NCBI GenBank assembly: GCA_002779605.1
Contig: PEWE01000005.1
Location: 1-40,725 of the forward strand
DNA length: 40,725 nt
Source of the DNA: Zetaproteobacteria bacterium CG06_land_8_20_14_3_00_59_53
GTDB taxonomy: Bacteria > Pseudomonadota > Zetaproteobacteria > Mariprofundales > Mariprofundaceae
Reading direction: 5' to 3'
Within the stretch, counting starts at the first letter, position 1; each line of letters opens with the position of its first letter. Positions 1 to 40,725 of this stretch are shown here, piece after piece. The position numbers and the translations under genes are program-made. Under the pieces are notes generated by a model. The model was not told the DNA's origin. It did no database searches and saw only the letters and a program-made list of their open reading frames with translations.

Positions 1-2
1 TC

Positions 3-92
3 AAGGTCATCAAACGCATGGCCTATGGGTTCCGCGATAACGAATACTTCTTCCTCAAAATCAAAGCCGCCTTTCCCGGACTTCCGCGATGA
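3..92 (+). pseudogene. Transposase C-terminal tail (cut by window edge)
   Basis: The reading frame is open from the left edge and ends with TGA at 90-92, giving 29 residues. The visible text includes KVIKRMAYGFRDNEYFF and then KIKAAFPG, a tail that I associate with ISL3-type (IS204/IS1001/IS1165) DDE transposases. This assignment rests on recall of the family's C-terminus, because no catalytic residue lies inside the window. Whether the element is intact cannot be told, as the rest lies to the left. It points towards htpX and ends just before the htpX terminator. It is typed as pseudogene only because it is partial here; it may be a complete gene beyond the edge. Confidence 0.55.
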
Positions 93-96
93 ACCT

Positions 97-132
97 AAAA
101 AAAGGCCGCAGCGATGCGCAATCGCTGCGGCC
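97..132 (-). terminator. Intrinsic terminator of htpX
   Basis: A perfect 12-bp stem (104-115 with 121-132, 5-nt loop) is followed on the minus strand by seven T residues (97-103 read in reverse). It lies 20 bp past the htpX stop codon and also blocks read-through into the transposase tail. Confidence 0.9.
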
Positions 133-151
133 CCGGGGGTCTTGCGTGGCC

Positions 152-1078
152 TTAGCGTTGCTGCCTGTTGCGCAGGGCGGCGATGCGGGCCTCGGTCGAG
201 GGATGGCTGGCGAAAAGCCCTGCCATGCCACCGTGGATCTTCATCGTGGCCAGTGCATCCTGCGGGGCAAGCCCGCCGGACTGCTGTTCCTCGACAGATT
301 CCGTGCGCTGTGCGATGGCCTCGATCTTCTGCAGGGCCCGGATCATCGGGTCGGCTCCGAAGTGCTTTGCGGCATGCGCGTCGGCGCGGAACTCGCGACG
401 CCTTGAATGCCACATCACCACGATCATGGCGAGAATCGAGAATAGAATCTGCAGCACCATGTTGACGATGAAATACACCAGAAAGTTCGGCTCGCCATCA
501 CGCGAACCGGCGCTGGCGGCGATACGCGCAATCATGCCTGCGAGGAAGTAAACGAAGGTGTTCATCAGCCCCTGCAACAAGGTGGTGGCAACCATATCAC
601 CGTTGCTCACATGCCCCATCTCGTGCGCCAGCACTGCCTGTACCTCGTCGTCACGCAGGCTGTTCACCAGGCCGGAAGATACAGCGACCATCGAGTGGTT
701 GCTGCCCGGACCCGTGGCAAAGGCGTTCGGGGTCTCATCCCAGTACACCCAGACCTCGGGCATTTTCACGCCGTCACGCCGGGCAAGTTCCGCCACGGTG
801 TTGTACACCAGTTTTTCCTTGGGGGTGACAGGATCGGTGACCTGCTGCATCTGGTACATGCGTTTGGCCATCGGCTTGGACATCAGCAGCGAGATGAATG
901 CGCCACCGAAACCGAACACCATGGCCCAGGCGAACTGCATCGAGGTGATACTGCCGCGCAGATCGATGCCGAAGGCCGGCAGCACAAAGCCGATCAGGAT
1001 GTTGCCGGTGATCATCAGGGTGAGAAACACCAGCAGGTTGGTCAGGATGAGCATGAAGATGCCCTTGAATGCACGCAT
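152..1078 (-). CDS. htpX: HtpX membrane-bound zinc metalloprotease
   Basis: HtpX is an inner-membrane M48 zinc endopeptidase that degrades misfolded membrane proteins alongside FtsH. The 308-residue length is close to the family norm. Two hydrophobic N-terminal segments (about 7-30 and 45-66) precede the catalytic motif HEMGH (152-156), and two more membrane segments follow (about 172-188 and 200-222). Glu229 in RREFRAD is the likely third zinc ligand. The start is supported by GGAGG about 7 nt upstream of ATG. The gene is divergent from lon and has its own heat-shock-type promoter and a strong terminator, so it is probably monocistronic. In E. coli htpX responds to Cpx and heat stress; here a cpxRA pair lies about 4 kb away. 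Confidence 0.96.
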   Translation of the reverse strand: MRAFKGIFMLILTNLLVFLTLMITGNILIGFVLPAFGIDLRGSITSMQFAWAMVFGFGGAFISLLMSKPMAKRMYQMQQVTDPVTPKEKLVYNTVAELARRDGVKMPEVWVYWDETPNAFATGPGSNHSMVAVSSGLVNSLRDDEVQAVLAHEMGHVSNGDMVATTLLQGLMNTFVYFLAGMIARIAASAGSRDGEPNFLVYFIVNMVLQILFSILAMIVVMWHSRRREFRADAHAAKHFGADPMIRALQKIEAIAQRTESVEEQQSGGLAPQDALATMKIHGGMAGLFASHPSTEARIAALRNRQQR

Positions 1079-1118
1079 TGGATTGCCTCCGTGTTGAATG
1101 GATGTTGCTAAAAGGATG

Positions 1119-1146
1119 TATGGGGTCGGAAAAGCGGTGTTTCAAG
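1119..1146 (-). promoter_or_regulatory. Sigma-32 type heat-shock promoter of htpX
   Basis: On the minus strand CTTGAAA (1146-1140) is followed after 14 nt by CCCCATA (1125-1119). This matches the RpoH consensus CTTGAAA-N13-15-CCCCATNT almost perfectly. The expected start site lies about 35 nt upstream of the htpX ATG, leaving room for the GGAGG ribosome site. Confidence 0.7.
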
Positions 1147-1209
1147 CAATATGGTGAGCCTTTCTCCCCTTGTCGGTATCGTGTTCAGGCGACGGATTAT
1201 CCGCCAAAC

Positions 1210-1239
1210 CTTGAAAACATGGCAATGGTTCATTATAAA
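1210..1239 (+). promoter_or_regulatory. lon promoter, sigma-70-like with heat-shock -35
   Basis: CTTGAAA at 1210-1216 contains TTGAAA, and TATAAA follows at 1234-1239 with a 17-bp spacer, an excellent sigma-70 arrangement. The -35 is also the exact RpoH -35, but the matching -10 position (CATTATA, 1231-1237) is only a weak RpoH -10. The predicted start site falls at about 1245-1246, on the annotated lon start codon. Confidence 0.6.
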
Positions 1240-1245
1240 AGGTGA

Positions 1246-3720
1246 ATGACAGATGAAGTGCACGTTCCCGACGACATAACTGATGAAACATTGATGGAGC
1301 AGGTGCAGCACTCCGGCCTTGTGGTGGCCAGAGAGGTGTTGCCGCCGCTGCTCAGTATCCTGCCGCTTTCCAACCGACCGCTGTTTCCCGGGCTGATCGT
1401 GCCGCTGGTCTATGAAGGCGACGAGATGATCAAGGTGTTCCGCCGTATCGCCGAAGCCAAGGAGGAGTATGTCGGCCTGATTCTTGTGCGCGACGAGGAG
1501 GCGCCGTTCACCACGAAGAATCTCTATGAGGTCGGCGTGGCCGCCAAGGTGGTCAAGGCGGTGGAGCTTCCCGGACACGGTCTGCATATCGTCGTGGAGT
1601 GCATGGAGCGCTTCCGCGTGCGCGAGTTCACCACCGCCCCGCCGCATATCCGGGCGCGGGTGCAGTATCACACGGAAACCAGCTACAGCGATAATGTCGA
1701 GCTGAAGGCCTATACGGTCGCCATCATCAATACCATCAAGGAGATGCTCAAGCACAATCCGCTGCACGAAGAGGAGTTGCGCCTGTTCCTCTCCCGCTTC
1801 GGGCTGGACGAGCCGAACCATCTGGCCGATTTTGCCGCCAGCATGACCACGGCGGGAAGGACGGAATTGCAGGATGTGCTGGAGACCTATCCGATCTTCG
1901 ACCGCATGAAGAAGGTGATGAGTCTGCTCAATCGCGAGCTGAATGTGAGCAAGATCCAGAACCGCATCCGCAGCAATATCGAGGAGCGCATCTCCGAGCA
2001 GCAGCGCAAGTATTTCCTCAACGAGCAGTTGCACGAGATCCAGAAAGAACTGGGCATGGAGGAGGAGGCCAGCGATCAGGAGATCCGGCGGCTGCTGGAC
2101 CGTGCCAAAAAGCTGAAATTCTCCGATGAGGCGGCAGAGGTTTTCGACGAGGAGTTGCGCAAGCTGTCCATGCTCGATGAAAGCTCGCCGGAATTCGGCG
2201 TGGCACGTAATTATCTCGACTGGCTCACGGCTCTGCCATGGGGCCGCTTCGGGCGTGATCGCTACAATCTGAATCGTGCTTCAGCTGCGCTGGACAAGGA
2301 TCACTCCGGCCTGTCGGATGTGAAACAGCGCGTCCTCGAGTTCATCGCCATCGGCGGGCGCAAGCAGGAGGTGGGCGGTTCGATCATCCTGTTCGTCGGC
2401 CCCCCGGGTGTGGGCAAGACCAGTATCGGCAAGGCGATCGCCAAGGCCGTGAACCGGCCGTTCTATCGTTTCTCGGTCGGCGGTATGCGCGACGAGGCGG
2501 AGATCAAGGGGCACCGGCGCACCTATATCGGCGCCATGCCCGGCAAGATCATTCAGGCTTTAAAGCAATTGAAGACAGCCAACCCGGTGATCATGATCGA
2601 TGAGGTGGACAAGATCGGCAACGATTTCCGCGGCGATCCGGCCTCGGCCCTGCTTGAGGTGCTCGATCCGGAACAGAACAGCAGCTTCCTTGATCACTAT
2701 ATGGATGTGCGATTCGATCTGTCGCGGGTGCTGTTTCTGCTCACCGCCAACCAGCTGGATACCGTGCCGCCGCCGTTGCTGGATCGTGCCGAGATCATCC
2801 GTCTGCCGGGCTATGTCGCCGATGAGAAGGTGGAGATCGCCCGCAAACACCTCTGGCCGAGGCTGCTCAGGGAGAACGGTCTCACGCGCGGCGATATCAG
2901 TCTGGCACCGGCCGCTCTGCGGCATCTGGTCGAAGACTATGCGCGTGAGCCGGGTGTGCGGCATCTGGAGCAGTTGCTGAAAAAGATCCAGCGCAAGGCC
3001 GCCATGCAGCTGGCGCAACAGGATGAGTTTGAGGAGAAGCAGGCCGGGGCTGTAGCGGTACCGCTTGTCATCAACACCCGCAATCTCGACGAGTTCGCCG
3101 GCAAGGCGAAATACCGCGACAAGAAGCAGCACTGCGGCGTGGGTATGGCAACGGGTCTGGCATGGACGGCGATGGGTGGAGTGACGCTCGACCTAGAGGC
3201 GGCCCGTGTGCATGAGGACCGGCGCGGTCTGAAGCTCACCGGGCAGTTGGGCAAGGTGATGCAGGAATCCGCCGAGATCGCCTATTCCTACATCACCGCG
3301 CACCTGAAACGCTACGGCGCGACGCCGGAGTATTTCGACAAGGCCTTCGTGCATCTGCATGTGCCGGAGGGGGCGGTGCCCAAGGACGGGCCGTCCGCCG
3401 GCATCAGCATGGCCACCGCACTGCTGTCGCTGGCGCTGGGCAAGGCCCCGAAGGCCATGGCGATGACCGGGGAGCTGACCCTGACCGGCGAGGTGCTGCC
3501 CATCGGGGGAGAGCGGGAAAAGCTGCTTGCGGCCAAACGACTTGGCATCAATGAGGTCATCCTGCCGGAAGGCAACCGCGTGGATGTCGAGGAGTTGTCA
3601 GCGAAGGTGGTCGAGGGTGTGCGCATCCATTATGTGAAGCATTTCGACGAGGTGGTGGCTTTGATGTTCGGCATCCGGCCTAAACTGAAACGCAAGACAA
3701 AGAAATCCGGCAAGCTGTGA
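1246..3720 (+). CDS. lon: Lon ATP-dependent serine protease
   Basis: Lon is a cytosolic AAA+ protease that degrades misfolded and short-lived regulatory proteins. The 824 residues carry an N-terminal substrate domain (about 35-230), a coiled linker, Walker A GPPGVGKT (385-392), Walker B IMIDE (449-453) and a C-terminal protease domain with catalytic Ser717 in PKDGPSAG and the partner Lys at about 760. The length is slightly above E. coli Lon (784) because of extra residues at both ends. The start is uncertain: the ATG at 1246 sits directly on the predicted transcription start with no normal Shine-Dalgarno spacing, and GTG 1258 or ATG 1294 are in-frame alternatives. It is divergent from htpX, with which it shares a heat-shock-like control region. 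Confidence 0.96.
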   Translation: MTDEVHVPDDITDETLMEQVQHSGLVVAREVLPPLLSILPLSNRPLFPGLIVPLVYEGDEMIKVFRRIAEAKEEYVGLILVRDEEAPFTTKNLYEVGVAAKVVKAVELPGHGLHIVVECMERFRVREFTTAPPHIRARVQYHTETSYSDNVELKAYTVAIINTIKEMLKHNPLHEEELRLFLSRFGLDEPNHLADFAASMTTAGRTELQDVLETYPIFDRMKKVMSLLNRELNVSKIQNRIRSNIEERISEQQRKYFLNEQLHEIQKELGMEEEASDQEIRRLLDRAKKLKFSDEAAEVFDEELRKLSMLDESSPEFGVARNYLDWLTALPWGRFGRDRYNLNRASAALDKDHSGLSDVKQRVLEFIAIGGRKQEVGGSIILFVGPPGVGKTSIGKAIAKAVNRPFYRFSVGGMRDEAEIKGHRRTYIGAMPGKIIQALKQLKTANPVIMIDEVDKIGNDFRGDPASALLEVLDPEQNSSFLDHYMDVRFDLSRVLFLLTANQLDTVPPPLLDRAEIIRLPGYVADEKVEIARKHLWPRLLRENGLTRGDISLAPAALRHLVEDYAREPGVRHLEQLLKKIQRKAAMQLAQQDEFEEKQAGAVAVPLVINTRNLDEFAGKAKYRDKKQHCGVGMATGLAWTAMGGVTLDLEAARVHEDRRGLKLTGQLGKVMQESAEIAYSYITAHLKRYGATPEYFDKAFVHLHVPEGAVPKDGPSAGISMATALLSLALGKAPKAMAMTGELTLTGEVLPIGGEREKLLAAKRLGINEVILPEGNRVDVEELSAKVVEGVRIHYVKHFDEVVALMFGIRPKLKRKTKKSGKL

Positions 3721-3741
3721 TTCGCCGGGGAGATGCGGCCA

Positions 3742-4479
3742 TCAGCCCGGCAGTTCAGGTTTTGGGAGCCGCTCTCTCGCCCAGTTGATGCCTTCTTTCA
3801 GGACTTTTGCGGGGTTGCCACCGATCACTATTCCCGGTTCTTCGAAGGCATTTGTCACCACAGCGCCAGCTGCGATAACCGAGTCTGATGCAATACAGGT
3901 ACCCTTGAGAATCAGGCAGTGGGCGCCCACCCATACGTGGTCGGCTATGTGAATGTCCTGCCCGTAGTTCAGTCTTTCTCCTGTTCCTGCTGAGACAATC
4001 GAATGCGAATCACCTGTTCTGACATCGATGTCGTATGCGAACATGCACCGCTCGCCGATTTCGATGCGGGTGCCGGATTCCGGCAGAGCCAGGCTGACTT
4101 TTTCGAAGCTTGAAAACTCACCGATTACCAGCTCGCAATCGTTATCGTCAATCCAGATCGAGGAGCTGGGTCCGAAACGGCAATGTTCGCCGATGCTCAC
4201 CCGGTTGTTGTTCCCCCTGATGTAAAAGGTAAGGCCGTTCAGTCGGCAGTCATCGGCAATGCTGATGCGATTCTGGTTGCCGGCGATGTCGAATAAGACA
4301 CGCGAAAGAAAGCCGTTTTTATAAGTGATCGAATTATTTTTTCCGGCGATACGCTTGCTGATGCTCCGTGTATGCAGCCTGCCTGTCGCCCTGCGTAGCA
4401 AGTTCGCCGCAGCAGGGGAGCGTTCCTCGATCACCTGAAATAACATCTTGATTCTATTTCTCAAGCCGGCTCCCCGCAT
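3742..4479 (-). CDS. Hexapeptide-repeat acyltransferase (LbH family)
   Basis: This 245-residue protein looks like a left-handed beta-helix acyltransferase of the WbbJ/CysE/maltose O-acetyltransferase type, which uses acetyl-CoA or a similar acyl donor. Runs of hexapeptide-like turns fill roughly residues 60-225 (for example RISIADDCRL, RVSIGEHCRFG, IEIGERCMF, VWVGAHC, SVIAAGAVV), ending with the usual GNPAKVLKEG. The putative catalytic His is in the region around residues 150-185. The N-terminal 50 residues are basic and not recognised. Substrate is unknown; surface sugar decoration is the usual role. No glycosyltransferase or polysaccharide gene lies beside it, so it is an orphan. It converges with lon (21 bp apart) and its start follows cpxA by 74 bp. 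Confidence 0.8.
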   Translation of the reverse strand: MRGAGLRNRIKMLFQVIEERSPAAANLLRRATGRLHTRSISKRIAGKNNSITYKNGFLSRVLFDIAGNQNRISIADDCRLNGLTFYIRGNNNRVSIGEHCRFGPSSSIWIDDNDCELVIGEFSSFEKVSLALPESGTRIEIGERCMFAYDIDVRTGDSHSIVSAGTGERLNYGQDIHIADHVWVGAHCLILKGTCIASDSVIAAGAVVTNAFEEPGIVIGGNPAKVLKEGINWARERLPKPELPG

Positions 4480-4553
4480 ATCGCTGTTGAATCATGATGC
4501 CTGTCGCTGGGAATATACTGCCGGATCTTGGCAAGGTAAAACCCGTATTCTGG

Positions 4554-5906
4554 TCATTGCGTCAGGCAAGGCAGCGTAATCTGTATTTGCAGCCCGCCAC
4601 CCGGAGCATGTGCTGCGCGAATATGCCCACCGTGAAGTTCGAGCACGCTGCGGGCGATGGCCAGTCCAAGCCCATAACCGCCGCCGGAACGGGTGCGTGC
4701 CTCTTCGGCGCGGAAGAACGGTTCGAAGATGCGTTCCAGTGCTTTGTCGGGTACGCCGGATCCATGGTCGCGCACGCATGTTTCCATACCCTTGTCGGTT
4801 TTCCGCATGCCGATTTCCACAGCTGTACCGTTTGCTGTGTGGCGCACGGCATTGCGCAGCACATTGTCCAGCGCGCGCTGTAGCCACAGACGGTCACCGC
4901 GCATGCGGCAGCCTTCGATGATGTCCGATTCAACCCGTTTGCCTGCGGCCTCGGCTTCGAAGGATGCATCGGCGATCACCTCTTCAAGCAGGGCGCTGAA
5001 GTCGAGCTCCTGCATGTCCGCCTGGATCGCTCCCTGCTCGAAGCGGGCCAGACTCAATACCTCGCCGATCAGTTCGTTCAGGCGCTCCGCCTCGCGCCCG
5101 ATACGGCTCAGATCCTCCTGTGCAGCTTCGCCTGCCATATCGCGGGCCAGTTCAAGTGCCACGGTGAGTCGGGCCAGCGGTGAGCGCAGTTCGTGCGATA
5201 CGTCGCGCAGCAACTGCTTGTGGCTACTCATCAGTGTCTGTAATTGCAGCGCCATCGCATCGAAGCTGCGAGCCATCTCGCCCAGTTCGTCGCCGCGCGC
5301 GGCCAGTGCTTGCGGGGTTCGCGTATCCATGCGGCCGCTGCCGAGCTGCGAGGCGCTCAGTTGCAACTGGCGGATCGGGCGGGTGAATATGCGGCTGAGC
5401 ATCCAGCTGACCAGCAGCACAAGACTTAAGGCCAGCAGCAACTGGAAGATCAGCGTGGCCTGACGATTATCCTGCATCGCATCGGGCGCAATCAGGCTGC
5501 TGGCGACCCAGTAGTACTGTCCGCGTACAGTGCTCACCGGCACAATGGCAAACATATGCGGCGGGCGGACCTGCTTAATAGCAGTGTTTGTACGCATGGT
5601 TGTTTCGATCTGCGCCGACAAGGCCTGCGGAACCCTCCGGCCGATGACGTTCATGCCTTGGCTATCCAGCAGAAAGCCGCGGAAGTGCTGTTGCTGCATA
5701 TTGCGTTGCAGCCAGCGGCGCAGGGCATCCGGACCTTCCTCGGCATATAGATTGGCCGCCGTGTCGGCATAGCCGGCAAGCTGATTCAGGCGCTGCTCAG
5801 TCTGCTGGGTTTGCAGCATCCAGCGCTGGCTGAACCACGAAGATGCAGCGGCAATACCCAGCAGGCTAAGCAGCAGGGCGAGGAACAGTTTCCAGAATAA
5901 CTTCAT
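4554..5906 (-). CDS. cpxA: CpxA-like envelope-stress sensor histidine kinase
   Basis: This is the inner-membrane sensor kinase that phosphorylates the CpxR-like regulator encoded just upstream. The 450 residues show a first membrane segment (about 5-22), a periplasmic domain (about 25-148), a second membrane segment (about 151-169), a HAMP linker (about 170-222), a HisKA helix with phospho-acceptor His238 in DVSHELRSP, and a HATPase domain with N box (Asn348/Asn352), G1 DHGSGVP, F box FEPFF and G2 GYGLGLAI (410-417). The phrases FEAEAAGK and FRAEEAR resemble E. coli CpxA. It begins 32 bp after the cpxR stop and shares its transcript. A Spy/CpxP-like gene next door supports a Cpx role. Confidence 0.87.
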   Translation of the reverse strand: MKLFWKLFLALLLSLLGIAAASSWFSQRWMLQTQQTEQRLNQLAGYADTAANLYAEEGPDALRRWLQRNMQQQHFRGFLLDSQGMNVIGRRVPQALSAQIETTMRTNTAIKQVRPPHMFAIVPVSTVRGQYYWVASSLIAPDAMQDNRQATLIFQLLLALSLVLLVSWMLSRIFTRPIRQLQLSASQLGSGRMDTRTPQALAARGDELGEMARSFDAMALQLQTLMSSHKQLLRDVSHELRSPLARLTVALELARDMAGEAAQEDLSRIGREAERLNELIGEVLSLARFEQGAIQADMQELDFSALLEEVIADASFEAEAAGKRVESDIIEGCRMRGDRLWLQRALDNVLRNAVRHTANGTAVEIGMRKTDKGMETCVRDHGSGVPDKALERIFEPFFRAEEARTRSGGGYGLGLAIARSVLELHGGHIRAAHAPGGGLQIQITLPCLTQ

Positions 5907-5938
5907 GGGGGCCCGGGGAGCTTAGTCGAAAGCCGGCA

Positions 5939-6634
5939 TTAATCGAGGGCCAACAGCCAGCCGACGCCGCGCACTGTTTTGATGCGGGGTTCGCCGTTGC
6001 CCAGTGGTGATAGCTTCTTCCGGATGCGGCCGATATGCACATCCAGCGTGCGATCGAAGGGGCCGTGGCGTTTACCGAGTGCCTGTTCGGTGAGGGCATC
6101 CTTCTCCACCACCTCGCCTGCATGGCGGAGCAGCACACCGAGGATATTGTATTCGCTGCTGGTCAGCATGATCTCTTCGCCGTTCTCAAGGATGCGGCGC
6201 GATTGCGGATGCCATTCGAAAGTGGCGATCATCTTCATCTGCGGAGCCTCGGCGGCCTTCTCATCGACCCGTCCGCCCTCGGCGCGGCGCAGCACGGCGC
6301 GGATGCGCGCGGCCAGTTCGCGCGGATTGCAGGGTTTGGGGATGTAATCGTCGGCTCCCAGTTCCAGACCGATGATGCGGTCCATCTCCTCGCCGCGCGC
6401 GGTCAGCATGATCACAGGCAATTGCGAAAAGCTTCTGAGTTCGCGCAACACATCCATACCGTTCTTGCCCGGCATCATCACATCGATGACCGCCAGATCG
6501 AAGCTCTCTGCGAGCATGCGCTCAAGGCCAGATGCCCCGTCGGATGCGCTGTCCACGTTGAAGCCTTCATGCGCAAGGAAGCGTCGCATCAGGTCGGTGA
6601 GTTCGGTATCGTCGTCGATCAACAGGATGTTCAT
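5939..6634 (-). CDS. cpxR: CpxR-like OmpR-family response regulator
   Basis: This is a 231-residue DNA-binding response regulator. The receiver domain has the acidic pocket Asp7-Asp9, phospho-acceptor Asp51 in VIDVMMPG, Thr78 and Lys100. The C-terminal winged helix contains LGKRHGPFDRTLDVHI, very close to the E. coli CpxR stretch, which is why I name it CpxR rather than a generic OmpR protein. The start is placed at the Met of MNILLIDDD; an upstream extension of the frame does not look like protein. One oddity is Lys100-Pro-Cys, where Phe usually follows the KP. It is divergent from the Spy/CpxP-like gene and both are likely controlled from the direct repeat at 6696-6711. A TATATT -10-like element lies at 6658-6653. 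Confidence 0.9.
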   Translation of the reverse strand: MNILLIDDDTELTDLMRRFLAHEGFNVDSASDGASGLERMLAESFDLAVIDVMMPGKNGMDVLRELRSFSQLPVIMLTARGEEMDRIIGLELGADDYIPKPCNPRELAARIRAVLRRAEGGRVDEKAAEAPQMKMIATFEWHPQSRRILENGEEIMLTSSEYNILGVLLRHAGEVVEKDALTEQALGKRHGPFDRTLDVHIGRIRKKLSPLGNGEPRIKTVRGVGWLLALD

Positions 6635-6695
6635 GGCCTCATCCTGCCATGAAATATATATCGGGAAACAGCGCCGGGGCTTTGCTGGCGAAGGT

Positions 6696-6711
6696 TTTAC
6701 ATATTCGTTAC
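6696..6711. promoter_or_regulatory. Putative CpxR binding site between cpxR and spy-like gene
   Basis: On the minus strand GTAAC-N6-GTAAA, an 11-bp-period direct repeat, matches the known CpxR box GTAAA-N4-8-GTAAA with one mismatch. It lies about 60 bp upstream of the cpxR start codon and about 105 bp upstream of the Spy/CpxP-like start, so one site could serve both genes. Confidence 0.55.
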
Positions 6712-6816
6712 AATCATTTTCCATTTGCTTGCATAGCCGCCGCACTTGTTTGCTGCGCGGCTGACATAGTTCGTGTTGTACGGCATGGGTGCCGATCTGA
6801 TTCACAGGAGATGGAA

Positions 6817-7344
6817 ATGAAGAAATCAATGATTGCAGCAGGCTTGCTTATTGCCACAGCACTGGCCGTTCCCGCTATGGCGTGCCCGGGCGGTGGCCAG
6901 TGCGGCGGTCCGGGCGCCAACCAGGAAAGCAGGCAGCAGATGATGCAGCAGCGTATGGCCGATGAGCTGAATCTGAGCGATACGCAGAAGGCGCAGTTCA
7001 AGAAGGTGCATGAGGATGCACGTCCGACCATGCAGGCCATGCGTGATGCCATGCGGGCCAACCGTGATGCCATGCAGAAGCTCGATCCGGCAGCTTCGGA
7101 TTACAGCGCACAGGTTGATAAACTGGCCGCCGAGAAGGGTGCATTGGTCGAGGGGATGATGAAGGAGCGTGGCAGATTGCAGGCCGAGATCGCCGCTATC
7201 CTGACCCCTGAGCAGCGTGCCAAGCACGCCGAGCTGCGCAAGGCCCGTCAGGGCAAGTGGAAAGACAGGAAGGACGAGCGTCGCGGTGACCGTCCGGGGC
7301 GTGGAGACGGTCCGGGCAACGGCCCGCGCGGCATGGGTATGTAA
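6817..7344 (+). CDS. Spy/CpxP-like LTXXQ periplasmic chaperone
   Basis: A 175-residue exported protein. A signal peptide (about 1-22, ending AVPAMA) is followed by a mostly helical, Met- and Gln-rich domain with two LTxxQ-like motifs, NLSDTQK (about 53-59) and ILTPEQR (about 129-135). These mark the Spy/CpxP/heavy-metal-resistance family, which forms cradle-shaped periplasmic chaperones or metal-binding sensors. The tail from about residue 147 is very basic and Gly-rich (repeated RGD and GPG elements), unlike E. coli Spy. The start is fixed by AGGAG at 6806-6810, 6 nt before ATG. Being divergent from cpxRA next to a CpxR-like box suggests it is a target and perhaps an inhibitor of CpxA. Function is inferred. 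Confidence 0.85.
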   Translation: MKKSMIAAGLLIATALAVPAMACPGGGQCGGPGANQESRQQMMQQRMADELNLSDTQKAQFKKVHEDARPTMQAMRDAMRANRDAMQKLDPAASDYSAQVDKLAAEKGALVEGMMKERGRLQAEIAAILTPEQRAKHAELRKARQGKWKDRKDERRGDRPGRGDGPGNGPRGMGM

Positions 7345-7370
7345 CATTCCATCTCACCATGTCTGACTTG

Positions 7371-7404
7371 ACGCCTGCCGGGCCTCCCTCCGGCAGGCGT
7401 TTTG
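7371..7404 (+). terminator. Intrinsic terminator after the Spy-like gene
   Basis: A perfect 10-bp GC-rich stem (7371-7380 with 7391-7400) and a 10-nt loop are followed by TTTG and a T-rich stretch, 26 bp after the stop codon. Confidence 0.85.
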
Positions 7405-7443
7405 TTTATTACTTCCTTCGATTCTCCGGCGTAGGCTGCGGCG

Positions 7444-9363
7444 ATGCCCATCATGACCCTCAACCACATCAGCAAGGCCTTCGGAGCGCAGGTGCTGCTC
7501 GACGACATCTCGTTCTCCATCACGCGCGGTGTGCGCCTCGGCCTGATCGGGCGCAACGGCGAGGGTAAATCCACGCTGCTGAAGATCATGGCCGGACAGG
7601 TGGAATGCGATGCGGGGGAAGTGACTCTGCGCGGCAACGCGCGCGTCGCCTACCTGCCTCAGGCCCCGCATTTCGATGCCGGCGAGACGGTGTTCCAGGT
7701 GGTGGCCGGTGGTCTGGGCGAGGTGGCGCGGGCACTGGACGATTATCACGATGCCCTGCACGCGTTGCAGCACGACAGCTCGGCACAGGCCTTGAAGCGG
7801 CTGGATGAATTGCAGGCGGAGCTTGAGCGAAGCGGGGCATGGCAGTTCCATGCACGCATCGAAACAGCGATCTCCAAACTGAAACTGGACCCCGACCGCG
7901 ATGTCGGCGAGCTCTCCGGCGGCTGGTTGCGCAGGGTGGCGGTGGCGCGCGCGGTGGTGGCCGAGCCCGATGTGCTGCTGCTCGACGAGCCGACCAACCA
8001 TCTGGATGTGGCCTCCATCGAGTGGTTGGAGGATTTTGTCGCAACCTTTCCGGGCGCTGTTGTGTTCATCACCCATGACCGCTATTTCCTTGATGCCGTG
8101 GCCGAGGAGATCGTCGAGCTTGATCGCGGGCATCTTGCGCATTTCCCCTGTTCCTATGCCGAGTATCTGGAGAAGAAGGCCGAGATGCTGGCCATCGAGG
8201 AAACCCAGCATCGCAAGTTCGACAAGGTGCTGGCCAACGAGGAGCGCTGGATCCGCCAGGGCATTCCGGCACGGCGCACAAGGAACGAAGGGCGGGTGCG
8301 CGGACTTGAGGAGCTGCGCAGGCAGAGATCGGCACGGCGTATGCGCGGCGGGGATGTGGACCTGCGTGTGGCCACAGGTGTGAAGCCCGGCAAGATGCTG
8401 ATGGAGGCCATCGAGGTGAGCCATGCCTTCGGCGACACCTGTATCGTGAAGGACTTCAGTCACAAGATCATGGCCGGAGACCGGGTCGGCCTGATCGGTC
8501 CGAACGGTATCGGCAAGACGACCCTGTTGCGCATCATGCTCGGCGAGATGACGCCGGATGAGGGGCGGGTGCGGCATGGTGTGCGTCTGGCGCCGGCCTT
8601 CCTCACCCAGATGCGCGAGCTTGATCCCGCACATAAGATCAAGGACATCCTGCTGCCGCTGGGCGGTCAGTATGTGCATGTCGGCGGACATGAGCCGCGG
8701 CATGTGGTCAGCTATCTGCAGGACTTTCTGTTCGATAAGGAGCGACTGAATGCCCCGGTTTCCGCCCTCTCCGGCGGCGAGCGCGGGCGGCTGATGCTAG
8801 CGAAATTATTGCTCGAACCGGCCAACCTGCTGGTGCTCGACGAGCCGACCAACGATCTGGATATCGGCACGCTGGCCATGCTGGAGCTGGCGCTGGCCAA
8901 GTATGAGGGCACGGTGATTCTGGTATCGCATGACCGCGCCTTCATGGATCGAGTCGCCAACCGTGTGCTGGCTTTCGAGGGCGACGGGCGGATCGTGCCG
9001 GTGGAGGGTGGCTATTCGGATTACGCCGCATGGCGCCAGACGCAGGCCGAAAAGGCCGCACTGCAAGCCTCCGAACAGAGGGCGCGCAAGCCGGACGCGG
9101 CTGTGGTAAAGCCGGTGAAAAAGGCCAACAAGCTGAGCTACAACGAACAGCGCGAGCTCGATGCCCTGCCTGCATTGATTGAAAATCTGGAAGAGGAGAA
9201 ATCCGCCATCGAGGCACGTTTCTGCGATGTTGATTGTTTTTCCAGCGATCCGGCTGCCTTCCAGAGGGACCAGCAGCGGCTTGGCGACATCGAGCAGGAA
9301 CTGGCCGCCAGCTATGCGCGCTGGGAGGATCTGGAAGGCAAACAGGAGGCCCTGTCGGCATGA
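7444..9363 (+). CDS. uup: Uup-type ABC-F ATPase
   Basis: A soluble 639-residue protein with two ABC ATPase domains and no membrane segments, typical of the ABC-F translation factors that act at the ribosome. Domain 1 has Walker A GRNGEGKST (36-44), signature LSGG and Walker B LLLDEPTNHLD. Domain 2 has GPNGIGKTT, LSGGERGR and LVLDEPTNDLD. The linker between them is basic, and the C-terminal ~70 residues form a charged coiled coil after YNEQRELDALP, the Uup C-terminal domain, which separates it from EttA. Two close Met codons (7444, 7453) are possible starts and neither has a clear ribosome site. The stop overlaps the following gene by ATGA, so the two are translationally coupled. Confidence 0.92.
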   Translation: MPIMTLNHISKAFGAQVLLDDISFSITRGVRLGLIGRNGEGKSTLLKIMAGQVECDAGEVTLRGNARVAYLPQAPHFDAGETVFQVVAGGLGEVARALDDYHDALHALQHDSSAQALKRLDELQAELERSGAWQFHARIETAISKLKLDPDRDVGELSGGWLRRVAVARAVVAEPDVLLLDEPTNHLDVASIEWLEDFVATFPGAVVFITHDRYFLDAVAEEIVELDRGHLAHFPCSYAEYLEKKAEMLAIEETQHRKFDKVLANEERWIRQGIPARRTRNEGRVRGLEELRRQRSARRMRGGDVDLRVATGVKPGKMLMEAIEVSHAFGDTCIVKDFSHKIMAGDRVGLIGPNGIGKTTLLRIMLGEMTPDEGRVRHGVRLAPAFLTQMRELDPAHKIKDILLPLGGQYVHVGGHEPRHVVSYLQDFLFDKERLNAPVSALSGGERGRLMLAKLLLEPANLLVLDEPTNDLDIGTLAMLELALAKYEGTVILVSHDRAFMDRVANRVLAFEGDGRIVPVEGGYSDYAAWRQTQAEKAALQASEQRARKPDAAVVKPVKKANKLSYNEQRELDALPALIENLEEEKSAIEARFCDVDCFSSDPAAFQRDQQRLGDIEQELAASYARWEDLEGKQEALSA

Positions 9364-9797
9364 ATGAATGGTGGGAAAAGCCGCTGGATAGCTTGTCGGC
9401 TGAAGAATGGGAGCAGCTTTGCGACGGCTGTGGTCTGTGCTGCATGCATAAATTCGAGGATGAAGATAGCGGCGAAATACTCTATACCGACGTTGCCTGC
9501 CGCCTGTTCGATGGCAATACCTGCCGCTGCAGGGATTATGCGAAAAGAAGCGAGCTGGTTCCGGATTGTATCCGGATACGCCATTTCACTGCAGAACAGT
9601 TTGCATGGCTTCCGAAAACCTGCGCCTACCGGCTGCGCTTCGAGGAACAGCCGTTGTTCGACTGGCATCCGCTGCTTTCCGGCCATGCGGATTCGGTGCA
9701 TGCGGCGGGGATTTCGATGCAGGGAAGATGTGTGTCCGAAAGCGAGGTGGATGAAGACGATCTGCCGCTGCATATCATCGACCCCTCCGACGGGTAG
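9360..9797 (+). CDS. YcgN-like (UPF0260) Cys-rich protein
   Basis: A 145-residue cytosolic protein that matches the UPF0260/YcgN family from end to end: LCDGCGLCC (20-28), further cysteines at 47, 55, 57, 70 and 88, and the phrases VACRLF, PDCIRI, TCAYRL and DWHPLLSG. The family belongs to the YkgJ-type zinc or iron-sulfur cluster binding proteins; a biochemical function is not established. The start is the ATG of the ATGA overlap with uup, which gives the length usual for the family. It probably has no promoter of its own. Confidence 0.85.
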   Translation: MNEWWEKPLDSLSAEEWEQLCDGCGLCCMHKFEDEDSGEILYTDVACRLFDGNTCRCRDYAKRSELVPDCIRIRHFTAEQFAWLPKTCAYRLRFEEQPLFDWHPLLSGHADSVHAAGISMQGRCVSESEVDEDDLPLHIIDPSDG

Positions 9798-9810
9798 TCA
9801 ATTCAACCCG

Positions 9811-9890
9811 CCACAGAGTCACGAAGACACAAAGAAATTCAATTTTTTTGGTGATGTTTAGCCGTTGTTTGTGACTTCGTGTCTTTGTGG
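9811..9890. repeat. Imperfect 26-bp inverted repeat
   Basis: The left arm (9811-9836) and the reverse complement of the right arm (9865-9890) agree at 22 of 26 positions, with a 28-nt centre containing a T7 run. Both arms are built from CACRAAG-type words. The element fills the gap between the ycgN-like gene and trhO. It could be a transcript end, or one copy of a dispersed intergenic repeat; only one copy was noticed here. Confidence 0.6.
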
Positions 9891-9953
9891 TGAATGCCTG
9901 CCTCTTTTGGCATGATTCGCCCTTCTGAAATCAGGGATTAACGGAGTATCTAT

Positions 9954-10949
9954 ATGGAAAGCAAGATCGTCGTCGCAGCGCTTTATCATTTCGCCAGGCT
10001 GGAGAATTTCCGCGAGATGCGCGGCACACTGCAACAGGTGTGCGACGAGGCCGGCATCAAGGGCTCGCTGCTGCTGGCGCGCGAGGGCATCAACGGCACC
10101 GTGGCTGGATCGCGCGAAGGTATTGATGCGTTGCTCGTCTATCTGCGTGCCGATGCCCGGCTGGCCGAGCTGAATCATAAGGAATCGTATGCGGTCGCCA
10201 TGCCGTTCTACCGCATGAAGGTGAAGCTGAAGAAGGAGATCGTGACTCTCGGTGCGCCCGAGGCCGATCCGAACGTGTGTGTCGGGCAGTATGTCGAGCC
10301 GCAGGACTGGAATGCGCTGATCTCCGATCCGGATGTGCTGCTGCTGGATACGCGCAACGACTACGAATACGAGGTGGGCACGTTCAAGGGTGCGGTGAAT
10401 CCGGATACCAGGACCTTCCGCGAGTTCCCCGATTTTGTGAACAGCCATTATAAGCCCGAACAGCACAAGCGTGTGGCGATGTTCTGCACCGGCGGCATCC
10501 GCTGCGAGAAGGCCTCGGCGTGGATGCTGCAACACGGCTTCGAGTCGGTTTATCATTTGAAGGGCGGCATCCTGAAGTATCTGGAACTGGTGCCGGAAGA
10601 GGAGAGTCTGTGGCAGGGCGAGTGCTTTGTGTTCGACGAGCGGGTGAGCGTGGGGCATGGGCTGAAGCCGGGCGACTATGTGCCCTGCCGCGGTTGCCGT
10701 TATCCCCTGACCCCTGCCGAACGGCAGGCGCCCGAGTTTGAAGAGGGTGTGAGTTGCGCGCACTGCATTGCCGGGCTGAGCGAGGAAAAGAAGGCCCGCT
10801 TGCGCGAGCGGCAGAAGCAGACGGAACTGGCCGAAGCGAAGCACCGCGAGCATATCGGCATGAATCTCGCGGCGCAGCGCCGCGCCAAGCTGGAAGAGAA
10901 GCGCAAGGCGGGTATCAAGCCGCCGCGTTACCTGCGCGAACTGGCCTGA
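9954..10949 (+). CDS. trhO: tRNA uridine(34) hydroxylase TrhO (rhodanese family)
   Basis: TrhO (YceA) uses oxygen to hydroxylate U34 of certain tRNAs, the first step of 5-methoxyuridine or cmo5U synthesis. The 331 residues contain an N-terminal acylphosphatase-like domain (about 1-95, [13 protein letters not shown]), a rhodanese domain (about 110-210) with the active-site loop [11 protein letters not shown] (Cys178, Cys184), and a C-terminal segment with two CxxC pairs (CRGC, CAHC) and a basic helical tail. This layout is diagnostic for YceA-type proteins. ACGGAG lies about 8 nt before the ATG. It is a single-gene unit preceded by the inverted repeat. Confidence 0.93.
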
Positions 10950-10988
10950 CGGCCAGTCCGTTCACCCGGTGTTCCGGGTTGAGTGCCC

Positions 10989-11285
10989 TCAGAGGTCGGC
11001 GGCGGTGAGGGTAGCGAAGGTGTCGCGCAGACCGGCGCGGCGGCCGAGCCACAGACGGGTAAGAAAGAAGGACACGGCCTTCAGTTTGATCAGCACCAGC
11101 AACATGGCCACGCTGGACAGGCCCATCATCCACAGCGCTCCGGAAAGTCCCTTGTCCACCAGCATGGCATAGGTGAAGAAGTAGGTGCACATGGTCAGCG
11201 CGAAGATGGTGCCGATGGTCACCGCGACGTTTTCCTGAACCTTCTTGATGTGTGCGATGCTTTCTGCGCGCTGTGTGTTGCTCAT
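10989..11285 (-). CDS. Small membrane protein of unknown function
   Basis: A 98-residue protein that I do not recognise. A short polar N-terminus is followed by two hydrophobic segments (about 18-40 and 48-70) and a basic C-terminal region (KLKAVSFFLTRLWLGRRAG), which suggests a helical hairpin in the inner membrane with both ends probably in the cytoplasm. The start is chosen at MSNTQR because AGGAG lies 7 nt upstream; a longer frame upstream lacks such a site. It converges with trhO. Confidence 0.7.
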   Translation of the reverse strand: MSNTQRAESIAHIKKVQENVAVTIGTIFALTMCTYFFTYAMLVDKGLSGALWMMGLSSVAMLLVLIKLKAVSFFLTRLWLGRRAGLRDTFATLTAADL

Positions 11286-11368
11286 GCGTAATCTCCTGTG
11301 TCCGGTTGGCGGCGATGCTATCCGTTGGGCCGGCAACATCCAATTGATGCAGTTAATATCAGCTGAAT

Positions 11369-11722
11369 TTATGCGCTATCTGCGCGACGGAAGCGGTGCA
11401 GCCAGACCAGCGCATCCTCGTTCCAGCTCATGCCCTTGTGCATGGCGAGAATCAGATCGCGGTAGGCTTCAAGACTTGCATAGCCTTCGGCTTTCGCACC
11501 GGCTTCGCCCATGTCGCCGAGCCGCTGGCGCACAAGCGCGGTGCAGATGAAGGGTACGCTCTGCAACTCGAAGGTTTCGCCCGGATAGGCATAGATGCCG
11601 TCGCGGCGCTGCTCGGTCTTTTCACCCCTGATTGCGGCTTCGACAAGGCGCGGGTGACGCACCAGGCGGTCGATGCTGCAGGTCTTTTCAGGGTAGGTGT
11701 CGGCGGTTGAATTCATGGGCAT
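11369..11722 (-). CDS. ASCH-domain protein
   Basis: A 117-residue protein resembling ASCH (PUA-like, YqfB-related) domains, a small beta-barrel fold proposed to bind RNA. The relevant features are an early region LVEAAIRGEKTEQRRDG, which matches the usual entry 'I..G.K..E.R', the strand YPGETFELQ, and a C-terminal helix region ILAMHKGMSWN. Exact substrate is unknown. Two Met codons near the start (11722 and 11716) cannot be told apart and no clear ribosome site is seen. It is divergent from the dienelactone hydrolase gene. Confidence 0.65.
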   Translation of the reverse strand: MPMNSTADTYPEKTCSIDRLVRHPRLVEAAIRGEKTEQRRDGIYAYPGETFELQSVPFICTALVRQRLGDMGEAGAKAEGYASLEAYRDLILAMHKGMSWNEDALVWLHRFRRADSA

Positions 11723-11780
11723 ACTATCGGCACAAGAGGCATGCTATGCAATGCATGCTCGCATGGAGCAGGGGGTTTAC

Positions 11781-12599
11781 ATGAAAACATGGATGAATCG
11801 GGCAATGCTCGCTCTGCTGGCCTTGTCGGTCTGGGGGGCTACTTTGCAACCCGCAGATGCAGCGGTGCAGGGCAGGGAGATCGTCTATCAGGTGGACGGA
11901 CAGAAGTTCACCGGCTTCGTGGCCTATGACGATGCCATCAAGGGTGTACGGCCGGGTGTGCTGGTGCTGCACGAATGGTGGGGACACAACCCCTATGCGC
12001 GGCATCGTGCCGAGATGCTGGCTGGTCTGGGCTACACGGCCTTCGCGCTGGATATGTATGGCAGCGGCAAGCAGGCCCGGCATCCCGATGATGCGATGAA
12101 ATTCATGCAGGCGGCGACCGCCGATCAGGGGAAGCTTGAGCAGCGCTTTATGGCGGCACTGAAGATCCTGCAAGCCCAGATGGGTGTCGATCCCTACCGC
12201 ATCGCGGCCATCGGTTACTGCATGGGCGGGGGCATCGCGATGAATATGGCGCGCGCCGGCATGCCGCTGAAGGCCGTCGCGGTATTCCATGGCTCGCTGG
12301 GCACGCAACACCCCGTCAAGTCCGGACAGATCAAGGGCGAGATCGCCATATTCACCGGAGCCGCCGATCCCTTTGTGCCGGCTGAACGGGTGAGTGCTTT
12401 CGAGCAGGAGATGCAAGCTGCCGGCGTGAGATATACGCTGACTTCCTATCCCGGCGCGAAGCACAGCTTCACCAATCCGGATGCCGACGGGTTCGCTGCG
12501 CGCTTCGGCATGCCGCTGGCCTACGATGCAGCTGCCGATGCGGACTCGTGGAAACGGATGCAGGAGATGTTTCATCGCGTACTGGGTGGCGGCCGATAA
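11781..12599 (+). CDS. Exported dienelactone hydrolase family protein
   Basis: A 272-residue alpha/beta hydrolase with an N-terminal signal peptide (about 1-28, cleavage near ADAA), so probably periplasmic. The dienelactone hydrolase triad is visible as Cys147 in GYCMGG, Asp196 in GAADPF and His228 in KHSF, with Glu65 in HEWWG, the residue that activates the Cys in this family. The substrate is unknown; the classical role, opening dienelactone in chloroaromatic breakdown, is not supported by the neighbours. The start is set at MKTWMNR, behind a GGGGG stretch, because it gives a normal signal peptide. It forms a single-gene unit with its own terminator. Confidence 0.88.
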   Translation: MKTWMNRAMLALLALSVWGATLQPADAAVQGREIVYQVDGQKFTGFVAYDDAIKGVRPGVLVLHEWWGHNPYARHRAEMLAGLGYTAFALDMYGSGKQARHPDDAMKFMQAATADQGKLEQRFMAALKILQAQMGVDPYRIAAIGYCMGGGIAMNMARAGMPLKAVAVFHGSLGTQHPVKSGQIKGEIAIFTGAADPFVPAERVSAFEQEMQAAGVRYTLTSYPGAKHSFTNPDADGFAARFGMPLAYDAAADADSWKRMQEMFHRVLGGGR

Positions 12600-12624
12600 A
12601 GCGGGGCGCGATTCCATCAAGCAA

Positions 12625-12650
12625 ACGGGAGCCATCCGGCTCCCGTTTTT
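12625..12650 (+). terminator. Intrinsic terminator of the dienelactone hydrolase gene
   Basis: A perfect 9-bp stem (12625-12633 with 12638-12646), loop ATCC and a run of five T (12646-12650), 25 bp after the stop codon. Confidence 0.9.
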
Positions 12651-12677
12651 ATTGCAAGGCTTGCGACGGATGCTGTC

Positions 12678-12947
12678 TTAAAACGGCCACCAGGCTTTCT
12701 GTGTGGTCATCGGTGTGCTTTGATCGACATCCGTCGTGTCCCCGCTTGCAGCCTGCGGTTCGGTTTTGCCTGACTCCGGTGCTGCTTGTGCGGTATGGTC
12801 GGATGGGGTCGGGGCCTGCATCGGTGTGGTTTGATCGAAGGCCGGATTTTCAATGCCCTGACTGCTGATCTCCGGCGATGTTGGTGTGGCGTTCGCCTGT
12901 GCGGCGATGAAGAGTGTCAGTATTGCAGCAAGCCATGTGTGTTTCAT
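12678..12947 (-). CDS. Small exported protein with internal repeat, unknown function
   Basis: An 89-residue protein with a clear signal peptide (about 1-20, AAQANA) and a low-complexity mature part rich in Thr, Pro, Ser, Gln and Asp. It has no cysteines, and ends AWWPF. The motif DQ(T/S)TPM occurs twice, 37 residues apart, and the underlying 20-bp DNA repeat is 19/20 identical (12708-12727 and 12819-12838). It is likely a flexible periplasmic or secreted peptide. A G-rich ribosome site lies 5 nt before the ATG. An inverted repeat AACTGTT...AACAGTT sits 14 bp upstream (12961-12987). I do not recognise the family. Confidence 0.65.
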   Translation of the reverse strand: MKHTWLAAILTLFIAAQANATPTSPEISSQGIENPAFDQTTPMQAPTPSDHTAQAAPESGKTEPQAASGDTTDVDQSTPMTTQKAWWPF

Positions 12948-13032
12948 GTGGACCCCCCTGAACTGTTGGGGCTCATACTGAACAGTTTATCAAGCAGACC
13001 GGTGTGATATTCCTCACCGGGGAAAGATCAAC

Positions 13033-13896
13033 TCAGGCATCGTGCCTGACAAGCCCGACCCAATGCAGGGGTTCTTCATCCGGTCGTGTCAGGGAATCCA
13101 GCCATATCTCCCATAGCCGGATATACGCACCCTCGGAAACGCTGTCGAAATCGTTGTGTCCGCCGTCCAGCGCACCGCGCAGCTTGCTTCCTTTGTAGGC
13201 TTCGAACAGCTGCTCCGGCATCCATTGCGGGATGAGTTCGTCCTGTTTTGCGCTGATCAGCAGCAGCGGAACCTGCATGCTGGCAAGGGGGGCCTGTGTG
13301 TCGAAGCGTTCCCTGACGAACCAGCGTAGCGGCAGCCATGGGTATTTTTCGCTCGACATGTCCGGAATGCTGGTGAACGGTACCTCCAGGACCACCCCTG
13401 CCGGGTTTACCTCGCCGGCCAGTCGTGCCGCCACCGGCGTTCCCAGGCTCCGGCCGGCGATGATGATGCGCTCCGGGGCGATGCCGAAAGTGTCCGTCAG
13501 CAGCTTCCAGGCGGTCATCGCGTCGATGTGCAGGCCTGCCTCGCTGGGCGTGCCCTGACTGTCGCCGAAGCCGCGGTAATCGAAGGCGAACACCGACAGA
13601 CCCATATCGTGCCAGCGGCGGTATTCATCAAGGCGGTGACTGATATTGCCTGCATTGCCATGCAGGCTGAGAACCACGAAGCGCGCGTCGCGTTGCGGCA
13701 TATACCAGCCGTACAGCTCGATGCCGTCCGGGGTTTTGACGCGTTGTACGGAGAAGGGCAGGCCAGTCGTGCGCGGCGACTGCACCATGTCCCGGTCGGG
13801 GTAATAGATATAGTCCGCCTCATGGCTGATCATGTATGCCACAGTCCCGCCGATGGCGAGGGCAAGGATCAGCAAAAGGCGCAGCAGGAATCTCAT
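13033..13896 (-). CDS. Membrane-anchored alpha/beta hydrolase (BEM46/ABHD13-like)
   Basis: A 287-residue serine hydrolase. An N-terminal membrane anchor or signal (about 3-23) is followed by an alpha/beta hydrolase domain with oxyanion motif LHGNAGN (78-84), nucleophile Ser150 in GRSLG, probable Asp219 in SAKQDE and His247 in GGHND. The sequence DYRGFGDSQGTPSE is typical of the S33/BEM46 group. The substrate is unknown; lipid or ester cleavage at the envelope is likely. It lies on the minus strand between the small exported gene and the TerB-like gene; spacing of 70-90 bp to both leaves operon membership open. Confidence 0.85.
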   Translation of the reverse strand: MRFLLRLLLILALAIGGTVAYMISHEADYIYYPDRDMVQSPRTTGLPFSVQRVKTPDGIELYGWYMPQRDARFVVLSLHGNAGNISHRLDEYRRWHDMGLSVFAFDYRGFGDSQGTPSEAGLHIDAMTAWKLLTDTFGIAPERIIIAGRSLGTPVAARLAGEVNPAGVVLEVPFTSIPDMSSEKYPWLPLRWFVRERFDTQAPLASMQVPLLLISAKQDELIPQWMPEQLFEAYKGSKLRGALDGGHNDFDSVSEGAYIRLWEIWLDSLTRPDEEPLHWVGLVRHDA

Positions 13897-13969
13897 GCCG
13901 CAAGCCTAGCGGCAAAAAAGCGCTCTGTACGCAGGCAGATGAACCGCCGGCGATCAGGCCATAGCGGAC

Positions 13970-14407
13970 TCAGGCGGCCATGCGGTGATGCTTGGCCTCG
14001 CGCACCAGTTCGGCAGGCACCTTGAGCAGGGCGGACAGCCGGCTGATGTAGCGTTCCTCGTAGAAGTCGATGCGTCCATCGGCCTCGGCGATGCGCCAGA
14101 TGTCGCTGAGCAAGGCGGCCACTTCGAGCCTGTCGTAGCTGCGATGGATCTGCGCGGCCAGTTCCTCGAAGCCCGGTCCCTGACCGTTGAGCTCGACGGC
14201 CTTGAGAAACAGCGCCTCGGCCTCGTCTTCATACAGCGAGAAGCGCTTGCGCAGCAGGCGGATGACCTCGTCGTGCTCGGCTTTTTCCAGTTTGTCGTCC
14301 ATATGCATCATGCTGACCATCAGTTGTGTGACGGTCAGCTCAAGTCCCTGATTGTGTTGCCGGGGCTCCTCGCCCTGATGCCACCAGCGCTTGAGAAATT
14401 GCAGCAT
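13970..14407 (-). CDS. TerB-like protein
   Basis: A 145-residue helical cytosolic protein of the TerB (tellurite resistance B) family. The first helix has the acidic pattern MMHMDDKLEKAEHDE (34-48) and the C-terminal half repeats it as EADGRIDFYEE, the paired acidic metal-binding pattern of TerB. No other ter genes are present, so a tellurite role is not supported; stand-alone TerB proteins have unclear functions. The start at 14407 is fixed by AAGGAGGTG, 6 nt upstream. A slightly longer frame reaches 14428 but would begin upstream of this site. Confidence 0.82.
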   Translation of the reverse strand: MLQFLKRWWHQGEEPRQHNQGLELTVTQLMVSMMHMDDKLEKAEHDEVIRLLRKRFSLYEDEAEALFLKAVELNGQGPGFEELAAQIHRSYDRLEVAALLSDIWRIAEADGRIDFYEERYISRLSALLKVPAELVREAKHHRMAA

Positions 14408-14725
14408 AAGCCACCTCCTTGTAGACAATATCGCGGCATATGCCGCAAAGACCCGTGACAGGCATGGTCCTTCCCTGTCTATCGGTGGAATGTTTGTGGA
14501 GTTGAGGATGAATTTCCTGTCTGCGATATCGCCATGGGAATAGATGGCTAGATGATGGAATAAGGCGTACCGTGCTCTCAGACCGGCCGCGTGAAGAGCA
14601 GGCCGGTGCCCGATGACGAATCCTCTTCACAAGCATGGCAGGCAAGCCGTGCTTTCCAAATACACTGTCAGGCCATGGATGCATCTTGCCCGGCCCGACC
14701 AACGGATTCATCAGGAGCAAAAACC
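14408..14725. other. Intergenic stretch, no gene seen
   Basis: This 318-bp gap separates the TerB-like gene (minus) from the 41-residue gene (plus). It holds the palindrome GCGGCATATGCCGC at 14433-14446, a GACAGG/CCTGTC pair nearby and the ribosome site of the small gene at 14712-14717. No convincing coding frame or promoter is visible. Confidence 0.6.
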
Positions 14726-14851
14726 ATGAGCCACGAACAGAAGAGCAACAGGGAAGGCAAGAAGAAAGCGGCATTGACGCCGAAAGAGAAAAAGGCCGCC
14801 AAAAAGGCCAAGCACGAATCCAAGGCCATCCTGGGCAACGCCGCGACTTGA
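14726..14851 (+). CDS. 41-residue lysine-rich protein, unknown function
   Basis: A short basic protein with 11 Lys in 41 residues; the core reads ALTPKEKKAAKKAK. It is soluble and probably disordered or a single helix, and could bind nucleic acid, but this is inference. The start is supported by AGGAG at 14713-14717, 8 nt before ATG, and the gene is followed within 25 bp by a strong bidirectional terminator, which together argue that it is a real expressed unit. A longer upstream frame lacks a ribosome site. Similar short KEKK-type proteins occur in other proteobacteria by recall, without a known role. Confidence 0.7.
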   Translation: MSHEQKSNREGKKKAALTPKEKKAAKKAKHESKAILGNAAT

Positions 14852-14875
14852 GTCCGGGTTGCCGTGAAGTAAAAC

Positions 14876-14901
14876 AAAAGGGAGCCCGCGGGCTCCCTTT
14901 T
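14876..14901. terminator. Bidirectional terminator (perfect 26-bp palindrome)
   Basis: The sequence is a perfect palindrome with AAAA at one end and TTTT at the other, so it forms a GC-rich hairpin with a T tail on both strands. It lies between the convergent 41-residue gene and the last gene of the nrdJ cluster and can stop transcription from either side. Confidence 0.9.
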
Positions 14902-14920
14902 CATTGGCTGAACGGCTGCC

Positions 14921-15202
14921 TTATTGCTCGCCGATCCATTTCTGCAGGGCCTCGACAATCATGCCGGCCTGCTTGGCGTTGGTGATGTTGAACTTGGAGC
15001 GCTGGGCGTATTCGCCGTTGCGCTTCTGGTAGCGGCGGATGGTGTATTTGTCCTCGCCGTAGGATTCGCTTGCACCGTCCCAGTCCTGATAGCGGAAGAG
15101 GATGGTCGTCCACGCACCCTTGCTGAGGATCACCTTGTCCATCTGTTTGGTGGTCAGAATGCCGCCTTCTTCGAAATCAATGCTCAGGTCTTCAGGTTTC
15201 AT
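14921..15202 (-). CDS. 93-residue conserved-looking protein at the end of the nrdJ cluster
   Basis: A small cytosolic protein without membrane segments or cysteines. The visible pattern is a strand-rich N-terminal half (GGILTTKQMDKVILSKGAWT, then ILFRYQDWD), a charged middle (KYTIRRYQKRNGEY) and a C-terminal helix (NAKQAGMIVEALQKWI). The beta-then-helix layout recalls ssDNA-binding PC4-like proteins, but this is only an impression. It follows nrdJb by 77 bp, with a hairpin terminator between, and precedes the bidirectional terminator. I recall similar proteins as unnamed conserved ORFs. A function cannot be assigned. Confidence 0.75.
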   Translation of the reverse strand: MKPEDLSIDFEEGGILTTKQMDKVILSKGAWTTILFRYQDWDGASESYGEDKYTIRRYQKRNGEYAQRSKFNITNAKQAGMIVEALQKWIGEQ

Positions 15203-15232
15203 GGGTTCCTCAATCTGTTTGGATAGTAAGTT

Positions 15233-15257
15233 AAAAGGGGGCCGGTCGGCCCCCTTT
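15233..15257 (-). terminator. Hairpin terminator after nrdJb
   Basis: A perfect 10-bp stem (15234-15243 with 15248-15257, loop GGTC) followed on the minus strand by TTTTAA. It lies 23 bp past the nrdJb stop, upstream of the 93-residue gene, and may be partial so that some transcripts continue. Confidence 0.8.
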
Positions 15258-15279
15258 CCACGAGAGTTGGTTTAGACAA

Positions 15280-15915
15280 TCAACCGCACTTGGAGTCGCC
15301 ACACTCCAGACAAGTGTTGCAGTTGTCCAGGCGGACGACGGCCATGGCGCCGCATTTGTCGCACATATTGCCCTTGGCGACGGCATCGGCACCCAGTTTG
15401 GCGGTGGCTTCGCGGCGCTTGGCTTCAAGCTCCGGGGTGGACAGCTGGCCTTCCATCATGCCGATGGATACCAGATGCGCCTGGATGGTTTCGCCGATCT
15501 CGGCAACCATCGAAGGCATGTATTTGCCACCCTTCTTGTAGTAGCCGCCGAGCGGGTCGAACACGGCCTTCAATTCCTCCACCAGGAAGGTGACATCACC
15601 GCCCTTGCGGAAGATCGCGGAAATAACGCGGGTCAGCGCCACAATCCACATGAAGTGCTCCATGTTCTTCGAGTTGATGAAGATCTCGAACGGACGGCGA
15701 TGCTCATCCGGCTTGCCTGAGTTGATCACGATATCGTTGATCGTGATGTACAGCGCATGCTCGGAATGCGGTGTCTTGATCTTGTAGGTGGAGCCTTCAA
15801 GCACATCGTCGCGCTCCAAAAGTGGCGCGATATGCGTGACCGTGGCGTCCTCTTTCTTTTCGTCCGGACGCACGACCTCGTAGGCGGTGATCTTCTTCTC
15901 AATCTTTGTGCTCAT
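15280..15915 (-). CDS. nrdJb: NrdJb: C-terminal subunit of split class II ribonucleotide reductase
   Basis: This 211-residue protein corresponds to the C-terminal part of B12-dependent ribonucleotide reductase that is separate in Pseudomonas aeruginosa (nrdJb). The TSCPD-type domain (about 35-150) includes GSTYKIKTP, RRPFEIFINSKNMEHF and FRKGGDVTFLVEE. The Cys-rich tail has six cysteines (185, 188, 199, 202, 205, 210), which probably form a zinc ribbon and deliver electrons from thioredoxin to the NrdJa active site. The start at MSTKIEKK is fixed by AGGAGG 6 nt upstream. Unlike the closely spaced Pseudomonas pair, 237 bp separate it from nrdJa here, and two small ORFs fill that gap. Confidence 0.88.
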   Translation of the reverse strand: MSTKIEKKITAYEVVRPDEKKEDATVTHIAPLLERDDVLEGSTYKIKTPHSEHALYITINDIVINSGKPDEHRRPFEIFINSKNMEHFMWIVALTRVISAIFRKGGDVTFLVEELKAVFDPLGGYYKKGGKYMPSMVAEIGETIQAHLVSIGMMEGQLSTPELEAKRREATAKLGADAVAKGNMCDKCGAMAVVRLDNCNTCLECGDSKCG

Positions 15916-16072
15916 GGTTTCCTCCTGCTGCATCATCGCGCCTGGCGGATGATGCCTGCTGTTCGTATGGCCGGGCCATCAGTTCGCTGATGCCGGCATG
16001 GTAAAATTCATTGAATAACTGCTGCATGCGGTACTGAATCTCTTCCTGCTCCGCGGTAATATATTTCGGCAC
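15899..16072 (-). CDS. Candidate 57-residue ORF between nrdJa and nrdJb
   Basis: Reading on the minus strand from GTG at 16072, a stop-free frame of 57 codons encodes a charged helical peptide beginning MPKYITAEQEEIQYRMQQLF and overlaps the nrdJb start by 17 bp. Such an overlap is typical of coupled genes. The ribosome site is weak (AGGAAG about 16 nt upstream), so translation is not certain; an internal ATG (MQQLF) is an alternative start. No family is recognised. The frame might also be a relic of a linker if nrdJa and nrdJb were once one gene. Confidence 0.4.
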   Translation of the reverse strand: MPKYITAEQEEIQYRMQQLFNEFYHAGISELMARPYEQQASSARRDDAAGGNHEHKD

Positions 16073-16079
16073 GGCGGCT

Positions 16080-16148
16080 TTAACCGTTCTTCCTGGCGGG
16101 CATGGCCCACAGGTTGATCGGCGGGAAGCGCAGCGCCGGCCAGTTCAC
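16080..16148 (-). CDS. Candidate 22-residue ORF with FPPINLW motif
   Basis: Four nt after the nrdJa stop codon (16153-16155), GTG at 16148 opens a 22-codon frame containing NWPALRFPPINLW and ending in a basic PARKNG before TAA. The distance fits termination-reinitiation; no separate ribosome site is seen. I recall very similar (F)PPINLW peptides as short unannotated proteins in other bacteria and phages, which argues for a real conserved microprotein, but I cannot verify this here. Confidence 0.45.
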   Translation of the reverse strand: MNWPALRFPPINLWAMPARKNG

Positions 16149-16152
16149 CCGG

Positions 16153-18336
16153 CTAGAACTTGCCATAATAGCCTTCCTTGAGGGCGTCGAAGAGGTTGGC
16201 GGCGCTGTGCATCTCGCCGTCGTACTCGATCTCCTCGTTGCCCTTCACCTCGATCACGGTGCCGTCTTCCAGCGTGAAGCGGTACATGGTCTTCTCCAGA
16301 TCCGCATCCTTGACCAGCACGCCCTGGAAGGCCTCCGGATTGAAGCGGAAGGTGGTGCAACCCTTCAGGCCCTTCTCGTAGGCGTAGAGGTAGATGTCCT
16401 TGAAGTCCTCATAGTCAAAATCGGTCGGCACGTTGGCGGTCTTGGAGATCGACGAATCCACCCACTTCTGCGCGGCGGCCTGGATATCCACATGCTGCTT
16501 GGGCGTGACCTCGTCGGCGCTGATGAAGTAGTCCGGCAGCTTTTCGTCCTCCTTGTCGGAGAACGGCATGGCCTTCGGGTTGATCAGTTCGCGGTAGGCC
16601 AAGAGCTCGAAGGAGAACACATCCACCTTCTCCTTGGACTTCTTGCCCTCGCGGATGACGTTGCGCGCATAGTGATGCGCAAAGGAGGGCTCGATGCCGT
16701 TGGAGGCGTTGTTGGCCAGGCTCAACGAGATCGTGCCGGTCGGTGCGATCGAGGAATGGTGGGTGAAGCGGCAGCCGGTTTCCTCAAGCTCTTTCAGCAT
16801 GGCGGCGTCTTCAGGGTTGCCGGTTTCGGCGAACTTCTTCAGATAGTTCGAGTAGCGCGCCCACAGGATACGGCCCTTGAGTTTATCACCCGCGCGTATG
16901 CCGTCCTCAAGCATCTGCGGACGCTTGAGCATCATCTCGGCGGTGACCTCGAACTCCTTGTCCATCACCGGCGCTGCGCCCTTTTCACGGGCCAGTTCGA
17001 TGCCGGTGGCAAAGCCGGCTCTGGCCATCTCGTAGGATACCTGTTCGGTGAAGGCCAGCGATTCAGGCGAGCCGTACGGGGTGCGCAGCATGGTCAGTGC
17101 GCTGCCCAGGCCGAGGAAGCCCATGCCGTGACGGCGCTTGGAAAGGATCTCCTCGCGCTGCTTCTCCAGCGGCAGGCCGTTGATCTCCACCACATTGTCC
17201 AGCATGCGGGTGAATACGGCGATCACTTCGCGATACAGGTCCCAGTCGAAATGCGCCTGCTCGGTGAACGGGTGGCTGACGAACTTGGTCAGGTTGATCG
17301 ATCCCAGCAGGCATGCGCCGTAGGGCGGCAGCGGCTGCTCGCCGCACGGGTTGGTGGCGCGCACATCTTCACACCACCAGTTGTTGTTCATGCTGTTCAC
17401 TTCGTCGATCAGGATGAAGCCCGGCTCGGCGTAGTCATAGGTGGAGGCCATGATGACATCCCACAGGCGGCGGGCGCGGATGGTTTTATACACACGGCAG
17501 GCGGTGCGGCCTTCGTCGTCCTTCAGGTAGCTGTCGTTGCTGCCCGGCCAGTGCTTCCAGACGATGCGGATGGCCTCATCCTCGACCTCGCTGGCATTGG
17601 CCGGGAAGATCAGGTCCCAGTCGGCATCGTTTTTCACGGCTGCCATGAAATCGGCGGTGATCAGGCAGGACAGGTTGAACTGGCGCAGACGACCGTCTTC
17701 GCGCTTGGCGCGGATGAAGTCCATCACGTCGGGGTGCGAGATGTCGAAGGTGCCCATCTGCGCGCCGCGACGACCGCCGGCGGAGGACACGGTGAAACAC
17801 ATCTTGTCGAAGATATCCATGAAGGACAGCGGGCCTGAGGTATAGGCGCCGGCACCGGACACATAGGCACCCTTCGGGCGCAGCGTGGAGAATTCATAGC
17901 CGATGCCGCAGCCGGCTTTCAGGGTGAGGCCTGCTTCGTGCACCATGGAAAGGATGCCGTTCATCGAATCGGGCACCTGACCGGATACCGTGCAGTTGAT
18001 GGTCGAGGTTGCCGGTTTGTGGGCATTGGCACCGGCATTGGAGGTGATGCGGCCGGCGGGGATGGCGCCGTACTGCAGGGCCCAGGTGAAGCGCTCGTAC
18101 CAGTGGGCGCGCTTGCTTTCCTCCTCGACATCGGCCAGTGCCCGGGCCACGCGGGTGTAGGTGTCGGCGATGCTATGATCGACAGCGTTGCCGTTCTTGT
18201 CCTTCAGGCGGTACTTCTTGTCCCAGATGTCTTCGCTGGCCGGCTGCATCGGAATCTCAGCCGCGGCGTGTTCATGGCGAATCTCCGCGGCGGCTTTGTG
18301 AACGGTATTTCCCAATGTGATATCAGCCAGATTCAT
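16153..18336 (-). CDS. nrdJa: NrdJa: adenosylcobalamin-dependent ribonucleotide reductase, catalytic subunit
   Basis: Class II ribonucleotide reductase makes deoxynucleotides from ribonucleotides with a radical derived from coenzyme B12, independent of oxygen. The 727 residues carry the catalytic set: Cys115 in STINCTVSG, Asn329, thiyl-radical Cys331 and Glu333 in NPCGEQPLPPYG, and the second redox Cys342, with the 11-residue spacing found in Thermotoga NrdJ. PTGTISL is the phosphate-binding motif. The chain stops where P. aeruginosa NrdJa stops; the remaining C-terminal domain is encoded by nrdJb downstream. GGAGG lies 9 nt before the ATG. The roughly 140-nt leader and the NrdR-like and DnaA boxes upstream suggest tight control with the cell cycle and nucleotide supply. 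Confidence 0.95.
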   Translation of the reverse strand: MNLADITLGNTVHKAAAEIRHEHAAAEIPMQPASEDIWDKKYRLKDKNGNAVDHSIADTYTRVARALADVEEESKRAHWYERFTWALQYGAIPAGRITSNAGANAHKPATSTINCTVSGQVPDSMNGILSMVHEAGLTLKAGCGIGYEFSTLRPKGAYVSGAGAYTSGPLSFMDIFDKMCFTVSSAGGRRGAQMGTFDISHPDVMDFIRAKREDGRLRQFNLSCLITADFMAAVKNDADWDLIFPANASEVEDEAIRIVWKHWPGSNDSYLKDDEGRTACRVYKTIRARRLWDVIMASTYDYAEPGFILIDEVNSMNNNWWCEDVRATNPCGEQPLPPYGACLLGSINLTKFVSHPFTEQAHFDWDLYREVIAVFTRMLDNVVEINGLPLEKQREEILSKRRHGMGFLGLGSALTMLRTPYGSPESLAFTEQVSYEMARAGFATGIELAREKGAAPVMDKEFEVTAEMMLKRPQMLEDGIRAGDKLKGRILWARYSNYLKKFAETGNPEDAAMLKELEETGCRFTHHSSIAPTGTISLSLANNASNGIEPSFAHHYARNVIREGKKSKEKVDVFSFELLAYRELINPKAMPFSDKEDEKLPDYFISADEVTPKQHVDIQAAAQKWVDSSISKTANVPTDFDYEDFKDIYLYAYEKGLKGCTTFRFNPEAFQGVLVKDADLEKTMYRFTLEDGTVIEVKGNEEIEYDGEMHSAANLFDALKEGYYGKF

Positions 18337-18446
18337 GGTCGGCTTCCTCCCGAAGTGTTTAATTCTGTTGTTCCCTGTTTACTTGTCTGCTCGTCGTCGG
18401 CTGGTGTGCCCGGCACGATGTGCAGCCATCCAAGCCCCTGTTGCGG

Positions 18447-18471
18447 GTCGCCGGGAGTGCGGCACGGCGAC
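18447..18471 (-). promoter_or_regulatory. Leader hairpin of nrdJa
   Basis: A 7-bp GC stem GTCGCCG/CGGCGAC (18447-18453 with 18465-18471) lies right at the predicted 5' end of the nrdJa transcript. An outer pair TGCAGCC/GGCTGCA (18421-18427 with 18473-18479) could enclose it, although the outer arm may start slightly before the predicted transcript start. The words CCCGCAAC recall the cobalamin riboswitch core, but the other conserved elements are missing. Confidence 0.35.
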
Positions 18472-18480
18472 CGGCTGCAA

Positions 18481-18509
18481 ACCTTAATCCACTACATATT
18501 GGGAGTCAA
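18481..18509 (-). promoter_or_regulatory. Predicted nrdJa promoter
   Basis: On the minus strand TTGACT (18509-18504) and TAAGGT (18486-18481) are separated by 17 bp. The -35 is near consensus and the -10 is weak. The NrdR-like box lies across the spacer, an ideal place for repression. Confidence 0.5.
18489..18504. promoter_or_regulatory. NrdR box-like palindrome 1
   Basis: CCACTACATATTGGGA agrees with the NrdR consensus acaCwAtATaTwGtgt at 12 of 16 positions. It overlaps the nrdJa promoter spacer. Confidence 0.55.
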
Positions 18510-18520
18510 TGATTTACTCT

Positions 18521-18536
18521 CCACGAGAGGTGGGGT
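18521..18536. promoter_or_regulatory. NrdR box-like palindrome 2 (degenerate)
   Basis: CCACGAGAGGTGGGGT keeps the outer CCAC/GTGG symmetry but matches the NrdR consensus at only about 8 of 16 positions. Its offset from box 1 is 32 bp, the three-turn phasing typical of paired NrdR sites. Confidence 0.3.
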
Positions 18537-18561
18537 TTATGTTGCACATTGTATGCACCGC

Positions 18562-18581
18562 TTATCCACAGCTTATCCCGC
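18562..18581. promoter_or_regulatory. DnaA boxes upstream of nrdJa and ubiE
   Basis: TTATCCACA at 18562-18570 is the perfect DnaA box, followed after 2 bp by the variant TTATCCCGC (18573-18581) in the same orientation. They lie about 50 bp upstream of the nrdJa -35 and 85 bp before the ubiE start. In E. coli DnaA boxes upstream of nrdAB link nucleotide synthesis to replication. Confidence 0.5.
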
Positions 18582-18665
18582 CGTGGCCTTCTGCGAAGCT
18601 GCGTCAGATGGTTGTTGGAGGGGGGCTTTGCGGCTGCTACGCTTGCGCCCATGGAAGGGACAGTC

Positions 18666-19466
18666 ATGCATAGCAATCAGACAGACGAAGCAGCCGCGGG
18701 GCGTACACATTTCGGTTTTGAGACGGTCAGCGGTACGGAGAAGCGTAAGCGCGTGATGGGTGTGTTCTCATCGGTAGCCGGAAAATACGATCTGATGAAT
18801 GATTTGATGAGTGGCGGTATGCACCGCCTGTGGAAGCGGCGCATGTTTTCGGTTGCTGCCGTGAAAGATGGCTCGCGCGTGCTGGATGTGGCTGCGGGTT
18901 CTGGCGATATCGCCATCGGCCTGCTCGGCAAAATGGATTCCAATGGGGGCTCCAAAGGGGGTGTCGGGGGGCGTGTGGTGCTGACCGATCTGAACGGTCC
19001 GATGCTGGCCGAGGGCGCGCGCCGCGTGGTGGATCACGGGCTGTTGCCGGGGCGTGCCGATTGCATCCAGTCGGACGGCACAAAGCTGGCCTTTGCCGAC
19101 AACAGTTTCGATGTGGTGTCCATCGCCTTCGGCATCCGCAACTTTGTGGATATCGAGGCGGGCCTTGCCGAATTCCGCCGCGTGCTCAAGCCCGGCGGGC
19201 AGTTCATCTGCCTGGAGTTCTCCCGCCCCGCGCTGCCGCTGCTTGATGTGATCTATGATGCCTATTCATTTAATATGATTCCGCTGATGGGCGAGATGGT
19301 CACCGGTGACCGCGCCTCCTATCAGTATCTGGTCGAATCCATCCGTCGTTTTCCCGACCAGAAACGCTTTGCAAAGCTGATCGAGTGGGCAGGTTTCGAT
19401 CTGGTGCGCTACGAGAATCTGACCGGCGGCGTGGTGGCGCTGCATCGAGGATATAAAATATCATGA
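18666..19466 (+). CDS. ubiE: UbiE ubiquinone/menaquinone C-methyltransferase
   Basis: UbiE transfers a methyl group from SAM to the quinone ring (demethylmenaquinol and the C2 position of the ubiquinol precursor). The 266 residues start with the family-typical THFGFETVSGTEK and VFSSVAGKYDLMNDLMS, then SAM motif I VLDVAAGSGD (72-81), motif II around DNSFDVVSIAFGIRN, and end with GGVVALHRGYK. A Gly-rich insertion (about 91-102) lengthens the loop after motif I compared with E. coli UbiE. The start at 18666 is chosen for GGAAGGGA upstream; Met at 18651 is possible. It overlaps ubiJ by 4 bp and heads a ubiE-ubiJ-ubiB operon. Confidence 0.95.
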   Translation: MHSNQTDEAAAGRTHFGFETVSGTEKRKRVMGVFSSVAGKYDLMNDLMSGGMHRLWKRRMFSVAAVKDGSRVLDVAAGSGDIAIGLLGKMDSNGGSKGGVGGRVVLTDLNGPMLAEGARRVVDHGLLPGRADCIQSDGTKLAFADNSFDVVSIAFGIRNFVDIEAGLAEFRRVLKPGGQFICLEFSRPALPLLDVIYDAYSFNMIPLMGEMVTGDRASYQYLVESIRRFPDQKRFAKLIEWAGFDLVRYENLTGGVVALHRGYKIS

Positions 19467-20143
19467 GTCTGATGTTTCTTCCCTTTCGTCTGATTCCCGC
19501 TGCGGTGCAGGCTGTGGTGCTCAGTACCGTGCTCGATCTGTTCTTTTCGCGGCGCAGCGATCTTGCCGATCTGCTCGATGCGCTGGACGGGCGCGTCTAT
19601 CTGATCCATGTACGCGATACGGGGACGGATTTTTATATGGGTTTCCGCGCCGGGCGCCCCTGGGTGCATACTTCCTCGTTGCTGGAGCCGGATGTGCGCA
19701 TCGATGCCACCACCGCGGGTTTCGCCCGTCTGTGTTTTGCCCATGAGGATCCGGACGATCTGGTGTTCCAGCAGGTACTCAAGCTGTCCGGTGATTCCGA
19801 TTCCATGCTGCGCTTCAAGAAGCTGCTGGCCTCGGCGGACATCGATTGGGAGCGCGAGTTGCGCAACGGCTTCGGGGAATTCTTCGGCAGCCGTGTTGCG
19901 CAGGCCGCCAAGGGTCTGATCGCGCTCGAAGGCAAGGCCTCCAATGCTCTGCATGATGCCGTGACCCAGTGTCTGAAGGATATGCAGGTTCCCGACGAAG
20001 CCCGACTGGTTGATTGGCAGGCAGGGGTGGAGGACGCCACCCGTCGTCTGGGGCGATTGAAGGGTAGGCTGACCCGGCTGGAGCATAAGGCTGCTGCAGG
20101 CGATACCGGCGCAGCCGCATCTGCATCCGGGGGTGATGCCTGA
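19463..20143 (+). CDS. ubiJ: UbiJ-like SCP2 ubiquinone accessory factor
   Basis: A 226-residue accessory protein of ubiquinone synthesis. The N-terminal SCP2 lipid-binding domain (about 30-125) has the pattern VYLIHVRDTGTDFYMGF, DVRIDATTAGFARLCF and LKLSGDSD, thought to hold the hydrophobic quinone intermediates for the Ubi complex. The C-terminus (about 175-210) is a charged coiled coil as in UbiJ, and the tail is Ala/Gly-rich. HEDPDDLVFQ resembles UbiT, but the position between ubiE and ubiB and the coiled coil favour UbiJ. It overlaps ubiE by ATGA and is 5 bp from ubiB. Confidence 0.85.
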   Translation: MSLMFLPFRLIPAAVQAVVLSTVLDLFFSRRSDLADLLDALDGRVYLIHVRDTGTDFYMGFRAGRPWVHTSSLLEPDVRIDATTAGFARLCFAHEDPDDLVFQQVLKLSGDSDSMLRFKKLLASADIDWERELRNGFGEFFGSRVAQAAKGLIALEGKASNALHDAVTQCLKDMQVPDEARLVDWQAGVEDATRRLGRLKGRLTRLEHKAAAGDTGAAASASGGDA

Positions 20144-20148
20144 TTCAG

Positions 20149-21747
20149 ATGCGTTACGGCGGCGGTACCCTGCGTCAGGGTTGGCGTCTGCTCGTTATCG
20201 CCCATCACCTGACCACACACGGTATGGGCGCACTGGCCGTGCGCTTGCATCTGTTCCGTCCTTATGCATGGGTGATGCGTATCTTCATGCGCAGCGAGGT
20301 ATCGCCGAACTTCGGTGAGCAGCTGCGACTGGTGCTGGAGCGGCTCGGCCCGACCTTTATCAAGTTCGGCCAGATGCTTTCCACGCGTGTCGATCTTCTG
20401 CCCATGGATGTGGCGCTGGAGCTGAAGAAGCTGCAGGACGCCGTGCCGCCAGAATCCTTTGCCACGGTGAAGCGCCTGCTGGAGATCGAATTCAAGAGGC
20501 CGCTGACTGGTGAGGGAGGCACATTCGCTTCTTTCGAGGAAGAGCCGGTGGCTGCCGCTTCCATCGCGCAGGTGCATTTTGCAGAGCTGGCCGACGGGCG
20601 GCGCGTTGCCGTCAAGGTGCGTCGTCCGGGGATCGACCGGGTGATCGATGCCGATCTGTCGCTGCTCGGTCTGCTGGCCAGTCTGTTCGACCGTTACCTG
20701 CCGGAATACCGCCGGCTGAAGGCGCCGCAGGTGGTCGAGGAGTTCGGCGACACCATCCGCGGCGAGTTGAATCTGCGTGCCGAGGCGGCACATGCCTCGC
20801 GCTTTGCCGAGAATCTGGCCGATGTCGGGGGTGTGTATGTCCCGCAGGTGATCTGGGACTACACGCATAGCGGTGTGCTGACCACCGAGCGCATCTCCGG
20901 CATCTCCATTGACGAGGTGGCTGCCTTGCAGGCCGCCGGTCACGACACGCTGGCCCTGTGTCAGCGCGCGGCGACGCTGTTCTTCCATATGGCCTTCGTG
21001 GACGGCTATTTCCATGCCGATATGCATCCGGGCAATCTGTTCGTGTCCACCACCGGTGATATCATCATGGTGGATTTCGGTATTGTCGGGCGGCTGGATA
21101 TGAACAGCCGGCTGTATCTGGCCGAGATGCTGCTGGCCTTCCTCAAGCGCGACTATATCCGTGCCGCCGAGGTGCATCTTGAGGCCGGCTACGTGCCGGA
21201 CGATACCGATATGTCGGCCTTCGCCGATGCTCTGAGGGAGATCGCCGAGCCTATTTTCAACCGCCCGCTGGCGGATATCTCGCTTGCCGAGCTGCTGTTC
21301 TGCATGTTCGCCGTCACAGAGCGTTTCCAGATGGAAACGCAGCCACAGTTGCTGCTGCTGCAGAAAACCATGGTGGTGATCGAAGGTGTGGCGCGTGAAC
21401 TGGCCGACAAGGCCAATATCTGGGAGCTGGCCAGGCCGCTGGTGACCGACTGGGTGAGCCAGCACCTCGGGCCGGCAGGGCGCCTGCAGCGCGCGGCTGT
21501 CCAGACGAGGCATGGCGTCGAGGCATGGCTGAGCCTGCCTTCGCGCATCGACAAGGTGCTTGCCGACCGGGGGGGCAGCATGTTCATGCCGCAGTTTCCC
21601 GGCGCGCCCTTGTGGCAGAAGTTGTGTGGTATCGCTCTGTTGAGCGGGGGGACAGCAGCATTGTTACATCAGGCTCAGGGGCCGTTGTGGTTGCCGGGCG
21701 GGGTGCTTGCTGTGGTGCTTGGAGCGGCTTTGTTGCTCAGGCGTTGA
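20149..21747 (+). CDS. ubiB: UbiB ABC1/ADCK-type atypical kinase
   Basis: UbiB is a membrane-bound atypical kinase-like ATPase needed for ubiquinone synthesis, probably by extracting lipid intermediates from the membrane. The 532 residues show the family KxGQ motif (IKFGQ, 71-75), the Ala-rich nucleotide loop AAAS (135-138), the invariant Lys156 in VAVKVRRP, a catalytic region HADMHPGNL, the DFG-like MVDFGIVG, and a C-terminal pair of membrane helices (about 490-531). Length and domain order match E. coli UbiB. It is the last gene of ubiE-ubiJ-ubiB; a T7 run 20 bp after the stop lacks a convincing hairpin. Confidence 0.95.
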
Positions 21748-21892
21748 ATTGCATCATGGCGGCGCATTTTTTTGCTCCGCTTTGCTTTCGGCCTCGCAAG
21801 TTATTAGATTGCGTCGCCGTTACGAATATCAAGTAGTCATTATTTGCCGGTATCGCGCGTATGCACACCGGCTAATCAAGGAGCAGGAAAGC

Positions 21893-23062
21893 ATGAGCCG
21901 TAATTTCGTTTTCACCAGTGAGTCCGTATCCGAAGGGCATCCCGATAAGGTCGCCGACCGAATTTCCGATGGCGTGCTGGATGCCATTCTGGCCCAGGAC
22001 AAGTATGGCCGTGTGGCCTGCGAGACGCTTGTTACCACAGGTATGGCGCTGATCGCCGGCGAGATCACCACCTCGGCCGTGATCGATTACCAGAACGTCG
22101 TGCGCAGTGCGATCAAGGAGATCGGCTACAACTCCTCCGCCATGGGCTTCGACTGGGAATCCTGCGCTGTGCTGGTGACCCTCGATAAGCAGTCGGTGGA
22201 TATCGCGGCCGGTGTGAATGAAGGCGAGGGTCTGGATCTGGATCAGGGAGCTGGCGATCAGGGTCTGATGTTCGGTTTCGCCTCCAATGAAACCGATGTG
22301 CTGATGCCGACCCCGATTCATCTGTCGCACAAGCTGGTGGAGAGGCAGGCGGCCGTGCGCAAGTCCGGCGTGCTCGAGTTCCTGCGTCCGGATGCCAAGT
22401 CGCAGGTCACCGTGCGTTATGAAGACAGCAAGCCGGTGGCTATCGATGCCGTGGTGCTTTCCACGCAGCACAATCCGGATGTGAGTCACAAAGAGCTTTC
22501 CGATGCGATCATGGATGAGGTCATCAAGCCGATCCTCGATCCGACAGGTCTGCTGCATGCCGGTACCGAATACCACATCAATCCGACCGGGCGTTTTGTG
22601 ATCGGTGGTCCTGTGGGCGATTGTGGCGTGACCGGTCGCAAGATCATCGTCGATACCTACGGCGGCTTCGGTCACCACGGCGGCGGCGCTTTCTCCGGCA
22701 AGGACCCGACGAAGGTGGATCGCTCCGCCTGCTACATGATGCGTTATGTGGCCAAGAATATCGTTGCTGCAGGCCTGGCCGATCGCTGTGAGGTGCAGGT
22801 TGCCTACGCCATCGGTGTGGCGCGTCCTTTGAGCGTGATGATCAATACCTTCGGTACCGGCAAGGTGGATGAGGCCAAGCTGGCCAAGGCCGTGCGCGAA
22901 GTCTTCGACCTGCGTCCGAAGGGTATTGTGCAGACACTCGACCTGCTGCGTCCGATCTATGCCAAGACCGCTGCTTACGGCCATTTCGGTCGCGAGCTTC
23001 CGGAGTTCACCTGGGAACGCACCGACAAGGTGGCTGAGCTGAAGGCAGCTATCGGCGCGTAA
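21893..23062 (+). CDS. metK: S-adenosylmethionine synthetase
   Basis: MetK makes SAM from methionine and ATP. The 389 residues begin [15 protein letters not shown], with catalytic His16, and contain GAGDQG (about 119-124) and the P-loop-like [16 protein letters not shown]. Length matches E. coli MetK (384). The start is supported by AGGAGCAGGAAAGC before the ATG. The 145-bp upstream gap contains a GCCGGT/ACCGGC pair (21846-21872), possibly a leader hairpin; I saw no known SAM riboswitch class in it. metK is followed by the SAH riboswitch and ahcY, so synthesis of the methyl donor and removal of its product are adjacent. Confidence 0.97.
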
Positions 23063-23076
23063 TAAACGCAAATCAA

Positions 23077-23144
23077 CCGCCGAGGGGCGCTGCAACCGGT
23101 CATCCGGTCAGGCTCGGCACTTTCACCTGTTTAACGGCGCCCGT
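23077..23144 (+). ncRNA. SAH (S-adenosylhomocysteine) riboswitch
   Basis: The core reads GAGGGGCGCTGCAAC and then CAGGCTCGG, matching the SAH riboswitch consensus almost word for word. P1 pairs GCCGAG (23079-23084) with CTCGGC (23113-23118); P2 is ACCGG/CCGGT (23095-23108); the pseudoknot pairs GGGCGC (23085-23090) with GCGCCC (23137-23142). It lies 14 bp after metK and 35 bp before ahcY. The class turns its gene on when SAH accumulates, which fits ahcY downstream. Confidence 0.93.
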
Positions 23145-23179
23145 TCAATTAAAAACAACTAAATGAACGGAGAGAAGCT

Positions 23180-24592
23180 ATGAGTGCTGTAGAACAGAAG
23201 AAGAATGAAAGTATTGTCGCCGATATGTCGCTGGCCCCGTGGGGTCGTAAAGAGCTGGTCATCGCGGAAACCGAGATGCCGGGTCTGATGTCGATCCGCA
23301 AGAAATATGCGGTCGAGCAGCCTTTGAAGGGTGCGCGTATCGCAGGCTCCCTGCATATGACCATCCAGACCGGGGTGCTGATCGAAACCCTGACCTCGCT
23401 GGGTGCAGAAGTCCGCTGGGCTTCCTGCAACATCTATTCCACCCAGGATCATGCCGCTGCCGCCATCGCTGCTGCCGGCATCCCTGTGTTCGCCTACAAG
23501 GGCGAGACGCTGGACGACTACTGGGAGTACACCCATCGCATCATGGAATGGCATGACGGCGGCACGCCGAACATGATCCTGGACGATGGCGGCGATGCCA
23601 CCCTGCTGGTGATCCTGGGCTCGAAGGCCGAGAAGGATATCTCCGTGCTGAACAATCCGGGCAGCGAGGAAGAGGTCTGCCTGTTCAATGCCATCAAGAA
23701 GAAGCTGGCTGTCGATCCGACCTGGTATTCCGTGCGTAAGGCTGCGATCCAGGGTGTGACCGAAGAGACCACCACCGGCGTGCATCGCCTGTACCAGATG
23801 CAGGAGAAAGGAGATCTGCCGTTCCCGGCCATCAACGTGAACGATTCCGTGACCAAGTCCAAGTTCGACAACCTGTACGGTTGCCGTGAATCGCTGCTCG
23901 ACGGCATCAAGCGTGCCACCGATGTGATGATCGCCGGCAAGATCTGCGTGGTGCTCGGCTATGGCGATGTGGGCAAGGGTTGTGCACAGGCCTTCCGCGG
24001 CATGGGCGCCACCGTCTGGGTGACCGAGATCGATCCGATCTGCGCGCTGCAGGCTGCGATGGAAGGCTACCGTGTGGTTCGCATGGATGATGCATGCGGC
24101 CAGGGTGATATTTTCGTCACCACCACCGGTAACTACCACGTCATCACTCATGACCACATGGCTGCGATGAAGGATCAGTCCATCGTGTGCAACATCGGTC
24201 ATTTCGACAACGAAATCGATGTCGCCAGCCTGAAGCAGTACGAGTGGGACAATGTGAAGCCGCAGGTGGATCAGATCATCTTCCCGAACGGCAAGCGCAT
24301 CACCCTGCTGGCCGAGGGTCGTCTGGTGAATCTGGGTTGTGCCACCGGCCACCCGAGCTTCGTGATGTCCGCGTCCTTCTCCAACCAGACGCTTGCCCAG
24401 ATCGAGCTGTTCAACCAGACCGGTCAGTACGAGAACAAGGTGTACACCCTGCCCAAGCAGCTGGATGAAGAGGTTGCCCGTCTTCATCTGGACAAGATCG
24501 GCCTGAAGCTGACCGAGCTGAGCAAGGAACAGGCGGATTACATCGGCGTGCCGGTGGAAGGTCCTTACAAGCCGAACCACTACCGCTACTAA
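23180..24592 (+). CDS. ahcY: S-adenosylhomocysteine hydrolase
   Basis: AhcY splits SAH, the inhibitory product of SAM methylations, into adenosine and homocysteine, using bound NAD+. The 470 residues include the substrate region around [11 protein letters not shown] and QDHAAAA, the NAD fold with GYGDVGKG (260-267), and the C-terminal KPNHYRY that reaches into the partner subunit. The length shows the ~40-residue insert common to many bacterial enzymes. GGAGAG precedes the ATG by 6 nt. Expression is probably controlled by the SAH riboswitch in its leader. Confidence 0.97.
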
Positions 24593-24595
24593 GTC

Positions 24596-24889
24596 ATGTT
24601 GCTGTCCCCCGCCCGTTTGTGTTGCGTCTGGCTGTGCTGTGCACTGTTGTTCGCGACACAGGCCCGGGCGGGGGATGCTGCATCCGCCAATGCCGATGCG
24701 AAGTATGACCGGACCGGTGACGGGCTGGTGAATGCCGAGGATTGGGCGAGAATGAGTGAGGATGACAAGCATGCCTATACCCGTGATTCGCTGCTCGAGT
24801 TGGGCTTGGCTCCGGACGCTTCTGTCGGTAAGGGACGAACGCGGCAGCTTGATTACCTGGAGGGGTTGCGTGCCGTGTATGGTCGCTAA
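24596..24889 (+). CDS. Small exported protein with EF-hand-like loop
   Basis: A 97-residue protein with an N-terminal signal peptide (about 1-25, ending ARA). The mature part opens with YDRTGDGLVNAEDW (about 37-50), whose D-x-T-x-D-G-x-V-x3-D spacing matches a calcium-binding EF-hand or dockerin loop. The rest is charged and helical. It starts 3 bp after ahcY and must share that transcript, but a role in the methyl cycle is not obvious because the product should be periplasmic. I do not recognise a named family. A weak start context leaves some doubt about translation level. Confidence 0.65.
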   Translation: MLLSPARLCCVWLCCALLFATQARAGDAASANADAKYDRTGDGLVNAEDWARMSEDDKHAYTRDSLLELGLAPDASVGKGRTRQLDYLEGLRAVYGR

Positions 24890-24909
24890 AGCCGCACATC
24901 TATCCGTGG

Positions 24910-24938
24910 TTGAATCCGCTCTTGCAACATGTTATAAA
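24910..24938 (+). promoter_or_regulatory. Promoter of the ATP synthase operon
   Basis: TTGAAT (24910-24915), a 17-bp spacer and TATAAA (24933-24938) make a near-consensus sigma-70 promoter. The predicted start is about 24945, some 83 nt before atpI. Confidence 0.75.
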
Positions 24939-24942
24939 TCGC

Positions 24943-24979
24943 CACCCTCACGGGGAGGGTGTGTTACACAAGATTGTGT
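24943..24979 (+). promoter_or_regulatory. Leader hairpins before atpI
   Basis: CACCCTC/GAGGGTG (24943-24961) lies at the predicted mRNA 5' end, and ACACA/TGTGT (24966-24979) is followed by TTT. The first may stabilise the 5' end of the long atp transcript; the second is a weak terminator-like hairpin. Both roles are inference. Confidence 0.35.
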
Positions 24980-25027
24980 TTTGCTGCTTCCCCTTCGGTG
25001 CGAAGGCTGTTTTGGACTGATTCAGGC

Positions 25028-25480
25028 ATGAAAGATTTGCCGCTTCCCGGAGCTCCGGAAGGATCGTCACTCAGGATTCGGCCGGCGCTGCTGTGGCAGT
25101 CGGGCGCAGGATTGGTCGGGGTTTCTTCCGCTTTTCTGTTCTTTGATGTCAGGCTTGCAGCGGGAGTTGGATTCGGTGTGCTGGTGGTGATGTTGAGTAC
25201 GCTGTTGCTGGCCAGGCGCATTCACGGCGCGACCGCATCTGATCCGGAGCGTGGTCAGCAGTTGCTGTACACGGGAGCGGTTGTCCGCTTTGTGTTTGTA
25301 CTTGCGTCGCTGGTTGTGGCATGCGGGATAGGGCTCCACCTGTTTGCCGTGGCTGTCGGTATGCTGCTGGCACAGGTTGCGATGTTCCTGTTTGCTGTTG
25401 GCGGAATGAGAGCACAGGTAAAGCATAAACAGTTTGAGCGGGCTACGGGTCCGCATGGCGCAAGCCGCATAACAAGGTGA
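25028..25480 (+). CDS. atpI: ATP synthase protein I
   Basis: AtpI is a non-essential membrane factor that helps assemble the c-ring. The 150 residues contain four hydrophobic segments (about 22-40, 44-62, 78-98, 102-124) after a polar N-terminus, as usual for this poorly conserved family. Recognition depends mostly on position as first gene of the atp operon. The start at MKDLPLPG is selected because it follows the predicted promoter; the ribosome site is weak. It overlaps atpB by 4 bp (GTGA). Confidence 0.82.
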   Translation: MKDLPLPGAPEGSSLRIRPALLWQSGAGLVGVSSAFLFFDVRLAAGVGFGVLVVMLSTLLLARRIHGATASDPERGQQLLYTGAVVRFVFVLASLVVACGIGLHLFAVAVGMLLAQVAMFLFAVGGMRAQVKHKQFERATGPHGASRITR

Positions 25481-26340
25481 AACGGGAGTGGCAGTTGGCA
25501 CAAGAGGAACATGGCGCAGGGGGGATTGCAGAGCATCTGAACTACTGGACCTACAAGTTCGATGATTCCAATCCATTCATGCAGATCCACCTTGATACGA
25601 TGCTCACCACAGTTGTTGTGGCGAGTCTGCTTGTCGGCTTTTCCATCTGGTTGGGTCGTCGTTTGACTGACGGGGCTCCGAGTGGTGCCCAGAATTTCAT
25701 GGAATCGATTGTCGGCTTTGTCGATGATACGGTGCGCGACAACTTTCCGGTTCATAACCCCTTCATCGCGCCGCTTGCGCTGACTGTTTTTGTGTTTATT
25801 TTTCTGATGAACTGTCTGGATATCTTCCCGGCATTCCTGTTCTCGCATACTGCGTCGTTGTTCGGTCTCGAGCATTACCGTCAGGTGCCGACCAATGATC
25901 TGAACCTGCCGGCAGCCATGGCTGTGTGCGTGTTCCTGATGGTTCTTTATTACGAGTTCAAGCTCAAGCCGGTGCACTTCTGCAAGGAGCTGTTGTTGCA
26001 GCCGTTTGCCAGCCTGCTTCTGGATGCCAAGAATCCGATTGTCAAGCTGCTTGGTGTTGCGCTGATTCCCCTCAATCTGGTTTTGAAGCTGGTGGAAGAG
26101 CTGGCCAAGCCGCTGTCTCTTTCCTTCCGACTCTTCGGTAACATGTTTGCCGGCGAGGTGATCTTCCTGCTTATCGCATTCCTGCTTCTTGGTGGCGGTG
26201 TGGTGGGCATGACGGCGGGCTTTTTTGTGGGTCTTGGGTGGTCGATGTTCCATATGTTCATCGGCTTGCTGCAGGCGTTCATCTTCATGATTCTGACGGT
26301 GGTGTACCTGTCTATTGCACACCAGCCGGCTGAGCACTGA
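25477..26340 (+). CDS. atpB: F0F1 ATP synthase subunit a
   Basis: Subunit a forms the two proton half-channels next to the c-ring. With the GTG start it has 287 residues and five or six membrane helices. The essential Arg218 is in LSLSFRLFGNM, and the GNMFAGE and ending helix with Gln (LQAFIF) are family signatures. GTG at 25477 lies in the GTGA overlap with atpI; TTG at 25495, which follows a better ribosome site (GGGAG), is an alternative and would remove six residues. Confidence 0.95.
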   Translation: MKREWQLAQEEHGAGGIAEHLNYWTYKFDDSNPFMQIHLDTMLTTVVVASLLVGFSIWLGRRLTDGAPSGAQNFMESIVGFVDDTVRDNFPVHNPFIAPLALTVFVFIFLMNCLDIFPAFLFSHTASLFGLEHYRQVPTNDLNLPAAMAVCVFLMVLYYEFKLKPVHFCKELLLQPFASLLLDAKNPIVKLLGVALIPLNLVLKLVEELAKPLSLSFRLFGNMFAGEVIFLLIAFLLLGGGVVGMTAGFFVGLGWSMFHMFIGLLQAFIFMILTVVYLSIAHQPAEH

Positions 26341-26383
26341 GTTTGTAAAATAAAACAACGTAGGGAAAAAAAGGAGTAACAAC

Positions 26384-26641
26384 ATGGAAGCAAATATCAT
26401 CATTACCGCTGCCACCGCTATCTCGGTGGGTGTGATTCTGGCTGCTGCAGGCTTGGGTTCTGCAATCGGCTGGGGCTTGATCACCTCCAAGACACTGGAA
26501 GGCATCGCACGTCAGCCTGAGATGCGTCCGCAGCTGATGTTCAACATGTTCATTTTTGCCGGTCTGATGGAGTCCTTCCCGTTCATCATCATGGCCTTCG
26601 CTCTGTGGTTCCTGTTCGCCAACCCGTTCATCGCCGGTTAA
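26384..26641 (+). CDS. atpE: F0F1 ATP synthase subunit c
   Basis: The 85-residue c subunit folds as a two-helix hairpin with the polar loop ARQPE (42-46) and the ion-binding Glu63 in LMESFPF. Glu is followed by Ser, but the Gln that completes sodium sites in helix 1 is replaced by Trp30, so proton coupling is expected. A strong ribosome site, AAGGAG 8 nt before ATG, fits the high copy number of c per complex. Confidence 0.97.
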   Translation: MEANIIITAATAISVGVILAAAGLGSAIGWGLITSKTLEGIARQPEMRPQLMFNMFIFAGLMESFPFIIMAFALWFLFANPFIAG

Positions 26642-26693
26642 CAGCGGGCTTGCCCCGTCACAGTCAAAAAAGCGCGTATAGCGAGGTAATGGA

Positions 26694-27176
26694 ATGAGCA
26701 TAGACCTGACATTTATCGGACAGATTATCGTCTTCATGACGCTTCTGATTCTGCTGAGGAAGTTTCTGTATGGTCCTTTAAGCACTCTGATGGAGCAGCG
26801 CTCCGCCAAGATTGCCGAGGGACTGGCGGCTGCCGATGCGGGCAAGGAAGCCAAGGCCAAGGCCGACGCTGAAGCTGCCGAGCAGCTGAAGGAAGCCAGG
26901 AAGAAGGCTCAGGAAATCCTTGCCGCAGCTGAAAAGCGTGCTTCGGAGATCCAGGAAGAGGTCACCAACAAGGCTCGTGATGAAGCCGGCCAGATCGTGC
27001 AGGCTGCAAGTGAGGAAGTCGAAGCTGAAGTCAGTCGCGCCCGTCAGGTGCTGCGTAAGGAAGTTGCCGGCATCGCCATCGCAGCTGCCGAGCGCGTCAT
27101 CAACAGCGAGCTTGATGCCAAGCGTCACACGAAGCTGATCGACGATGTCGTGGCGCAAGGGTTTGGTAACGCATGA
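26694..27176 (+). CDS. atpF: F0F1 ATP synthase subunit b
   Basis: The b subunit is the peripheral stalk: a single N-terminal membrane helix (about 5-22) and a long charged coiled coil to residue 160. The Ala/Glu/Lys-rich sequence (for example AKAKADAEAAEQLKEARKKA) and the membrane-proximal start MSIDLTFIGQ are typical. Only one b-type gene is present, so it is a homodimer. It overlaps atpH by ATGA. Confidence 0.96.
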   Translation: MSIDLTFIGQIIVFMTLLILLRKFLYGPLSTLMEQRSAKIAEGLAAADAGKEAKAKADAEAAEQLKEARKKAQEILAAAEKRASEIQEEVTNKARDEAGQIVQAASEEVEAEVSRARQVLRKEVAGIAIAAAERVINSELDAKRHTKLIDDVVAQGFGNA

Positions 27177-27694
27177 GCACCACCTCTATTTCACGGCGTT
27201 ATGCCAGGGCGCTCTTCGAGCTACAGGTTGATGGTGTAGCCATCGCGGCATCGCTGAGTAACGCAGCCCAGGTTGTCGGCGTCGCAGAAGTGGCCGCTGT
27301 GCTGGAACAGCCTGCCTATCCGGCTGCTGTGAAGGCCAAGGTCGTGGATAAGGCCGCTGGTGGTCTGAGTAAGGAAGTATCGCGTCTGGTTGTGATGCTC
27401 TGCGAGCGTGGTAAAGCCTCGCTGCTGCCGGAGATCAACGAGCTGTTTGAAACAATGGTTCGTCAGGCATCCAGTGAAGTGGAGGCCGAGGTGGTCACGG
27501 CGACCGCTCTGACCAAGGCTACGCAGGACAAGATCGCCGCTGCACTTTCCAAATCGACCGGCCGCAAGGTTGTTCTGAAGGCTTCGCAGGATGAAGCTAT
27601 TCTCGGCGGCCTTGTCGTTCGTCTCGGCGACCGGCAGATCGACTATTCGTTGCGCACGCGTCTTGAGGGCCTGAAACGGGCCATGGTTTCGTAA
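27173..27694 (+). CDS. atpH: F0F1 ATP synthase subunit delta
   Basis: Delta joins the top of the F1 head to the b stalk (OSCP in mitochondria). The 173 residues begin with SRRYARALFEL, the helical N-domain, and end with GGLVVRLGDRQIDYSLRTRLEGLKR, the family C-terminal signature. It starts inside the atpF stop codon and is followed by atpA after 30 bp. Confidence 0.96.
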   Translation: MSTTSISRRYARALFELQVDGVAIAASLSNAAQVVGVAEVAAVLEQPAYPAAVKAKVVDKAAGGLSKEVSRLVVMLCERGKASLLPEINELFETMVRQASSEVEAEVVTATALTKATQDKIAAALSKSTGRKVVLKASQDEAILGGLVVRLGDRQIDYSLRTRLEGLKRAMVS

Positions 27695-27724
27695 GAATTA
27701 TAAAAGTAATCTGAGGTAGGAAAT

Positions 27725-29266
<1,542 letters not shown>

Positions 29267-29291
29267 AAGGTCGGGATAAGGGAGCGATAAC

Positions 29292-30152
29292 GTGGCATCA
29301 ACCAAGGAAATCCGGGGTCAGATCAAGGCCGTTCAAAATACCGCCAAAATCACCAAGGCCATGGAGATGGTTGCGGCGAGCAAGATGCGCAAGGCTCAGC
29401 AGCGTGTGTTTGATGCCCGTTCCTATGCCGAAGGTATCCGGCAGGTGATTGCCAACCTGATGCAGGCTCATCCCGAATACCAACACAGCTTTTTCACCCC
29501 GCGTGAGGCTGTGAAACGTATCGGTATCATTCTGGTGACTACGGACAAGGGGCTCTGCGGTGGTCTGAATACCAATGCCCTGCGTCTGGCAGTTCAGCGG
29601 ATCCGGGCACAGCAGACTGGTGTCGAGGTCGAGGTGATCAATATCGGACGCCGTGGTGGTGCATTCATGCGTCGTTTTGGCGTGAATGTCAGCGGCAGTG
29701 TCGAGAATATATCCGACTCGCCCGAGTTGTCCGACATCCTCGGTGCGGCGGATCTGGCGATCGAACGCTACATCGATGGCAGCTATGACGAAGTGCATCT
29801 GCTGTACAGCGAGTTCGTCAACACCATGACTCAGCGTCCGGGTATGTCGCAGCTTCTGCCCTGTCCGGAAAATGAAGAGCCTTCACACCCCGGCTACTGG
29901 GATTATCTGTATGAGCCGGACAGCCAGGTCGTGTTGGACGGCTTGCTCAAGCGTTACATCGAGTCACTGGTGTACCATGGGGTGCTGGAGAACAAGGCCT
30001 GCGAGCAGTCCGCCCGCATGGTCGCTATGAAGAGTGCAACCGATAATGCCAAGAGCATGGTCAAGGATCTGCAGATTACCTATAACAAGGCACGTCAGGC
30101 AGCCATTACGCAGGAACTGGCGGAAATTGTCGCCGGTGGCGCAGCAGCTTAA
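29292..30152 (+). CDS. atpG: F0F1 ATP synthase subunit gamma
   Basis: Gamma is the rotating shaft. The 286 residues begin STKEIRGQIKAVQNTAKITKAM and end ARQAAITQELAEIVAGGAA, two antiparallel terminal helices that form the coiled-coil axle; TTDKGLCGGLN lies in the Rossmann-like middle. It starts with GTG behind GGGAG. The gap to atpA is 25 bp. Confidence 0.97.
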   Translation: MASTKEIRGQIKAVQNTAKITKAMEMVAASKMRKAQQRVFDARSYAEGIRQVIANLMQAHPEYQHSFFTPREAVKRIGIILVTTDKGLCGGLNTNALRLAVQRIRAQQTGVEVEVINIGRRGGAFMRRFGVNVSGSVENISDSPELSDILGAADLAIERYIDGSYDEVHLLYSEFVNTMTQRPGMSQLLPCPENEEPSHPGYWDYLYEPDSQVVLDGLLKRYIESLVYHGVLENKACEQSARMVAMKSATDNAKSMVKDLQITYNKARQAAITQELAEIVAGGAAA

Positions 30153-30168
30153 TTATTTTCAAGTTTAA

Positions 30169-31583
<1,415 letters not shown>

Positions 31584-31584
<1 letters not shown>

Positions 31585-31994
31585 TGAGTACCGTCAAGGT
31601 TCTTGTAGCAACTGCTGAACGCGAGGTATATCGCGGCGAGGCCGAGAAGCTGGTTGCACCGGGTGCTGCCGGTGAACTGGGTATCCTGCCGAAGCATGCA
31701 CCGCTGTTGAGTCAGCTGAAGCCGGGTGAATTGCGCATCACCAACGGTGAGAATGTCGACGAGGTTTTCATTTCCGGTGGCTTCATGGAAGTTCAGCCGG
31801 ACATGATCACCGTGTTGGCCGATAGCGCAGAGCGCGCCTCCGATGTGGATGAGGCCGCTGCTCTGGCTGCGCAACGCAAGGCCGAGGAACTGCTCGAATC
31901 GAAGAAGGCTGATGTCGATCTGGCTATGGCTGAAGCAGAGCTGTCCATCATGGCCGCCCGACTCGACTGGATGCGCAAAAAGAAGAAGAACTGA
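31584..31994 (+). CDS. atpC: F0F1 ATP synthase subunit epsilon
   Basis: Epsilon is the inhibitory subunit of F1. The 136 residues have an N-terminal beta-barrel (to about 85, including GAAGELGILPKHAPLLSQLKPG) and a C-terminal helical hairpin ending in a lysine-rich tail. The GTG start overlaps the atpD stop. It is the last gene of the operon, before a strong terminator. Confidence 0.96.
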
Positions 31995-32012
31995 CCTTCC
32001 GGGGTCGACCTT

Positions 32013-32039
32013 AAAGGCGCACTTCGGTGCGCCTTTTTT
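32013..32039 (+). terminator. Terminator of the atp operon
   Basis: A perfect 10-bp stem closed by the stable tetraloop TTCG (32013-32036) and followed by T residues to 32039, 18 bp after the atpC stop. Confidence 0.95.
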
Positions 32040-32111
32040 GTTTGTTTTGCAAGCAAACCGGCATTGTGAGAACCTACCGCCGGAAACAGTATCGTCAGCT
32101 TTGGAGGACCT

Positions 32112-33512
32112 ATGATTTCTCTGCCCAACTATCCCGATCTTCAGGTTTGCGTGCTTGCTGCCGGCCAGGGCAAGCGTATGCATTCAAGTCGTCCCAAGGT
32201 GTTGCACAACGTGCTGGGCAGGGCGATGATCGATCATGTTCTGCACACTGTGGAGGAATTGACCCCGAAGGCCATTGCGGTGGTTACCGGACATGCCTCG
32301 GATCAGGTTCGCGCCCACGTCGGGCAGCCGGCCAATCTTGAATGGGTGATTCAGGATAAGCAGCTGGGCACCGGCCATGCCGTCAAGCAATGCGAAAAGG
32401 TGATCAGAAACGTCCGCGATGTGCTGATCGTTTGCGGCGACACCCCGCTGCTGCGCAGTAAAACACTGTCTGATCTGGTTGCTGCGCATCGCGCGGGAGG
32501 TGCTTCGGTGACCGTGCTGACTGCGCATGTCGGAAATCCTTTCGGCTATGGTCGAATCAAGCGCGGAGCCGACGGGCGCGTTGTTTCCATTGTCGAAGAA
32601 AAGGATGCCTCGGACGAAGAGCGCGCCATTGCTGAGGTAAGCAGTGGCATCTATTGCGTGCGACATGAGGATCTGTTCGATCTGTTGCACAAGCTGGGTA
32701 ACAACAATGCCCAGGGTGAGTATTACCTTCCGGATATCGTTCCGCTGGCTCTGGCCGACGGTAAGAGCGTCGAGACGGCGGGTATGCAGGACTGCGACGA
32801 GATGCTTGGCGTGAACAATCGTGCGCAGCTTTCCCAAGTCGAGGAAAAGATGCAGGCACGCATCGTCCATGACTGGCAGATGAAGGGTGTGACCATCGAG
32901 AAGCCGGACACCGTGCGCATCGAAGCGACCGTGAACCTGGGTACCGATGTGACCATTCAGGCGGGTTGCTACCTGATCGGCTCCACTCGTATCGGCGACG
33001 GCTGTCGCGTCGGCCCGTACGCCGTGCTGGTCGATGCCTGGCTGGATGACGATGTCGAGGTGTTCGCCTTCAGTCATATTCACAGCGCGAATGTCGGTGG
33101 TGATTCACAGATCGGTCCGTTCGGACGACTGCGGCCCGGTGCCGTTCTCGGCGAGGATGTGCATGTGGGCAACTTCGTGGAGATCAAGAATTCGATCATC
33201 GACCGCGGCAGCAAGGTCAATCATCTGAGTTATATCGGCGATACCGACATGGGTAGCTATTGTAACATCGGCGCCGGCAGTATCACCTGCAACTACGACG
33301 GGGCGAACAAGCACCGCACCCGTATCGGCGATCGTGTGTTTGTCGGTTCCGACACCAAGTTGATCGCTCCGGTCGAGGTGCAATCCGGTGCGACCATCGG
33401 TGCCGGCAGCATTATCACCAAAACCGTTGCATCCGGCGGCCTGACTCTGTCCGAGCGCCCAGACCAGCGGCATGTCGCCGGCTGGCAGCGTCCGACAAAG
33501 AACAAAGACTGA
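32112..33512 (+). CDS. glmU: GlmU bifunctional GlcNAc-1-P uridylyltransferase/acetyltransferase
   Basis: GlmU acetylates glucosamine-1-phosphate and then couples it to UTP, making UDP-GlcNAc for peptidoglycan and LPS. The 466 residues have an N-terminal pyrophosphorylase domain with LAAGQGKRM (15-23), QLGTGHAV and CGDTPLL, and a C-terminal left-handed beta helix (about 255-450) with GPFGRLRPG, NFVEIKNS, and GDTDMGSYCNIGAG. GGAGG is 5 nt before the ATG. It overlaps glmS by one base, so the two are coupled. Confidence 0.97.
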   Translation: MISLPNYPDLQVCVLAAGQGKRMHSSRPKVLHNVLGRAMIDHVLHTVEELTPKAIAVVTGHASDQVRAHVGQPANLEWVIQDKQLGTGHAVKQCEKVIRNVRDVLIVCGDTPLLRSKTLSDLVAAHRAGGASVTVLTAHVGNPFGYGRIKRGADGRVVSIVEEKDASDEERAIAEVSSGIYCVRHEDLFDLLHKLGNNNAQGEYYLPDIVPLALADGKSVETAGMQDCDEMLGVNNRAQLSQVEEKMQARIVHDWQMKGVTIEKPDTVRIEATVNLGTDVTIQAGCYLIGSTRIGDGCRVGPYAVLVDAWLDDDVEVFAFSHIHSANVGGDSQIGPFGRLRPGAVLGEDVHVGNFVEIKNSIIDRGSKVNHLSYIGDTDMGSYCNIGAGSITCNYDGANKHRTRIGDRVFVGSDTKLIAPVEVQSGATIGAGSIITKTVASGGLTLSERPDQRHVAGWQRPTKNKD

Positions 33513-35338
33513 TGTGCGGCATCGTCGGTGCGGTAGCCCGCAGGAATGTTCTGCCCATTCTGATGGATGGATTGCAGCGGCTTGAGTATCGCGGCTATGA
33601 CTCGGCCGGTGTGGCGGTCAGGGGGGCGGACGGCGCGCTGAAGCGATTCAGGGCTCTGGGCAAGGTGCAGGTGCTCAAGGCAATTGTCGATCGTTCAGGC
33701 GTTGAAGGGGATATGGGAATCGCCCACACCCGCTGGGCAACACATGGCGCTCCGGCCGAGCGCAATGCGCACCCGCATATGAGCGGCGTGCGTGTCGCCG
33801 TGGTGCACAACGGCATCATCGAGAATCATGCGGAATTGCGCAGTCGTCTGGTTGCGCTGGGTTACGAATTCACCTCGGAGACCGATACCGAGGTCATCGC
33901 CCATCTGATGGCGCATAAGCTGGAAGGGGGTCTGGATCTGTTTGCTGCTGTAAAGCAGACGGCTGCAGAGCTGGATGGAGCCTATGCACTTGCCGCTGCC
34001 AGCCCTGAGGACGGCGAACGTATCGTTGTGACCCGGGCGGGCAGTCCGCTGGTCATCGGACTGGGCAATGGCGAGAATTTCATTGCATCGGATGTCGCGG
34101 CACTGTTGCCGGTGACGCGCAGCTTTCTCTTTCTGGAGGAAGGCGATATCGCCGAGGTGTGCCGGGATGGCGTCACCGTGTTCGATGCCGAAGGCAATCA
34201 GGTAATCCGCCCGGTCAAGCAATCCAAGCTTGCCGATGCCAGCGTCGATAAGGGTCCTTACGCGCATTACATGCTCAAGGAGATCCACGAGCAGCCCGGT
34301 GTCGTATCCGAAACCCTTGAAGGGCGTATCCACAGGGGGCGACTGCTGGAAGACAGCTTCGGCCACGAAACCAAGTCCCTGCTTGATCGCACGAAGCATG
34401 TGCAGATCGTTGCCTGCGGCACCAGTTATCACGCCGGTATGGTGGCACGCTACTGGCTGGAAGAGGTCGGGGTGTCCTGCAGCGTGGAGGTCGCCAGTGA
34501 ATATCGCTACCGCAAGGTGGTCGTTCCCGAAGGCAGCCTGCTGATCACCATATCCCAGTCCGGCGAGACAGCCGACACGCTGGCCGCGCTGCGTGGAAGC
34601 CGCACCAAGGGCTTTATCGGCAGCCTTGCTGTATGCAATGTTCCGGAGAGTTCGCTGGTGCGCGAGTCCGACGTCTGTTTCATGACGCGGGCGGGTATCG
34701 AGATCGGCGTGGCCTCCACCAAGGCATTCACCACCCAGCTGGTCGCCCTGCGTCTGCTGACCATTGCGCTCAGCCGGCGTTTCGGTCAGACGGCTGCGCA
34801 GGAAGAGGCCATGGTCAATGAGCTTCACTCACTGCCCCGCCAGATCGAGGTGGTGTTGCAGTTGAGCGATGCGATCCGCGACATGGCAGCCGACTTCTCC
34901 GATAAGCACAATGCCCTGTTCCTCGGGCGTGGAGCGTTTTATCCCATCGCCATGGAAGGCGCGCTGAAGCTGAAGGAGATTTCCTATATCCATGCCGAGG
35001 CCTATCCTGCAGGTGAACTCAAACACGGCCCTCTGGCGCTGGTGGATGAAAGCATGCCGGTGGTGTGTGCTCTGCCCGACGATCCTTTGTTGGAGAAGGT
35101 TCTGTCCAATCTTCAGGAGGTCCGTGCTCGCGGCGGCGAGTTGTTCCTGTTCAGTGACCAGAAGGTGGCGATCGGTCTGGATCGGTTCCGCAATATGACC
35201 TTGTCCGATATCCATCCCGGTACGGCTCCGATCGTGTACAGCATTCCGTTACAGCTGCTGGCTTATCATGTTGCCGTTATCAAAGGCACCGATGTGGACC
35301 AGCCGCGCAATCTGGCGAAATCGGTGACTGTTGAATAA
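33512..35338 (+). CDS. glmS: GlmS glutamine:fructose-6-phosphate aminotransferase
   Basis: GlmS makes glucosamine-6-phosphate from fructose-6-phosphate and glutamine, the entry step to UDP-GlcNAc. The 608 residues start MCGIVGAV, giving the N-terminal nucleophile Cys after Met removal. The glutaminase domain (to about 240, LQRLEYRGYDSAG, HTRWATHG) is followed by two SIS sugar-binding domains (VACGTSYHAG, SQSGETADT, STKAFTTQ) and the ending PRNLAKSVTVE. No glmS ribozyme is present, as expected outside Gram-positives; the start overlaps glmU. Confidence 0.98.
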   Translation: MCGIVGAVARRNVLPILMDGLQRLEYRGYDSAGVAVRGADGALKRFRALGKVQVLKAIVDRSGVEGDMGIAHTRWATHGAPAERNAHPHMSGVRVAVVHNGIIENHAELRSRLVALGYEFTSETDTEVIAHLMAHKLEGGLDLFAAVKQTAAELDGAYALAAASPEDGERIVVTRAGSPLVIGLGNGENFIASDVAALLPVTRSFLFLEEGDIAEVCRDGVTVFDAEGNQVIRPVKQSKLADASVDKGPYAHYMLKEIHEQPGVVSETLEGRIHRGRLLEDSFGHETKSLLDRTKHVQIVACGTSYHAGMVARYWLEEVGVSCSVEVASEYRYRKVVVPEGSLLITISQSGETADTLAALRGSRTKGFIGSLAVCNVPESSLVRESDVCFMTRAGIEIGVASTKAFTTQLVALRLLTIALSRRFGQTAAQEEAMVNELHSLPRQIEVVLQLSDAIRDMAADFSDKHNALFLGRGAFYPIAMEGALKLKEISYIHAEAYPAGELKHGPLALVDESMPVVCALPDDPLLEKVLSNLQEVRARGGELFLFSDQKVAIGLDRFRNMTLSDIHPGTAPIVYSIPLQLLAYHVAVIKGTDVDQPRNLAKSVTVE

Positions 35339-35341
35339 GCC

Positions 35342-35365
35342 TGCGGGCTGATATCCCGCATTTTT
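35342..35365 (+). terminator. Terminator of glmUS
   Basis: A 6-bp stem TGCGGG/CCCGCA (35342-35347 with 35355-35360) and T5, immediately after the glmS stop codon. Confidence 0.7.
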
Positions 35366-35376
35366 GATTCTTTGAC

Positions 35377-36282
35377 ATGCGAGAGGCAAGAATCTACGCT
35401 AGCACAGACGTGGAAGTGACCGGAAAAACAAGGGTGTTTGGAATTATTGGCGACCCGGTTTCACACTCCCTGTCGCCGTTGTTCCAGTCCCGATTCGCTT
35501 TACTGCACGACATCGATGCCGTGTACGTTGCCCTGCGTGTTGCCGAGGGGCAGGTGGAGACAGCACTCGCCGGCTTGTGGGCACTGGATGTCCAGGGCTT
35601 CAATGTTACGGTACCGCACAAGGAAACTGTCGCCGGCATGGTAAAACTGGATGGCGCAGCGCATCAGATCGGTGCTGTGAACACCGTTCGGCGCGGTCCG
35701 GACGGATGGCAGGGGGGGAACACGGATTGGCAGGGCGTGCGCGATGCATTGCTTCATCTGGGAGCGCAGCTTGAGAGCGCGGAGGTGCTGTTGATCGGTG
35801 CCGGAGGTACTGCCCGTGCGGTCCTGCACGCGCTGGCCAAGGGCGGGGCCGGGCGCGTGCATATCTGCAATCGCAGCCCGCAGCGACTGCAGGAACTGAT
35901 GCTGCACGCCACGGATACCTATCCCGATACAGAGTTCTGTGAACTTGCCTGGCAGAAGAAGGATATCGAAGCAGTTGCGCTGCATTGCCCGCTGGTCATC
36001 AACACGACATCCATCGGACTGGGCGAAGCAGGCGTCGAGTTTCCCTTTGCGATAGACGGCAAGGGGGTTGCTCTTGATGCGGTTTATTCACCGGATGGGC
36101 AGACGCCGTTTGTGCGGGCTGCTGTGCGCGGCGGGCGCCGGGTGGTGGATGGCTTGCCGATGCTGCTGGCTCAGGGGGCTGCATCATTTGACTGGTGGCA
36201 CGGTATCCGGCCGGACGTCGCAAGCGTCATGACATGGGTTGAGGAGAGGCTGGGGAGATGTCGAGCGGACCGGTCGCAATGA
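35377..36282 (+). CDS. aroE: Shikimate dehydrogenase
   Basis: AroE reduces 3-dehydroshikimate to shikimate with NADPH in aromatic amino acid synthesis. With the ATG start it has 301 residues; the usual family start is near residue 17 (KTRVFGIIGDPVSHSLSP), so the first 15 residues may not be translated. GTG codons at residues 12 and 14 are possible starts, but none of the choices has a clear ribosome site. The catalytic Lys82 is in NVTVPHKE and Asp117 in GNTDW; GAGGTARA (141-148) and NRSPQR form the NADP site. The end overlaps pilB by 25 bp. Confidence 0.93.
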   Translation: MREARIYASTDVEVTGKTRVFGIIGDPVSHSLSPLFQSRFALLHDIDAVYVALRVAEGQVETALAGLWALDVQGFNVTVPHKETVAGMVKLDGAAHQIGAVNTVRRGPDGWQGGNTDWQGVRDALLHLGAQLESAEVLLIGAGGTARAVLHALAKGGAGRVHICNRSPQRLQELMLHATDTYPDTEFCELAWQKKDIEAVALHCPLVINTTSIGLGEAGVEFPFAIDGKGVALDAVYSPDGQTPFVRAAVRGGRRVVDGLPMLLAQGAASFDWWHGIRPDVASVMTWVEERLGRCRADRSQ

Positions 36283-37991
36283 AGCGGCAGGGGGCGCGCT
36301 ACAGCCGCCTGGCCGACATTTTGCTGCGTCAGAACAAGCTGACGCGCGAGCAGCTCGATAATGTATTGCGGGAGATGAACCTCTCCGGCGAGACGCTGAT
36401 CTTTCAGCTGATCAAGCTGGGCATTTTCAGCAGCGAGGAAATCACCGAGTTTATTTCGCGAAGCTTCGGCCGCCCCATTGTGGATCTGGATCAGATCGAG
36501 ATTCCGCAGAACCTGACCGCTATCTCGCTCGACATCATGCGCCGCAACAAGGCGCTGCCCATCAAGCGCACCGGTAATATGCTCACACTGGCGGTTGCCG
36601 ATCCCTACGATATCAGCGCTCTCGATGAAATGGCCTTCATCAGCGGCTGCCAGATCGAACTGGTGATTGTTTCCGAGGAGCAGTTGCTGCGTCATCTCGA
36701 TGCGCTCGGTACCGCCGAGGGTCATCTGGACGATGTGATCGCCGATCTCGGTGCCAACGATATGGAGATCGTGGACACCAGCGAGGCGCAGCTCGATGAG
36801 CATATGCTGAACGCAGAGACCGAGGCCGCCCCGGTCGTCAAGCTGGTGAACCTGATTCTGCTGGATGCCATCAAGCGCGGTGCCTCCGATATCCATCTTG
36901 AGCCGTATGAAAAGGTGGTTCGCGTACGCTACCGCATCGATGGCGTGCTGCATGAGATCATGCGTCCGCCGATCAAGATGCGCGATGCCATCGTTTCCCG
37001 CCTGAAGATACTGTCCCGCCTGGATATTTCCGAGCGCCGCCTGCCGCAGGATGGACGCATCAAGTTGCGCCTGTCGAAGAACAAGACGGTGGATTTCCGT
37101 GTTTCCGTGCTGCCTACTCTGTTCGGCGAGAAGGTGGTGCTCCGCCTGCTCGATCCCTCCAGCCTGCAGCTGGATATGACCAAGCTGGGCTACGAGGCCG
37201 AATCCCTGAAGTGGTTGAAGGATGCCATCCATCAGCCCTACGGCATGGTGCTGGTCACTGGTCCGACCGGTTCGGGCAAGACGGTGAGTCTGTATTCCGC
37301 CGTGGCCGAGCTGAACAAGCCGGGTGTGAATATCTGTACAGCGGAGGATCCGGTCGAGTTCAACTTCATGGGTATCAATCAGGTCAATGTGAATGCGGAT
37401 ATCGGGCTGAACTTTCCCGCTGCCCTGCGTTCATTCCTGCGTCAGGATCCGGACGTGATCCTGATCGGCGAGATTCGCGATCACGATACTGCGGCTATCG
37501 GCATCAAGGCCGCCCTGACCGGACATCTGGTGCTGGCCACGCTGCACACCAACGATGCGCCTTCGACAATGAACCGTCTGGTGAATATGGGCATCGAGTC
37601 GTTCCTGGTCGGTTCTGCGGTTAATCTTGTTTCCGCGCAGCGCCTGGCCCGACGCAACTGCAAGGAATGTTCTGAACCTGTCGATATACCGCGCGAGGCA
37701 TTGCTTGATGCCGGCGTGCCGAAGCGCGAGGTGGGCGATTTCATGCCCATGCAGGGCAAGGGATGTCCGGTTTGCAACGGGACCGGTTACAAGGGCCGGA
37801 CGGGTATCTATCAGGTGATGCCGGTGTTCGACGACATCCGTGATGCGGTGTATGCCGGAAAGAACTCCAACGAGATTAATGATATTGCGGTAGATCACGG
37901 TGTGAAGACCTTGCGCATGGCAGCTTTGGACAAGGTGAAAATCGGCGAAATCTCACTGGAAGAATGTTTGCGGGTAACGGTGGCTGACTGA
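36258..37991 (+). CDS. pilB: PilB type IV pilus assembly ATPase
   Basis: PilB is the hexameric cytosolic ATPase that drives pilus extension. The 577 residues contain an N-terminal MshEN/GspE-type domain (about 15-160), then the RecA-like motor with Walker A GPTGSGKT (335-342), Asp box AEDPVEF, Walker B DPDVILIGEIRD and His box TLHTND. The zinc-binding tetracysteine motif is C468-x2-C471 and C503-x2-C506. A GAGGAGAGG/GGGGAG run precedes the start, which lies inside aroE. It overlaps pilC by one base. The neighbours pilC and pilD favour a pilus over a type II secretion role. Confidence 0.95.
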   Translation: MSSGPVAMKRQGARYSRLADILLRQNKLTREQLDNVLREMNLSGETLIFQLIKLGIFSSEEITEFISRSFGRPIVDLDQIEIPQNLTAISLDIMRRNKALPIKRTGNMLTLAVADPYDISALDEMAFISGCQIELVIVSEEQLLRHLDALGTAEGHLDDVIADLGANDMEIVDTSEAQLDEHMLNAETEAAPVVKLVNLILLDAIKRGASDIHLEPYEKVVRVRYRIDGVLHEIMRPPIKMRDAIVSRLKILSRLDISERRLPQDGRIKLRLSKNKTVDFRVSVLPTLFGEKVVLRLLDPSSLQLDMTKLGYEAESLKWLKDAIHQPYGMVLVTGPTGSGKTVSLYSAVAELNKPGVNICTAEDPVEFNFMGINQVNVNADIGLNFPAALRSFLRQDPDVILIGEIRDHDTAAIGIKAALTGHLVLATLHTNDAPSTMNRLVNMGIESFLVGSAVNLVSAQRLARRNCKECSEPVDIPREALLDAGVPKREVGDFMPMQGKGCPVCNGTGYKGRTGIYQVMPVFDDIRDAVYAGKNSNEINDIAVDHGVKTLRMAALDKVKIGEISLEECLRVTVAD

Positions 37992-39184
37992 TGGCGGAAT
38001 TTATCTGGAATGCGAAGTCGCGCGAGGGGCAGGAACGCTCGGGCGAGATGGAGGCGGCGAACAAGGATATCGTGATGGCCACCCTGCGTCGTCAGGGACT
38101 CACCCCGTTGAAGGTGAAAAAGAAGCCGGTGGAGATCCACCTGTTTCCGGAAAAGGTCTCTGAAAAGGACATCACGATCTTTTTCCGCCAGCTTTCGACC
38201 ATGATCAATGCCGGCGTACCGCTGGTGCAGGCTTTCGAGCTTGCTGAAAAGGGATCGAACAACAAGGCCTTTGTCAAACTGCTCAAGGATCTGCGCAACG
38301 AACTGGAAGGCGGTGTGCCGCTCGGTGAGACGTTGCGTAAGTTTCCGGATCACTTTGATCGCCTGAGTTGTGCTCTGGTGCAGGCCGGTGAGCAGGGCGG
38401 TATTCTCGATTCGATTCTGTTGCGTCTGTGTACCTATCGTGAAAAATCGCAGGCATTGAAAGCCAAGATCAAGTCGGCGATGGTGTATCCGGTCGCCATT
38501 GTGACCGTGGCATTTATCGTGACTGCCGTTCTGATGATTTTCGTGATTCCTGTGTTCGGCAAGATGTTCGCCGATTTCGGTTCCGATCTCCCCATGCCGA
38601 CGCAGGTTGCCATCATGCTGTCCAATGGCTTTGTGGATTACTGGTATGTGGTGGTGTTCGCTCCGATCGCCATTGTTCTCGGGTTACGGCAAACCTATAA
38701 AACCGTCCCCGGACGCTATCGCCTGGATAAGCTGCTGTTGCAGTTGCCGATCCTGGGCGATGTGCTGCGCAAGGCCTCGGTGGCACGTTTCTGCCGTACC
38801 TTCTCGACCCTGACAGCGGCCGGCGTGCCTGTGCTTGAATCGCTGGATACCGTGGGCGAGACGGCAGGTAATGTCATCGTGGAAGAAGCCATCCTGAATG
38901 CCAAAGAGTCCATCACGCAAGGCCAGACCCTCTCGGCTCCCTTGACTGCCAGCGGCATCTTCCCGCGCATGGTCACGCAGATGATCAACATCGGTGAGGA
39001 GACCGGCAGTATGGAGGAGATGCTCTCCAAGATCGCGGATTTCTACGAGCAGGAAGTGGATACGGCGGTGGATAATATGACAGCCCTGATGGAGCCGTTC
39101 ATCATGGCCTTCCTCGGTGTGGTGATCGGCGGTCTGGTGATCGCCATGTATCTGCCTATCTTCAAGATGGCATCCATCGTCTGA
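37991..39184 (+). CDS. pilC: PilC type IV pilus inner-membrane platform protein
   Basis: PilC is the membrane platform on which PilB acts. The 397 residues contain two GspF-type domains (about 65-190 and 270-390) with the repeated pattern FFRQLSTMINAGVPLVQAFE and FCRTFSTLTAAGVPVLESL, and three membrane helices (about 165-190, 215-235, 370-392). The start is typical: EFIWNAKSREG. It starts within the pilB stop codon. A hairpin follows the stop at 39183. Confidence 0.95.
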   Translation: MAEFIWNAKSREGQERSGEMEAANKDIVMATLRRQGLTPLKVKKKPVEIHLFPEKVSEKDITIFFRQLSTMINAGVPLVQAFELAEKGSNNKAFVKLLKDLRNELEGGVPLGETLRKFPDHFDRLSCALVQAGEQGGILDSILLRLCTYREKSQALKAKIKSAMVYPVAIVTVAFIVTAVLMIFVIPVFGKMFADFGSDLPMPTQVAIMLSNGFVDYWYVVVFAPIAIVLGLRQTYKTVPGRYRLDKLLLQLPILGDVLRKASVARFCRTFSTLTAAGVPVLESLDTVGETAGNVIVEEAILNAKESITQGQTLSAPLTASGIFPRMVTQMINIGEETGSMEEMLSKIADFYEQEVDTAVDNMTALMEPFIMAFLGVVIGGLVIAMYLPIFKMASIV

Positions 39185-39202
39185 CGACGCGCCGGCGTCG
39201 TC
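39183..39202 (+). other. Hairpin between pilC and pilD
   Basis: A perfect 8-bp stem GACGACGC/GCGTCGTC with loop GCCG, overlapping the pilC stop codon. Only TTT follows, so it is probably an attenuator or an mRNA-processing stem rather than a full terminator. Confidence 0.5.
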
Positions 39203-39224
39203 TTTGCAGTTTCAAGGGAGCCTT

Positions 39225-40007
39225 GTGAGCCTGTCCATCTTTGTGATTGCGGCCTGCGGTCTGCTCGGTCTGCTGTTCGGCAGCTTTGCCAATGTGCTGG
39301 TGCATCGTCTGCCCAGAGGCGAGTCCATCGTTTTTCCCGGCAGTCGCTGTCCGCACTGCGCACATAGCATCGCATGGTACGACAATATCCCGGTATTTTC
39401 CTGGCTGTGGCTTCGCGGGCGTTGCCGGCATTGTGATGCAGGTATCGCCTGGCGCTATCCGTTGATGGAGGCCGGTCTCGGAGCCATGTGGGCAGGTCTT
39501 GCCTGGCATTTTTCGCTGAGTCCCGAGCTCGGATTGGCGCTCACACTTTCCTTCCTGCTCTGGGTGCTGAGCTGGATCGATCTGGAGACAGGCTATCTGC
39601 TGGATGTTCTGACCTTCCCGGGTATTGCCACAGGCCTGCTGTTCGCCGCGCTGTTCGGTGATATCCATGCCTCGCTGATCGGCGCAGTGGCGGGTTATGC
39701 GGTGTTCTGGCTGGTGGCGCGGCTGTTTCTGCTGGTGACAGGCCGTGAGGGTATGGGGCAGGGTGATTTCAAACTGCTGGCCATGCTCGGAGCCTTTCTC
39801 GGCTGGCAGGCATTGCCGTTTGTTATCTTTCTGTCCTCCTTTGTCGGTGCGGTCATCGGAAGTATCTATCTGTTGCTGACCCGGAATTCGATGCGTGCGG
39901 AGATCCCGTATGGCCCGTATCTGGCGGCAGCCGGGCTGATCTGGCTGGTATGGGGTGAGCCGCTGCTTGAGTGGTTCACAGTGTCGAGCCGGGGACTGGT
40001 GCAATGA
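39225..40007 (+). CDS. pilD: PilD prepilin peptidase
   Basis: PilD is the inner-membrane aspartic protease that cleaves and N-methylates type IV prepilins. The 260 residues show membrane segments from the N-terminus (about 4-23), a cytosolic zinc-like domain with C42-x2-C45 and C67-x2-C70, catalytic Asp119 in SWIDLE and Asp181 in the GxGD variant GQGD, and further helices. The N-terminal SIFVIAACGLLGLLFGSFANVLVHRLP is typical. The start is GTG at 39225 behind AAGGGAG; a longer frame from 39204 has no ribosome site. It overlaps coaE by ATGA. Confidence 0.94.
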   Translation: MSLSIFVIAACGLLGLLFGSFANVLVHRLPRGESIVFPGSRCPHCAHSIAWYDNIPVFSWLWLRGRCRHCDAGIAWRYPLMEAGLGAMWAGLAWHFSLSPELGLALTLSFLLWVLSWIDLETGYLLDVLTFPGIATGLLFAALFGDIHASLIGAVAGYAVFWLVARLFLLVTGREGMGQGDFKLLAMLGAFLGWQALPFVIFLSSFVGAVIGSIYLLLTRNSMRAEIPYGPYLAAAGLIWLVWGEPLLEWFTVSSRGLVQ

Positions 40008-40597
40008 AGCACATCGGCCTGACCGGCGGTATCGGCAGCGGCAAGTCCACGCTGGCCGGTATGCTGGCCGGGATGGGGGTGCCGGTGCTGGATCTCGATG
40101 CGCTGGGTCGGGAATTGCACCATGATGCGGATTGTCGTGCCGCCCTGCTGGCCGCTTTCGGGCCGGGTATTCTCGATGCCTCCGGGGCTGTGGACCGGGC
40201 TGAGCTCGGCAGGATGTGCTTTGCCGATGCAGAAAAAACCGCCACGCTGAACAACATCATGCATCCGCGCATCTGGCAGCGGGAAAGGCTGTGGATTGAC
40301 CAGCAGCAGGCTGCCTATGTGTTGATAGAGGCCTCGGTGCTGATCGAATCGGGTGGCGCCTCGCGCATGGATGCGGTGGTGGTGGTGCTGGCGGACATTG
40401 CGATTCGCAGGCTGCGCGTCATGCAGCAGCGCGGCCTGGATGCGGCCAGATTCGAGGCCATTCTTGCCCGTCAGTGCAATGATGCGGCACGCCGGGACAT
40501 CGCCGATTTCATCGTTGAGAACAATGCCGGTATGGAGGAATTGCAGGCATGCGCAACAAATTTGCACAAGCAGCTGCTCGCCCTTTGTCTGGGATAG
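40004..40597 (+). CDS. coaE: Dephospho-CoA kinase
   Basis: CoaE catalyses the last step of coenzyme A synthesis. The 197 residues begin MKHIGLTGGIGSGKST with the P-loop (8-16), followed by the DLDALGRELH substrate region and the LID helix (RLRVMQQRGLD). A pilD-coaE link is common in gammaproteobacteria, where yacG follows; here a tRNA follows instead. The start lies in the ATGA overlap with pilD. Confidence 0.95.
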   Translation: MKHIGLTGGIGSGKSTLAGMLAGMGVPVLDLDALGRELHHDADCRAALLAAFGPGILDASGAVDRAELGRMCFADAEKTATLNNIMHPRIWQRERLWIDQQQAAYVLIEASVLIESGGASRMDAVVVVLADIAIRRLRVMQQRGLDAARFEAILARQCNDAARRDIADFIVENNAGMEELQACATNLHKQLLALCLG

Positions 40598-40617
40598 GGC
40601 GGATGCAAGGTTTGCGG

Positions 40618-40646
40618 TTGACACTCAGAGGTCGGATTCGTAACGT
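40618..40646 (+). promoter_or_regulatory. Promoter of tRNA-Asn
   Basis: TTGACA (40618-40623), a 17-bp spacer and TAACGT (40641-40646). The -35 is perfect. The GC-rich discriminator just downstream (TCGCGGCC) is typical of stable-RNA promoters under stringent control. The start is predicted about 6 bp before the tRNA. Confidence 0.65.
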
Positions 40647-40658
40647 TCGCGGCCTTAT

Positions 40659-40725
40659 TCCCCGGTAGCTCAGTTGGTAGAGCAGGTGACTGTTAATCAC
40701 CCTGTCGCTGGTTCGAGTCCGGCCC
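40659..40725 (+). tRNA. tRNA-Asn (GTT), 3' end cut by window edge
   Basis: The acceptor 5' strand TCCCCGG (40659-40665), D arm GCTCAGTTGGTAGAGC, anticodon stem-loop with GTT at 40692-40694 (position 34 of the molecule), and T arm with GGTTCGAGTCC are visible. The sequence ends in the 3' acceptor strand, lacking roughly the last nine bases. Confidence 0.95.

Follow-up and report, generated by a model that had tools for sequence, protein, structure and literature searches.

A putative composite DnaA-NrdR control region upstream of the class II ribonucleotide reductase gene nrdJ in Mariprofundaceae

We analyzed a 40,725-nucleotide stretch of contig PEWE01000005.1 from Zetaproteobacteria bacterium CG06_land_8_20_14_3_00_59_53, a member of the Mariprofundaceae; this whole stretch is referred to as the window, and the organism as the host. 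The minus strand of the window encodes the catalytic chain of a class II ribonucleotide reductase (RNR), and the region between nrdJ and a divergent ubiE-like gene holds predicted promoter elements, two NrdR-like boxes, and four DnaA-like 9-mers. The features are as follows:

15280-15936, minus strand: nrdJb-like gene downstream of nrdJ, TSCPD domain (PF12637), 218 aa
16153-18336, minus strand: nrdJ (nrdJa), catalytic chain of an adenosylcobalamin-dependent class II RNR, 727 aa (TIGR02504, 578.6 bits; cutoff, 399.95)
18486-18481, minus strand: predicted -10 element TAAGGT, weak, after a 17-bp spacer
18504-18489, minus strand: proximal NrdR box TCCCAATATGTAGTGG, 12/16, filling the -35/-10 spacer
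18509-18504, minus strand: predicted -35 element TTGACT, sigma-70-like, good; its final base doubles as the first of the proximal NrdR box
18536-18521, minus strand: distal NrdR box ACCCCACCTCTCGTGG, 9/16 by consensus sum
18540-18548, minus strand: DnaA-like 9-mer TGTGCAACA, 6/8, 3 bp from the distal NrdR box
18551-18559, minus strand: DnaA-like 9-mer GGTGCATAC, 6/8
18562-18570, minus strand: perfect DnaA box TGTGGATAA (TTATCCACA on the plus strand), exact match
18573-18581, minus strand: weak DnaA-like 9-mer GCGGGATAA, 5/8 to TGTGNATAA
18651-19466, plus strand: ubiE-like methyltransferase gene, divergent from nrdJ (TIGR01934, 247.1 bits; cutoff, 158.35)

The NrdJ protein matches both PF02867 and PF00317. 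The protein of the downstream TSCPD gene, for which we use the name nrdJb by analogy with Pseudomonas aeruginosa, aligns with the C-terminal part of NF006417, and the divergent genes run ubiE-ubiT-ubiB, with ubiE first. A class I RNR requires a PF02867 protein. In the host genome (2.37 Mb, 99.95% complete), the class II NrdJ is the one PF02867 catalytic subunit, and searches with PF02867 and PF13597 recovered no second RNR catalytic gene. A class III RNR (PF13597) was ruled out as a second dNTP source, with no match in any of the 74 family genomes, the host included. Judging by gene content, NrdJ is apparently the sole RNR of the host, and this inventory fits the suggestion of the initial annotation that the class II enzyme is the main dNTP source. 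Control of this B12-dependent RNR by a cobalamin riboswitch was considered and dropped, since no Rfam family was found in the nrdJ leader (positions 18000 to 18800, E values up to 1). Among the relatives, NrdJ carries an in-frame insertion, intein-like in appearance, at approximately residue 332 in genomes G022, G037, G044, G060 to G063, and G074 to G077 (approximately 1,090 to 1,214 aa in the complete frames), and nrdJ at one further locus (L087, on G042:C191) contains a single in-frame TAG.

The promoter of nrdJ contains a putative tandem NrdR operator, consisting of paired boxes approximately three helical turns apart that are weak by consensus in the host. The distance from the proximal to the distal box is exactly 32 bp, or three helical turns, and the distal box starts precisely where the initial annotation had placed a weaker second box. 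The same annotation described an NrdR-like box overlapping the nrdJ promoter; the 12/16 box and the good -35 element stand, but the host -10 is poor, and a simple promoter scan called no promoter at nrdJ. A lone 12/16 NrdR box was dropped as evidence because such boxes are at chance level genome-wide: in the host genome, a relaxed NrdR pattern allowing up to three mismatches gave 24 + 29 matches, compared with 39 + 37 for the reversed control. The strict consensus with three mismatches had no match in the window, the proximal box having four mismatches. This box is credible because of its conservation in relatives, not because of its own score. TTGAC is conserved at the -35 place in 51 of 65 family loci. 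Both host boxes carry C4, A6, T11, and G13; among the 57 family loci whose boxes are 32 bp apart, these positions do not vary in either box, an invariance that is partly circular given that the boxes were picked by consensus score.

Abutting the NrdR pair, the four DnaA-like 9-mers are arranged head to tail from 18581 to 18540 with an 11-bp period, and all gaps between neighbors are 2 bp. One is a perfect DnaA box, and the weaker 9-mers (5 to 6 of 8) fall short of a classical DnaA box. Exact DnaA boxes are rare in the host genome (18 in 2.37 Mb versus 7 for the reversed control); boxes with one mismatch are frequent, the window having 11 against a shuffle mean of 4.5. A perfect DnaA box plus a variant had been reported upstream of the NrdR-like boxes in the initial annotation; the perfect box was confirmed, but the variant matches at only 5/8, and two better 9-mers (6/8 each), located on the NrdR side of the perfect box, had been missed.

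We read the DNA upstream of nrdJ at each of the 67 loci with an NrdJ match among the 74 family genomes; a match of any kind was found in 69 genomes, that of G004 and G005 being class I nrdA. The best-scoring NrdR pair served as an anchor in 65 of the 67 loci (with a spacing of 32 bp in 57 loci and 31 bp in 8). Conservation of the boxes upstream of nrdJ had been proposed as a test in the initial annotation, and the outcome was positive for both site types: 59 of the 67 family promoters contain both strict NrdR cores, and 64 contain an 11-bp array scoring at least 17/24, a score reached by 2 of 1,320 strand-oriented control pieces of 75 bases taken from the same loci. The eight loci without the two NrdR cores all belong to one genus, g4. 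A 9-mer of at least 7/8 is present in 63 of the 67 loci (16 of 1,320 control pieces), and an exact 8/8 DnaA box is present in 49. Three loci (L135, L152, and L136) failed the array threshold, and L133 has the array with a best box of just 6/8. L135 and L152, from genomes G018 and G017, have no sensible NrdR pair and were left out of the anchored profiles; both genomes keep an exact TGTGGATAA approximately 225 bp upstream of nrdJ. Box and array occur together in 11 of 13 genera, and with the relatedness of these genomes, the counts represent species rather than independent events.

The spacing and phase of the array are also conserved. With the NrdR pair as the reference point, TGTGNATAA matches on the nrdJ coding strand peak at -46, -35, -24, and -13, with a shifted series of peaks in some genera. 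Across the 65 anchored loci, the mean three-box score is 19.55/24 at a spacing of 11, compared with 12.12 to 15.51 at spacings of 9, 10, and 12 to 16 (the second best being 15.51 at 13) and 11.96 for shuffled loci (SD, 0.15; maximum of 100 shuffles, 12.31). Around the best box, units of at least 6/8 are found at +11 in 45 of 63 loci, at +22 in 32, and at -11 in 21, and the mean box score drops toward the promoter, from 7.78 at 0 to 5.98 at +11 and 5.51 at +22 (of 8). The offset from the best box to the distal NrdR box is 0 to 3 modulo 11 in 62 of the 63 loci, with shifts by whole units. Two other families of the order include four nrdJ-bearing genomes, all of which score 17 to 18/24 at a spacing of 11 and 11 to 15/24 at spacings of 10 and 12 (700 bp each). 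In one of them, G076, repeats of GTAGGAGCGGTCTCCGACCGCGAATGG-like units (L183, local positions 838 to 1500) separate the DnaA-NrdR promoter from nrdJ.

To gauge specificity, we scanned complete genome sets with two fixed patterns. A strict array pattern hit 27 distinct places in 26 of the 74 family genomes, and the reversed pattern hit 1. Judged by coordinates, upstream regions of nrdJ account for 24 of these places, and the remaining three (in G010, G016, and G053) lie between dnaA and dnaN, as backed by Pfam; this intergenic region is the presumed oriC. A composite pattern, an exact DnaA box followed by the NrdR pair, has a single occurrence in the host genome; across the phylum, 25 of 398 genomes carry it, always upstream of nrdJ, and its reversed control was not found. 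This combination is well beyond what chance would give. All carriers are Zetaproteobacteria (24 in the family and 1 in another family), with none among 320 genomes outside the class; the patterns are blind to boxes in the E. coli direction, so this zero does not equate to a lack of DnaA control in those genomes. The composite pattern is strict enough that many family members escape it, and because the 7/8 and 17/24 thresholds and both genome patterns were fixed after the family alignment, these counts measure specificity, not discovery. An outgroup of nrdJ loci, mostly gammaproteobacterial (Xanthomonadaceae and relatives), was scored at 71 of 72 loci, one having been dropped for having no upstream DNA; within 450 bp upstream, an 8/8 box in the same direction was found in 3 of the 71 and an array of at least 17/24 in 4. 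Two of the outgroup loci (L039 and L053), from gammaproteobacterial MAGs, have 11-bp DnaA-like arrays beside an NrdR box upstream of nrdJ, and the arrangement is therefore not strictly confined to Zetaproteobacteria. The genome comparisons establish the arrangement, phase, conservation, and specificity of the nrdJ control region as sequence features, and they point to a DnaA part organized as a phased array of 11-bp period, with almost no counterpart in the family genomes outside the presumed oriC.

Both candidate regulators are encoded by the host. The presence of nrdR in the genome was another test named in the initial annotation, and the gene was found (L186, 2984 to 3445), its product carrying a Zn-ribbon (PF22811, 73.1 bits) and an ATP-cone (PF03477, 72.6 bits). 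Host NrdR has D15, R17, and RRRR at 26 to 29, the residues named as NrdR DNA contacts (PMC9110341), and its nearest solved chain is the E. coli-type NrdR 9gex (E value, 1.5e-46). Across the family, nrdR was detected in 65 of 74 genomes. Six nrdJ-bearing genomes, several of them incomplete, have no nrdR match (G017, G018, G042, G060, G061, and G071); the tandem NrdR pair is missing in two of these (G017 and G018) and kept in the other four, for which genome incompleteness may account, and none of the 61 nrdJ-bearing genomes with nrdR was set aside for a missing pair. Host DnaA (L185, 2107 to 3432, minus strand) contains the box-recognition domain PF08299 (112.2 bits) and shares GGRDHTTVL with domain IV of E. 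coli DnaA (1j1v). A second Bac_DnaA_C protein (46.1 bits, in a 321-aa frame) was found at G000:C13:8102-8296.

The closest parallel is the class Ia operon nrdAB of E. coli, in which DnaA boxes likewise lie upstream of an NrdR pair in front of the main RNR. The initial annotation had stated that nrdAB is under both NrdR and DnaA, and the cited literature agrees: DnaA activates or represses this operon depending on its nucleotide state and level, with three boxes counted (PMC8203912), and an NrdR box pair has been described (PMC12176259). Fis and IciA are also listed as nrdAB regulators. Relative to the nrdA start, the nrdAB promoter shows both site types, with TTATCCACA at -162, TTATGCACT at -150, and NrdR-like boxes at -93 and -62; the two scored DnaA boxes are 12 bp apart, and the first NrdR box follows at a distance of 57 bp. 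In contrast, host nrdJ, a class II gene, has three to four boxes at 11 bp, in the reversed direction and 3 bp from the NrdR pair. The suggestion of nrdAB-like logic on a class II enzyme is thus supported at the level of site arrangement. The nrdJ genes of P. aeruginosa and Streptomyces coelicolor are also preceded by a pair of NrdR boxes, of which one overlaps the promoter (PMC4409342 and PMC9110341); the word DnaA is absent from the main text of PMC4409342, and we found no paper on DnaA at nrdJ in the open-licence literature. The array itself resembles the arms of oriC (the left and right halves in E. coli, and Thermotoga maritima), in which same-direction boxes are separated by 2-bp gaps and run from strong to weak (PMC10316083), whereas the host array is located at a metabolic promoter. 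Control of RNR by DnaA and NrdR is already known; what would be new is the class II enzyme as its target and the oriC-like form of the array.

We propose that positions 18481 to 18581 form a composite nrdJ operator-promoter in which ATP-DnaA on an oriC-like array, beside an NrdR operator, tunes the sole RNR, a reading that we consider quite probable. The binding of DnaA and NrdR at nrdJ, and the effect of each, are our inference. When loaded with dATP and ATP, NrdR occupies a pair of boxes approximately three turns apart and kinks the DNA (PMC9110341), and in T. maritima, same-direction boxes 2 bp apart give the most cooperative ATP-DnaA pairing (PMC10316083). When dATP is plentiful, an NrdR tetramer with dATP and ATP would bridge both boxes, kink the DNA, and shut out RNA polymerase. 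DnaA would sit on the strong box, and ATP-DnaA would spread from there in head-to-tail fashion, covering the weaker boxes in the direction of the promoter in the style of an oriC arm, such that a rise of ATP-DnaA around initiation would activate nrdJ or relieve NrdR repression. We lean, with modest confidence, toward activation or relief as the main effect of the array, because it adjoins the NrdR operator and is located on the upstream side of the polymerase site; its position of roughly -66 to -107 from the predicted start point is soft, being derived from the weak -10.

A purely repressive role for DnaA is the foremost alternative, and we regard it as somewhat unlikely. A filament extending toward the promoter could block RNA polymerase or aid NrdR, such that ATP-DnaA would lower nrdJ expression, much as high ATP-DnaA represses E. 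coli nrdAB (PMC8203912), and the strong-to-weak gradient of boxes toward the promoter suits ATP-DnaA-dependent extension. However, the array stops upstream of the polymerase site, and NrdR would already provide repression. It is improbable that the array binds DnaA without regulating nrdJ, serving instead to titrate or reactivate the initiator or to form part of an accessory origin. Known examples of DnaA titration or reactivation sites are datA and DARS. The host nrdJ array, at 20/24, does beat the best array of the host's own dnaA-dnaN region (16/24), where only imperfect boxes are found, but the near-universal phase of the array to the NrdR pair and promoter is hard to reconcile with a titration site, which needs no particular promoter, as is its persistence at nrdJ in loci where no ubiE neighbor was found.

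The position of the array between two divergent genes raises the question of which one it serves. A ubiE homologue is present in the examined upstream flank of 50 of the 67 family loci, with the array between both genes, and the DnaA sites could in principle belong to the ubiE operon. Box and array are nevertheless kept in all 17 loci whose examined flank has no ubiE match (two of these flanks are short, with 473 and 634 bp to the anchor), which, together with phasing to the NrdR pair, largely refutes ownership by ubiE and makes it very improbable. Class I nrdA, with NF005544 as the best NCBIfam match in each case, occurs in eight family genomes. None of the seven usable nrdA loci has an upstream array of at least 17/24 (best, 16/24 at L116), the eighth, L118, being uninformative with 40 bp of upstream DNA; at L123, 9-mers of 7/8 are present but point the other way. 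An NrdR-like pair (23 to 26 of 32, by consensus sums only) occurs at seven class I nrdA loci. In the six nrdA-bearing genomes that also have nrdJ, the array stays at nrdJ (18 to 21/24). Kept where no ubiE was found and absent at the usable nrdA loci, the DnaA element therefore belongs with nrdJ. Genus g2 (G004 to G006; genomes 67 to 93% complete) has no nrdJ and no nrdR match, with class I nrdA in G004 and G005, and may have swapped its RNR and lost NrdR. Finally, a chance likeness, or an 11-bp repeat that serves a protein other than DnaA, has very little probability: single NrdR-like boxes are at chance level and weak 9-mers are not callable alone, but the shuffle, control-piece, and reversed-pattern controls oppose chance, and the occurrence of the strict pattern elsewhere only in dnaA-dnaN regions points to DnaA.

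DnaA coupling of dNTP supply to initiation has been worked out mainly for the class I operon of E. coli. Under the composite operator-promoter reading, the sole RNR of the host would sense the initiator and the dATP pool together, and dNTP supply and the start of replication are probably wired together in this organism. More tentatively, the promoter of nrdJ might act as one switch at which the ATP state of the initiator competes with the dATP pool, with RNR going up when origins fire; if true, the class would in effect have relocated an arm of the origin to its dNTP gene. A class-wide, near-unique array on an apparently sole class II RNR suggests that DnaA control tracks the RNR that feeds replication and not the enzyme class. 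With one RNR, one operator, and an array otherwise found at the presumed oriC, these organisms would offer a clean natural system for the division of labor between ATP-DnaA and NrdR.
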